Source: Fragilariopsis cylindrus CCMP1102 (Eukaryota > Bacillariophyta > Bacillariophyceae > Bacillariales > Bacillariaceae). Taken from it: 64,000 nucleotides of DNA. The stretch is from NCBI GenBank assembly GCA_900095095.1, contig FMBT01000289.1:248001-312000 (forward strand), read 5' to 3'. The number at the start of each line of letters is the position of its first letter. Position 1 is the first letter of the stretch. A program made the translations under genes and the position numbers. The notes beneath the pieces are model-generated. The model saw nothing but the letters and a program-made list of their open reading frames with translations, had not been told where the DNA came from and did not search any database. Positions 1-64,000 of this stretch are shown here, one piece after another.

Positions 1-1
1 A

Positions 2-700
2 GAAAAAGCAGAAGTAGAGATAGAAAAACTTGCAGTAGTACAAGGATTATTGAAATCAGCATTTCCTTTGTCATTGTCAAAATCATTATCAACAAAACAA
101 AAATCAAAACAAAATGATGACAGCAATTATTATAACAATGATCAAATAAGTAACAACATCGACAACGACAACGACAATAACGATGTTCACAGTGACGATA
201 ACAAACAAAAACTATTTCAATCTATTCTAGTTACTACTAATACGGATAATACAACAAGAAGAAGAATCAAAAAGCAACCATCATTATCATTATCTTCATC
301 GTCATCGTCATCGCCATCGTCTTTCATTCGGGATCATCTTTTACTAGAAATCGACACTACCACTGCCTCCACTACCACTACCAACAATAACAAAAACAAA
401 AACAACAACGACAATTCTTCCACGAACACGAACACGAATACGAATACGACATTGATTCATCCTGGAAGTTTAAGTCAAAATGGTGAATATTGTTTAATTG
501 ATTTAATTTATTGTAACAACAATAACAAAAACACAAATGATGATGATGGCGAGACGAAGAAGAAAAAAGGTGATATTAATAATGGTAACAGCAATGATGG
601 GTCTACTACTGCTACTACTGCTACTACTGCTGCTACTCCGGGTACCAAAAATATTAATAATCTATGGAAGGTTGAGCGGACACAATTTCTGCATATATAA
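2..700 (+). CDS. 3' end of an Asn/Asp/Ser/Thr-rich low-complexity protein (partial)
   Basis: The reading frame is open to the left edge of the window (frame starting at base 2) and ends at TAA 698-700, so this is the C-terminal part of a longer gene or its last exon. The first visible residues (EKAEVEIEKLAVVQGLL) could form a short helix or coiled coil. After that come Asn/Asp, Ser, Thr and Asn-Thr runs coded by trinucleotide and hexanucleotide repeats. The only non-repetitive pieces are around 'NGEYCLIDLIYC' and the last residues 'NNLWKVERTQFLHI'. I do not recognise the family. TTG at 50 is not a credible start because the frame continues upstream. Such runs are common in large diatom regulatory proteins, but that does not identify this one. 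Confidence 0.5.
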   Translation, partial: EKAEVEIEKLAVVQGLLKSAFPLSLSKSLSTKQKSKQNDDSNYYNNDQISNNIDNDNDNNDVHSDDNKQKLFQSILVTTNTDNTTRRRIKKQPSLSLSSSSSSSPSSFIRDHLLLEIDTTTASTTTTNNNKNKNNNDNSSTNTNTNTNTTLIHPGSLSQNGEYCLIDLIYCNNNNKNTNDDDGETKKKKGDINNGNSNDGSTTATTATTAATPGTKNINNLWKVERTQFLHI

Positions 701-864
701 TACGACTGGATTAGACTAGACTAGACTGAATTTAATAGAACTTAACTAAACTAGACTAGACTAGACTAGACTAATAAACTAGACTAAACTATAAGAAAAT
801 ATGTCGTCTTTGTTTTTGTAAGAAAAGAAAAGCCCCCTCTCTATGTTTTGGTTTATTCATAAGT

Positions 865-1142
865 GACAACTCGTGATTACTTTATTTATGGCTTATATCT
901 ATGTATTAAAATTTAAAATATTATGTTCAGTCAAACGAGTGTGCGCGCGTGAGCGATGACAAAGGTCCCGATCCGATATGTGAATGTTTTTTCTTTTTCA
1001 GACACTCGTGATTACTTTATTTATAGCTTATATCTATGTATTAAAATATTCAAGTTCAGTCAAACGAGTGTGAGACACTCGTGATTACTTTATTATAGCT
1101 TACATCTTTGTATTAAAATATTATGTTCAGTCAAACGAGCGC
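865..1142. repeat. Three copies of a ~70-bp element with inverted ends (MITE-like)
   Basis: Copies lie at about 865-942, 1001-1072 and 1074-1142. Each starts like GACACTCGTGATTACTTTAT and ends like GTTCAGTCAAACGAGTGT. The outer bases ACACTCGT and ACGAGTGT are reverse complements, so each copy has ~8-bp inverted ends around an AT-rich core. Copies 2 and 3 are almost head to tail; copy 1 is separated by ~58 bp. This resembles a miniature inverted-repeat element or a structured tandem repeat. It directly abuts the truncated multicopper oxidase. Confidence 0.65.
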
Positions 1143-1151
1143 ATTTCTGTC

Positions 1152-2321
1152 TTGATTACCACAGACCAACCGCCAGGAAACTATATGATAGAAACGACTG
1201 TTCGTGAGCGCAACATTCCCGGACTTACTGGACGTGCCATTCTGGCATATTCCAATAGGAATGGAATTGCTATTGATTCTACGTTATCATTGAATATGAC
1301 TGAGCCTCTTCTGGCATATTCCTATAGAAATGGAACTGCTATTGATTCTGCGTTATCATTGCATATGGCTGAGCCTCTACCCCACCCCTTGTGGAACGAA
1401 AGTGAAGCGGCAAAAGAATTAGAAGATATGCTATTCACAAGGGATGTAAATGACCATCAAGATGAATCTGTAGCACTTATTACAGACGAAGATGATATAG
1501 TCCGATATATTATGGTGGGTACACAAGCGACAAGATTAGATAAAAATACAGGTGAAGAAGATGCATTACTTTGGGCTATGAACAACATTTCATCCACAAA
1601 GACTGCGAATCCTTTGATTGGTTCTGCTGTTGCACAAAGTCGTATTTTAGGTTGGCCTCTTGACACTACAATGGAAGGAACTGTTGATATGCCAAAGACT
1701 CCACCAACAACATGGAATTATTCTGGACCTGTCGTTTATTCCCCCGAAGAAACTATCGATAACAGTGAAGACAGTCGACCGGGCCCAAACTTGGGGAGTG
1801 AGGAAACAGCTGTTATAAGAGCCGAAAAGGGACAAGTGATCGAGATTGTGTTTCAAAATGCGAGAGCTCTTAATGGTGTAGCAGAATTCCATCCTTGGCA
1901 TATGCATGGACATTCATTCTGGGTTATTGGACGTGGAGAAGGAATCTACGATCCTGAATCAGATATCGATTCATACAATTTAAGAAATCCATTGTTGCGT
2001 GATACTGTAACTTTGTGGCCCTTGGGTTGGGTGGCTGTTCGATTCGTAGCAAACAATGCAGGTGTATGGTCTATCCATTGCCATTTGACATCTCATCTTG
2101 TAATGGGGATGGCTTTCAACTTGATTACAGATCCAAATGAGATTGGTGATCCTTCAGATAGCGTAAAGTTTTGCAACAGTGCCAGTTTAGACCCCCCTCA
2201 ATCCAAGAAGAACGAGATTGATTCTACAGCATCATTATCCGATTCTGCAGCATCATATTCCTTCCATAAGAATCTGTGTATATCTGCTATTGCAATTGCT
2301 ACTTCTCTGTTCTTATGGTAA
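1152..2321 (+). CDS. Multicopper oxidase (laccase-like), 5'-truncated, with C-terminal membrane-anchor signal
   Basis: The protein carries the C-terminal copper signature of multicopper oxidases. HPWHMHGHSFWVIG (about 1890-1931) supplies type 1/type 3 histidines. The later IHCHLTSHLVMGM (about 2070-2110) supplies the HCH-x3-H-x4-M group. The start of the frame (DQPPGNYMIE) matches the end of cupredoxin domain 2, so domain 1 with its two HxH motifs, and most of domain 2, are absent. Family members usually have 500-600 residues; about 390 are seen here. No Met start fits: the frame is open upstream into the repeat cluster, and TTG 1152 is only the first listed start. A possible 3' splice site ...CCACAG lies at ~1164. 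The last ~17 residues are hydrophobic after a Ser-rich stretch, as in a GPI or tail anchor. It is either a gene fragment or the last exon of a gene whose 5' part lies elsewhere. Four-electron oxidation of phenols or metals is the family role, but without domain 1 the trinuclear centre would be incomplete. Confidence 0.75.
   Translation: MITTDQPPGNYMIETTVRERNIPGLTGRAILAYSNRNGIAIDSTLSLNMTEPLLAYSYRNGTAIDSALSLHMAEPLPHPLWNESEAAKELEDMLFTRDVNDHQDESVALITDEDDIVRYIMVGTQATRLDKNTGEEDALLWAMNNISSTKTANPLIGSAVAQSRILGWPLDTTMEGTVDMPKTPPTTWNYSGPVVYSPEETIDNSEDSRPGPNLGSEETAVIRAEKGQVIEIVFQNARALNGVAEFHPWHMHGHSFWVIGRGEGIYDPESDIDSYNLRNPLLRDTVTLWPLGWVAVRFVANNAGVWSIHCHLTSHLVMGMAFNLITDPNEIGDPSDSVKFCNSASLDPPQSKKNEIDSTASLSDSAASYSFHKNLCISAIAIATSLFLW
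1242..1379 (+). repeat. 69-bp in-frame tandem duplication inside the multicopper oxidase
   Basis: Units 1242-1310 and 1311-1379 both begin CTGGCATATTCC and encode 23 residues each (LAYS-N/Y-RNG ... MTEPL / MAEPL). They differ at a few bases only, so the duplication is fairly recent. It lies in the linker after the domain 2 remnant. Confidence 0.85.
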
Positions 2322-2435
2322 TCGTTTTTAACATTATCCTTAAGTATAAAAACAAAAATAAAATCTAACTTTAATGAGAAATCTTTCCGGTGCATACTAG
2401 TAGTATAAAAATATTAAACTATATGTTTGTATTAC

Positions 2436-3162
2436 TAGACCACAAGATTTTGCTTTTGTTATTCCTCAACAAAAGAGTATTGTTCTTGAAACTGACCTGG
2501 GTGAACTTAATTTGTTAGGTTCATCAACAGTCCAATCAGGTGGTATTTATGATCCAGCTGATGTACAAATCATTGATCGTTTGGGTACATCTGAAGCTGA
2601 TAATTTTGCTGATGGAATTAATGGATTCTTCAACTTCGATTCCGAAGACAAAATCCGAGGACAGTTTGCTGGACAACGTCAACCTAAGTTCATTCCACAA
2701 AAGGATCCAGGATTCTTCCTTAATGGTGAATGTGTTGCAACACAAGTTAGAGGAGCTCTAATTTTAGGACATTCATGTTTACTAAACTTATGTTTAGGTG
2801 GTGGTGGATACAATTGTTTAGCCATTTATGCTGGATCTAAATTTGTTTTTAATCCATTGGAACAAGTTCTTGAATCTCCTACTACCTTTTCTTTTGGAGA
2901 TAACAATCCTGGATCAATTGTACCTTCATTGCCGCCAAGCTATCCAGGAACTATCATTGGTGGTACCGGTTTGTTTGTTGGTGCTGTTGGGTATGTTGAT
3001 GTTACAACTATTACGGGTAGTACTTTAACTCCAGCCAATAATTTTGATGAATTAAATGATGATGAAGATTCTTCAATAATCAAAGCCCGATACCCACAAG
3101 CTGGATATATTACCCAAAAGATTAACGTGGTAACAAATGTTCCTCTTCCTGTAGCTCCATAA
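2436..3162 (+). CDS. Dirigent / allene-oxide-cyclase-like beta-barrel protein, 5' end missing
   Basis: The frame is open from a likely intron acceptor (GTATTACTAG, ~2430-2439) to TAA at 3162. No Met start fits between it and the end of the oxidase at 2321. The segment LETDLGELNLLG, then GDNNPG, then the glycine motif GGTGLFVGAVGYVDV resembles the dirigent/AOC barrel, whose hallmark is 'I.GGTG.Y.GA.G'. In the middle, GECVATQVRG and the Gly/Cys/Leu stretch LNLCLGGGGYNCL fit barrel strands and a disulphide. Such proteins in plants bind hydrophobic ligands and steer phenoxy-radical coupling. Function here is inferred from the fold only. The gene starts 115 bp after the multicopper oxidase on the same strand. 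The missing first exon is odd: either it lies far upstream or this too is a fragment. Confidence 0.45.
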
Positions 3163-4413
3163 AGAAGATCAAAGAGAAGAATAACTACAAATGTAGAAAT
3201 GTAAGACCAACATGCATTATTTATTCACCATCATCCAATCAATCAATAAGAGAAGACAAAAATATCCATTTAGAAAAAGGACTTTATTAACGAAGAGAGA
3301 GAGAGAGAGAGTCAGTCAGTCAGCCACTTTATAACTTACTAATACGTATAATAATTCAAATCAGAAATAGTACATATTATCATAATTAAATTCAATTAAA
3401 TTCAATTAATACTTTATCGCAGTACTGCGTACATAATATTCATATGCACAGTAGTAAGTACCATTAGGTGTTACTTATTTTGTTTTCATCTTTTATTTTT
3501 TGATGACTACGCAATAGGAACTTCATTCGTAGCACATAACTTTCATTTCATTTCATTTCCACTTCATCGTTATGCTGTACTAGTTATCAGTTAGTTTCGC
3601 GGGTACTCCTCTATTAAAAGGGATATCATTGCAGGGGCGGTAAGTTAGTGCGCGTACAGTACATCAAAAATAATTTTTTATAAGGTACTTTATTTTCCAA
3701 GCGTGCGGTACTTCGTATTACCGTAGGTTGGCTACATGTAGAAAAATTTTGGACTGATTTCGGACAAAGTTTTCAAAAAATATTGAACGTGGATTTTTTG
3801 AAGCCCTACAGGAAGTCAAAATGTCCTCACAGGACCATCCTATCGTGAATTTTGCTTTTCTTAATATGAATAAATCAAACCATATTGTGTGGTGTTGCAA
3901 TGCCACTCTCTCTCAACAACACTAAAAGACCATGCTACTACTGTATCGTATTTTGAGGTAGGGTACAAGTACTAGATCAACTAAAAGTAAATCTAAAATG
4001 TAAACGTAAACGTAAACGCTACAGTACGGCAGTTTTTCCATAAGAAGTAAAGAACTAATTATACGACACTCTTTCGTGCACATTACTACTTGTGTGACAC
4101 TTGTGAGAAGTTTAATTTCCTGTACTTTTTACAGAACCTATGCTATCCATACTATTACTGGTTTTTGATTATTTTTTTAGTCTCCTTATTATTTCTTTTG
4201 TCACTTCTTTCTTTCAGATACAGACATACAAACAGATAGACATTCAGAGCATTATTGATACGGTACTGTATATATTATAATATGAACGAACTATTTCTTT
4301 GTTACAGTTTTATTTATTTATTTATTTTGTTTTCTTTTCGTTTCTTTTCTTTTCTTTTCTTCTCTTGTCTTCTCTTACTTGTTCACAAGTTTTGTTCACT
4401 ACACAAATTTCAC
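3163..4413. other. Intergenic, no gene seen
   Basis: AT-rich DNA between two convergent genes. It holds a (GA)n run at 3293-3311 followed by (GTCA)n to 3323, a TTCATTTCATTTC repeat near 3540 and a short GTAAAC repeat near 4000-4017. Open frames here are short and lack coding character. Confidence 0.6.
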
Positions 4414-5940
4414 CTACACCATTTCAGTAATACTATTATTTTCATTATCTGTATCAGTAGTTTGTTCAGTTTCTGTACTAGTATTATATTCATTACGAAT
4501 CCTTTCAGTTGCTTCCTCTTCTGCTTCACTGATTAAACGTCTAAATTCAAATGCACGTATACAACATAATATCCATACAGATAATGGCATTAATATAGTA
4601 AAGAATGCAACAGTCACAAAATCATCACGTGATAGTGGTGGTAGTTCATCATTCGGATAATCTTGACTATTTTTGTTATAACTGCCGTTGTTACTGTTAT
4701 GACTATTATGACCAGTACTACTACCATTCTTATTGTTATAATTGTTATCATCATTATGATTATCATGATCATAATCATTTCTATATTCTGTTTGTTTTTC
4801 AAAAAAATGGATATATTCAAATATATTCCAGATATTCCATAATATACCAGAGATGATTGTACCAATGGCATACATGGTTGCTAATTGTAAAGTATTTTCT
4901 TGTGTTGCTTTTAATCCTAACATACCCACATAAAAACCACAACCACTGACAACTAAATCATAATAATCACTAGATTCCCATGGACGTACTTGATCATTAT
5001 AATCATGTGGGGATGTATTATCATTATCATTATTATCTAAAAAATCATTATCATATATATTATTATGTGGTATATCATTTGTATGATTATGAAATGTTTC
5101 ATTACCATCAATTCCGCTTTCATCATTGTCTTCACCAAGAAGAATACTACTAGTACCTGCACCCATAGCAATACTAAATAGTGCTAATAGTCGCATAGAA
5201 CAGATCATGACTAACAGTAAAGATAACATTTTCACATTATTTTGTGATTCCGCAATTTCCACACTTCCCAACACTAAAATTTGTCCCCGACGATCTTGTT
5301 CTTCTTGATTAATGATGATGGATGGTATATGTGCACCAGATGGACCGTCATCGTCATTGTCATTGTCATTGCTATTGTTATTATTATTATCGGATCCACC
5401 ACCGTTAGTGTTACCACCACCAGTATCTTTACTATTGTTTGAAGTAACCACCACTCTTGGTTTTGGAAATAAATGTATAATGATATCCGAAGAATTAATT
5501 TTATTTTCCAGGAGTGTTTGACTATCATTTGTTAACATCTTACCATGATATATTAATCGTTGTTGTTTCGGTGGAACTTGATGTATCAAACTGGATTGTA
5601 ATTTAAATTTACCAATGGTCCAACTTGCATTACAGGGTATGACAAATTTTTTATGTGATGAATCTAATATTGTCACAGTTAATGTTGTTATTTCATCCTT
5701 TTCTCCTACTTTTTCTTCAGTAGTCTCAACTTCTTTTTTATCACCAGTACAGTTTTCATCAGGTACTGCTGCTACTACGCCACCTGTAGTAGTGTTATCA
5801 GGTTCGTCTTGAAACTCATCGTTGCTGTTGATGTGGTCGTCATCAACAACTCCACCAGCATCATCATCATCATCTTGATTATTATTATTAGTAGTAGCAA
5901 CACTAGTATAATTCCGACGTCGTCCTACTAGTCGAGCCAT
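4414..5940 (-). CDS. Ubiquitin-like domain membrane protein
   Basis: An intronless 508-residue protein with ATG at 5940. Residues 1-83 are Asn/Asp/Thr-rich. Residues ~84-160 form a ubiquitin-like domain: TLTVTILDSSHKKFVIP, then QQRLIYHGKMLTND, equivalent to the 'QRLI..GK.L.D' strand of ubiquitin. An Asn/Gly/Asp linker follows, then four hydrophobic segments near residues 235-257 (MLSLLLVMICSMRLLALF), 327-345, 352-375 (ATMYAIGTIISGILWNIW) and 443-465. The tail is acidic. There is no C-terminal diglycine after the ubiquitin-like fold, so it is not a processed modifier. It is a membrane protein with a built-in UBL, as in ER or Golgi proteins that recruit proteasome or AAA factors; the exact role is unknown. 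The long Asn/Asp runs lie between membrane segments and are coded by ATT/ATC repeats. Confidence 0.7.
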   Translation of the reverse strand: MARLVGRRRNYTSVATTNNNNQDDDDDAGGVVDDDHINSNDEFQDEPDNTTTGGVVAAVPDENCTGDKKEVETTEEKVGEKDEITTLTVTILDSSHKKFVIPCNASWTIGKFKLQSSLIHQVPPKQQRLIYHGKMLTNDSQTLLENKINSSDIIIHLFPKPRVVVTSNNSKDTGGGNTNGGGSDNNNNNSNDNDNDDDGPSGAHIPSIIINQEEQDRRGQILVLGSVEIAESQNNVKMLSLLLVMICSMRLLALFSIAMGAGTSSILLGEDNDESGIDGNETFHNHTNDIPHNNIYDNDFLDNNDNDNTSPHDYNDQVRPWESSDYYDLVVSGCGFYVGMLGLKATQENTLQLATMYAIGTIISGILWNIWNIFEYIHFFEKQTEYRNDYDHDNHNDDNNYNNKNGSSTGHNSHNSNNGSYNKNSQDYPNDELPPLSRDDFVTVAFFTILMPLSVWILCCIRAFEFRRLISEAEEEATERIRNEYNTSTETEQTTDTDNENNSITEMV

Positions 5941-6926
5941 TGTTCCGTAGTTCGATTGATGATTCAGGTTATTGTTATTATTATTATTAGTCGGCGTAAT
6001 GATTGCGATTTATTTTATTTGTGTTATTCGATTTGTGTGATTGCGATTTTGTGAATTCAAATTCAAATTCAAAGCGATTGCGATTTTGTGAATTCAAATG
6101 TCTTTATATATAGAATGAATTCAAAAGCGAGTATTGGAGGCCGCTGTTATGGTTGGTCTTCTTTGTCTGCTGTTGCGTTGTCTCAATGTCTTTGTCTCTT
6201 TGGTCACGTCCGTTGTTTGCCTTCTTTGCCTGTTACCTTACTGTACTAGTGTATGTTGTTCTTTTCTCTGTGATCTTGTCATGTCACCCCTCGGCGAAGA
6301 AAAAGGTGTGCGCTGCATCTGCTCAAGAAAGAAAGCTGTGCAATTAATTAAGTCTTGTGTAACCAAATTGCAGGACCGCACTCACTAACTCACTCACGGG
6401 ATTCGACTTTTCGATTGATTCATTCGATTCATTCATTCATAACTACTTCGAGGTAAGACGACCTTTAAAATGAAAAATCTATTTCGTTCAAGGAAGTACT
6501 ATTTTCTTACGTAGGTTTAATCGAATCCATCATATCAACGCCCAAATCAAATTGACATATACTCCACTAAACACATCATGTCATGTCTTCTCGCATAGAT
6601 CCTACGGTAGTATATACTATAGTTGCACTGTGGTTACTACCGTATGAGCGGATATTCGTATATTACGACAAAAAAAACGCATACAGTATGCAGTACGCAA
6701 CGCCTACAGTACTGTAATGGTAAATACTCCGTTTCAGCGCATCATGCATCCTGCCTATTTTCTTAGAAGTTGATGTATCACGATGACTGCCACTATTCAC
6801 AGACAAACAAACAAACAAACAAACAAACAAACACTAATATTGTTTTCCGCCCATTATCTTTCTATTTGTTTTTTTTCCATTGACTATAGACGGACGCGGA
6901 AATCCAAAGCATCTATTATACAGGAG
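5941..6926. other. Intergenic / divergent upstream regions
   Basis: This separates the minus-strand UBL gene from the plus-strand Cys-cluster gene. It holds the 24-bp direct repeats at 6039-6099 and a (CAAA)n array at about 6799-6833 that is probably in the 5' UTR of the next gene. A Cys/Leu-rich open frame at 6134-6388 has no protein features I trust. Confidence 0.5.
6039..6099. repeat. 24-bp direct repeat upstream of the UBL gene
   Basis: GATTGCGATTTTGTGAATTC plus CAAAT occurs at 6039-6062 and again at 6076-6099, joined by an (ATTCAA)n run. A shorter GATTGCGATTT lies at 6001-6011. The copies lie ~100-160 bp upstream of the minus-strand start at 5940, so they may be promoter elements or a simple local duplication. 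Confidence 0.7.
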
Positions 6927-7967
6927 ATGGAAGATCAGCCGGTAGCGAAGCGGCAGAAGTCGACACAAACAGATGATGATGGTACATCTTCTGATCTGCT
7001 TCATACGAATACGAATACGAATACGAATACGAATACGGCAATAGGTCAAAGTAGTACTGATACTGGTACTGGTGGTATTATTAAGTTGAGTTATGCACAA
7101 AAAAAAGTGAGACGAAAATTGACGAATATGATCTCCGAGGAACATTATTCTATCTTTATGAAGCTTTCATTAGAAAAACAACAAAACATAGAATATTGGT
7201 GCTATGATTATCCAGGTGGACTTCTCGAATATTTAATTGTCGAAGTTAGAGACGACGAAAAAAAAGAGATTCGGATCAAAGAAGCAGTAATTAATAATAA
7301 AGCAGCAGACGACTTGTACGAGTTAGACAGATATACGGATATAGAAAGAAAGGGGAATGATTGGAAGGATGTACGAATACGGACCAAGATTAAATGGAAA
7401 GAAGATAACTTTCGGATTGCTCGAAAGACGTTAACAGCGATGATGTCCGATCCAGTTTGTATACATAAGAACACTAATAAGAAGATACTTCAATTACGGG
7501 TGGATTTGTTATGGTTCGCTTGTGAAACATACTCACGCTATTCTGACTTTATAAAATATGCAGTGGGATACCTTCAAAAGAGTTGTGTGGATTGTGGCAT
7601 AATACCTGGAAGAGGTAAATATTACGTGGACGGCTGCTGTGGGCGGTTGTGTATCCCTTGTGTGATAAGTCGATCCGATATGTTACTCGAGGCTTCGACA
7701 GATTTTCCTAACTATCAAAAACTCCAAAAGATCAAAAGGCAGCTTAATCTAGGTTCCTCTATTCTTCTTTTTGCTAAAGGTTGTATTTTCGAAGTAGGTA
7801 GAGCAGATCAAAATTTCATCCTTCCGTCTTCTACACTTGGCATACATAGTATGTCCCCTAAGACTTTTGAAGAGTTCTGCGAAGCAAAAAAGATACAGAG
7901 AAAGACCTTTGAAGAGTACCTAGATGCAAAAAAGAAACAGAAGAAGACGTCCAGTCATCGTTTTTAA
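6927..7967 (+). CDS. Unknown protein with a cysteine cluster
   Basis: I chose ATG 6927, giving 346 residues. The open frame extends upstream to 6783 but only through a CAAA repeat and hydrophobic junk. The N terminus has a basic stretch (KRQK) and an (NT)n run coded by ACGAAT repeats. The body is charged and mostly helical. It contains a probable metal-binding cluster CVDCGIIPGRGKYYVDG then CCGRLCIPC (about 7587-7662), i.e. C-x2-C ... CC-x3-C-x2-C. Near the C terminus a 16-residue unit KTFEEFCEAKKIQRK / KTFEEYLDAKKKQKK is repeated, ending in a basic tail that could be a nuclear signal. I do not recognise the family. The cluster suggests a zinc-binding nuclear protein, as an inference only. 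Confidence 0.6.
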   Translation: MEDQPVAKRQKSTQTDDDGTSSDLLHTNTNTNTNTNTAIGQSSTDTGTGGIIKLSYAQKKVRRKLTNMISEEHYSIFMKLSLEKQQNIEYWCYDYPGGLLEYLIVEVRDDEKKEIRIKEAVINNKAADDLYELDRYTDIERKGNDWKDVRIRTKIKWKEDNFRIARKTLTAMMSDPVCIHKNTNKKILQLRVDLLWFACETYSRYSDFIKYAVGYLQKSCVDCGIIPGRGKYYVDGCCGRLCIPCVISRSDMLLEASTDFPNYQKLQKIKRQLNLGSSILLFAKGCIFEVGRADQNFILPSSTLGIHSMSPKTFEEFCEAKKIQRKTFEEYLDAKKKQKKTSSHRF

Positions 7968-8376
7968 TATACTATTATTTTGATAAGCTTACTCTGGATT
8001 TTCTACCTACGAATTTCCAGGCGTTTGTGATCTACAATAGCAAAAATTACCTTGTTAAAGTGATAGCGTACGTAGAAAAAAAACGACTTATGTTGTTAGT
8101 CTTATTTTGTCTTGAAGGAGCAATGTATATGAACACTGACGTTTCGAATTTTTTCCAAATCATTTATCTTGATTTTTCTGTGGTAAATGATTTTTGTCTG
8201 CACTCACTTGTTGCGGTTCGTTGTGACATAGCAGATTTAAATCTAGTCAACCATAATATACGAATATAACATAGGTATGAAGATGATGCTGTTGAAAATA
8301 ATACTATTAGTTACCATTATTTGTTGGACTTAGAACATGATGTGAAATGATTCTGTATAGCTACATATATAGGAAT
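7968..8376. other. Convergent 3' regions, nothing seen
   Basis: Spacer between two convergent genes. It is AT-rich, with no coding frame or repeat that I can support. Confidence 0.5.
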
Positions 8377-9957
8377 CTAGATACTAGCAGAAAATGATGC
8401 GTCAATTTGGATTAGTTTTTTCCCGTTCATGGCATAGATAGTAATTTGTCTTTCTCCATTTTGTTGTTCCCGAATGGCAAAATTTGCGAGACCGCCGTCG
8501 ATCTCTATTATACCGACAGGATTTCCAGTTTGGGAAAAAATCTCCAAGCCTTGTGAAGTTCCTGTCCAAATATTACCATATGCATCAACCTTTAAACCAT
8601 CCGGTACCGGACTGGCTACGGCGAATACAGTACGTTCGGTTAGTAATGGTTCTGAATTATTGATGTCTTCATCATCCCATAGAACACGATACCGATAGAT
8701 AGTACTAGGGTTGGTCGGAATTGGATTTCCATCACCTGGAAAATGTCCACTATCTGTAATGTAAATATATTCCTCGTTGGATGAAAAAGCAATACCATTA
8801 GGTCTGATAAATTGATCAGCCATTAAACGGTTCTTATTGGTCTTATAATCATATCGCCAGACCCAGTTACCTGATTTTGGTGGTGGACGGAAACCTTGTT
8901 CATATCCATACTGTGGATCCGTATACCAAATTGACCCATCACTTGCTTGTATGATATCATTTGGACTGTTGAAAGGTGTTTCCGTTGCTCCCCATGAAGT
9001 TGTTAGAAATTCGACATCGTCGTCGACTGATTTTCCAATTGATTTTGGATTAAAAATTGCAATCCCGCTTTTCTTTGTTTTTGTACCTTGCGCAAGAATC
9101 GCTACGTTGCCATCATCTAATAGAACAGCACCATTTGCCACGGGAATAATGTCTGAAAGTCCAAGATCAATAGTTTTCTTCGAGGTAAAGTTGTAGAAGG
9201 AAACCTGAACAGAAGGTTCCCCCTTACCAGAGTCGGTTGTTGAGTCGCTTTCATATAGACGATTCGATACGAATAGTATGCCATCGTCAAGAATGACTGG
9301 TCCTTCGTGAGCTAATTCATCTTCATATGTAGCAAGAGTAGTGAGTTTTAAGTCATCGAAAAAAACTTCCAACGTTGAAACGAAATCTGAAGATGACGAT
9401 GACGACTTCGTTGTCCTTAAGTTCGGGACCAAAACGTCATCAATTGCGTATACTTTACCACCATTGCAAATATCGAATGAATCGTCCATTGAAAACTTAG
9501 GTAGATCAGTTGTACGAGGATTTCCTTTTCCCTTCTGATAAACTGGTACGTTGTCGACGCATATGGTGCGCGTATTCTTCCCATTCATCATTTCAAGTAA
9601 AGTAGCACAACCGAACGTTGCATAATCAGAACTTAAATGGTATAGGAGAAGATCCAATGCTCTTTCTTTGTCACCACCGATCAGTAAATCCAAATCTATT
9701 TGATTAGCAAATGCATCATCAGTGGGTGCAAACCCTGTTTTGAATGCGAAATCATCAGGAAGATCCACGTCATTGATCAGATCACATAATGAAGTGAAAT
9801 TCTCATTGTTACATGCAAAGTCAAAAAATGACGTGCAGTTTTCTTCTGCTTCTTCTTCTTCTTCTTCTTTTCCTTCAATATTCTCGCATAGCACAAAATT
9901 GTTGTTATTGGAGACGATGCCAGCTGCCAATATAACAGCATAAAGAATGGTCTTCAT
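8377..9957 (-). CDS. Secreted fusion of a fasciclin (FAS1) domain and an SMP-30/gluconolactonase-type beta-propeller
   Basis: A 526-residue intronless gene. Residues 1-24 look like a signal peptide (MKTILYAVILAAGIV...), followed by an acidic Glu run. Residues ~43-180 form a FAS1 domain with the hallmark FAPTDDAF and closing strand YAIDDVLVPN. After a Ser linker, residues ~205-526 match the SGL/SMP-30 propeller. The four expected metal ligands are visible: Glu in HEGPVILDDG, Asn in SPNDIIQASDGSIWYTD, Asn in RPNGIAFSSN and Asp in PDGLKVDAYGNIW. SMP-30 relatives hydrolyse lactones or organophosphates with a divalent metal. FAS1 domains mediate adhesion in the extracellular matrix. The pair suggests a wall- or matrix-tethered lactonase. 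No membrane anchor is seen. Confidence 0.8.
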   Translation of the reverse strand: MKTILYAVILAAGIVSNNNNFVLCENIEGKEEEEEEAEENCTSFFDFACNNENFTSLCDLINDVDLPDDFAFKTGFAPTDDAFANQIDLDLLIGGDKERALDLLLYHLSSDYATFGCATLLEMMNGKNTRTICVDNVPVYQKGKGNPRTTDLPKFSMDDSFDICNGGKVYAIDDVLVPNLRTTKSSSSSSDFVSTLEVFFDDLKLTTLATYEDELAHEGPVILDDGILFVSNRLYESDSTTDSGKGEPSVQVSFYNFTSKKTIDLGLSDIIPVANGAVLLDDGNVAILAQGTKTKKSGIAIFNPKSIGKSVDDDVEFLTTSWGATETPFNSPNDIIQASDGSIWYTDPQYGYEQGFRPPPKSGNWVWRYDYKTNKNRLMADQFIRPNGIAFSSNEEYIYITDSGHFPGDGNPIPTNPSTIYRYRVLWDDEDINNSEPLLTERTVFAVASPVPDGLKVDAYGNIWTGTSQGLEIFSQTGNPVGIIEIDGGLANFAIREQQNGERQITIYAMNGKKLIQIDASFSASI

Positions 9958-10572
9958 TTTGATTGATTTACTCTACTAGTCGAACGCTCGTTTACTTCGT
10001 TTTTATTATTACTATTATTGCGTTTGCCTGCCTGCTTGCTTACGTAGACGAGATGAGATGAAAGAAACAGTAGCTAAAAATTATTTGTGTTGATAACAAG
10101 TGTGTATTAAAGTAGTGCTTTAAAAAAGATATTACCACTAATGTGCTATCTTGTCTACCGGCGGTAGCTGTAAAAGATTCTTTGTTGAGGTTTGTTTTAT
10201 GCCTTTTATTATGTGAAGATACTTTTAATCATCGGCTGGACCGAAGATTGATGAAAAAGTGAGGCATTTACCAAAGCGCAGCTGCCTTTAATTGTTTCGA
10301 ACAAAGAACTGTTCGACTAGACATAGTAGTCGCGCGGATGGTCTTTTTGACATCTTTGTACTTATGCTTCTTTTGCGATCCCTCTTTTATGCTTTTGTCT
10401 TTTTTTTTATATGCACATCATAATACTCCGAAGTTATTGCTCGTGTTCTCATTTTTGAACACTTCCTTTCTTTAAATACTCCTCTAACAACATTCAACTT
10501 ACTCACGACAACACAGCACAGCAATCGGCATTACATTTCATTTCATTACAATCAATCATCGTATTTACCATT
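9958..10572. other. Divergent promoter region
   Basis: This lies between the start of the FAS1-propeller gene (minus) and a SYLF gene (plus). It is AT-rich, with a CCTGCCTGCTTGCTT stretch near 10028 and ACACAGCACAGCA plus TTTCATTTCATT just before the SYLF start. No gene seen. Confidence 0.5.
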
Positions 10573-11040
10573 ATGGCGGAGTCATTTAACAATCAGGAAA
10601 CATGCAAGGCTTATTTTGAAAATGCGTATGGATATGTGATTTTTGAATTAATAACAAACAGTTGGAATTGCTTTGAAGGTGATGTTTGTATTTTAAACAA
10701 TGAAGATACAAATAACAATGACAATAAATACGGAAAGGTCGGAACGTCAAAAATGCTTCAGGCAAGCATTGGTCCACAATTGGGTGGACAAGTATATAAA
10801 ATGATAATATTTTTTGAAACAGAAAGAGACTATCAACATTTTATTTCAACAGATAATTTTGAGTTTGGTGTAGATGCAAAAGTTGTTGCATCAATATCAA
10901 ATACATTGCAATATATGAAAGGTATGGCAATATTTACATCCACTATTGGTGGATTAATGTATGAAGCTACACTTTCTGGACAAAAGTATAACTTTACACC
11001 GACTACCGGTAACATTAACGACGAAGATGAAGATCCATGA
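10573..11040 (+). CDS. Eroded copy of a SYLF (Ysc84/DUF500) lipid-binding protein
   Basis: 155 residues, closely similar to the 207-residue SYLF protein at 15193-15816 (minus). Shared blocks are FENAYGY, QASIGPQLGGQ, the FFETER stretch, DNFEFG, and LQYMKGMAIFTST through GGLMYEA. Two parts are lost. Around 10650-10680 the Gly-rich segment GIFVVGGAGG is gone. A 1-base insertion (AAACAGTT against AAAAGTT) followed by a ~19-base deletion gives a short wrong-frame stretch (NSWNCFE) before the frame is restored. About 36 residues (from ALTASAG through QHAFGL) are also missing in the middle. SYLF domains bind phosphoinositides and actin; this copy lacks much of the core and may be non-functional despite its intact frame. 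The stop falls in a 10-bp tandem repeat. Confidence 0.7.
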   Translation: MAESFNNQETCKAYFENAYGYVIFELITNSWNCFEGDVCILNNEDTNNNDNKYGKVGTSKMLQASIGPQLGGQVYKMIIFFETERDYQHFISTDNFEFGVDAKVVASISNTLQYMKGMAIFTSTIGGLMYEATLSGQKYNFTPTTGNINDEDEDP

Positions 11041-11073
11041 AGATCCATGACGATCCATGACGATCCATGACGA
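11031..11073 (+). repeat. 10-bp tandem repeat at the end of the eroded SYLF gene
   Basis: Four units of AGATCCATGA / CGATCCATGA run from 11031 to ~11070. The gene's TGA stop lies in the first unit. The full-length copy has no such array at the same place. Confidence 0.85.
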
Positions 11074-11593
11074 TAATAATACAATACACGACAATACAGG
11101 ATACGACACGACCTCGTACGTCAATCCCAGCGGCATAGACGTGCTTCTGTTACTTATCTATTTAATGGGAGTCGATTCTACAAAAGACAGATGTTATTTT
11201 TTTGATGTGAAAAACATGCCAAACATACCCATTGATAATGGATCCTCTTCTAAGGCTCTGATAATTAAACTGACTAGACACTTAGTTATAATGCAACAAT
11301 GATCGACACTTCTGTATCATTACTTCATCTACACTCTTCTGTACTATTATTACTTTATCTAAAATTCAATTCGTTTATTTGATTCGATTCGAAATCCTCC
11401 TCTCTTATATGCACCTCTTGTGACGATTTGAAAATTTGCCTGCCATATATCCCTATACAAGATGACTAAATTATACCACACTTTTTCCTATCTACAGTAT
11501 TAACTGGGTTAAGAGGAATTAGCGCTAAAATCCGCGCCACCTCAAGGCAATATCTTATAAAGATAATCTACAAAGTTGGCAGGACATTATTTC
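11074..11593. other. Intergenic with a duplicated SYLF 3' flank
   Basis: Bases 11073-11128 (AATACAATACACGACAA ... ACGACACGACCT ... GTCAATCC) match the reverse complement of 15084-15134 downstream of the other SYLF gene. The duplication therefore extends beyond the coding part. Nothing else is recognised up to 11593. Confidence 0.6.
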
Positions 11594-12154
11594 TTAAACT
11601 AATGACGCCGTCTCCTCTACAACCACTACCCGTTGCAACATTCCCATGTCATCAAAGTACAATCTCTCGACTTTATTGCGAGGCTTTTCTGGGTCGATTG
11701 AAGACCATCGTTGCAACTTACCGTCTACTGCTCGCCAGGACTTGACAAAAGGATACTGAACGACAGCAGGCTGACTTGAAACACAGGTAGGCTCCGCCAT
11801 TAGTTCATGCTGCAGGCCCTCATGTTCCGCAAAGAAAGCAGTGAGGCCAGGGCGATAAATCTTTTCTCCGATGAGGCCATATATATCTGCATTCGGAGCA
11901 CACATCTCAAACAACGGTTCTAAATCATTCTCATCTCCACTCCTACCAGCTGCATTCTTGTAAGAAAGAAAGTCGTTTGCTTTTCGGGAAAGAGCCTCGA
12001 CCGTCAAAGGTAAGCTACTAGTAGGCCCAACATCCTTCGACGACACAAATAGACGCACAGCAGAGCTTCGTCGCAGTACCAGAGGTAAATAGCTTTTGGG
12101 CGATAGGGCGCATGCCCACGGTATAGCGCCGACCGCCATTACTAGGTATCGCAT
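11594..12154 (-). CDS. Predicted organelle-targeted NTF2/SnoaL-like protein
   Basis: 186 residues, intronless. The N terminus MRYLVMAVGAIPWACA|LSPKS reads as a signal peptide followed by a Ser/Arg-rich transit-like stretch (LRRSSAVRLFVSSK). This is the bipartite layout of diatom plastid proteins, although the usual Phe after the cleavage site is Leu here. Residues ~55-180 fit an NTF2-like alpha+beta cone: an N-terminal helix (EALSRKANDFLSY), then LEPLFEMCAPNADIYGL, then strands ending in VERLYFDDMGMLQRVVVVEE, where the Asp-x-Gly turn is typical of SnoaL-type proteins. No catalytic residues can be assigned. Base composition is less AT-rich than neighbouring genes. Confidence 0.55.
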   Translation of the reverse strand: MRYLVMAVGAIPWACALSPKSYLPLVLRRSSAVRLFVSSKDVGPTSSLPLTVEALSRKANDFLSYKNAAGRSGDENDLEPLFEMCAPNADIYGLIGEKIYRPGLTAFFAEHEGLQHELMAEPTCVSSQPAVVQYPFVKSWRAVDGKLQRWSSIDPEKPRNKVERLYFDDMGMLQRVVVVEETASLV

Positions 12155-12745
12155 GTTGATCTTTTCACTTGTGGTTGAATTTTGTATTAAAACGGATCGA
12201 TATCAATGGAGGTACAGTCTGTCGAATGAATTCTCATTTTGTCATGTTGATATGTTGTGAATGATTTTTGTTATTGCACATAAAAAAATCTTGAGAAGAT
12301 TTTCTCCTCGTCGCGATGGAATTCTTACTTTCAATAACTCGCCGGTACTCTCCTTCCCCCTACATAACACCAAAGCATTTAATCTATTTCCCCTTTTTAT
12401 TATCCCCCTTTTGCTATCACGTGCTTTTTCTTTTCTCTTTCTCTATTTCAGAGCCATCGACTATCTCTGCGCGATTACGTCACGACGACCGAATATTGTT
12501 TGAAAAAAATAGAAAAATACACAGCCACACGATCGTACGTGAAAGAAAAAAGATATGTTATCGGAGAAGTCAAGGAACGACACAGCCAAAACATATGATG
12601 GGCTAGTAAGTTACTGTACTTCTTTCTTATAACGGTATTTTGGTCGAACAAGAGAGTTATAAGAAATCAATCACGACAAAAGAGAGATTCGAATACAAAC
12701 AGACAAACAGAACAGATCAAAAAAGAACAAAAACAAAAAAATACT
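12155..12745. other. Divergent promoter region
   Basis: Between the NTF2-like gene (minus) and the alanine aminotransferase (plus). It contains a pyrimidine-rich stretch (12350-12450) and purine-rich DNA just before the aminotransferase ATG. Short frames here lack coding character. Confidence 0.5.
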
Positions 12746-13878
12746 ATGATGTTGTTATCATCGGCTTCTTCTTCGTCGTCGTCGGTATCGGCATCATCGG
12801 CATCGCCATCGGCATCGGCATCATCGGCATCGGCAGCTTCTTCGTCGTTGTCAAAGTCAAAGAAGATTATTATCGGTCTTTTGTTATCATGCGTATTGTT
12901 TGGATCACTATCGGTTGTTGAATCATCAACATCACCCATCACAATTAATAACAAAAAACGATTAACAGAAGAAACAATGAATAAAAATTTACGGAATATG
13001 GAATATGCTGTACGTGGTACAGTCGTGATTGCTGCGGATCGTATTAATGATGAATTAAAAGCAGAGCAAAGTATGGGGGCAGAAAGTAAATATAAATTTC
13101 AAAAAATTATATATACCAATATTGGTAATCCACAATCAGTTGGACAACAACCATTAACATGGCCAAGACAGGTATTAGCATTAATTGATTTACCTGATGA
13201 GGAAGGTATAAATCATCCAAACATACAAAATATTTTCCCGTCGGATGCAATTGCAAGAGCCAGAACAATTAAGATAGGATTGGGGGGGAATGGTAGTGGT
13301 GCCTATTCACATTCCAAAGGAATTAAAATGTTTCGGGAAGATGTCTGTACATTTTTACAAAACAGAGATGGCATTGATGTTCCAACGGATGTTGAAAATA
13401 TATTTTTATCCAATGGTGCAAGTGCTGCAATATTTAATTTATTAACATCATTAATTGCGGACAATAAATGGTACGTTTCATAAGCACAACACAATATACT
13501 TTCTTCCATCGGCGTTTAAAGCGAGGCTTTGGGGTGAACGACACGACTTGAGGAGCAGCGACGACGACGACAACTTGAGTTTTTAGCTTTTGGTTTGCGT
13601 CCCCTTCATCGCCGTTGCGTTTCAGTCTGGGGGGGGGGGGGGGGGGGGGGTTCGTGGTTAGCTAGCGCCGGAAAAAAGGAAACTCAGATCGGTGGAATAG
13701 TTCCATCCATCCATCGGCCATAGTGGATTAGATCTGGAGCTGCTCTGGCTTGTTCTGTTCTGTTCTGGTCGACTTGAGGAAATGACTAGCAGGAGCAGGC
13801 AGCACCAATAAGCGGAACTTGTTCTATTTTTCGAAGATTTTCGTCTTCTGATGATGATGACTGGATTCATATGTTGCA

Positions 13879-13912
<34 letters not shown>

Positions 13913-14978
13913 ATTCGTATCCTATATCGTAAACTAATAATTTGCCTGCTTCGCTTCGCTTCTCCTTTTTTCTCTGTTCTCAATCAATATCAATTCCAAT
14001 ATCAATATCAATGATAACAGCGGTATTATGATACCAATACCACAATATCCAATATATAGTGCATCAGTAGAACAATTAGGTGGTCAGAAGGTTGGTTATT
14101 ATTTAGATGAAAAAAATAAATGGAATTTAAGTATTGATGAATTAGAACGATCCTTAAAGGAAGCTTTAGAGAATGGCACTAATGTGGTTGCATTTGTATT
14201 AATTAATCCAGGAAATCCAACTGGTGCTGTACTAACAAAACAAACAGTACAAGATGTTGTGAAATTTTGTTCCAAACATAATTTAGTATTGTTGGCAGAT
14301 GAAGTATATCAAGAAAATGTATACAACGAACAAGATAAATTTTATTCTTGTAAACGCGCTGCATATGATTGTGGTTTATTAGAAACCAATAGTATCGAAT
14401 TAGCATCATTTCATTCAACATCCAAAGGTGTATTTGGTGAATGTGGTCGTCGTGGTGGATATATGGAATTAACAGGATTTGATGAAAATATCAAAAATCA
14501 ATTATATAAATTAGCATCAGCATCACTTTGTAGTACAGTGAATGGTCAATGTATGACATCATTAATGTGTCGTGGTCCATCGCCAGATGATGTTAGTTAC
14601 GAAAGTCATGAAAAAGAAAAATTAGATATTTTCAATAGTTTAAAGAAACGTTCGAAAATTGTGAATGATGGTTTAAATTCGATTGATGGGTTTTCATGTC
14701 AACCAGCACAGGGTGCAATGTATTGTTTTCCATCTATCGATAATATGCCAATGAAAGCTATTAATGAAGCTGCAGAACAAAATATTACACCTGATACATT
14801 ATATGCATTGAGTTTATTAGAAAGAACCGGTATATGTGTTGTACCTGCATCTGGATTTGGACAACGTCCCGGAAGATATGGATTCCGTACAACTTTCTTA
14901 CCATCAGAAGATGATATGGCATATTCAGTTAATGCAATGAAAGATCATCATAAAGAATTTTGTCAAAAATATGCATAA
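12746..14978 (+). CDS. Alanine aminotransferase (two exons)
   Basis: CDS join(12746..13470,14021..14978), 560 residues. The intron (550 bp) starts GTACGT and ends ATAACAG; the junction restores Cys-Gly-Ile-Met before PIPQYPIYSA. Class I PLP-dependent transferase converting alanine + 2-oxoglutarate to pyruvate + glutamate. Landmarks: NMEYAVRG at the start of the fold, NIGNPQSVGQ, LSNGASAAI, PIPQYP, VLINPGNPTGAVL, LLADEVYQENVY (Asp and Tyr contacting PLP), and SFHSTSKGVFGECGRRGGY holding the Schiff-base Lys. The C-terminal part GICVVPASGFGQ and YGFRTTFL is also intact. Upstream of the fold is a Ser/Ala-rich stretch and a hydrophobic segment (IIIGLLLSCVLFGSLSVV), so the protein may be membrane-anchored or organelle-targeted. 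A later start at the NMEYAVRG block would give a soluble form. The intron holds a 22-base G run and a (CT)n run. Confidence 0.9.
13629..13650 (+). repeat. 22-base poly-G tract in the aminotransferase intron
   Basis: An uninterrupted run of 22 G on the transcribed sense strand inside the 550-bp intron. It could form a G-quadruplex in DNA or pre-mRNA. Homopolymer length may be affected by assembly error. Confidence 0.8.
13881..13911 (+). repeat. (CT)n microsatellite in the aminotransferase intron
   Basis: About 15 CT units ~110 bp before the 3' splice site. They may serve as an enlarged polypyrimidine tract. A similar CT run sits in the intron of the FAD oxidoreductase (22205-22232). Confidence 0.85.
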
Positions 14979-15192
14979 ATTAACAATTATAAAAATAGAA
15001 AGTGAAATGAACTGAATATCAATGCCTTGCGATGATTGATGGTTAAAAATAATGAAATAAATCTAAAAAGCTATCTTGAATATGGATTGACTTATATAAG
15101 GTCGTGTCGTTGTCGTGTATTGTATTGTTAACGTGGAATATGTAGTAGGAAGAGTGAGGATATAGATGGACACAATAAAAGGACTGTTTCAT

Positions 15193-15816
15193 TTATTCAG
15201 TCTGGCATGATTGATTCATTCCTTCTAATTTCGGTTCTTTATCTTCCTTTTCGTCGCCGTTGGTGTTAGTTGGTGTAAAGTTATACTTTTGTCCAGAAAG
15301 TGAAGCTTCATACATCAATCCACCAACAGTTGATGTAAATATTGCCATACCTTTCATATACTGTAATGTATTTAGTCCAAAGGCATGTTGATGGTTCGTA
15401 CCAGCTATACCAGCTCCTATAGAAAGATTATTATCAATTGTTGATACTGCAGCACCAGCAGATGCTGTTAATGCAACAGCATTTGCATCAGCACCAAATT
15501 CAAAATTATCAGTGGAAATAAAATGCTTATATTCTCTTTCTGTTTCAAAAAATATTATCATTTTATACATTTGTCCACCCAATTGTGGTCCAATACTTGC
15601 CTGAACCATTGTTGATGTTCCAACCTTCTTATATTTGATATCACGTTTACGTTCATCATCACCACCGACATCATTTGTATCAATACAAACATCCCCTACA
15701 CCTCCAGCACCACCAACCACAAAAATTCCAACTTTTGTGATTGATTCAAAAACTGCATATCCGTATGCATTCTCAAAATAAGGTCTGCATGTTTCTTGAT
15801 TCTTAAATGACTCCAT
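15193..15816 (-). CDS. SYLF-domain (Ysc84/DUF500) lipid-binding protein, full-length copy
   Basis: 207 residues. It contains the whole family core: FENAYGYAVFESITKVG, GIFVVGGAGGVGDVC, QASIGPQLGGQ, MIIFFETEREYKHF, DNFEFGADANAVALTASAGA and GMAIFTSTVGGLMYEASLSG. In yeast and animals the SYLF domain binds phosphoinositides and bundles actin at endocytic sites, usually with an SH3 or FYVE partner domain. Here it stands alone, as in bacterial and many algal versions, with a short charged tail. No signal peptide is seen. It faces the eroded copy at 10573-11040 in inverted orientation, with the NTF2-like and aminotransferase genes between. The start ATG (15816) aligns with that of the other copy. Confidence 0.85.
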   Translation of the reverse strand: MESFKNQETCRPYFENAYGYAVFESITKVGIFVVGGAGGVGDVCIDTNDVGGDDERKRDIKYKKVGTSTMVQASIGPQLGGQMYKMIIFFETEREYKHFISTDNFEFGADANAVALTASAGAAVSTIDNNLSIGAGIAGTNHQHAFGLNTLQYMKGMAIFTSTVGGLMYEASLSGQKYNFTPTNTNGDEKEDKEPKLEGMNQSCQTE

Positions 15817-16720
15817 GATAGATGATTTGTTATACGGGTGTTGTGCTGTTTGCTACTTTATCTGTTTATATCTTTTTTGTCGTGAGGAATATTGTTAGAG
15901 GAGTATTTAAAGAATGGAAGTTAGTCGTGTGTTTAAAAATGGCGGAGGAGAAATACTCAATTGTAATGGTCGAATGGTTAGATTATGATCTACTGTATTT
16001 CCTTTTATTACTGAATCACGGCCAGGTACAACTGTTCGGTTCTTAGTTCGCCGTTCACCGTGTATCACAAGAGTTCAATTTCTTCAACCTTCCTTGTTCT
16101 GAAAAAGGAACGAGCAGTTGTTGCATGTATTTCATAAAAAAAGAATGGTATCTTTACCAGGGCCATCATCCTATTCATTCGTACAGCCTGTACGACGTCA
16201 GTTAACATCTGCCAACATATGAACTCGTAGTATGACTTGTATACCACACCATCCGTAACTGAACGTTGCGTATTTTTTTAAGAACTGTTTATTATTTGAA
16301 TATCGCGCGTGTCAAGCGCAGTACTGTACTACTGTGCTGGAAACTCTAGTTGTACAGTATGATGCCGCGTGGTATTTTGTCATTTTTTTGAGTCATGGTA
16401 AATGTTGTTAGGCGTGATTTAAAATTTGACTGTGGTCCTCGCGTGTCGCGCACTAAGAGAGAGAGGCGTTTATGTTTTTGGGCACATAATTCCTCTTTTT
16501 CTCTTTTTACAAATTGAATTTCTCATTACTTTGTTGCCTCAAAAACCCAAGGAGTCATCTCATCTTGCTCAAACGTCGAAGACAACGAATCGACAACAAC
16601 GAATCGACAACAAACTCTTCTCTCGCCTCTCTCATCCACCATTAAAACGATCGAAAGAAACGATCTTTCCTTTAACATAGATAAAATAATATAATATAAT
16701 ATAATATAATATAATATATA
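15817..16720. other. Divergent upstream region
   Basis: Between the SYLF gene (minus) and the PHO88-like gene (plus). No gene seen. An (ATAAT)n array occupies ~16683-16720 and abuts the next ATG. Confidence 0.5.
16683..16720 (+). repeat. (ATAAT)n array immediately before a start codon
   Basis: About seven AT-rich 5-bp units end at the ATG of the PHO88-like gene at 16721, so they form the proximal 5' UTR or core promoter. Length changes would alter leader or TATA spacing. Confidence 0.8.
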
Positions 16721-18109
16721 ATGGCTGCTGGTACTATTGCCGCCCCTAATGCCGCAAAGGCAGGTGGTATTGGATTTAATAAAATGTTTGTGATGGTTCC
16801 TGTGATGCTTGCGGCACGTAAACTGGATGCAGAAGATCCCAAAATTGTACATTATTTACGTGTCGCATACGGGAGTATGCAAACAATTTGTGTCCTTGTT
16901 GTATTATACACATATTGGAAAGCATCCTCCAAAATTGATGGTACCAAAATTGTGTATGTACCTGCTGCTGCTACGGTACGTTTTTTGTGTTAAACTATAT
17001 CACTATTATACTATACTAGACGGAAGGGGAGAAGAAAAGATGTGTTTGCTGTCGTATTTCTACAGTATCGTTGTCGTATTGTACTTGTACAATCTCAATT
17101 TTTTTAAAATGAATTAATTCGCTCTGCTCTGCTCACACTTTCCGCCATTTATTTTTGCTCCTTGTTCACATCACACGACGATGACGACAACTTCAACACC
17201 AACCAAAAAACAAAATACACAACAACAACAACAACAACAACAAATTACTAAATATAGCCATTTGCAGCACCGGATGCCAAGAAAAAATATACACAAGTAG
17301 ATTATCAGGCACATGTATTTTCAACAGCACGTTCATTGTTGGGTTCCACATTATTTGGTGTAGCCATGACAGTTGGATTACATATCTATAAAGGTATGGC
17401 AATGGGTTTAGCGATACAAACTATTATGGGTCCATTAAATTTAATTGAAAATGCTGTAGTAAAAGCATTATTATTAGGGAATGGATTTCGTTTAGAGGAT
17501 AAAATCTTTGATGAAAAGGAAGTGGATGAATTAGTGGATGACGATGTGATTGTTCTTGAGTCTGGGAATGAAGTTGCAAAATCAGCATTAGCAATTGCTA
17601 TTAAGGTAAAAGGAACCAAGAAAAAACAATCACCAACGGATGCATTTGATGAATTATTATTAGATACATGGGATTTAGGTAATAAAGCAGATATTCCATC
17701 CTTTATGAAGAATATTAATAAAAAGAATTGTAATAATCGTACAAAAGAAAATGGATGGACACCACTGATGATTTTATCTGGATTAGATGCGGATGGTACG
17801 GTTGATGCCATTAAAAAAATTATTGAAGATCTTGGTGGTAATCCTGGTATTACTGATAAAGAAGGTTGGAATGCGTTGCATTGGTCTGCATTTCATGGTA
17901 GCGTGAAGGCTGCTAAAGAATTATATGAACAAGATGAATCATTATTAGGTACAAAAGATAATGATGGTAAATTACCAGTAGAGATGGCACACAATGAAGA
18001 CAATAAAGATGTTGCTATCTTCTTAGAGGAATGTACTGCATCATCAGAAGCTGCTGTTGTGACGCAGGATGGTGAAGAGGATAAGGACGGTATGCGTAAA
18101 CGGAAATAA
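16721..18109 (+). CDS. PHO88/SND3-like ER membrane protein fused to ankyrin repeats (two exons)
   Basis: CDS join(16721..16975,17258..18109), 368 residues. The 282-bp intron starts GTACGT, has a TACTAA-like branch site (about 17245-17251) and ends AATATAG; the junction gives ...AAAT|PFAAPDAKKKYTQ. The first ~170 residues match PHO88/SND3: MFVMVPVMLAARKLDAEDP, LRVAYGSMQTICVLVVLYTYW (membrane segment), VDYQAHVFSTARSLLG, a second hydrophobic segment with HIYKGMAMGL, and PLNLIENAVVKALLLG. Yeast Pho88 (Snd3) acts at the ER in SRP-independent targeting of membrane proteins. Fungal members end soon after this point. Here ~190 more residues follow, including two clear ankyrin units (NGWTPLMILSGLDADG..., EGWNALHWSAFHGSVKAAKELYE) and a partial third. 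Cytosolic ankyrin repeats suggest a client- or partner-binding arm. The C terminus is charged. Confidence 0.8.
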
Positions 18110-19777
18110 AAGAAGAAGAAGAAGAAGGAAAAAATCTAATTGATTGACTGATTCTATTCAATTCGACTTGACTTGACTTGATCAACCAATAACACTATTT
18201 ATTTTATAAATGTAATAATGTAATGAAAGCAAAAAAGAAGAATATTGAAAAACTAAACTATTAATAATATTATTGTAGTCTTTGCGTGAGCGTATCTCTT
18301 TTTTGAGTATTTACTGAGTGTTTAATTTGATAATATTTTAGGATACTCTGAGTGTCTGGCTGGAAATGATCAATAGTACCATTGACTAGTGTGGAGCTAT
18401 AGACTGTAAACCAAATGCTGCAATTACCTTGTTTGAAAGTAGTTATCAACTAAGGATAATCAAGAAGGGGTATCCCTTTTTATGTTGTGCCACTATGTAC
18501 CTATTGTGGGAAGAAACTTTGGTATGGCAAACTGAGGAATGGGGTGGCAGCATGACTCCTACTATGTTAATAAATGCATTTACTAGGACTTACACATACC
18601 GCATAGTGCACACCAGCAATCTCATACTTGATTGGCTGGAGTATTTCCATGCTGGATTACATAAGGCTGGCTATGTGATAATTAGTTATCTTTATTTAAT
18701 CTTGCTTCTTGGAGCTAGTTTCAGCTGCTACCAGTAGCCACAAGCTTTTCTATCCTTTTTTACACAGTGTTTCACTAGTGGAAAAAATCTGTGCCCATTG
18801 GAAAATCCTATGAAGGTTTAGTAAAAGTATCTTGCAATAGCCATTTGATGACATACCTGCCATGCCTACTTTTAGACTACATAGGATTGACCCTTTTGGG
18901 GGCTTAGTACACCCTGACACCTTCCTAACCTCCCTACAGCCCTAAGCAATAGTTGGACCTTGTACCCATAGGTATAATGTTGAGCTCCATATAATATAAT
19001 ATTTCAAGGTTATTAGGTGTGTATTGATGGTGCATCACGGCCTTGATTACACGCGCACTTGGCACTTGGAGAAATTGTGTGTTTTAATAGCAGTGGGTTT
19101 TGACCCCTGACACCTAAGATATATATGTTTGGTTATCTAAAGCAATGATATAATCCAAAACCTTTATGAGTTAGGTTGATGCCTAGCTTTTTTAATTTTT
19201 GGGACTCAGCATACCTGGTATGGGCGTGGTAGCATCTCAAATACTTTTGCAATGTGTGCATTTGGGCTATTTTATGTCCATTCTATTGTTCCCCACCCCA
19301 CCACACAGCCAAGTATTGTTGGTGTATTTTGACCATATACATATATGGATGGAAGGTATCTGGGTGGTCAAACCATGGTCCAATTCCTTTTTTTTAGTGT
19401 TGTGGCAGCCTATATCTGAATGATACTTTTGGGCATGGAAATATGACATGTTGGCCAAGATGCATTATTTGTGTTCTGGAGGCAAGAATAAGGTAAGTAT
19501 GAGGGATCATGACCCTTGGTTCATCCCCTATGGGTATGAGATGGATCACTAAGTGGTATTTTGGTGCACCATGCTAGTTCTAGAACCTAAGGAGAAGTTA
19601 TTCATAATCTTATTATTCACATAGGGAGAAGTAGTTATTCATCTTACTATTCAAAGTTGTTTAATATTCCAATAACCAAACTCCACTGGAGAATTTGTGA
19701 GATAAAAATGATACCAATCAGAATTACTTTAGTCAAGTGATGATGAACCACCAGGGATAGTAGAAGACAAACACAAT
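18110..19777. other. Gene-free DNA, probably decayed repeats
   Basis: Apart from the 3' UTR of the previous gene, this stretch is less AT-rich and less microsatellite-like than other spacers. It has T/G-rich unique sequence, and all frames are broken by stops. The longest frame (18429-18737) has no domain I recognise. It runs straight into the satellite, which suggests old transposon or heterochromatin-like DNA. Confidence 0.45.
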
Positions 19778-20815
19778 GTTATAGTACACTGTGTGGATGT
19801 TTGTGCACCTGATCCATCTGGTGTTGTCCTCTGTAACTGTTTCAGATGAGAATTTGTGTTGTTCATTATTTCTGATCCAAAATCATGTTGTTGTTTGTGT
19901 GCCTGCCATCATAACAGCAGCTTAATGAATTTTATCTGGCAGCCATAGGGAAATAAATGAAAACGGTAGGAGGCAAATGCAGTGTTCTAGTACACTATGT
20001 GGATGTTAGTGCAACCAACCCATCTGGTATTGTTGTCTGCAATCCTTTCAAATAAGATATTTTGTAGTTCATTTTAACTGAAAATCCTGTTATTTTGTGC
20101 CTGCCACAAAAGTGAAATGAATTTTATTCCTCAACCACAGGAACAAAAAAGTTGTAGGAGGCAAAAACAATGTTCTAGTACACTATGTGGATGTTAGTGC
20201 ACCCAACCCATTTGGTGTTGTCCTCTGCAACCATTTCAAATCAGATGTTTTGTGGTTCATTTTGACTGAAAATCCTGTAATAAGATTTTGTGCCTGCCAC
20301 AAAAGCGAAATGAATTTTATTCCTCAACCACATGAACAGAAAAGTTGTAGGATGCCGACACAATGTTCTAGTACACTATGTGGATGTTAGTGCACCTGAC
20401 CTAGCTGGTGTTGTCCTCTGCAACCCTTTCGAATCACATATTTTGTGGTTAATTTAATTGTTAATTTAAAATTGAAAATCTTGTTTTTTGTGTGCTTGCC
20501 ACAAAAGTGAAATGAATTTTATTCCTCAACCACATGAACAGGAAAGTTGTAGGAGACAAACACATTCTTTTAGCATTCTTTTAGTACACGATGTGGATTG
20601 CCCTCTGCAACCCTTTCAAATGAGATATTTTGTGGTTCATTTTGATCAAAAATCTTGTTATTTTTGTGTGCCTGCCATAAAAGCGTAACGAATTTTATTC
20701 CACAACCACAGAAAAGGAAAAGTTGTAGGATGCCGACACAATGTTCTAGTATACTATGTTGATGTTAGTGCACCCGGCCTATTTGATGTTGTCCTCTGCA
20801 ACCCTTTCAAATAGT
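19778..20815. repeat. ~190-bp satellite, about 5.5 diverged copies
   Basis: Units start at GTTCTAGTACACTATGTGG-like sequence at about 19778, 19984, 20172, 20365, ~20575 and 20743, so periods vary from ~170 to ~210 bp. Common blocks are GTTGTCCTCTGCAACC, TTTTGTGGTTCATTTTGA, GTGCCTGCCACAAAAG and AATGAATTTTATTCC, in the same order in each unit. The last unit is cut at ~20815. No protein is coded. Copies differ by substitutions and small indels, so the array is old. Confidence 0.85.
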
Positions 20816-21121
20816 ACTAGTGTAGAACATAAACAATATTTTTGATTTTGTCCCCAATACATTTTTGTGTCCCCAATTACATTTTATTTTCGGGGCCCCC
20901 TCTAACGTTATGCTAATTGAAAACACTATTTCTCAGGAAAACCCCCAAATAGAAGTGTTGCCTGTACAGTAGAGGCTTTTTTCTTTTTTTTATGGTTTGG
21001 AAGATTTTTGATTTTTGCAACGACGATACGACGATACCGATGGGAACCACAGGATGTGAAGATAAAATTGAAAATTGTTTCAAGATCGTACAAACACATC
21101 ACATATATAAAGCGATCATAG
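20816..21121. other. Upstream region of the FAD oxidoreductase
   Basis: AT-rich spacer between the satellite and the next gene. A TATATAA sequence near 21105 lies ~15 bp before the start codon. Nothing else seen. Confidence 0.4.
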
Positions 21122-22200
21122 ATGAGAGTATTATTACCATCCTCCTCCGCTGCTCACCGTCGTGTCACGAGCTGCACCTCTTTTCTATCCCTATTCCTGG
21201 TCGCCTTCTCATCGTTTCAGTTTCAGGTAACGTCATCGTTTTCGACGAAACCCAGTAGTAGCAAAACAAATATGGCGACGATAACAACAAAAAATATTGT
21301 TGTAGTTGGAGGAGGGATTCAAGGTGTTAGTGTTGCTTATCAATTAGTACAAAAAGCAAAAGCAAAAGAAACAAATGGCGATACTAATGAAAAATTACAA
21401 ATTACTATATTAGAATCAAAAGAAGCAGCATCGGCGGCAAGTGGTAAGGGTGGTGGATTTATGGCACGATCATGGGGGGATGGTAGTCCAACACAATCAT
21501 TACATCATGTATCATTTGATATGTATGAAGATGTTGCCAAAACAATTGGTTGTACATCGTATCGTAAATTACCTGTGATATCAGTAAGTCCGGAAGGTGG
21601 AGGTGGTGTCACACAAGCTAATAAACAAGAAGGATCACAATTAAAAGAAATACTACCATCCTGGTTAGATGGAAAGTCGATTGGACGGATATCACCAATG
21701 GGGTATGGTGATGATACAGCACAAGTTACACCAAAAGAATTTGTGACAAAAATGTTAGATGCAATAACGTCGAATGATGGTGTATCTGTTGTATTAGGAA
21801 CCTGTACTGGAATGGAAACAATTCCTACTACTATTGATGACGACGACGATAATGATGATGGCGAGATGAAGGTAACAGGTGTACGATATCAACCTCGTAG
21901 TAGTAGTAGTGACGAAGATAAAGAAGTAGAAGAACAAATTATAAAAGCGGATGTTGTTGTTATTTCAGCTGGACCATGGTCCTGTAAAGCAGAAGATTGG
22001 TTTCAAGGATCGAATGTACAATTGCCGATGGAGGGTATTAAAAGTACAAGTATTGTATGGAAACAACCAGAACAGTTAGAGAATGATGGTGGAGTTGATG
22101 CAACTGCATTATTTTGTGGTGAAGATGATCGTTTTCAAACACATTGTACGTATTGTATAGTATAGCATTATATGATTTGTTTGGTTTTGTTTGTCTGTTG

Positions 22201-22236
<36 letters not shown>

Positions 22237-22801
22237 CTGTACCATCGTCCTGTCCTGTCCCTCGAGTCCCGTTCCGTCATGCACATCTCATCGTTTTTTC
22301 GTTTCTTTTTAAATTATATACTATATAGTGGAAGTATATCCACGTCCGGATGGGACAATATATATTTGTGGTATTGGTGGATCTGATTATATAACAAAAG
22401 ATGAATTAAAGGATGGTGCATTCCGTGAAACAATTTCAGCGAATGAAGCACGTGTTCAAGCCGCATCCAATTCATTCAAAGAATTATCTACTATATATAA
22501 AAACAAAGGTGAATTAGATCGATCACAGGCATGTATGAGACCATGCCCACCAGATGCATTACCATATATGGGACATATACCAAATTATACAAATGCATAT
22601 ATTAATGCTGGACATAATTGTTGGGGTATCGCGTGGGCACCCGGGGCAGGAAAGGTAATGTCAGAATTAATATTAGATGGCAAGGCACAAAGTATTAATA
22701 TAGATCCATTTAATCCTGGACGGTTTTCACCGAACGCTACTAAAAAACGTGGCGGACGTGGAAGAAAACAACAAGGAACGAGTGTTGGTGAACAATGGTA
22801 A
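21122..22801 (+). CDS. FAD-dependent amine/amino-acid oxidoreductase (DAO family), two exons
   Basis: CDS join(21122..22145,22329..22801), 498 residues. The 183-bp intron starts GTACGT, contains a (CT)n run (22205-22232) and ends CTATATAG. The junction gives HL-EVYPRPDGTIY. Residues ~58-64 carry the Rossmann motif VVVGGGIQG, followed by the acidic strand end TILESKEAAS that holds the FAD ribose. GKGGGFMAR, VVISAGPWS and the late flavin loop HNCWGIAWAPGAGKVMSELI complete the DAO fold. Family members (sarcosine or glycine oxidase, FOXRED1-type) oxidise secondary or primary amines; the substrate here is unknown. The first ~48 residues look like a signal/transit peptide, and ATG 21272 (MATITTKNIVVVGGG) would give a cytosolic form. 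The tail is basic and ends VGEQW. See the next entry for a possible longer 3' end. Confidence 0.88.
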
Positions 22802-22904
22802 ACAAATAATAGAAAAAGAATTAATACTAATAATAAATCCAAGATAATCATTTCCTTGCCAAGTTAATTAAAATGCTGTTTCGTTCATTTATTTCGTATC
22901 GTAG

Positions 22905-23470
22905 GGAGAGAAAATTTACTGTATTCAATGTTGGTATTTGTCATTCCGAGTCTAAACGAATTGTACTACTTGTGAATGTATTGGGTGTAGGAGATCTAGC
23001 TGCATTGCATCTCATCGGTATCAGTGATAATAAATAGTAATCATAATAATAGTACATCATTATCACAACTACTATTATTCAAAGAAAAAGCAAAGGATTA
23101 ATTTTCTATAGCACTTCGTGGTTTTGCTGGTAGTAGCAGTAGCAGTAGTAATGGTAATGATAGTGGTAGCGATAATAATAGTAATTTTTTACCTGCTGAT
23201 ACCACCACCACTCATATTAACGACACGGATGGTAAGGGTGTTATGTCCATCACGACTGATTATGATTTATCATCATCGTCGAAAAGGACGGTTATAGAAG
23301 GTGTATTGGGTGGCGACGGTGGTGCGATCATCATTATATCGCTATCATCATCCTCATCATCCTCATCTTCCTCATCATCATCAGCAGTATCAACGAAAGA
23401 TATTAGAATTCTACGTATAACACTAGATGAAAAAAGAAAACGGACAATCAGAAGTTTTGTATATCATTAA
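22905..23470 (+). CDS. Candidate extra exons: small gene or alternative 3' end of the FAD oxidoreductase
   Basis: Two open blocks, 22905-23017 and 23112-23470, are joined in phase if bases 23018-23111 (GTATCA...TCTATAG) are an intron. The first encodes RKFTVFNVGICHSESKR then IVLLVNVLGVGDLAALHLI; the second is Ser-rich and ends TLDEKRKRTIRSFVYH. As a stand-alone gene it could start at ATG 22873. Alternatively, a GT at 22798 overlapping the oxidoreductase stop and an AG at 22903-22904 also give a phase-compatible join, replacing the VGEQW end. I recognise no domain and the sites are weaker than in other genes here. Confidence 0.25.
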
Positions 23471-23626
23471 TAAAACTATTACTTGTACACGTTAGCATAA
23501 TGGTACTTAGTTATCATTCTACGTGGTACTCAAGTTCGTGAAGTTGTCTTTATCTTATAACTTTATTTGTATCTCCTTTAATTGGGGGACCTCGATGGAA
23601 GATGCTGTAGAGTTGTTGTTGGTGTG

Positions 23627-24004
23627 CTACTCGTATTTGTCGTAGTAGTAATCACCGATTTTGGGGACGACATCGAAGGATGGTTTTTTTGTTTGATGAA
23701 AACTTGCACGTGCCGGTATGTTGATGAATGTCAATTTTATGATGGAATATTTCAGAAACGACCGCATTAGTATGACATCTTCTACTTCTTTGAATTGTTG
23801 TATTTGACTTATCACATCATTAATACTACCACGAGGATTACGAATCTCCACGAGAGCATAGGTTTCGTTCTTGTGTTCATTAACTTCAATCGAATAACCC
23901 AATTCCATATCATCATCACGTGTTATCGGTAATCGTTTTTCCAACCAAAACCGTACACCATTTGAAGTAAATGGTGGTAACGATGGCAAGTTGTTGAAAT
24001 TCAT
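23627..24004 (-). CDS. Small protein of unknown function
   Basis: 125 residues from ATG 24004. The middle (YALVEIRNPRGSINDVISQI then QQFKEVEDVIL) alternates strand and helix and resembles one half of an ACT-like fold, but this is only an impression. The last ~40 residues are less convincing as coding sequence; an intron near 23760 could change the C terminus. No targeting signal. It does not overlap another supported gene. Confidence 0.4.
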   Translation of the reverse strand: MNFNNLPSLPPFTSNGVRFWLEKRLPITRDDDMELGYSIEVNEHKNETYALVEIRNPRGSINDVISQIQQFKEVEDVILMRSFLKYSIIKLTFINIPARASFHQTKKPSFDVVPKIGDYYYDKYE

Positions 24005-24597
24005 TTATATCGCTCTACTATATTATGTTTGAATAATCTTGAAAAACAATTTTCAATGTTTGTCTTCACCATCGTTGTCGTCGGATTGTCGTTGGAGCAA
24101 AAATCAAAAATCTTTTAACAAAAAAAATGAGGGGTTTATCATTCTCTAATAAGGTTAAAGTTGAAGTTAAAGTTAAGGTTAACATTTCTTCACGAATAAT
24201 GTTTCTGTGGACCGGACGTCATCAATTGATGTTTTGTGACGTCAGCATTCGCGCGATGAGATGAACGCGGCGGTACTAGTAAGTTACTAGATAGAGAAAC
24301 CTAATGATCAAATCATTTAAAAATGATCGGAAAACAGGTGCCAGTATGACAATAACGAAGATATTTAAAAAAGCACAGACAACAACGATCGAAACAAACA
24401 AACAAGACCGACAACAACACAAAACAAACTTTCTTTTACATCGATCCGATACTAGTAGGTCATATCTACAGTAGCCTCTTCGTTTTGTGAACAACCAAAC
24501 CGCTAAAGCAACGACAGCAACCAAAAACGAATAATATCGCAAGTCGAATCAAGAATTAAATCAAAGATCAGCTAAATCATCAATCATCAAATCAATC
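24005..24597. other. Divergent upstream region
   Basis: Between the small minus-strand gene and the FMN oxidase. It contains a (GTTAAA/GGTTAA) repeat near 24155-24182 and AATCATCAAATCAATC just before the FMN oxidase start. No gene seen. Confidence 0.45.
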
Positions 24598-26240
24598 ATG
24601 TTGTTCAATCCACATAAACTTGGTGTCCATAAGGTCCTACAACATATACCATTAAATGCACTATTTGATATTCCATATAAGGCAGCATTAAAAAAAGCTG
24701 TCAATATTGCTGATTTACGTACAATTGCTAAAGCACGATCACATAAGGTACGTTTACGGTTACGTTACGGTTACGTCGTCGTCCTTGTCCTCTTACAACT
24801 ACTTTTGTTTACAATTGTAAATGTCATGTACGCCCAGCTTTTTGCTTTGCTTAGCTTTTGCTTAGCTTTGCTTGCATTCGCGTGTATTGTAACGATAACA
24901 CAACATAAAAAATGATTGGATTGGATTCTATTGGATTGTTTGTTTTCTCTGCTCTCTCACTCAACAAACGAAATTCACACGACTGTTCGGCTCGACTCAC
25001 TCTTCACTCACCTTTCTTCTTCATCTCGATAACACGCAACCCTTTCGTCTCTTTCCAATAATAATCAATAACAATAATAATATTATTATTATAGATGGTC
25101 TTTGATTATTTAGATGCTGGTGCCGATGATGAAATCTCATTACGTCGTGGGAAGGATGCCTATTCGGAATTAGAAATGCATTATAAGGTCTTAAGTGGCT
25201 TGAAGCCACCATTAGATTTATCAACGAAGATCTTTGGGATGGATGTAGATTTGCCCTTCTTTGGTTGTCCCACAGCTGGGAATCGAATGTTTCATTGGGA
25301 AGGTGAAACAGCGGCAGCAAAGGCAGCAGAGAAGTTTGGTACATTGTATGGTTTGTCATCATTAGCAACTACGGGTATTGAGGAAATTGCTTCCATACAT
25401 ACGGGACCGAAAGTATTTCAATTATATGTCTGGAAAGATCGTGAATTAGTAAAAGAAGTTCTTGCCAAAGCAAAAGAGGGCGGATTTGGTGCATTAGCAT
25501 TAACAGTGGACTTTACCTGGTATGGTAATCGTGAACGTGATATTCGTAATGATTTTAGTATCCCACCGAAGTATACTCTCCAACAAACAATTGAAGCCAT
25601 TCGTAAACCAGCCTGGACGTATGATTTTTTAAGTCATGAACCATACAAATATGAATGTATCAATACCGAAGTTCCAGCGGATTCACTGGCAGCATTTGTG
25701 AATTCACAAATTGCACCAGAATTTGATTGGAAGGATGCAGAATGGTTACTAGGTGAATGGAATGGTCCAGCTGCACCCAAAGGTATTTGCCGTCCAGAGG
25801 ATGCCAAGAAGGCAATTGAAATTGGGTTTTCCTCAATTTGGGTCTCCAATCATGGTGCACGACAATTAGAAACATCACCAGCCACTATTGATGTCTTACC
25901 AAGTATTCGTGCAGCGGTCGGTCCAGATGTGGAAATTATTATGGATGGTGGTGTCCAACGTGGTACAGATATTGTGAAAGCATTAGCATTAGGTGCAGAT
26001 GCGGTGGGTGTTGGTAAACCATACTTGTGGGGATTAGCAGCTGGTGGTGAGGCTGGTGTCACAAAAGCATATGATATATTAAAAGTGGAATTAGATCGTG
26101 CTATGGGTTTATTAGGAACTGGTACAGTGGAACAATTAAAGAAAGAAGGTCCATCATTAATTAAACGACGTGGTGCCAGTGCACGTGATTATCCTGATCA
26201 GTATGCACCAAGTCGTGGATATGGTGGTGGTATTGTATAA
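24598..26240 (+). CDS. FMN-dependent 2-hydroxy-acid oxidase/dehydrogenase (glycolate oxidase / L-lactate dehydrogenase family), two exons
   Basis: CDS join(24598..24747,25095..26240), 431 residues. The 347-bp intron starts GTACGT, ends TTATTATAG and is phase 0: ...ARSHK|MVFDYLDAGADDE. By the known spinach glycolate oxidase residues, the active site is complete: Tyr in VFDYLDAG, Tyr in FQLYVWKD, Asp in LTVDFTWYGNRERDIRN, Lys in PKGICRPEDA, and His/Arg in VSNHGARQLE. The phosphate-binding loop is IIMDGGVQRGTD. It oxidises glycolate or L-lactate, passing electrons to O2 or a cytochrome. Diatoms use such enzymes in photorespiration. The first ~20 residues could be a short mitochondrial leader. 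There is no C-terminal SKL-type peroxisomal signal (it ends GGGIV), which favours a mitochondrial location as an inference. Confidence 0.92.
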
Positions 26241-27049
26241 ATAAAACAGAAAAAAGCAAGAAGATACGAAGAAGCAAGAAAGGAATAGATCCGAACGAAA
26301 CATAACGAGAAAGGAACAAAGAAGGGTATGTGTAGTACAATATGGTGCGCAGACAAGTAAGTAGTGGTGTCCCATATAAATAAATATTCTACACAACGCA
26401 ATGATTTTACAAAGTGATAGACTTTTTCATACCAATAGCAGTGCATGTAGTATAGTAGTTACTGCAGTATTGGCATTTTTTGAAGTAAAAACAATAAGAT
26501 TTTTAAGATAAAATAAAACTTAACACTAATTTGTAAAATGAACATAGTATTGCATAGGCTTGTTGATTGATTTTGAGTAATAAGTAATATGGGTTGTGAT
26601 GCATGCTGTGGTTGGAGATTCAATTTGCGAAAATTCTATTTACCTGTTCATCTTTCAGCCCTTTTCTTTAACTAAATTAAACTTCATCTTCTAGCTAGGG
26701 GAGTAGAAGGCTCAAAGCCTATATTTTTCAACCATTGGTATTTGATGCATGTGCCCTTTGCAGGTATGGAAAAATACTCTAAAGTGTGTGTGTCTGTGTG
26801 TGTGTGTGTACATGGTATCTGTAGTTTTGTTTCCACAGGAGTGCACTGATGTCATGCATACAAAAGATGTGAGAGGAAATGCACAGGAAAAACGTACCTG
26901 CATAGCAAAGGTGTTTCGCATTTTTTCTTGCCATCAAGATCTGATGGTCTTAGATTAACCTTACTTTAAACACACATTAAGTAGTAGTAATACATTCTTG
27001 TTGTATTCTGTACTGCTGGATCTTTCAGCGCAACAAGGGTTCTTTCAAG

Positions 27050-27085
<36 letters not shown>

Positions 27086-27491
27086 ACTTTGCCTTTCATT
27101 TCATTATGATTAATAATCTTAATGCTATAATGGGGGCGGTATATAGTTTTGGGGGGGGGGGGCAATTTTGCTTGACTTTTGTTAGCAAGGATTTTTCTCG
27201 CGAGTGTCCACGGTCAAAACTTCTTTTGACATCTTGACGATGTAAGTACAGTACCATTCTGAAACACTGAAACACTTCATCACTTGCTTTTCGGTAAAGC
27301 CATTCCTATTGCTACAGATCAAGCCTGACTATAGTCGTTCACTACAAGTACAGGAGTAACTAGACTTACCACACACGTCATTCCTTCTTTAATACTGAAA
27401 GGGAAAGGTGCACGGAACGGAACCGAACGCGAAAACATAAACAAAAGCTTTTAAGTTTCGAAAGAACAATTGTCATTGCATCCTCGATCAA
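26241..27491. other. Intergenic with microsatellites
   Basis: No gene seen. Contains (TG)n at about 26784-26810, (CT)n at about 27053-27081 and a 10-base G run near 27151-27160. Open frames here run through these repeats. Confidence 0.55.
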
Positions 27492-28913
27492 ATGGAATAT
27501 GATATGGATCGTATGCTGGAAAAAATCTTCCCAAAAGAAGTTTCTTCCATTGATGGTGCTATTCTGGTTTCTGCATTGTTGAAGACAGCAAGTTTTGTTG
27601 CAGATCTTCACAACATCGAGAATGATCGGACCAAGTTCGAGAAGTCTTTCACAAAAAATAGATATGATATTCATTGTCCTAGTTCGGGCTTCAGCTGCGG
27701 TTTTACCATCGACGATGATGGGCGGATTACAAGGCTCAGCCTTTTTGAAGATCAACAAGAACTTTTGAAAATTATAGCGCTTTTTGAAAGACTGACAGAT
27801 CTCGCACTGTGGTGCCGTCAATCGATTATTCCGATGGAACTTTCTAATTTACCACAATTGCAAACGCTTACACTAAGAACTTTTTCAGATCTTTTTGACA
27901 TTAACTTTCTAGTTCAGATGGATCTCAGTAAGTTGAAGAAACTTTCAATCTGCGGTTTTCGATCCGAATCAACGCAAACGTTAATGCAACTTATTGCATG
28001 GATGACAAAACAACTACCGATCCTAGAAGAACTTGAATTTGACTTTTCGGAAAGGAATGTAACCGATTCTTTTCTGAATGCTCTTAGCACTGTCGAAGAT
28101 ATATGCTTTAAAGGTTCTTTGAAATATCTGAAGTTGCCCTATTGTAACATTGACCAAAATATCTTTGAGACTCTCTGGAATAAGATTGTTCCAAAATTAA
28201 CAGAGTTGTTTTCGCTAGATTTAGAAATGAACGATATCGAAAGCATCCAACCAACTGTTGAAAGAATCATAAGCGATAATATCACGGTAACTCCTAATCA
28301 ACTTCAAGAACTGAACTTACATCATAACCCAATAATGAAGAACTTGAAAGAAGATCCAAATGAAAAGGTGGCTATGTTGAGTTTTCTTGAATCGTATAAT
28401 AGTATTTACAGTATTTGGAGTTGCGAGTCTGCATGTGGTAAATATGTCGACATTGATTACTGGTATGACTCTGATATTGAATATGCATTAAGAATCAATC
28501 ATGCTGGACGTAGCATCGTGGAATGCAGTAATAGAAAGGAAGACCATCATTCATCACTTCCTCTTTCACTATGGCCTATTGTATTGGAAAGAGCATACAA
28601 AAAGTCTGGTCACATCTACCCACGAGGGTCAACTATAAGAAGAACTAATGACGCCACAGGCCTTCATTATTTAGTTCGTCAATGCATTGCTTTACGTGTT
28701 CAAAGTAGCAATGATACGACAGAGATTGGTGTCGGCGGTGAGGAGGAGGAGGAAGATAACAGTGGCAACAAGAATGAGAATGAGTCTGATAACGATATCG
28801 AAGAAGGTGACGATAATAGTTCGGTATTGACAGTCCCATCACTGAAGCGAGGAGAGCGCAAACGGAAAAGAATTTTGCTAGATAGTACGTGGGTTGCTAA
28901 TGTCTCCCTCTGA
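27492..28913 (+). CDS. Leucine-rich-repeat protein with acidic tail and nuclear-type basic motif
   Basis: 473 residues, intronless. Residues ~85-290 contain irregular LRRs of the RNI type: LPQLQTLTLRTF, LSKLKKLSICGF, LPILEELEFDF, LKYLKLPYCNID, LTELFSLDLEMNDI and LQELNLHHNPI. The part after (ALRINHAGRSIVE, SLPLSLWPIVLERA, GLHYLVRQ) resembles a C-terminal block seen after LRRs in large diatom protein families, where an ordered list of residents is tied to a 'PLSLWP' stretch. Then come a Glu/Asp/Asn run and KRGERKRKR, a likely nuclear signal. It probably binds a protein partner; I assign no pathway. Codon use is less AT-biased than in the neighbouring GT gene. Confidence 0.7.
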   Translation: MEYDMDRMLEKIFPKEVSSIDGAILVSALLKTASFVADLHNIENDRTKFEKSFTKNRYDIHCPSSGFSCGFTIDDDGRITRLSLFEDQQELLKIIALFERLTDLALWCRQSIIPMELSNLPQLQTLTLRTFSDLFDINFLVQMDLSKLKKLSICGFRSESTQTLMQLIAWMTKQLPILEELEFDFSERNVTDSFLNALSTVEDICFKGSLKYLKLPYCNIDQNIFETLWNKIVPKLTELFSLDLEMNDIESIQPTVERIISDNITVTPNQLQELNLHHNPIMKNLKEDPNEKVAMLSFLESYNSIYSIWSCESACGKYVDIDYWYDSDIEYALRINHAGRSIVECSNRKEDHHSSLPLSLWPIVLERAYKKSGHIYPRGSTIRRTNDATGLHYLVRQCIALRVQSSNDTTEIGVGGEEEEEDNSGNKNENESDNDIEEGDDNSSVLTVPSLKRGERKRKRILLDSTWVANVSL

Positions 28914-29195
28914 AATAAAACATGATTAATCAATGTTACAAAAGGTTTCACAAGATTCAACGGTAATATCGAATCGGTCGTTATAACATAACATGTAGTA
29001 AATACACCAGTATTAGCATCTACCAAGCATTCACCAGTAACAAATTATCAGGGTGGTGCGCCTAAGTTGAAGTAGGAAAAAATCGAATTCCATAGATAAT
29101 AAATGATTTAAAAAGGAAAATAAGTAAAAGTATATATTAATAACAATTGTTTGTAACCATTATTGTATTTACTTATTGTGGTAAGCGTAAGTAAG

Positions 29196-31523
29196 TCAGT
29201 CCGTAAGTACAGTAGTGATATTCCAATCTTGATCATTTGTAGTTGTATTGTATGCACTTGGGAATGTACCCGCATCACGTAATAAATAGGATGCAATTTC
29301 ATTAATTTCATCTTCATTATTCATACCTGCACCTACTCCAACTAAGTCAATAAATCCTTTCATCCAAGGCCAAATAATTGTAGAAGATTCATCACTACGT
29401 GTTGTCATATTTGATTTTTTTAACCAATTTTCATAAGTTTTATAATTATCAAAACCTTTCCTAGCATCGTCACGAAAACTATAGGATTCCCAGCTGTCAT
29501 GTCATGTCATGTCATGTCATGTCAGAGACACACCACACACCAACCAGGATGAATATAAATATGCAAATGTAAATATGCAGATATAAATATGAAGAGAACA
29601 AAATAGATATCAATTAAATAAAATTGAGTGAGTGAATGCATTTGTAATTGTAAAATATCTAAGGGATACCAAAACCAAAGCCATAACGATACGACACGAC
29701 ACGATACGACACGATACGATATGATATGATGCTGTAGACGATCATATTAGTCTGATGGATTCCACTCAGCAACGCAAAAAAAGTTATACATTTAGTTTTT
29801 ACTACTGTATATCTAATTGATGGTTCCACGTTACTCTACATACCTTCCCATATAATGGTTGATAACAATATTTTCGACTTTTAAAAGAGTCTTTATGTTT
29901 CGAGTTTTTACTTCATCCCTACAAAGATTATGCATAGGCATATGTATCATCCAATGTGTTTTCTTATCTTGTGTAAACTCGCGTGGTCTATAAAATAAGA
30001 TTGATTAAAGTATAGATATTATTATTATTATTACCAAATATGATGTAAAAGGAGAAGATATAAACAAAAGCCAAAGACGAGTTATGTGAGTAGGCAAGCA
30101 AGCAAGCAAGCATTGTTTTGATATGGCATATGTTGCGAACGGGGAATGAAGCCAGAAAAGAAGAACAGAAAAATACAGTACAAAAAAACGTAAACGGCAC
30201 ACGGCACTACAACATAAAACGTAACGTAACGTAACGTAACGTAACGTACCCCTGTTGAGAAAGATCAATAATTGATTTCCATAATTCATGTTCAGATATA
30301 TACTTAAAACGTAATGTATCAAACCGTTTTGGATCAATAAAGTCAGGTAGTTTTGATTCTTCTTCATCATCATCATTAGTAGTAGTAGTAGTAGTTGAAT
30401 TGAATTCTTTTGCATTGTAACGTACCCGCCCAATTTTAACACAAGAGAAATTACCGCCGCCATTGGTGTTACTATAGTTGTTGTTGATGGTGTCATTACT
30501 GCTACTACTACTACTACTATCATTTAATACTTTGATTTCATTCAAACGATTTAATATATATCCGGATTGTTTCATTTTAGATAATTCATTTTGAATTTTT
30601 TTCTGGAATTTTTTCTTTTTCTTTATTGTACGATGCTTCTTCTTTGTACTACTACGAGGATTTTTAAAAGTGATAAATTCATCAACATCATGATATGAGG
30701 TCCAAGATTTATTTTGTAAAATTAAATGATTCGAACAGGATCGATAAAATCTTCCTTGTCGTTTTCGATGATGATTTGTCTTCACTTTTCCATAAGCATA
30801 GGCAGTGGCTGTACTATTATTTTTGACTTTCTGTATTTTCTTCATTTCATTTTGATATTCTTTGGATGTAAAATGATCAGTATCCGTCATGGTCACAATT
30901 GTCATATTCAAATGATGATATTCATTATTATTCCATCGATTGATAATAGTCATTGGTGATGTTTTTGAATTTGGATCAATATTAATCACCACATACCGTA
31001 ATTTTAAGATATAATAATGATAGGCCAACCATTCCTCTAATCGAAAATTATCATCCATCCATAATAGACATGCACTAAACGATTCTTGTTCTTCTTTATT
31101 GTCGTGTTCTTTGTTGTTGTTGTTGTCGTCATAATGATATGCTACCTCGTGATTCATACTAGTAATAGTTGTGTTATTATTCCTAAATTTCCATATTTGT
31201 GGACTGTTCTCATTATCATGTCCATTGCCGTCGTTATCAACGTCAACGTCAATGGTATTCAGGAATAATGATGAACTAGATAAGTATTTATTGTTTAATA
31301 CGAACATTATTCCTATTACAAACATCAAAAATGTCTTTTTACTTCCAAATTTATTATTATTATTCGTCGTCGTAATCCTAGGAATTCCCGGACTTGCTGT
31401 TGATTTTACCATTTTTACTCTTCGAACTCTTTTGCCGTCTGATCTCGTATATATTTCACCTCTAATAATTGATACGTTTTTGGTATTCGTACGTCTATCA
31501 TTAATCGTTGGTATAATCATCAC
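29196..31523 (-). CDS. Type II membrane glycosyltransferase, GT92/DUF23-like (three exons)
   Basis: CDS complement(join(29196..29493,29844..29987,30250..31523)), 571 residues; all three exon lengths sum to an exact frame. Intron 1 starts GTACGT and is filled by a (GTAAC)n array; intron 2 starts GTATGT. The joins give DLSQQ-G-PREFTQDKK and HYMG-S-WESYSFRDDARK. A short cytosolic tail is followed by a membrane anchor (FLMFVIGIMFVL, about residue 65-80), then the catalytic region: FSACLLWMDDNFRLEEWLAY, VVINIDPNSKTSP and the metal-binding DVDEF. The last part has the SIHRP-like/ NHY-G-WE blocks typical of this family. Such GT-A enzymes work in the Golgi and many add galactose; donor and acceptor are unknown. 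Reading into intron 1 without splicing would give a YVTLRYVTLRFML end. Confidence 0.8.
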
Positions 31524-32126
31524 GAAGTAATGATTGATATTATCAGGACCGCCGTTGTTGAATTATAATACCACGCACACTCGTGCTATATCTTGCTTGA
31601 GTTACTAACTATGATATATGATAAAGTCCTGAAGAATTTATCAACTGGTTGTTGAACAAGATAATTCTAAAGTTTACTACAGTACATGTGCATTATTGGG
31701 TGTATCTATTGTTAGCGCATGTAAAAATGATTACATAGAGTATGGTACAGTATTCAGCGAGCTACTTCCTCACGTAGAGCGCTAACTTTACAAAGCGCCA
31801 AAGTAAGAACCCACCTATGCCCAGTGAAGCGCGACTACCGTAAGCACGCGCCCCTAGTAGCTGGTACAGTAGCGCGAAATAGTAGGAAAGAGAAGATTTG
31901 AAAAAGAAGATGATATGAAAAATGAACAGATTCCGCGGATGAAGAAAGCAAAATACATACTGTATTCAACAAACGATCAGAAGAAGAAGAAACCAAGCAA
32001 CAATTCCGATATAATAGTCTAATCAACAATAATATCGTAACATCGTAACGATAAGCACGTCGTCAGTATTGTGGATTTGTCAGTCGTCAGCTATACCTGG
32101 TACCATACGGTAAAAAAAATTTAATA
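31524..32126. other. Divergent promoter region
   Basis: Between the GT92-like gene (minus) and the GT32-like gene (plus). No gene seen. GC is locally higher at 31760-31870 (TACGTAGAGCGCTAACTTT, GCGCGAAATAG). Confidence 0.45.
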
Positions 32127-33122
32127 ATGGCAATAACAAAAGCAAATAATAGCAGCAGCAGCAGTCGCCGTCCTCATCGTCCTGGTAGATCTTATCTTGC
32201 ATTGAAATTAGTTGCAATAATTGGAATAATATGTTATAATTGCAGAAATTTATTGATGGCATTACCATTACCAATAACAACAACAAATGATATCACAACG
32301 ACGGGTCTTGAACAACAGGCATCCTCCCCAGAGGATCCACAAAATTCTTTGCGGGATCTAATGTATGATGCCTCCAATAAACAGATGGACAAAATATTTG
32401 CGCGTTACCCAGATGCCCATGCAAGAGTTCCAAACATCATACACCTCACTTGGGTTGACACTGAGTCATGGGAGGAACCAGCACAACAACGCCCTGTCCC
32501 ATCTGACGTCCTTGAAGTGATTAATGCTTGGCAGAAACTCCATCCTGAGTGGGAAGTGATTCTCTGGACCAATACCAGTACATTGTTACACTTCCCAGAG
32601 CTCTATGTTACCCTTCGATCAATTAAAGTTGGTAGCTGGGCATCCAACTTAATTCGCTATCATGTACTTGCAAAGTATGGTGGGACTTATTTTGATACTG
32701 ATATTATCCCACTGAGACCAATACCTTCCTCCTTGATGGAGGCTGCTTTCACGGTGTGTGAACGTCCCCGCGATTTTGACCCTACAAACCCAGATTCCAA
32801 ATGCTTGTCAACATGTAATGCTGTGATTGGAACGCCTCGTGGAAATCAAGATATTCAAGTTGTAGCTGATACAGCATTACAGAATTCAATAGTCCGCTTA
32901 AAAAAGTATGGCACAAAAGCTAGGTATAACTTGAATGTATCTGGTCCTCCACTCCTGACTCAAATGGTGATAGCAGAGGAATCTTCCTTTGCTATTTTGC
33001 CGTCTCATATGTTCTATCCATGTGACTGGTCGGAAAAGGAGACGTGCACTGCACAAAATTTTGCCAATGATACCAATGTTATCACAGTGCATCTATGGAA
33101 AAATTCTAGGGGGTTATCCTAG
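32127..33122 (+). CDS. GT32-type (OCH1-like) glycosyltransferase, type II membrane protein
   Basis: 331 residues. After a Ser/Arg N terminus comes a membrane anchor (LALKLVAIIGIICYN, about residues 25-40). The catalytic signature of the GT32 sugar-binding region is clear: VPNIIHLTWVDTE, HPEWEVILWT, SNLIRYHVLAKYGGTYFDTD with the metal-binding DTD, then IIPLRPI. Yeast Och1 adds mannose to N-glycans in the Golgi; other members use different donors. Codon use is less AT-rich than in the flanking genes. The end ...VITVHLWKNSRGLS is abrupt, and an alternative frame continues (GGYPSHVLRS...) for ~25 residues after the G run at 33110-33114, so a one-base indel near the 3' end is possible. Confidence 0.82.
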   Translation: MAITKANNSSSSSRRPHRPGRSYLALKLVAIIGIICYNCRNLLMALPLPITTTNDITTTGLEQQASSPEDPQNSLRDLMYDASNKQMDKIFARYPDAHARVPNIIHLTWVDTESWEEPAQQRPVPSDVLEVINAWQKLHPEWEVILWTNTSTLLHFPELYVTLRSIKVGSWASNLIRYHVLAKYGGTYFDTDIIPLRPIPSSLMEAAFTVCERPRDFDPTNPDSKCLSTCNAVIGTPRGNQDIQVVADTALQNSIVRLKKYGTKARYNLNVSGPPLLTQMVIAEESSFAILPSHMFYPCDWSEKETCTAQNFANDTNVITVHLWKNSRGLS

Positions 33123-33355
33123 TCATGTGTTGCGTTCATTGCCACAGAGCCGTGGATGGCTTCATTTCGATGTAATCTATGTGACTGTGTTGAGACGCGA
33201 GATCATATGATATACAATGCAAGGCAGAGAGTAGAACAGCGTGGCGAGTGAAGTTAACGACAGCACTAAGAAGAAGAATGAAAACACTGTCAGCAAAATT
33301 CTCAGTCGGGGAAACATTGGGCACAGCCTTATGCGACTGGATGGCTATTTTAATT

Positions 33356-35221
33356 TTATGTACATATTCTATCTAAAATAAGTGTGGCCCATTTTCTAGA
33401 CATTGCACTAACAACCTCCGAACCAGGATGTGATAATTTATTACCAATATCACCAATTTCACGATTATCTGGACGAGGATATGTGATCCAATATCCATCC
33501 ATAATATCAATACCATCATAGTTGTTGTTGGCATCCAATATTACTTCATATGCAATATCATTAAATACAGCACTAAAATCAGATACTAATGGCATACGTT
33601 GACCATTATGATCCCATTGTATACCCCAATTACCATATTTTGGCCATGCAGCCGTTGTCGATTGGAATACTTTTAATTGTGCCGGAAAATCTTGAATCAC
33701 AGTCACAAAGTCGATTAGTAATGCTTTATATTCATCAACACATGAAAATGATGATATTGATGATGTTGTCAGATATTCTTTTCGTTCATTACTAAATTCT
33801 GATCCACATAAACGATGTATATCATGTAAACCAGTATTAAATAATATCACTTTGATTCCAACTTCATCATTCTTTTGTATATCTGATAAAAATTGTGTGA
33901 CATTCGATGGTCCTATTATTTGATTCCGACGATAACCACCATGTAAAGATAAAAAATGAAATTGAAATGTTACATTTGTTGAAGGAATACCACCATTCTT
34001 CAATAATAATTTTTCCAACATTTTATTTTGTATTCGTAATACAGAATCACCTATATATATTATATGTAGTGTTGTTTTTATTTTACTATAACATTTAGAA
34101 AATGCACGTTGATTAGGATGTAGATTCTTATCAAACGCAAATTCTGGTATCAACAAGCAATTATTATTATATTTATATTCCATATTAATACCGATTGAAT
34201 TCCTATTTGTATCATAATAATTCAATTTTGATATTAATGTGGTATTCATTGTAGTACTATAATAATCTTTCTCCATATCTTGATCAATTATAATCCATCT
34301 TGCTTTTTTTATTGCACTGTTGAAGGATGTTTCAATTAAATCATTAGATTTACAATATACTACTGGTAGGACTACTGCCTTATCTAATTGTGTTTGTGTT
34401 TGTATTTTTTCAGAAGAAGACGATGACGATGACGATGACGATCCTTGAACATCTTCTTTTTGAACATCATCTTGATCAATAACGACGTTTACAATTAATG
34501 GAAATCCTGGTAATAAGTAACCTTCATACGATGGTTCTTCTTCTCCTTGTTCTTGTTCTTGTTCTAATGGAAATTTATATATTGATGGAGGATTAGAAAA
34601 TGTTAATACAACCTCAATTGTATATATTCCTGAATCAAAAAATAGAAATACAATATCATAGATAGTATTCGACTCATCATGCTCATTGTTATCATTACTT
34701 CTCTTAGTAACTGTTCCAGGTACAACAGATTTACCATATGCACGTAGAAAAAATAAAGATTCATTATTTACTTCGTTGTCTTTGTCTTTGTCATCATTTC
34801 GTCTACTGGTATTACCAGCACAATTTTGACATTGGACTGTTATAATAAATTCTTTTCCTACTTGAATAATATCACTATTCGATATTGATTGGATTGTAAA
34901 TGATCTAGCAAGTGTATATTCTGGACGTGCCCATCCTGTATATCCTGGTAGTTGTCCTGGATATAATGTATTTCTTCCATTCGAAAAAATCACACCACCA
35001 TCACTTGAACCATCCGATGATAATGTTTTGTTCTTATAATAATGACAGTCTAATAAGTCCTCCTTGGTAGTGGTAGTGAACGTTGATGTTGTTGTTGATT
35101 TGGTATTATTGATCCAACCATATAGAACAAAAAATACAACCAATATTATCATAAGAAAGACGCCACTGCCGTACTTCGACGACAACACCAATAAACGACG
35201 AACTGGCGAGTAACGTCTCAT
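33356..35221 (-). CDS. Type II membrane SGNH/PC-esterase-like protein (NXPE/TBL-type)
   Basis: 621 residues, intronless. The membrane anchor is at ~19-36 (VFLMIILVVFFVLYGW). Residues ~85-260 look like a filamin/Ig-like beta domain (GWARPEYTLARSF ... GIYTIEVVLTF). The C-terminal half is an SGNH fold: IYIGDSVLRI (nucleophile Ser in GDS), ILFNTGLHD, FQSTTAAWPKYGNWG, FNDIAYEVI, and KLSHPGSEV with the catalytic His three residues after the usual Asp-equivalent region. The layout of a beta domain plus PC-esterase resembles animal NXPE and plant TBL/ESK proteins, which acetylate or deacetylate glycans in the Golgi. Here DxxH is not exact (GNKLSHPG), so catalysis is likely but not certain. Confidence 0.72.
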   Translation of the reverse strand: MRRYSPVRRLLVLSSKYGSGVFLMIILVVFFVLYGWINNTKSTTTSTFTTTTKEDLLDCHYYKNKTLSSDGSSDGGVIFSNGRNTLYPGQLPGYTGWARPEYTLARSFTIQSISNSDIIQVGKEFIITVQCQNCAGNTSRRNDDKDKDNEVNNESLFFLRAYGKSVVPGTVTKRSNDNNEHDESNTIYDIVFLFFDSGIYTIEVVLTFSNPPSIYKFPLEQEQEQGEEEPSYEGYLLPGFPLIVNVVIDQDDVQKEDVQGSSSSSSSSSSEKIQTQTQLDKAVVLPVVYCKSNDLIETSFNSAIKKARWIIIDQDMEKDYYSTTMNTTLISKLNYYDTNRNSIGINMEYKYNNNCLLIPEFAFDKNLHPNQRAFSKCYSKIKTTLHIIYIGDSVLRIQNKMLEKLLLKNGGIPSTNVTFQFHFLSLHGGYRRNQIIGPSNVTQFLSDIQKNDEVGIKVILFNTGLHDIHRLCGSEFSNERKEYLTTSSISSFSCVDEYKALLIDFVTVIQDFPAQLKVFQSTTAAWPKYGNWGIQWDHNGQRMPLVSDFSAVFNDIAYEVILDANNNYDGIDIMDGYWITYPRPDNREIGDIGNKLSHPGSEVVSAMSRKWATLILDRICT

Positions 35222-35928
35222 CTTTAAAAAAATTCAATCAATCAATCAATCGCAATTAGAGTGAGTGATTGAGTGATTGAGTGAGTGAGTGAGTGAGTGA
35301 GTAATTGAGTGATCGAGTAAAGAGTCGTCGCTGACACTGGGCCTCTACTACCTCTGAGTAAAGTAGCACTATTGATTGTACAAAGCAAGTGGTGTGTGTC
35401 GTGTGTGTCGTGAGTGTGAGTGTGTGTGTGTGTTACAGTGTGGTGTGCCATGATAAGAATTAATTCTTGTCTCGTGATGCGTCGTCTACAGTATATGATG
35501 TGTCAATTATTTTTTGATATATACGAATTCCCTTCGCGCCATTTTTCGGCAACATAAACACATCTCGTCTACACTTAGAGATTCAGTCGTACTGTCGTAC
35601 TGAAAGCTACAACAGTACTTCTGGTACTTGTGTTCACAAAATTGCCCAAACGTGCATCTTCAACACGAATTTCGTGCGTGAGGCACGAGATTGATTCATG
35701 CTTCCCGCCACATTAAAAGCATATCGCATATGCACAATGACAATGACAATGACAATAACAATAACAACAAAACGAAGGTGGTGAAGGAGTGAGTGTTTGC
35801 TAGCTAGAGTAATTTACAACACCATAACTGAAAATGAATTTCCGCTGCCCATTTGAAACCGACAAGAAATCTTAAAATTACCATCCACAACATTCTACAA
35901 GTAGTATTGTATTGAAGGTAATAACATC
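35222..35928. other. Divergent promoter region with simple repeats
   Basis: Between the SGNH gene (minus) and the primase-like gene (plus). Contains (GAGT)n at ~35261-35305 and (GT)n at ~35394-35434, plus an E2F-like site (next entry). No gene. Confidence 0.5.
35531..35545. promoter_or_regulatory. E2F-like site upstream of the primase-related gene
   Basis: The bottom strand reads AATGGCGCGAAGG, which fits the core GCGSSAA of an E2F/DP site, ~390 bp upstream of the start at 35929. E2F controls DNA replication genes in most eukaryotes. A single imperfect match is weak evidence. Confidence 0.25.
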
Positions 35929-37749
35929 ATGTTAGCTGTCGGTAATAGAAAGACACAATCGAGATTATCGCAGTCGTCATCAATTTCACAACATGCGAAT
36001 AATGCTGGCGATGATGCTGCTGGCCAACAGTTCGACTCATCGTCATCGTCAACGTCGTCACGTCAAAAAACGAGGGGAGGATTGTGTAGTCGACTTTCCT
36101 TTTACGAGTCACCCCCAAGTGCTGATGTTGACATCGAAACATTCGAAACTTATGGGATTGCAAGGTTGCAAGGTAAGGAAAACAAACGAATATATATACA
36201 TGTGTATCTTCCTCTTTCGTTTCTTCTTCTTTTTCCACAACAAGCTTGCTTTGCTTGACAGGACTGATTGAATTCCTTCGCGAACAAAAATTTAATCGCA
36301 TTGGCCTTTCCCAAATGAATGAATTGATTGTCGAATAAACTAACCATCTCATGATTTTTTGCTTGTCATAATTTTTTTTAATATTTTATCATCAGTATTG
36401 CGCAGAATTGATGTGTTACAAGCACGGGGTGTCAAGGGGGATAAATTCGATAAGGAAATCAATAAGGCTGATTTAGAACAATTGTTCCACAACGGGAACA
36501 ACAACAACAACAACAACAACGGCAGTAGCTATAATAGCAATAGTAAGGATCATATTTCGCATTACATCCTTCGAATGGCCTATTGCCAAACCGAAGAATT
36601 ACGACGATGGTTTTTAACGAATGAATCTATTTTATTCAAAATTAGATTTCAAACATCGAAGGCTTCCGATGTGGATCACTTTTTGAGGGAACGAAAGTTG
36701 TTGTTGAAATACCCGCCGGTGAGTAGTAGTAATTCAATACTATGTGTTTTCTTTCTTCTCCTTTGTTCACATCGAAGTAGTTTGTTCCTAGATCGGTATC
36801 TCATTTCGCTCCCATCTTTCCTTCCTTTTTTTTCTGCTGCGACTACAACGTATTTCTCCTACTCCATTCTTGCGGTGGACAGATCAGTTACGAAGAAAAA
36901 ATGAGATTGAAACCGAAACTCCTCGGACTGGATAACGACGGCAGCAGTGCCTCAACCACAGAATTCAATTATAACAATTCGGAGTATTACAAAGTACCAT
37001 TCATGGATGTCCTGCAACTCGTTTCGAGAAGGGAAGTGTATTTGGAAGGTGGGTACGCGTACGTCTCCCGAACGAAGATTTTATCGATTGTGGAGGGAAA
37101 ATTCCGTACGTCTCTATCGAAAAATCTTGCTCTCGCGTATCAAATGCAATTTAAATGGTCGTCCGATAATACGCGTATCGGATCTATTGTGAATAGATTA
37201 AGCAAGGTCGCATTCCAGTACGGGGGTTCTACTACTAGCAATACTGCAATCGGTGGTGGTGGCAATAACGGTACTTTGAATTCACACGCGGTTTCACAAA
37301 TCTTCGTCGACTACTTAACGAGTGTCATGGGACACAGTGATCCCAAAATGAAACCTGCCGGTGTGAACAAAATGTTTGTCAGCATCGGTACGAGAAGGCC
37401 CAACACGGCCGACAAGACATGTCCCATCGCCAATCGCATCCACAAAAGCAACACCCAAAAATATACTATTTTCTTCGATACGTTGGTGATGCAACAGAGT
37501 TGTTGGGATGGTTGTTGTCAGGCGACCAACAAGCACGTGTACTATCAGATCCGTGACAATGGTCGTTGTGTCAAAGTCGGTTGGAATCCGCCACCACTAG
37601 ATACAAATATGATTGCAAATGCTGTATCTGGTTTAGGAAATAATGGTGGCAGTAGTAGTACCTTAGACAATAATGCCGCTACTACTACCCAAATGGCAAA
37701 GAAAATGAAACTATCTGGCACAAGCACGAGTATGAAAGTATCGCCTTAG
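35929..37749 (+). CDS. DNA primase large-subunit (PRI2) N-terminal domain fused to a PrimPol-like zinc knuckle (three exons)
   Basis: CDS join(35929..36172,36396..36718,36883..37749), 477 residues; introns GTAAGG..ATCAG and GTGAGT..GACAG. The first ~290 residues follow PRI2 closely: LSFYESPPSADVDIETFETYG, RLQVLRRIDVLQARG, DHISHYILRMAYCQTEELRRW, FL-NESILFKIRF, KYPPISYEEK, EYYKVPFMDVLQLVSRREVY, LEGGYAYVSRTKI and FRTSLSKNLALA. In normal PRI2 the next ~200 residues bind a 4Fe-4S cluster through four cysteines, starting at a 'PPCM' motif. That domain is absent. Instead, in the same exon, Cys369-x6-His376-x19-Cys396-x4-Cys401 appears, with IHKSNTQKYTI and SCWDGCC, as in the zinc knuckle of PrimPol/UL52-type primases. 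PRI2 binds the catalytic small subunit and hands primers to polymerase alpha; here template contact may use zinc. The C terminus is Asn/Ser/Thr-rich. The single continuous exon argues against a chance join. Confidence 0.85.
37420..37518 (+). other. PrimPol/UL52-like zinc-knuckle coding segment
   Basis: Codons for Cys369, His376, Cys396 and Cys401. The C-x6-H-x19-C-x4-C spacing equals that of the human PrimPol zinc finger (Cys419, His426, Cys446, Cys451 in published mutant studies). The His-Lys-Ser-Asn sequence after the histidine is also typical of that motif. Confidence 0.75.
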
Positions 37750-38386
37750 TTAGCAGATGGAGGAACAAAAGGAATTCGAATAATTGGAATATCCAATTCA
37801 ATAAAACTTTATAATGCATTCATGTATATACGTATTGCCAATTTTCGGGAAATGACATACTCCCGACATAATTTATTAGAATGAAGTGTACACAGTATGT
37901 TGTGTATTTCGTAAAGGAGTGATTTACTACTCCAAATAGCAAATAGCAAATAGCAAATAGCAATTAATAGTTGGACACACTCAAACACTCTGTTTTCCAT
38001 ATTATTTGACATAGCATAATAAAGTATTCTTAGAACAAGTACGGAACACACTTTAAATGTGAAACGCAGACAAAACATTTTTTTCGGGAAGCTACAGGGA
38101 TTTTTTTAATTGAATACAATGAATGGATTTTAAAATCAAAGGATAGATAAAGCGCGCAACAAACAAAACGCAAAATTAATGACTTCTTTCCGTCCTTCGT
38201 TCTAATCTGTGTGACCAATCAGTACGTTAGTAACGCCAACGACGAACAAGCATCCTACTGGTATCAGCCACAATTTCACATAAAGTACAGTAACAAGCAA
38301 TAAAGAAATAATCCTCTCACAATTTCACATCAAACGACAAAAGGAGTAACGAAATAATATAGCAATACAGTACTACAACGAAGCAA
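37750..38386. other. Intergenic, no gene seen
   Basis: 3' flank of the primase-like gene and upstream region of CDC123. It includes an AGCAAATAGCAAAT repeat at ~37936-37964 and AATTTCACAT copies near 38270 and 38320. Confidence 0.5.
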
Positions 38387-39802
38387 ATGACAATGGATCA
38401 ACAATCAGGAGGAATGGATGCGACGAAACAAGACAGTAACAATAACAATACTAACGAGAGTAGAGAGACTGACGCTGACGCTGACGCTGATGCTGATGCT
38501 GGTAGTTGTGGTCCTCGTCCAACAATTCGTGAAGTATTAGCTTGTCAAACTTCATCGTGGTATTCAACATTTTCAAATATTGTACCACTACTCAACAAAA
38601 ATGATAACAATGGCGAAAATGACAATGACAATAATAACAATGACAATCAAATCAAATTACGAAAAAATATAACAATCAAATCGGTAATAATATCAGGACA
38701 AGAATTATTAACAATAGCACCAACTTTTGAAAAATATTTATTATATGATGGTGTAAAATTACCACATGATGCTACAAAACTATCCTCTTGTGCTGGTTAT
38801 AGTAGTAACCGTGAAGTTACATTTGATTCTGATGATGAAGATGCTGGTTGGGGTGCAGGAGAATCAGATTCAGAAGTAGAAGGTTCAGATTCAGATTCAT
38901 TAGAAGAAAAAGAAGAAATTAATTTTCATTTTCCTCAATTAAATCAAAAAATCATGGATATTCTAAACAAAGGAAATCATAACAAAGGCAAAGGCAAAGC
39001 GTCCTTTGGGAATGATGGAGTAGTACCAAAATTAAATTGGTCTGCACCACGTGATTCTATCTGGATTAATGAAGGTACCTTAAAATGTCATACACCTGGT
39101 GATATATATTTATTACTAAAAAGTAGTGATTTTATAACCTATGATATATTATATAATTCATTGAAAGGTTGTTCGGATTATAATGACAATTTGATGACTT
39201 TATTTCCACCATTAGAATTAACATTAAAAAAATGGTGTAATTTAAATCCATGTCAAGAATTTCGTTGTTTTATCAGAAGAGATGAATTATTATGTGTATC
39301 TCAACGACAACATTCGGTCCATTATCCATATTTAATAGTGGATCAATATCGTATATTAGATCTAATTGATGATTTTTATGAGGATTATCAAATAACAAAA
39401 AGATTTAATTTACAATCACAGACACAATCACAGACGACATCACAGACACAAACACAGATTGAAAATTATGTGATGGATATATATATTGATAAAAAAGATA
39501 GAATATGGATATTAGATTTTAATCCATGGAGTACAAATACAGATTCATTATTGTATGATTGGAATGAATTAACATCCATGGATAACGATGATGATCACGA
39601 TGAGGATCGAATACGTATAACAGAAGCTGGTGGTTCACAAGTAAAACCTGATCCATTATCATCCTATCGTGCACCAATTGATACAGTTAATTTAGCATCA
39701 ATGACACAAAATGGTAATGATTCAAAACAATTTGAAGAATTTATGAAATTATGTCAAAAACGACCAACGTATTGGGAAGATAATGATGAAGATAGTGAAT
39801 GA
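38387..39802 (+). CDS. CDC123: CDC123/D123 family protein, eIF2 assembly chaperone
   Basis: 471 residues, intronless. It covers the whole D123 fold of ATP-grasp type. VLACQTSSWYSTFSNIVP at the start corresponds to the 'C....WY..F' block. VVPKLNWSAPRDSIWI is the strongest family signature (PKLNWS.P.DA.W). The later parts LELTLKKWCNLNPCQEFRCF, FIRRDELLCVSQR, YVMDIYIDKKDRIWILDFN and PWSTNTDSLLYDWNEL match too; the acidic residues in DIYID and ILDFNP hold ATP and Mg. In yeast and animals the protein joins eIF2 gamma to alpha during eIF2 assembly and so controls translation and cell-cycle entry. Insertions of Asn/Asp, (DA)n and Gln/Thr runs make it longer than the usual ~340 residues. An acidic insertion (SDDEDAGWGAGESDSE) precedes the core. 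It is in the cytosol by family. Confidence 0.92.
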   Translation: MTMDQQSGGMDATKQDSNNNNTNESRETDADADADADAGSCGPRPTIREVLACQTSSWYSTFSNIVPLLNKNDNNGENDNDNNNNDNQIKLRKNITIKSVIISGQELLTIAPTFEKYLLYDGVKLPHDATKLSSCAGYSSNREVTFDSDDEDAGWGAGESDSEVEGSDSDSLEEKEEINFHFPQLNQKIMDILNKGNHNKGKGKASFGNDGVVPKLNWSAPRDSIWINEGTLKCHTPGDIYLLLKSSDFITYDILYNSLKGCSDYNDNLMTLFPPLELTLKKWCNLNPCQEFRCFIRRDELLCVSQRQHSVHYPYLIVDQYRILDLIDDFYEDYQITKRFNLQSQTQSQTTSQTQTQIENYVMDIYIDKKDRIWILDFNPWSTNTDSLLYDWNELTSMDNDDDHDEDRIRITEAGGSQVKPDPLSSYRAPIDTVNLASMTQNGNDSKQFEEFMKLCQKRPTYWEDNDEDSE

Positions 39803-40557
39803 ATGAATATGATAATATTGAATGAATGAATGATAGGAAATGGTGATGATGACTACGGTAGCTACTACTGACATTGAATAAGTTATAGGGTCCTCTCAAT
39901 GCGAGTCGAGTCGAACCCATATGGCTTATAGGCAATGTACCTGGCAGCATGTACAACCTGATGATGAATTCCACCCCCCCCCCCCCCCTCGAGAGTAGAG
40001 GCAACCATATTATGCAAGGATCGTATCGTGTTCGATGAATGAATGAATGAATTCCCAAACCTTCTCTTGTAGGATTGCATTGATCGCATAAAATAAAATA
40101 ACATTTATTTGAAACATTCATTATACAAATACATAAATTGGTTTAATCCATAATAATTTCTTTATTGTTCTATTCTATTCTATGCGCTTTGTTTTGTTTC
40201 TGTTTCTATTTCTATTCTATGAACTTCGAAAGGAAATGAGCCCTTTTTTTCAAAGTTCGAGTTTGATCTCACTTGGACGAAATTTTCAAATCTTGCACAT
40301 TTTTTTGTTTCGCAGTACACGATTTTGGGGGGGGAGATTAGAGAACGGAAATCGGGGGAGAACGGAAATCAGTATTAGTTACTGGACCTCCTCATTCGAT
40401 GATATTGCAAATCGACGTATATTTTTTGTGCGTTGAGTTGAGTTTCGAAAAGAAGGTTCATCTTTAATTGCAGTAGTAGTAGACTTTTCTTGTTTTTGTG
40501 ATTGTGGAAAAAGGTTGCTGTTGCTGCTATGGCTAGTTACTGCTGGTCTCCTTTTTG
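39803..40557. other. Convergent 3' regions
   Basis: Between CDC123 and the histidine kinase. Contains a 15-base C run (about 39974-39988), (GAAT)n at ~40036-40051 and a G8 run near 40328. No gene seen. Confidence 0.5.
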
Positions 40558-40977
40558 TTAAAGTAATGTTTCCTCCAATTTCACTAAAAGTTTATCAATA
40601 GCTTCCATCTTAAATGGTTTGGTTACGAAATCGATCCCACCTGCATTCAAGGCCTTTTCTTTGAATTCAACTAATGCGTGTGCTGTTACAAATATAACAT
40701 TCGCATTTTCTTTACCATCACGTTTTACAATTTGCCGGCATGCCTCCAGGCCATCCATTATTGGCATCTGCATATCCATTAAGATACAATCATAATTTGT
40801 TATAAAAGATGCATCGACTGCCTTCTTCCCGTCATCAACAATAGTAATATCGGTAACACCAAGATGTTTCAGTATGCGATCTATTACCTTCTGATTGATT
40901 ATATTATCCTCAGCGACCAATATCTTCAATGCACGTGGAGGGTATATCTTCGACTTTCGTCTTGGTGTAGGTTGGAG

Positions 40978-41008
<31 letters not shown>

Positions 41009-43792
41009 GGGGTGCTCGTCGTCATCGTCGTCGTCGTCGTCATCGTAGCTTCTTCTGCAGTCGTCGCCGTTTTTATGGCGGTTACTGGTGGCGTTGCCGA
41101 TGTTGACGACGATGGCGGCGTATTCTTTTTTCTGTCACTATTATCTTTGATACCTTCTATCACTTTTAAGAACTCGTGAATATCTTGCATTTTTAATGGT
41201 TTTGAAATATAATCGAATGCACCAGCTGCATCTGCTTTTTCTCTGATATCCGCAATATCATGCGCTGTAACAAATACTACCTTCGAATTGTATTTACCGT
41301 CTCTGGCGACAATAATCTTACATGCCTCTAAGCCACCCATAATTGGCATCTCCATATCCATGAAGATACAATCAAATTTCGTGGTTGCAGAAGTATCAAC
41401 AGCTTTCTTTCCGTTATCAACGATGGTTACATCCGTCACACCAAGACGTTTGAGTATCCTGTCCAAAACCTTCTGGTTGATAGCATTATCGTCTGCTATA
41501 AGAACCTTCAATGATCGCGGAGGATACTTTGTAGCAAATTTTCTCCTGGGGGATGCACCAGGACTTTTAGGAGGACCAACCACAACCGGTTGTGCCGACG
41601 GTAGATCCTCGGGAAGAGGAGTCGTCTCATTTTCTGAGACCACTTCGGAATTTTGTATACCATTGTTTTGGCGATCAAAATCGACGATCTCAAATATTTT
41701 GTCAAGTATTATAGATGGGAACATTCCTGTTAGTGTTTTGAAATGACGCTTTTGATTGGTGCTACGGCCAACAGAATCCGACCCGAACGTGAACCACGAA
41801 CATCGATCTCGATCGACGAGTTTCTCAACGTTTGCTATACCATCTTGATGTTCGATGTCCTCTTGTGCAAGAAAGACATAATTTTCTCTGACATTAGCTC
41901 TCAAACCAAGTTTGCTTTCGAGTTCTCCCCAACTAGAGCATCTGAGAATGTTCAGGCCGTACCGTTTAACAACGGCAGGTGCAAAAGGAATGAATTCATC
42001 TTTACCATCATCTTCCTCCAACGGAATCGTGCAGTTAGTGCTGGTGCTGGTACTGCATGCAATACTACTTGTTGGTTTCACCTCTTTTGGTGGTGTCGAA
42101 TCTAAAATAACGATCGCAGTTTCCAATGCCTTTTCTTTGTAAACAGTAGTATCGAATAATTCTTCATTGTATGGTAACTCTACGATGAATTCGGTAAATT
42201 TTTCAATTTCGGATTTGATTGATATCGTCCCACCAAGTCTGGAAACTAGATTCTTCGTAATAGATAGACCTAGACCCGTTCCACCGTACACCGTTTGAGT
42301 TTCCTTACTAGCTTGAGAAAAGGGTTGAAAGATTTTTTCAAAATCATTCTCGTCGATCCCCTTACCATGATCCTTTATAGAGAACTGGATCTTATTAGCA
42401 CATGCAGTAGTGAAAGTAGATGTGTTCTTGTAACCGTTATCTTTGTTCCATGACGACGAAGACTCAACAACACGGACCTTCAAATCAATTGTAGTCCCTT
42501 CGCGACTAAACTTAGCAGCATTACCTAATATGTTATATAAGATTTGTTGTAATCGACGACTATCGGTTGTCATCATTTTTTGTAGAAGTCCATCATAACT
42601 CGTTCGGACTTCAACATTCTTATCCTGAAGTTTATTAGAAATCGAATGGACTACACCATTCAATGCTGATTGTAGATCACTTGGTTTAATATCCAATTCG
42701 AAATGTCCACTTTCAATCTTTGCATAATCAAGCACGTCATTAACAACCCCTTGGACTAAATCAGCACTATTGTATACCATATTGACAGTATCAATTAATT
42801 CTTCATCGAGATCATCATTTTCTAATAATAATGATGATAAACCAACGATACAATTTAATGGAGTACGAATTTCATGACTCATACATGCAAAATGTTCAAG
42901 TTGCTTTGATGCGTGTCGTGATATTTCTGCATTAGCTTCCTCCAGTTTACGATTTGCTGTTTCTAATTCTGTTGTCCGATCATCAATTTCAGATTCCATC
43001 CTATCTGTTAATGTTTTCAATACTAAATCATTCGTATGGAGTCTCATTATTGTTGTCAATGCTGGATGTGTCAATTGAAAAAATTGTATATCATCATCAC
43101 AAAATCCATCTGGACATTTTGTTGACCATGCGAGTCCACCCTTCGATACACCTCGATGTATATCTGGCAATGCAAAATAATCTACATAATTACCACCCCG
43201 GAACCATTTTTCTGTATCAGGTGGTATATACGTATCTGTTTTACGTATACGTACATAATCGGCACGGCCTTGTTCTAGTACACAAAATGGTTCATCTGGA
43301 CTAAAAATTTCATTCCGTCTTGCAAATATATGAGCTGGCATTTCATTATGAACAAATTCAACATGGGGTTCCCATTTCCATAGGTATGCTGTTAATTTTG
43401 GATGTAAACCAACTCCACCATAATATAATCGATCTAATGGTATACCAAAATGGTCACGAACATATAATGAATATTGTGTCATTAATGTTTGAACATCTTC
43501 GAAGTGACCACCCTCAATGAATAACCATCGATGTATTTCTTCTACGGCCATCTGTACATGCAAAGGTGCTGTTCGAATCCTTTTTGGTATCCCATCACTA
43601 GTACCACTCCCACTCCCACGATGATGTCGTGCTGTTGTTGATCCAAAACCACTACTATTATTGATACCACTACTTCCTCCACCACTCAATGAGGAAGTAA
43701 CAGAAGGTTCTTGTTGTGGTACTTGTACTTGTCGTACTTTTTGTTGACGATTGTTACTATTACTCGCATTATTATTATCATTATTGTTTGCA

Positions 43793-43824
<32 letters not shown>

Positions 43825-44731
43825 CGCATCATCATCATTATTCGCTGTAGTTGTTTCTGTTTCTGTTATTTGGACAGCAGCAGTACGCTCACGTTCATGT
43901 TTTTGTTGTTGTTGACGTTGTTGCTTTTGTTGTTGCTTACGTTTCATTTCATGTATATTAACAATACCATATTTACGTAATCTTGAACTAATATGTTCAC
44001 CACCTCTTGAAGCGGAAGATGAAATTGAATTTGCTATTGTTGTATCACTTGTATTAGATGATATTGTACCACCACCACCATTCAATGTCGAACCAGTAGT
44101 AACACCATCACTAATAACACTAGTAGCACTACTATTAGCTAGATTGGAAGTGGAATTATTTCCACTACTGCTAGATGTGTTGGTCGTATCGATATTTGTA
44201 CTACCACCCCCCATAGTACTTGTGCATATTGTATTACCATCATCATCAACAACGTAGTCATTCCCATCAGAGCTACTATTAAAATACATACCACTACTAT
44301 CATCAATGGTACATTGTGTATAGCAACTAGCATCATCATTGTCATTGTCATTCTCATTGTCGTTGTCATTCTCGGTATTATTACTACTGTCATTTTGTTG
44401 TTGTTCATCGAATGGTTCCATCATTGTCAACGGAGGAGATGGCAATTTCATTTTAATACTGTTATTATTATTACGTCCTGCTCCCCATCGTTGATATATA
44501 CTATTTGCCGGTACTGGTGTTAGCTGGTGCTGATGTTGATGTTGATGCTGACGTTGACATGTCTGTTGTTCACATGGTTGTTGATATTTTCTTATCGTTT
44601 CCAACGGAGGATGATGAGAAGAAGGACCACTTATGCAATGAATTTCTAATGCAGACGAAGAATGTCCAGAGGAGGAGGGAGAATTTGAATTTGGTACTAT
44701 GTTTTTTAGTATGACAACAGCAGTGTTGTCA

Positions 44732-44763
<32 letters not shown>

Positions 44764-45408
44764 TTGGTTATCGTTTTGGTTAGTGATCGATTCGTCGAAT
44801 TGTTGTTGTAAAGACGATGATGAATGATTATTGCCATTCCTATAATCTTCATTTATTATTACTATTATATCGTCGTCGTTAGAAGCTGTTGTTGCTGTTA
44901 TTGTTGTTGACGTTGATGTTGTTGAATCAAAAATCTTATTAATATCGGGCGGCGGTACCGTCCTTGATGTGTCGTCATTTATGTCTAATAATATTATTTC
45001 CTCCGTTACCGCTGGTAATAAGGAGTTGCTATTATTCCCGCTGCTACTGCTATTAAAAGATGATCTTCTTGATCTTCTTCTTACTGGTCTTGTTGTTGAT
45101 GATCCTACTATAGCAGTAGCAGCAGCAGAGGTCGTCGTCGTCGTTGTTGTTAGATCTATGTAAGCATAAGCATTTAAATCATTATCGTCGTCGTCGTCGT
45201 CGTCTTCGTCGTCGTGATTTGTTATAGTAATTGTATTCCCCTCCTGCTCTTCAATTTCTTCTTCAATTTCTTCTTCGTCGTCGTCGTACCGGTCAAGTAT
45301 TATATCAGTGTTCGTGTTTGTGTTCGTGATGGTGTTCTCAGTATTATCCCCATCACCATCCCTCTGACGAGGAATAATGTTATGATTATGTTGTGCCGCC
45401 GTCATCAC
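40558..45408 (-). CDS. Hybrid histidine kinase with two receiver domains
   Basis: 1616 residues, intronless. Residues 1-~605 are Asn/Asp/Ser/Gln/Thr-rich and probably disordered. Residues ~610-800 form a sensor-like region (VQMAVEEIHRWLFIEGGH, DHFGIPLDRLYYGGVGLHP) that resembles the N-terminal domain found before class III cyclases. A coiled coil (~800-835) leads to the HisKA helix with His845 in HFACMSHEIRTPLN. The ATPase has the N box NILGNAAKF (~957), DHGKGID and GTGLGLSI (~1042). Next is a degenerate receiver-like region, then REC1 (~1297, LIADDNAINQK, phospho-Asp1351 in FMDMEMP, Lys in ISKPLK) and REC2 (~1491, LVAEDNIINQK, Asp1545 in LMDMQMP, Lys in VTKPFK), separated by a polyQ/Thr linker. 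The two receivers are ~60% alike, an internal duplication. No membrane segment is seen, so it is a cytosolic or nuclear sensor starting a phosphorelay. Confidence 0.93.
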
Positions 45409-46493
45409 CCTGCTAAAAGGTGTATATTGACTGACTATCGTATTCTAACTCTTTTCTCCAAAAAAGAACTTGTGTTGTTATTATTACGGTTTGCTGCTTA
45501 CTTATCAACAACAACACTCGTTGTGATGGTTCGGGTCGTTCATAAAGTAGGTAGCTAGACGAGGGTGTGTAGAGATTATGTTTTAGGAATTTGGTGTTGC
45601 TTCTCCTTCGTTTTCATGTTGAATTTGCGTGTCCATCTTCGCTCCGTAATACGGTGGTCACAAAAGAATGAGCAATCAATCCTTTCGCATCACCAAAGTA
45701 GGCATAGATACAGGTACGTGATGTGTCTAGTAAAACGTGAGCGTTGGAGTTTATTAAAAACAAATTATTGGAAAATGGAACAATAGAAGAAAATAGTATT
45801 ATTATTATGTCGCGCGTTGTTGGACATAAATGAGTGGCCGACAATCTATCATGATTAAATTTAATTATGAAAATCTACAACGTACAATGTGTTTCCCCGA
45901 AGTGACGCATCGCATGCTTACAGAAAACGTGTTAAATACGTTCGCCATGAGGCTGTACACTGCTGCACTGGTAAATGAATACGGTAAATCAAAGTTCAAT
46001 TGATCACCTCAATGACAATAAACCCAATTCTCAATTCTCATTTCTCATCTTTTTGTTACTGGTTCAGCATTGCGATATAAACCAGTATCTGTACTGGACT
46101 GAAGATATTCCTATTACGCTGTAACTATTGTTGTATCATACTTCAACATATATCATGACTTCAATGTTACTTAGTGAAAATTTAACATCCCAGTCCATAA
46201 ATTATTCTTGCAACCATTGCATTCATACATGTAATTGGCTATTTAGAATGACGGGTGGAGATTATCAGTTATATTGAGCTGATCAGGACAAATGAGGTTA
46301 GGTAGGGCTACCAGCTAAGTGAATTATTAATTCTTACTTTTTGTTTCTTGTACTTCTAACACAGGGAGGATATAGTAATGTCTACACAATGCAAAACACT
46401 CATCAAAAACTCAATACAAATATTGCAGACTTGGTGCACTGCTATGCTGTGGAGATACAAAGACCTTGGAGTTGATGCTAGACTCAAGTTGCT
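45409..46493. other. Gene-free DNA
   Basis: Upstream region of the histidine kinase followed by sequence of the same T/G-rich, microsatellite-poor type that surrounds the retroelement relics. No gene seen. Confidence 0.45.
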
Positions 46494-46690
46494 GTTGAGC
46501 TACTGAATAGTACACTTTAATATTAAACTAATGTCTAAGGTCATTATGAGCTATCTATCCTATCGTCTACTCAACTGAGCTATTCCCATTACTCAAGTCT
46601 ATTCAATGGGTATGCAATATTCCTTACCAATTGAAGAATGAGTTGTGATTGGGTATGGCTCACCTGGTTGCAACTGTCATATTGGGCTAC
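46494..46690. repeat. LTR-like repeat, left copy
   Basis: ~197 bp that aligns in the same orientation with 52455-52657. Shared blocks include AAACTAATGTCTAA, TTATGAGCTATCTATC, GTCTACTCAACTGAGCTA, TATTCCTTACCAATTGAAGA and GATTGGGTATGGCTC. Identity is roughly 85% by eye. By position against the gag relic it should be an LTR or part of one. Confidence 0.7.
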
Positions 46691-47105
46691 AAGTAAAGCA
46701 GCAAGTATGCTATATGTATTATGTTAGAGCCAACCATAGTATTTTAAGGATAATAGTACAGTAGTACATGGAATTCTGTTTTTTGGCATACTATCCTATA
46801 GATAATAGTCTACATATTATATACTGTTATGCTACATCAAATCACACTACGACTATTCTGTGGCTAGCTTGTGACTACTACTGTCGCACTGTCCATATAC
46901 AAATTCGATAATACAAAAAAGGAAGTAATAGAAGACAGATTATGATTGTGATTGTGATTGTGGTAATCTACAGTATAGTTGTATCATTCAAATATATATA
47001 TGTATTTATTATTTATATATTTAAACTTCTCGTAAATTCACATTAAATAAAGCTTACAACATACATCAATATCCATATAGTAGGACTATTATTATTATTA
47101 TAATA
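46691..47105. other. Spacer and 3' region of the solute-binding protein gene
   Basis: AT-rich, with a GATTGTGATTGTGATTGT run near 46943. No coding sequence or retroelement protein fragment recognised. Confidence 0.45.
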
Positions 47106-48227
47106 CTAGGCAAGTAGTCCTTCTCCGACAATGGCGGCGAAGGCAGTAACAGCTCCAGCAACAACAGTAGTAGCAACAGTAGTAATTGCACTACTACCAC
47201 TCATATCGGAAGGTTCAGGATCACTCACATATCCACATGCATCACTAGTACCAAATTTAGCTAACCATGATGCATACAAACTACCACCACAACCTTCATC
47301 ATTTGGGGCACATGTCATTAAATCATTCATCCAATAGGAGATGACACGAATTGTATCTTCTGGGACATTGTCATTGAATCCAATTGCCATTTGTGTTAAT
47401 CCATATTGAAGACCTTCACCAATAATACCAACAGGTTTGCCATCAATTTTACATTTACCCTTGAGGAAATGTGCATTTACAAATTTTAAGGCAGCATGTT
47501 CTGCATTAATAATCACAGTACATTTACCACTTTCTAATGCTTTTTCAGCAGCAGCTTCTGTATTTTCAATTTCAATTGTCTGTAAATCCGGAAGAGCATT
47601 TGCAAGCCATGCCGCATATGCTGTATTGCCACCAATACATGCAGCACCCACCTTGTCATCTTTTTGTTGGGTAATCAAATCCTCAAAACTACCCACACCC
47701 GTTTGGGTTCCATACATTGTCAAACCTTGTGTGGGTGGTTTGAAGGCAACACTAAATTTGCCAGCAAGTTGACGGCTCGTTGTGACATAATACATACTCC
47801 AATACATATCTGTTTGTGATTCTTCTGGAATATCTCCAGGACCAATCACATCATTCTGTCCACATAAATAACTGGAAGCATACACGGCATTGTATGGATC
47901 AACACCGGCAGTCTTTAAATAGTCCACTGCATTAGCGTTAAACCCTAAATAATTGGCATCGAGGATGGATGGACAATTATCACCATATCCACTCGGAAGA
48001 AGGAGGTCGTATTCAAATCCAGCCTTCTTGGCAACACTTTCAATCATATCAATAATATATCCCGAAAATTCACCATCAGCTTCCGAATTAACAAATCCAT
48101 CAGCTTCAACTAATGTAATCTTAAATGATTCACCATTTAATGATGTTGGATCCAATGCCTCCGAAGCAGCCACAGCAAACAGAGTGGCAGTAAGAGCAGC
48201 GACAATGGCGGAATCGCGGAAAATCAT
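47106..48227 (-). CDS. Secreted solute-binding protein (PBP2/SBP family 3-like) with C-terminal membrane-anchor signal
   Basis: 373 residues. I chose ATG 48227, because the open frame upstream of it is only a His-Thr microsatellite. MIFRDSAIVAALTATLFAVA is a signal peptide. The body has the two-lobe periplasmic-binding-protein pattern: FKITLVEADGF... EFSGYIIDMIESVAKKAGFEYDLLLPSG (lobe 1), a DMYWSMYYVTTSRQ segment equivalent to the 'D......T.ER' block, GVGSFEDLITQ, GNTAYAAWL..ALP and KALESGKCTVIINA, and a return to lobe 1. The end (SSAITTVATTVVAGAVTAFAAIVG) is hydrophobic, as in a GPI-anchored or tail-anchored protein. Bacterial relatives bind amino acids; animal relatives form ionotropic receptors. 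It probably binds a small nutrient or signal at the cell surface. It stands between two LTR-like repeats. Confidence 0.78.
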   Translation of the reverse strand: MIFRDSAIVAALTATLFAVAASEALDPTSLNGESFKITLVEADGFVNSEADGEFSGYIIDMIESVAKKAGFEYDLLLPSGYGDNCPSILDANYLGFNANAVDYLKTAGVDPYNAVYASSYLCGQNDVIGPGDIPEESQTDMYWSMYYVTTSRQLAGKFSVAFKPPTQGLTMYGTQTGVGSFEDLITQQKDDKVGAACIGGNTAYAAWLANALPDLQTIEIENTEAAAEKALESGKCTVIINAEHAALKFVNAHFLKGKCKIDGKPVGIIGEGLQYGLTQMAIGFNDNVPEDTIRVISYWMNDLMTCAPNDEGCGGSLYASWLAKFGTSDACGYVSDPEPSDMSGSSAITTVATTVVAGAVTAFAAIVGEGLLA

Positions 48228-49999
48228 CTTGTTATAACTTTTGGTGTGTGTGTGTGTGTGTGTGTGTGATTTAGATGCTAGATGTGTGATTATACAGTAG
48301 GTATGAATAATAATATACTTTGTATGTATTGCTAGTGGCAACAAAAATGATATGATCGGTTGTTATTTGTATTTGTTGTTTTTGTACGTTGTTATTTTTT
48401 TGTTGTTTGTTGTTTGTATAGGATGGAAGGGAAGTCGAGAAATGATATATGAAATCGTGGAAAGAAGAAGAGGAAGAAGAAGAGGAAGAAAGAAAGGATG
48501 GGTAAGTAAGAGGAAAAGAAGCGGCAGAGGAGAGAGAGAATGGAAGAAAGAAAGAGGATGGAAAGAACCGGATCACCGGGATACGCATAGACATTAAGAA
48601 GAAGAAACAGCGACGACAACGATGACACAAAAAGAGTGATATAGGCAGCGACGTGCAAAACACCGAATGGGGGGGGGGGGGGCAGGAAGGCATGAAATGA
48701 CATATCTAAAAAATTATTAGAAAAATGTATGGCGTGAATTGGAATGGGATGGGATGGGCCAAGGCAGTGAAATGAATATACAAACGCACGCATGATCTAA
48801 TTAATTAGTACCTCTCATCCTCCTCTCCTAGAGTTACTGTATTCGAGGAGGAGGAGAAAATCACATATCACAAATCATATGCGTTTCAAAATCTGCATGC
48901 TTCTTTTTGTTCTTTCTTTTTTGTGCTGGTTGGCGGCAACGAACGATGGAGAGCCGCCATCGCTTTGTGTGTGTGTGTGTGTGTGTGTGTGTGACCATAT
49001 ATAACCTCAACGACGTCATCGTCATCCTCATCCTCATCCTCGTTCAAGGTGGACGGTCGATAAATTAAATTTTATTCCACACCACACAGCCTTTTTGAAT
49101 TTGTAGAAAATCGTACACAAAATGACTAACAGGCATACATGCACACAATGACGACGATGACGGACACAAACTACGAATGTATATATATATAAGGTAAGTC
49201 AAGTCAAGTCAAACGTAACGTACCTTGCCTCTTGTAAAACTGTTGCCTTTTCAAGATGTGAATACGGTGAAATATATTGAACGATGATACGTGAAGCTTT
49301 TACCCTTTACTAAAAAACTGCAGCGATGCGTTATAGACGTACCGTATGTCATTTTGTTTGAGAGATTATGGCAGCGAAAACGAATAGTGGTGTCGTTCGA
49401 CCAAAATAAGATGGTGGCGAATAGTATTTGCCTGAAAGAAGGATTCATTTTCAATCCAACTTGAACCAAGCTTTGAACGACAAAGCTACATAGCTACTTT
49501 ATCCTCGTAGTATGAGTGGCGCGCCATTATAATTTATGGCATATATATATGACATATATACTATTTTCATCAGTCAAAAAACCATACATCTTACGAATTC
49601 TTCATGAAGTTATTACGTAAACTTTCTGTATGAAGTATTGAATGCGGTACTTCCTGCGGTCAACGCTTGATTCTCGAAGGTTGAAGGGAGAAAAAGTCGC
49701 CCATCAAGAAGTTGAGTATCGATGTGACATCATTACTTCCAAATATGATTTGTTGCCAGCGTAGCTGCCAGTGCAGCATAACATTTAAAGATTTTTCATC
49801 AAAAGAAAAGTTATCATTGATATTTGATATTGTGGCGTGGCATACTTTTTCCTAGTATGACTTTTGTATACGTTTATGCACATTTATTTATTTATGCTGT
49901 TTCTTCAACAGGATACTTCCAGTACAGTCTACTCGCGTTAAGAAATACATGCCGTTTTGAAACCGATTTGATGTACTAGTCAGGGGTAATATGCGATGC
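48228..49999. other. Intergenic with microsatellites and a G run
   Basis: Contains (GT)n at ~48243-48268 (upstream of the solute-binding protein), a purine-rich GAAGAAGAGGAAGA stretch (48455-48600), a 14-base G run (48669-48682), (GT)n at ~48964-48993 and (GTCAA)n near 49195. No gene supported. Confidence 0.5.
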
Positions 50000-50349
50000 C
50001 CCCTAAAAGAAAGGACCCCAAATTTCTGCACCATTAATGGGGCAGTAGCTTGAAACCTGTTAATTGTTTCATTGCATCTTTATTACTGTTCCTTGTTGCA
50101 AAAATGGTGTTGCTGGGTGTAGTTCTTGCATTAATTCAACTAAGTCATCTGTTGCCCCTACCAATTGGTCTGTTGTTGATGTTTTATTTGTTGTTTGAAT
50201 ACCTTTTGTTTCCGGTTTGTCACTGTTGTAGTAGTTCCAGTAGTGTTCATTGTCGGTCTGATGTAGTATCTGATTACATCATTGCACGCCCATACTCATC
50301 ATGGTCCAATTGATGTAGCATTGGATTTATTCCTGCTATTATTAGGTCT

Positions 50350-50570
50350 TCATACAATTTGTTATATATCCTTGTACTAGTGAAGGTATTTTTCTATTCT
50401 TTATTCTGATTGCATTGATTGTATTTGGATCAAGATTATACATTACAAGTACGTACGCATTTCCTTGTCTTGATGTGGTTGGGAATTGACCTGGTAAATC
50501 TGTTGCAATAATTCCTTTTAATTCTTCAAATGCTATTGTTGTAAAGCCTACATAGTGCTGTATATTTGTA
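50350..50570 (-). pseudogene. Copia integrase fragment
   Basis: One frame reads HYVGFTTIAFEELKGIIATD, then LPGQFPTTSRQGNAYVLVMY and NLDPNTINAIRIKNR. This fits the start of the copia integrase core, where the first catalytic Asp is in 'TD..G.FP..S..GN.Y..V.Y'. Flanking sequence is broken by stops; the rest of the DDE triad is not traced. Confidence 0.8.
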
Positions 50571-51179
50571 ATGTGTCGGGGTGATTCCAGTTGTGGTTCA
50601 TTTCTAATTCCTCATCCATGATTTCATGTACTGTTGGTTTGTTTGTTGATCAAGTAACTTTTCTAAACATGTGCATGTGAGATGCTTTCTGATTGCTTTG
50701 CTCGTTAGACCAGGGAATGAGGTCAGCCAATCACTGTCAAATGGTACTACAAAGTGTTTTTACTGGTAGAGGGATCCTATTGTTGCATTAAGGTATACCA
50801 CCATTTTTGCTATTGTTGGTTGATGGTATGCACTATTTGCTGCACGTACCATTGGTACTGGGGGTAGTGCTTGTGCTAAAAGATTCACTTTTTTGTGGTG
50901 TTTAATTGGTATCATCTCCAAAGTGTGGATATTTTGTCTCGGATGCCCTTTTATCAGTTTTTGTTACCACAATATTATCCTTTGTTAAGTTGATTTATAC
51001 CCATCATCTGCTAGCAATGGTATTGATAGTAGTGGTTGTTCCATTTTATGTATCCTCTAGTATGGTTGCTAGTGTTGTTGTGTACAGTTTTTTACTACGG
51101 GAGGAGTGACATTGTGATATTAGTTTAGTAGTTTCATTACTACCATTTATTGCTGCTATTTCAATCATTTTGTCATTCC

Positions 51180-52390
51180 TTCAACCTTTTCATGGTCTGA
51201 GATGTAAGTTGCGAGTGGATCCACCCATAGTGTTGGATGCTGTTGCTTCCTTTTCAAATGTGATCTACTGGATCTTTGACATATGTGGATGTCATGCTTT
51301 ATGCTTTATATCAAATCGGCATATGTCTAATAGTAATTGTCACTGTTCCATCGCCACATCGTTCTAATTCCTCCATCATTATTTCTGAGGAATCTGCTGC
51401 TGCCTAAAGTTCCATATTGTCCGCGCCTGTGTCCACTTTCCCTTCCTCCACTTCCACTTTCAAGTTAATTGATTTTGTCAGTCAGTGCCTTTATTGTTGC
51501 TGTAGCAGCATACAGGTGTGCTGTTTGTTTTTCAAGTAGGTTGATCTTATCATTTGCTTTGACTGTTGCTTGTGCTAAGATTCTTTGATTTTCTTTGTTC
51601 TGATCCACTTGTTCCTTTACCGTATTTGCAATTCCAATTGCTTTTTATGTGCCTGTGTCACTCCTGTTGTCATTGATTGCCTTTGTGAAATGGGACCTGA
51701 ATTTTTCCATGTTTTGTCTACCCTTGGTAATTGCTTCCATGTTTTTTTTATTACATATAGTTTAAAATTAATGTGTTCCTTGAACTGATTTAGACCATGG
51801 TGGATGAGGGTTGCTTCATCTGTTGTTTCAGTCAATGGTTCAAGGGTGTTCCTTGCATCTTGTACTGTTTTGTAGTACACCTTTGGTTCTTCATTCAGAT
51901 CATAGTCTTGCTCAAGGATCTGGTGCAGTGCTGTGATCTGGTTGGGTACATTGGTCCATTAGATGATCAAATAGCACAATTGTAGTATCTCCATGATCAT
52001 CTTGCAATTCCAGGAAATGGTAGTCTTTAAATAATGCATGCATGATCATTATTTTCCTTGTTGCTGATTGGGCTAGCTTGTATCTCTTCCATGCTAATTA
52101 AGACATCCTGTGGATTTCCAGCAATAGGTGTGTGGTTCCATTATACGCTCCCAGATTGGTTGGTGGGATGATTTGTGATGTGACCTGCCTCAATTTTAGC
52201 CAGTCACTGTCGCTCCATACAATGTATGAGTGACCATGGTCATATGTTTGTGGATCCACACATACATTTGTTTGTAATTGCCAACTGATTTCTCTCCTTG
52301 CTTTAGTTATACTACCTAGCGTTGGTGGACTGTTGTTACAGGTGATGTCTGTTCAGTTGATTTCTTCTTCTGTTACTTATGACATGAATT
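51180..52390 (-). pseudogene. Copia gag remnant
   Basis: Readable in pieces with frame changes: WQLQTNVCVDPQTYDHGHSY, IVWSDSDWLKLRQVTSQIIP, HFLELQDDHGDTTIVLFDHL, KVYYKTVQDARNTLEPLTET, GLNQFKEHINFKLY, KTWKQLPRVDKTWKNS and EQVDQNKENQRILAQATVKA, then a coiled-coil INLLEKQTAHLYAA. This order is that of diatom CoDi-type gag proteins. The zinc knuckle after it is degenerate, with MGGSTRN still visible. Stops and at least two frameshifts separate the pieces. Confidence 0.8.
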
Positions 52391-52454
52391 TGAACTATGG
52401 TATGTTTTGTTTAGTGTATTCAATTGTTGCTTCGTTGACAATATAACTTTAGAC

Positions 52455-52657
52455 TGTTGAAGTACTGTATAGTATACTTTGATAATAAACTAATGTCTAA
52501 AGTTATTATGAGCTATCTATCTTATCCTATTGTCTACTCAACTGAGCTACTATTCCCATAGCTCGAGTCAATTCAATGGGAATGCAATATTCCTTACCAA
52601 TTGAAGAATGAGTTGTGATTGGGTATGGCTCGCCTGGTTGCAAATGTCATACTGGGA
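52455..52657. repeat. LTR-like repeat, right copy
   Basis: Same sequence family and orientation as 46494-46690. It lies immediately before the gag remnant on the minus strand, where the 5' LTR of the element should be. TG/CA ends are not clear, so the edges are approximate. Confidence 0.7.
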
Positions 52658-53815
52658 TGTAGTATTTAAGTACTGGCTAGTAGTGGTATTTTTACTGTTA
52701 GTCCTGCTTGCTAATGACTCCCGGATCTTATCAGTTGCACATGCATGCACATCCATGGATTGTTGGTCTGTTATGTATGTGTGGGCTTTACTTTCATATT
52801 CTATGTCTATGTCAAACAGAACATTAAGAATCATCAATGGATCACACTACACACAACTTTGTCTCTTGCACTATCAGCTTATCCGATCCTTCATCATAGA
52901 TACTGTGTACAGTATTTCAAACTCATTTTGCTGTTCTTCAATGAAGACAAGAAAACACCACCCCAAATCAAATAAATATTAAAAAAAGAACAGTTAGTTT
53001 CTTCTGCTATTGCTGCTGCCTACATCTAAAAGTCAGTCACGAATTGATTGATTCAATCACGTGATAGATTTTTTACTCAAAACATAAACAACAAGAATCA
53101 AGAAATTTGACAGCTCGACAATGGCTTCTTGTGTTGTCTACTGTATTGGAAGGAGAAGGGGAGGAGGAGGAGATATATCTATACCCTTTCTACTGGCTCC
53201 ATGGTATTAGGCATAGTGCAACATGTCAAATAACCACCATCACGCATACAATTATCGTGCTTTTTTCTTTTCTTTTTCTAAAGAGAGGAAAAACGGAAAG
53301 AAGCGACATCACGACTTTTAACTCCCACGGGCAATGATTTTTTTTGACGGACTGATCAAGAAGAAGTCGTTACGATTTTTTGAAACCAACAACAGAATTG
53401 TAAAAACCAACGCAACGCAACACGAGAAACAATAAAGCAATGCACTGCACTGTTTACTAACTATTCAGCCATGATCTACCATTATCTCACAATCTAAAAA
53501 CTTTTGACTTTTCAAAAAGCTCTTCTTTTTAGATTAACACACACTCAAACAAGCTTTACTTTCTTCTTCCTCTTTCGACGAACAAGTAAATCAAATCTAA
53601 TCAAATCAAACAGACCAACGATAAACAAACGTAAGTTCTAAGTTCCAAACAAACGATGTCGTCGTCGTCGTCATCATCGGATGATTACGTTTTTGACTTT
53701 GACTTTATTTTATATTGTTTTGTTTTATTTTATTTTGTTTTGAATTGAATTCATTATCTCATCTCATCTCTCTATTTCTTTCTCTCTCTCTATTTCTCTT
53801 CTATTATAGTTATCA
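52658..53815. other. Upstream region of the EGF/FAS1 gene with a probable 5' UTR intron
   Basis: No gene seen in the first ~900 bp. A strong donor AACGTAAGTTCT at ~53630 and a pyrimidine-rich acceptor CTATTATAG ending at ~53810, five bases before ATG 53816, suggest an intron of ~180 bp in the 5' UTR. Confidence 0.5.
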
Positions 53816-56564
53816 ATGATGAAGTTATCTTTAATGGTATTAAGTGCTGCTACTGCGGTTTCTTCTTTATCATCACTAATCGTGTTTTTACCATCCTCAT
53901 CGATTATTGGTGCAATCAATGCTGCTGCTAATCAAGATGCTGATGGTCGATCATTACTTGATTGTCCACTATTATCTGATTGTCCACTTGATTGTGGTAT
54001 TAACGGATGTTGTGAACTGGTTTACAGCGACGGTGATGATGTTGTTGGTACGTTATTACGTTTCCGTTCGTCGTTTTATTTTATGTTTGTTTTGTTTATA
54101 AAATACGGAATGGAAAAATTGGTATAATTACAATCTATCTCTTTCTCTTTTATCACTCAGCTTTTCTGTATCTTCTGTTTTTGTGGATATCTTTTCTTTC
54201 CTGCAACAACAACAACAACAACAACAACAATTAAAACAACAACAACAAAATTTTACTACTACCTTTGTCGACTCGACTTCGACTCCGACTCGACTCGTCT
54301 CGTCTCATCTTAAAAAATAACAACACCAACAACTGATGTCGTCATGTCCGCTGTCTTTTGCTGCCCTCATCGACGCTGATGTTGATGCTACAGATGCTTC
54401 AGAACGACAGTCGTCAATCATGTCGCCTGTCATGCCTGTCACCGGGCCTGGTGGCATGCAAGCGTACAATGAAGCTGACTACTTTCGTTGTGTTTACTAT
54501 GGCGGCGGATTCTTCAAGAATGGTGCTGCCGCTGCCGGTCCTTCCGCTGTCGGCGCTGCTTCCGCTTCCGCCGCTTCTTCTTCGGCTTCTTCTTCAGGAT
54601 ATGACGATGTCAACAACAACAACGATGACCTCGTCTTTCCTTGGGAACAGGATGGTTGTCCACTCGATTGTCAAAATGATGGACAATGTATTTCAGTCTT
54701 TGGTGGTTTACAATACGCATGTATTTGTGTTGAACCATTTTGGGGAACACAATGTGAATATAATGAACAAGTTGATCCATGTGATTTAGATTGTAGTGAT
54801 ATTGATATCATTGGTGGTGGTAGTGGTAGTAGTAAAGATGGTGCATTTTGTGCTGAATCTCCTGAAGATCTCCTTGTCAACAACGATGATGATTTTAATC
54901 CACAATTTGGTCTTCCTCCTGTCCATACATGTATACGTTGTGAGGAGATTATTGAAGAACCGGCATGTGATCGTACTTGTATGAATGGTGGTGTATGTGG
55001 GTTCAATTACCTCTTTATTGGTGCTGATAATGCAGATGAAGATGAATCGACAATTCCTTCATTTCAATGTTCTGCAACAGTCTCAATGGTAACAGTCACT
55101 AGCAATGGCGATGGTGATGACACAGTACAGGAACTAACCGTATGGACAGATCCTCTACCATATACATCATATTGTATTTGTCCTGCTGGATATCAAGGAA
55201 AGAATTGCGAAGAAATTGATGTTTGTGGTGGATGTCAAAATGATGGATATTGTATTTCGAAAGAAACACCGGAGAAGAATGACGGTGATGATTTTCTTTC
55301 CGACCTTCCTTTTAACGATGATGATTTTGGTAATAATTTTGACGATGATGATTTCAATATTATTATCTTTGATGATGATACTGACGATGATGATTTCAAT
55401 TTTATCTTTGATGATATTCCTGGTACTGCCATTGCAGCTGGTATTTTCAATACATTGGTTGCCGCATTAAGTGCTGCTGATTTAGTCGATACATTATCAG
55501 GTGAAGGTCCATTTACTGTATTTGCACCAACTGATGATGCATTTGCTGCTATTCCTGAAGAATTAGTTACATGTTTATCAAGAGAAGAAAATGTAGATGC
55601 ATTAACATCCATTTTGACGTATCACGTCATTAGTGGTCAAGTATCATCTACTGATTTAGAAGATGGTATGACATTTACTACTCTTCAAGGTGAAGACGTT
55701 ACAGTTGATGTATCGAATGGTTCTGCCAAGATTAATGACACTATTCGTGAAGACGTTACAGTTGATGTATCGAATGGTTCTACCTTTGCAGTTATTTCTG
55801 CTGATATCTTTACTACCAATGGTTTTATTCTTGTTATTGATGAGGTTTTAGTACCACCATCTATTGATGTTGCTGCCTTCCTTGAAATATGCAAGGAATG
55901 GGTTGGCGATGACGATACTGATGACGATTTCAATATTAACTTTGATGATGGTGCAGATGATGATGATGATTTTGGTAATAGCTTCAATGATGATTTCAAT
56001 AATAGCTTTAATGATGATCTCAATATTGTGCTCTGTCCTTCTCAACCAGCGGTGAACTACTGTGATTGTGGTAACGATTGTCAAGAAAACTCAGACTGGT
56101 GCTCTTGTGACGACGCTCAAAGCTGTTGTAACGGCGTGTCTTCCTCCGGGGCACAAACAGCTCCACCTATACCTGAACCGTATTGCTCTTGTGAATATGG
56201 TTATTTCGGAAATCTTTGTGAGCACACGGTGACTACAATTTGTCTTCCCGGCTACCAAGTTATCCACGATTATTGTATGAATGCTGGAGGATTTTGTCCT
56301 CTCGATATGGATATTGTGGGCGAACGATTTTGCGCTAATGGAGGAACATGCGGCGTTAATGATTGTGACTGTCCAGATGGTTTTGAGGGTGCTAATTGCG
56401 AACTCGCTCAAGTATCAACCACGTCAAGTCCAACATCCTCGCCACCGACAACGGATGAACCATCCTCTGGAGCAGCAACACCATTGCATGTAGCTAGAAT
56501 GGTATTGGGTAGCTGGCACATTTTTGCCCTCGCTATTCCATCTGCGATCTTCTGCTACTATTGA
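53816..56564 (+). CDS. EGF-repeat and fasciclin (FAS1) cell-surface protein (two exons)
   Basis: CDS join(53816..54047,54394..56564), 800 residues. The 346-bp intron starts GTACGT, holds (CAA)n and (ACTCG)n-like runs and ends GCTACAG; an AG nine bases on is also in phase. A signal peptide (LSLMVLSAATAVSSLSSLIV) starts the protein. EGF-like modules follow: CPLDCQNDGQCISV..CICVEPFWGTQC, CDRTCMNGGVC...CICPAGYQGKNC, CGGCQNDGYC (incomplete), then after the FAS1 domain CSCEYGYFGNLC and FCANGGTCGVNDCDCPDGFEGANC. The FAS1 domain (about residues 495-640) has TVFAPTDDAFAAIP, LTYHVISG and FILVIDEVLVP. Asp/Asn/Phe repeats (DDDFNIIIFDDD) flank it. A Thr/Pro/Ser stretch and a hydrophobic end (WHIFALAIPSAIFCYY) suggest a GPI anchor. 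It is probably an adhesive wall or surface protein. The FAS1 domain carries a small internal duplication. Confidence 0.85.
55690..55781 (+). repeat. 35-bp direct repeat 57 bp apart inside the FAS1 domain
   Basis: GTGAAGACGTTACAGTTGAT and the following 15 bases occur at 55690 and again at 55747, an exact 19-codon shift. The result is an extra EDVTVDVSNGS in the FAS1 domain, in frame. Confidence 0.9.
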
Positions 56565-57057
56565 GTAATATCGGAAGGAATTAGATCGAGAGTTCTCGAG
56601 GATGGGAAATAACTACATACATACATACATACATACAGACAGACAGAGATGCATATCACTTCACTACGATACGATACAAGAAATATACACAGAACACATA
56701 CAAGAAACCCATCCAGAGTAAAAAATAGGAAATTTAAAATATAAGCATCATGCATATTCATAAAAACACACGGGTCGATCTTCTTTACTTTTGTTTTGTT
56801 AAGGGGTCTACGAGATTACTATTTATAAGCAAGTTATATAGGATTCGTTTTCGTGTTTGAATATATTCGTCCCTTCTCAAATTCCATCCGTGATCAATTT
56901 TCTGAAGTCCTCGTCCTCGCCACCGCCACCACCACCACCATTGTCTAATCCTACTCTCATTGTTCTACTATAAGATTTTCCTTTCACTTCTTCTTCTTCT
57001 TCTACGATCTTTTCTTTCCATTTTTCTTCCCAAATACTAACTAAATAATAATAACAT
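56565..57057. other. Convergent 3' regions
   Basis: Contains a (CATA)n(CAGA)n microsatellite at ~56614-56650. No gene supported; the open frame at 56877-57071 (minus) is Glu/Gly repeat sequence in the 3' flank of the plastid protein. Confidence 0.5.
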
Positions 57058-57669
57058 TTATTTTGACTCAACTAATTCCATTATTTCTTCGGTAGTCGTA
57101 TGAACTTTCTTCTGTAATGCCTTTACTGTAACTTCTGCGACAGCACGTTCTTTATATAATTTATTGAATTCATCGAATTCACTACCAATGGTAGCCTTCT
57201 TATTCCTATGTTTCTTTAAAAGACTTTCATATGATAAATATGCTGCAGCATCATACGGGATAGAAATATCATACTTTCCACCTGCCCTTTTCTTTCTTGT
57301 TTTTCCACCAAAACCACCCGAGGATGATGATTTTTCATTACTATTACCATTATTGTAAGCATAAAATCCCACTCCTAGTACTACGATAGCAAATACTGCA
57401 GACATATTATCTTCAGGTATACCGCTAGCAATCATAAAAGCAGCAGTACTTGGATCAGCAGCGATCGCTTTAATAGACGATTTAGACGATCTATACGTCG
57501 AGCATCGGGTTGAGGACGATGACGACAACGGCAATGACGCAGTGAACGCTCGTACTGGTGTCGTCAAGCAGATCATTATCAACGTAAATAATCCAAGAAT
57601 CGATGACCTCTTCTTCCTCATCATCATGTTGCTAGTAGAAGAACTAGAAGAACTAGTAGAAGTCGTCAT
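57058..57669 (-). CDS. Plastid-targeted membrane protein of unknown function
   Basis: 203 residues, intronless; ATG 57627 would also serve as a start. The leader is bipartite: a signal peptide (SSILGLFTLIMICLTTPVRA) is followed by FTASLP, an A|F motif of diatom plastid import, and a Ser/Arg-rich transit stretch. One membrane segment (MSAVFAIVVLGVGFYAYNNG) follows. The rest is a Gly/Lys loop (GGFGGKTRKKRAGGKYDIS) and a charged helix (EFDEFNKLYKERAVAEVTVK) that could be a coiled coil. No family recognised. It is likely in the thylakoid or an inner plastid membrane. Confidence 0.7.
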   Translation of the reverse strand: MTTSTSSSSSSTSNMMMRKKRSSILGLFTLIMICLTTPVRAFTASLPLSSSSSTRCSTYRSSKSSIKAIAADPSTAAFMIASGIPEDNMSAVFAIVVLGVGFYAYNNGNSNEKSSSSGGFGGKTRKKRAGGKYDISIPYDAAAYLSYESLLKKHRNKKATIGSEFDEFNKLYKERAVAEVTVKALQKKVHTTTEEIMELVESK

Positions 57670-58521
57670 TATACTATATTTCTATTTTATGAAATCTGAC
57701 AAAATGAGAATACGTTATATACTATATTATTATATCATCACAGCGGTCATACATAATATAGTTGGACTTGGATTTGGATCTCTTGGTTCTCTATTCTATC
57801 ATTGGTACCGCGTGTTCCCGCCACAATAGTAGATAGGAAACAATGAAGGATTTTTCTTCTATTATTATTTGTTTCACTTCTTGAACATGAAAGGATACCT
57901 TTTATCCACCCACGACTTGACTGACTCGACTCGACTCACTTCAGTCGCGTGGTTTGCATTCGACTCACGACTCAATCTGGTTGAAAACGATTTTGTTCAA
58001 AAAGATCCAAGCAATTCACCACCAAGATTTAAATACGGTAGTCCCCTCCCTGATCGTTTCATCTACTAGCAGAAGCTACAATACATTGTTTGTACATATA
58101 ATAGTACTACAGTAGTAGGAAGTTAAAAAGTGTACGTTAGGCTATCTAATCTACTGCTCGTGGCGATGTCGGAAACTTTAAGAGGGTTTTAAAAAAAATT
58201 AGATATCATTAGCTAATATTTATATATTTTACGCGCGCTGTAAAAATATCACGTAAATAACGTCTGACCTTCGTTTGTGTACTGTACAGCTTTCTAGCCA
58301 TCATCATCAGTTGTCAATTTTAAATATCTCTAAATCGCCGCGACGATGCGATGGCAATGTTGAAATAGGGCAATCCTCGTCCATCTCATACTACCTGTTA
58401 CGGTAGATGAACCGAGGATAATACCGTGTACTGTATCGGGAGAGGAGAGAAAATCAATCTATTACACACAAGCAAGTGCAATACAGTAGGCATTTTTAAA
58501 AAGAGGGGATTATAATATATA
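57670..58521. other. Divergent promoter region
   Basis: Between the plastid protein gene (minus) and the SpoU-like gene (plus). No gene seen. TATATAAT lies directly before the SpoU-like ATG. Confidence 0.5.
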
Positions 58522-59550
58522 ATGTCGACTACTAATCAAAATAAAATAAGAATTACATTATTAATCGAAAATCCATCAAAAAATAAAAATTGGGGTCCAT
58601 TATTACGTTGTTGTGTCGCATATGGTATATCAACTATCTATGTGATTGGATATGATCAATGTGATGTTCGGGGTTCACATGGTTCCTCCAAACATGTGCA
58701 ATTAATATCCTTAGGACATTCTTATAATTATAAAGATGCAATTCAATCTTTAACAGCACGTGAAGATAAAGAAAATAATGGTGATTTTGAACTTATTGGA
58801 TTATTATCACCATTATCAACTACTAATCAAGAAGATCAAGGAGATGTTCATAATGGCAGTTCCTCTTCTTCTACGGTAATACAAGAAAAAATTCTTCATC
58901 AACAAAAACAAACAGAAAAGGAAATAGAAATTGTTCGAATAGGAAGTAGGAATGAAATAAAGACAATTGAAATTGACAATAACAATAAAAGTTCGTCGTC
59001 AACTTCTTCAACAGATAGATCATCTGATCCGATATATGAATTTTGTCAAAAACTAAAACATCAGCATCAGCAGCAGAATAACAAAAAGAATCAGATCAAG
59101 AATATATGTTTAGTGGTTGATAAATTAAAATGTGGTTTACCATTCTCATTAGGAAAATATTGTCATTCATTTATACATATACCACATAATAACAGTAATT
59201 GTAGTTCAAGTTCAACGAGTTCATCAATGTTTACATTAGAAGCATCTGTATCAATAATATTTCATGAATTAATGTCAACAGGATTATGTATTGGACATAC
59301 AACAACTGGTACTGGTACTGGTACTACTGGTAGTGGTACTGGTAATGATGATCAGACGACAAATCAGACAAATCAAGATGGACAAAAATATTATGTTGAA
59401 AGGATACATAAGGGTGGTAATCCTGATAGTCCTAATAATACAATAGAAAGACAGAAAATACGACAAGAACGGGAACGTAAATATCAAGAACAACAAGATG
59501 AAGCAAATGACTTAAATTCAAATATAAATAATGATGATGGAGATTATTAA
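58522..59550 (+). CDS. SpoU/TrmH-like RNA 2'-O-methyltransferase, divergent
   Basis: 342 residues, intronless. It fits the SpoU (SPOUT) fold: ITLLIENPSKNKNWGPLLRC has the 'N.G...R' motif 1, IKNICLVVDKLKCGLPFSLG is motif 2, and FIHIPH..., MFTLEASVSIIFHELMSTG is motif 3. SpoU enzymes methylate ribose 2'-OH in tRNA or rRNA with SAM at a deep knot. Two family residues differ: the Glu of motif 2 is replaced (DKLKCGLP), and the Asn of motif 3 ('SLNVS') is Leu-Glu. The active site may therefore be altered, as is seen in some algal homologues. Ser, Gln and Thr/Gly insertions separate the motifs. The C-terminal helix is charged. A hairpin cluster follows the stop. Confidence 0.7.
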   Translation: MSTTNQNKIRITLLIENPSKNKNWGPLLRCCVAYGISTIYVIGYDQCDVRGSHGSSKHVQLISLGHSYNYKDAIQSLTAREDKENNGDFELIGLLSPLSTTNQEDQGDVHNGSSSSSTVIQEKILHQQKQTEKEIEIVRIGSRNEIKTIEIDNNNKSSSSTSSTDRSSDPIYEFCQKLKHQHQQQNNKKNQIKNICLVVDKLKCGLPFSLGKYCHSFIHIPHNNSNCSSSSTSSSMFTLEASVSIIFHELMSTGLCIGHTTTGTGTGTTGSGTGNDDQTTNQTNQDGQKYYVERIHKGGNPDSPNNTIERQKIRQERERKYQEQQDEANDLNSNINNDDGDY

Positions 59551-59558
59551 AACTTAGG

Positions 59559-59720
59559 CATGCTGTGTGGTTATGGGTGCGAAACCCGGTCCGTGCAGCA
59601 TGGTCAAATCACGCTCAAGAGTCTAGTATACGATTTAGGTTCTTTGACAGCTGCTAGGTGAGGATCCGAAACCCCTCATCGTTAGTTCCATATCCTGAAC
59701 GAATATGGAGACCAGACTCC
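59559..59720 (+). other. Chain of hairpins after the SpoU-like gene (possible structured RNA)
   Basis: Stems: CATGCTG 59559-59565 with CAGCATG 59596-59602, enclosing GGGT/ACCC; TGAGG 59659-59663 with CCTCA 59674-59678; CCATAT 59688-59693 with ATATGG 59703-59708; GGAG/CTCC 59707-59720. Two loops read GCGAAACC and CCGAAACC, near the tRNA B-box consensus. The group is followed by a C run and an A-rich tract. It may be a structured 3' UTR, an ncRNA or a tRNA-like SINE relic. Confidence 0.35.
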
Positions 59721-59869
59721 CCCCCCCCCCCCAAAAAAAAAAAACCCAAAAAAAATTAGTCAAGAACAGTAAAAAAGAAAATGTAGATAAGGTAAATACA
59801 GTACACTAAAAAAAGATTAAGATCTGATGTTTTATTATTATACTACATTATATAATATAATTATTCCTT

Positions 59870-60047
59870 TTAAAGACAATAAGGAGCATCATCTTCTGGT
59901 GTGTTATCTTCTTCTTTTTTACTATTATTTCTACCTTCTCCACCACCAATCGTAGTTGTACCGGATAGGATGCTGACATTTCCTACAACATTCTGCTGCT
60001 GCTGCTGTTGTTGTTGTGGATTATATACAAGAGGATCGTCATTATGT

Positions 60048-60085
<38 letters not shown>

Positions 60086-60345
60086 AGATGGTAATGGTGC
60101 AAGCTGCTGTTGAATATACTGTCGTTCGTGATGATGATAATTATCTGCATCTCCGGTAATGCCATTATTATTATTAGTTCCTTCATCAGTTGTTATTGCT
60201 ATTATTGGTGTTGTTGTTGTTGCTGCACTTCGGGCTAGATAATGTTCCGCAGCTAAGACATTGGTAAGAATCGATCCATTAGGATCATCCAATTCTCCTC
60301 CTCCTCCTCCTCCTCCTTGATTAGAACGGAGTTGTTGTTGTTGTT

Positions 60346-60382
<37 letters not shown>

Positions 60383-63334
60383 CTGCTGTTGGCGATCTTG
60401 CGTAGCTGTTGTAAAGTACGGAATGGTACCGATAGTATCATGAGCATGAGCATGCTGTTGATGTTGCTGGTGATCCTCCTCTTGTTGCTGGGTCTGCTGA
60501 AAATATTTTAAATACAAATCACTTTGTTGTTCACCTTGTTGTTGTTGTTGCACTTCTTCATCTTTGATGTGAGGTTGCTGATTAAAAACATCAATTACAT
60601 TATTATTACCACCACTGCCACCACCACCAGTGTCATCATAATTGTTTGTTTGTTGTAGATCATTATTATAAGCTGCTGCTTCCGCAATATCATTATGATC
60701 ACGTTGTTGCAGTAGTTCTTTATTATTCCGTAATTGTTGTTCTTTGATAATACTTTCTCTTAATGGGAGTTTAGCTTTAGTTTTTGCAACATGTGGTGCA
60801 ACCCAACAAAAACCAATTGATTCTAATTTCTCTTGACGTTCATATGTTAATGGTGATTTCCTACCACGAACTTTATCATAGTAAAATCCACGTTGTTTCA
60901 TTACCCATTTTCCCAAGATAGGATTTGGATTGAATTTTTGTGGTATGTTACAATCACCATTAGCATTCTTATATTGAACCAATTCTTGATACCGATCTAT
61001 CCACTTTAGTGCAACGGGACGGATCCGCCATTCAAATCCCATACTTTCAAGTTGTTGGATACGATGTTGTGGTATTGTTTGTTTTGGTCGGGCCCGTAAC
61101 GGTACATTATCAATTGCATTTGGTATTGGTCCTCGTGTTGTATTACCATACAGTTCACGTTGTATCTTAACCCACCATGATAATTTCCCGAATCCTTTTT
61201 GTGGTACGTTCGAATTCCCATGTTTTTCTTTATATTCCATTAACTGTCTAAAATGCTTTTGCCATATTTCTTCATAATCTTCATTAGGAAATTCCCATAC
61301 CATACCCAAAAATGTTAATACCTTAATCCGTTCAAATCGATTACCATCACTATAAAAATTCTTACCATTAAGAATCAACCCTTCATTGAATATTTTGCCC
61401 CCAACAAGATCTAATCGTACATTATCATTCATATTGACAATATAATTTGCTTCACCGCTATCATCATTGTTTAATGTACCACCACCTCTTCTACCAAGTG
61501 CGTTTTCAAAATGAAAAAATTGACCACCAATTTTTACATCAGGTGTCGGTTCTTGTTGTTGTTGTTGATGCTGCCCAGCAGCAGTAGCGATAGTAGTAGT
61601 AGTAGTAGTAGTAGCAGCAGTAGGGTCGGGTACAATAGTCGTATCAACACCTAGCGTATTATTATTATCATCATTATTACTGCTGATGCTATCCCGACGA
61701 GTCAATTCTGGAACAGTATTCATTACACCGATCGCACGACTCGCCGCATTGAGCGCAGCTAAATCCATATCCATTGTCTTGATTGTTGCTATTGCCGCCA
61801 CTGGTACAGGTTCAGCTATGATAATATCTGCATTATTCTCGTTATCATTATGATTATGACTATGATTATTCGTATTTGTTGCTGTGTTCGTATTCGTGGT
61901 GATGATCCTTATCGGTTGCAATCGTTTATATTCCTTACGTAATTTTTCAATCCATTTTCCTAACACGCCACCTTTTTTAATTGGTACACGAGAATGTCCT
62001 TTCATACTTTTAAATTTAATCAATTCATAGATAAAATCATTAAAACTTGATTTATTCAATGATAATTTACTATTTGAACTTGAATAGGATGATGTATTAT
62101 TATTATCACTAGAAATATCTCCGGTATTATTATTATAATCAATAGCAGATGTAGATGCAAATGCAGCTGTAATACTATTACAGGTGTTAGAAACTGCCGC
62201 CCCCGAAGCTGGATATGACTGCTGCTGAGTTTTACTACTACCGCTATTCGACCTTGTACTTGCTCCTCGTCTCTTTTTATTATTATTGTTGTTATTATTG
62301 TTATCATTATTACCTCCTCGGTGTTGTTTTTGTTTTTGTTTTTGTTGCTGGTTTTGATTTTGATTTTGTTGTTGCTGTTGCTGCTGCTGTTGTTGTTGCC
62401 GTTGATACAATACCAATTGATTTTCATATCGTTTTTTACCTTCAATTTCTGCCTTTTTCCATTCCTGTTTTTCACGAAGTGGTATCTGATCGTATGCTGC
62501 TAACGCTTCTTCAAGTATATTTGTATTTGTACTGCTATTACTTTCAATAGTTTTATATCTTTCAGAATATAATTCAAATGCTGTCCGTGGTTGTACCGGT
62601 GGTGCTTTGATCTTTGGTCCCGTCTCCTTAATATTACTATTATGTCTTTGCTGTTGTTGCTGCTGTTGGGATGATATCGTCGTCGATCCCTGTTTACTAT
62701 TGTTAGTTCCATTTCCTAAACGTTTCCTTTTCTTCTTACTCGTATCATTACTATTGTTATTGGATATGTTAGTAGTAGTAGTAGTAGTAGTAGTATCAGC
62801 ATCAGGATTCACAACAGCTGCTGGGACATTATTTCTTCCTATTCCTATTCCCATCATAGCAGCGTTAGCAAAATAGTCATTTCTGTTATAATTATTATTA
62901 TTATTGGTGGCTTCTTCTGCCGTAGTTGCTGTAAGATTTGCAGTTTTTCTTGATATTACTGTTGTTCCTAAACCACCCATTGCAGCTTTTACAAATTGAT
63001 CTTCATTATTGATAATCATCGTCGCCGTCGTCGTAGCCATCGTCGTAGCCATCGTCGTTGATGGAAGGTGAGCAGCTGCTGCTGCTGATGTTCCCATTGT
63101 AATCGGCGGCGGCGGCGGCGGTAGTGACGGCGTTGTCCTGCTTGATGATCCAACTACGCCTGCCATTGCGGAATTTAGAAATTCTTCATTAGCGTTAGCG
63201 TTAGTAGTAGTAGTAGCGCCGCCGCCAGCATCAACGACACCCTCACCGTCACCGTCACGGGGAGGAGGAGGATTATCTCCGTCTGCTTCTTGAGGATATG
63301 CAGCTTTGAAAAATTCTTCATTGATATCCTCCAT
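59870..63334 (-). CDS. HMG-box and helicase-associated (HA) domain protein with polyQ tracts
   Basis: 1154 residues, intronless. N-terminal region (1-~180): four copies of a short motif with the pattern [ND]-E/D-x-F-x-x-A-A/M-x-G (NEEFFKAAYPQ, NEEFLNSAMAGV, EDQFVKAAMGGL, RNDYFANAAMMGI). Residues ~246-310 form an HMG-box-like helix set (PRTAFELYSERYKTIES, YDQIPLREKQEWKKAE, EGKKRYENQL). Three HA domains (a winged-helix-like module named from bacterial helicases) follow: ~430-475 (LGKWIEKLRKEYKRLQ), ~690-740 (LSWWVKIQRELYGN) and ~775-825 (LGKWVMKQRGFYYDK), each with 'HG...VP' or 'NGDCNIP' before the Trp. In diatoms many such proteins are nuclear DNA binders. Gln tracts (coded by CAG/CAA) separate the parts and end the protein. 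Function: probably a transcription or chromatin factor. Confidence 0.82.
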
Positions 63335-64000
63335 TTTGTTTCTGCTTAGTTTATCTGTTTGTTTGAACAGTATATCTTTAAATCTGATTTAATTTAATTT
63401 AATTCTTGATTTGATTCTTGATTTGATTCTTGAGTTGATTTGATTGTTACTAGCTAGTATGTAGATCGGTATCCACAGTAAATAATAGATATCTGCACGG
63501 TGCACGGCAACTTCTTGTACTAGTAGCTACTGTAGCTGTGAATTGGGAAAAGATGAGGAAACGATGCTGTTGGGGAAATCTACCACTACTGTAGTAGATA
63601 GAATAGAATAGAATAGAAAAGAATAGAAAAGATTAGTATGCAGCAAGTGTCTTTGAACAATTAGGATTGATACAGTACTGTAGCAGATGAGATATGATAT
63701 GATATGATGTTGTTACAGTAGAAGAATCTTTTGCGACACAATGATGTGACTAATGTGTATGTGACTACTGTTTGTTATGTTACTGTTTGAACTGAGCGAG
63801 GGTAGTCGTGAGGTTTGATATGTCTGAAGGAGTAGGATGGCGTGTTGCGTGCGTTGCATTTTAGATTTTCAACTCCAATCATGATCGACAACACACAAAA
63901 ATGCAAAAAAATCTTCGGCACCCCCAAGGCTTCAAGAATGCGAATAGAATCTTCAGAACATAGAGCGCGAAGGATTCAGATCGAGTCCCGAGTCAGTTGT
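63335..64000. other. Upstream region of the HA protein to the window end
   Basis: Contains AATTTAATTT and GATTTGATTCTT repeats near 63390-63430, a GAATAGAATAG run near 63600 and GATATGATAT near 63690. No gene supported. The last 90 bp (CGAAGGATTCAGATCGAGTC) have less AT but no recognisable feature. Confidence 0.5.

Follow-up and report, generated by a model that had tools for sequence, protein, structure and literature searches.

A diatom gene joining the scaffold of the primase large subunit to a putative PrimPol-type zinc knuckle

In the normal primase, a tethered Fe-S domain holds the template and the initiating nucleotide. A gene of Fragilariopsis cylindrus CCMP1102 raises the question of what a primase large subunit might do when this domain is gone and the polypeptide carries a putative zinc knuckle instead. 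It is located on contig FMBT01000289.1 in a stretch of 64,000 nucleotides (positions 248,001 to 312,000 of the forward strand), which is referred to as the window. In an earlier note, made from the letters of the window, the gene was described as a large-subunit gene whose Fe-S domain is replaced by a knuckle of the PrimPol type. It had to be asked whether both halves of this description hold, whether the gene stands in for the regular large subunit or beside it, and which function could be assigned to its product.

Gene model and primase scaffold

The gene is read on the plus strand from three exons, which join in frame to give a protein of 477 amino acids (Table 1). Its codons are free of stops and frameshifts, both introns are of the GT...AG type with canonical splice sites, and it is a single occurrence in the genome, as judged from a genome search. 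Codon usage of linker, knuckle and tail taken jointly gave a score of 20.2 in their own frame versus at most -30.7 in the other frames, the latter value being partly owed to the stops in those frames.

Residues 53-310 correspond to the N-terminal domain of PRI2 (PriL). The best match in the PDB, 8g99_C, was obtained with phmmer at E 3.1e-38, and this match, along with the GT-AG model, upholds the earlier assignment of the N-terminal half to PRI2 over three exons. All ten distinct PDB sequences found by phmmer at E<=1 are primase large subunits, one of them fused with Pol alpha. The Pfam family PF04104 is matched by residues 224-296 (E 6.1e-11), and the N-terminal-domain construct 4bpu_B is matched with 125.6 bits by the window protein and with 110.0 bits by the canonical diatom PRI2. 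Among 66 positions conserved between the canonical copy and two animal sequences, 47 are kept in the window protein. On sequence grounds, the PRI2 domain is certain and its scaffold is evidently still under constraint.

Table 1. Features of the gene, with positions counted from the first letter of the window
Feature	Positions	Strand	Remarks
Exon 1	35929..36172	+	residues 1-81 plus the opening base of codon 82; N-terminus of low complexity; PRI2 N-terminal domain begins at residue 53
Intron 1	36173..36395	+	GTAAGG...CATCAG, 223 nt, phase 1
Exon 2	36396..36718	+	mid-part of PRI2 N-terminal domain, contains DHISHYILRMAYCQTEELRRWF
Intron 2	36719..36882	+	GTGAGT...GGACAG, 164 nt, phase 0
Exon 3, including stop codon	36883..37749	+	end of PRI2 N-terminal domain, linker, knuckle and low-complexity tail in a single open frame
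Stretch matched by PF04104	36985..37206	+	from six-frame genome search; confined to profile positions 2-80 of 266
Linker, residues 311-352	37246..37371	+	without family match
UL52/PrimPol-like putative zinc-binding region, residues 353-411	37372..37548	+	PF03121 positions 8-71 of 75, 17 bits, below cut-off
Knuckle core C369-x6-H376-KSN-x16-C396-x4-C401	37420..37518	+	
Low-complexity tail, residues 412-477	37549..37746	+	terminates in KKMKLSGTSTSMKVSP

The 4Fe-4S domain is missing, as had been stated in the earlier note. This follows from a search of all six frames of the 67.9-Mb genome with PF04104, in which the window gene is touched only in the first part of the profile (Table 1) and the set of four Fe-S cysteines was not found in it. 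An Fe-S domain concealed by a frameshift or located on a downstream exon is ruled out by the same search, and none was seen by eye in the three plus frames of positions 37750-38390. PF04104 and PF03121 are the only Pfam families found in the 477 amino acids at E<=1, the catalytic AEP domain being absent.

Host primase genes and age of the paralogue

The earlier note had proposed a search for a full-length PRI2, and a complete canonical copy (PF04104 positions 3-266) was indeed found in the same genome, on a stretch of 3786 bases that is identical on contigs C90 and C597. The cysteines C285, C360, C377 and C417 of its open frame align with the four Fe-S cysteines of the solved PRI2. Because the genome holds this canonical PRI2 with its four Fe-S cysteines, the window gene is an extra paralogue and no replacement, and its interpretation as a substitute for PRI2 is ruled out. 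From the three origins considered in the earlier note, namely a diatom primase variant, a specialised translesion or organelle primase factor, and a neofunctionalised paralogue, a diverged paralogue fits best, given the separate canonical gene.

A further PRI2 copy, on contig C471, carries stops. The genome also gave 27 matches to the silicon transporter family PF03842, as expected of a diatom. PRIM1 (PF01896) is found in two pieces on contig C340, while a PRIM1 fragment on C589 resembles a second copy of the C340 place. Redundant contigs are thus observed in the assembly both for PRI2 (C90/C597, C471) and for PRIM1 (C340/C589). The host also has a PrimPol gene on contig C80 (L007 380-1680), in which CRLYFDLEFS, FSRHW and CELVGRSHKSNN...CHDPDC can be made out in changing frames; the changes of frame may be due to introns, assembly errors or decay.

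Within the N-terminal domain, window protein and canonical copy share 37.0% of their residues (85/230). Identity of the window protein to two animal sequences, whose origin we take to be human and another animal, amounts to 35.9% (89/248) and 37.8% (95/251), respectively; for the canonical copy, the corresponding values are 34.8 and 35.2%. Since the two diatom copies are as far apart from each other as from animal PRI2, the duplication is old, or else both copies evolved fast. Intron 1 of the window gene (36172/36396) and the intron of canonical PRI2 (L001 near 2896/2656, minus strand) occupy the same place, RLQ/VL versus RLK/VL, with a phase offset of one nucleotide, and this near-identical intron place fits a paralogy of the two genes. 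Intron 2 is without counterpart in the open frame of canonical PRI2. Similar ends are seen in the window gene (37702-37749, KKMKLSGTSTSMKVSP) and in the canonical gene (L001 1372-1410, minus strand, QKMKEPISVSP), the resemblance being short. The two tails may represent a shared ancestral end and, if so, the Fe-S domain would have been replaced internally.

The putative C-terminal knuckle

The putative ligands of the knuckle, C369, H376, C396 and C401, are spaced by x6, x19 and x4 and are encoded by the exon in which the PRI2 domain ends. The zinc-finger ligands of human PrimPol are given as C419, H426, C446 and C451 (PMC4027207); the spacing is identical, and the HKSN motif is present. Translation and comparison with that publication confirmed what the earlier note had read here, that is, a knuckle with human PrimPol spacing and HKSN in one uninterrupted exon.

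Three cuts of the protein were matched to PF03121 (Herpes_UL52) with 14.2, 16.2 and 17.0 bits (E 0.042, 0.01 and 0.0056), all below the curated cut-off of 21 bits. The finger of the host PrimPol reached 25.3 bits in the same scan, and none of seven shuffled sequences, four of them holding the four C/H positions and three free, was matched by the profile. In a gapless comparison with the host PrimPol knuckle, from which the seven motif residues were taken out, 5 of 34 positions are identical and the BLOSUM62 sum is -2; this likeness outside the motif exceeds that of 19,866 out of 20,000 shuffles and is reached by the remaining 134. The residues R417, R424, M432 and H447 of PrimPol, which serve in binding the template and the 5'-triphosphate at initiation, correspond to K367, R374, K382 and W397 of the window knuckle. 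R417 and R424 are described as required for binding of the 5'-triphosphate (PMC10415149), and of these two arginines R424 is retained (R374) and R417 is changed to lysine (K367).

Pairwise and PDB searches gave no link between the knuckle and PrimPol. When used as pairwise query in the genome, the knuckle matched itself once and did not retrieve the host PrimPol, while a whole-genome search with PF03121 at E<=10 scored four candidates, three of which were listed, with the window gene not among them. One place from this profile, on contig C139 (L021), has 20.1 bits and, by eye and viewed in part, consists of simple-sequence DNA; a further one is on C138 (L022). No primase was retrieved from the PDB with the knuckle, either as a single sequence or as a profile of two sequences, and AlphaFold runs without alignment gave mean pLDDT values of 31.9 and 38.6, neither model being usable. 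Unrelated NCBIfam and PHROG models reached 16.0 and 18.5 bits on exon 3, which is probably due to chance. The PHROG match is to phrog_22386, of unknown function, and covers residues 27-71 of exon 3, inside the PRI2 part.

The profile score by itself does not settle the matter, and weight is carried by the exact motif and by its location in a primase subunit. Homology of the knuckle to the PrimPol/UL52 finger is probable, albeit unproven because the profile match lies under the curated cut-off. The identity proposed in the earlier note is thus sustained by motif and spacing and falls short in the PF03121 score, at most 17.0 bits against the required 21. With its basis in the motif, its spacing and a profile similarity below threshold, the knuckle assignment is only probable, while that of PRI2 is certain.

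Proposed function and alternative explanations

There is about an even chance that the window protein serves as a second, specialised primase large subunit which docks on PRIM1 and brings in an initiation module of the PrimPol type. Docking would occur through the N-terminal domain, as it does in normal primase, and a gene for the partner PRIM1 is present on C340. For PriS and the N-terminal domain of PriL, binding at 0.46 nM without the C-terminal domain is reported (PMC4434180). The zinc-based initiation module would then be supplied by the knuckle. According to published work, the Fe-S domain of PriL and the zinc finger of PrimPol each hold the 5'-triphosphate of the primer, and a published model assigns the two a like action although their folds and metals are unrelated (PMC10415149). 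The resulting Fe-S-free primase would act beside the normal one and serve a subset of priming events, such as repriming, a life-cycle stage or iron shortage; we infer that the window protein might permit priming in the diatom when iron is short.

With PRI2/PRIM2 (PriL), the window protein has the whole N-terminal domain in common and differs in being devoid of the Fe-S C-terminal domain. With the PrimPol/UL52 finger (PF03121) it shares the C-H-C-C arrangement at human PrimPol spacing, HKSN and a 17-bit match, while it differs from PrimPol in the missing AEP domain, the unreached cut-off and the changed equivalents of M432 and H447. The Sulfolobus PriSLX system and the PriL-PriX chimera likewise present a large-subunit scaffold in which the Fe-S domain is swapped for another initiation module, and S. 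solfataricus PriL fused to PriX in place of its Fe-S domain retained wild-type primer synthesis (PMC5700102). That chimera, however, is engineered, and PriX is structurally related to the PriL Fe-S domain (PMC5700102), whereas the window gene is natural and its newcomer is a putative zinc knuckle of another fold. Initiation domains are also exchanged as modules in PolpTN2 and in mobile-element primases that bear PriCT (PMC5862659, PMC4538821); in these an AEP domain is fused to a PriL-like or PriCT part, while in the window protein a PriL scaffold is combined with a putative finger of the PrimPol type, and an AEP domain is absent.

More tentatively, a duplicated PRI2 scaffold together with a PrimPol initiation finger could constitute an evolved, second, Fe-S-free eukaryotic primase; this would correspond in nature to the PriL-PriX chimera and would test in vivo whether two unrelated metal domains are interchangeable as holders of the 5' end. 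For eukaryotic primase it has been debated whether the Fe-S cluster serves chemistry or merely a fold gripping the primer 5' end (PMC5700102). A large subunit that naturally has a zinc finger in this place, if true, would make this debate testable in a eukaryote with the same scaffold, the same PRIM1 and another metal module. Such a subunit would also mean that the PrimPol finger and the C-terminal domain of PRI2 can stand in for each other, as is suggested by the model in PMC10415149 and, if functional, it would be a case in nature in which one device for starting primers has been exchanged for another.

A somewhat unlikely alternative is a regulatory paralogue without a role in priming, which would occupy PRIM1/Pol alpha, bind only single-stranded DNA by its knuckle, and compete with or target the normal primase. 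It would agree with a conserved scaffold beside a knuckle in which two of the four inspected PrimPol initiation residues are altered (K382, W397), and with the single-stranded DNA binding described for the isolated zinc-finger region of PrimPol (PMC4027207); the retention of one triphosphate-binding arginine (R374), with a lysine at the place of the other (K367), argues against it and for the second large subunit. It is improbable that the knuckle is fortuitous, that is, a chance C-H-C-C in the low-complexity coding tail left after loss of the Fe-S domain. In favour of chance, N, S, T and G abound in this region, the profile score is below cut-off and similar to those of the unrelated models, and the frame of the knuckle core, taken by itself, is not supported by codon usage (-5.5, versus +5.3 in the best other frame). 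Against chance stand seven fixed residues at exact spacing, whose DNA pattern has a single occurrence in the window and none in 100 shuffles of it, a rough expectation of 6e-9 in about 160 positions for a motif that was picked post hoc, and a UL52 match which reaches beyond the cysteines over most of the profile.

A decaying duplicate, or an artefact of assembly or gene model by which two loci were joined, is considered quite improbable. Although the assembly is redundant and error-laden, as seen from the PRI2 stretch repeated on C90 and C597 and from the stops in the C471 copy, the window gene has canonical splice sites and intact codons throughout, its scaffold is at least as near to animal PRI2 as the canonical copy, and the join between the two parts falls within one open frame on a contig of 1.26 Mb. 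The motif KKMK in the tail, which we take to match the consensus of a monopartite nuclear localisation signal, stands against a specialised organelle or translesion primase factor, a very improbable reading even though the basic, serine-rich N-terminus MLAVGNRKTQSRLSQSSSISQH could be a presequence. The activity of PrimPol in mitochondria (PMC4027207) would likewise suit such a factor. On the whole, the observations on the gene give no pointer to a translesion or organelle role.

Relatives were sought in viral and prokaryotic collections, which contain few eukaryotes, so that absence from them says little about other diatoms. In viral contigs, the exon-3 protein gave one pattern stretch and a two-sequence alignment with canonical PRI2 gave 64, while the knuckle alignment gave 232 stretches there and 115 in prokaryotic genome contigs; none of these was confirmed. 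No match was obtained by tblastn in phages. Two DNA patterns of the knuckle hit one and no stretch of the viral contigs, respectively. The viral stretch L020 is regarded as a chance occurrence, being located on the minus strand beneath a plus frame of 807 amino acids, with no minus frame of at least 150 amino acids listed. By title and abstract, no description of a fusion between PRI2 and a PrimPol finger was found in the open-licence literature; the parts are known, and their combination appears to be new. In the window, the gene has as neighbours a DXD sugar-transferase (PF04488; 32127-33122, plus strand), a D123 family protein (PF07065; 38387-39802, plus strand) and a hybrid histidine kinase with response-regulator domains (40558-45405, minus strand).
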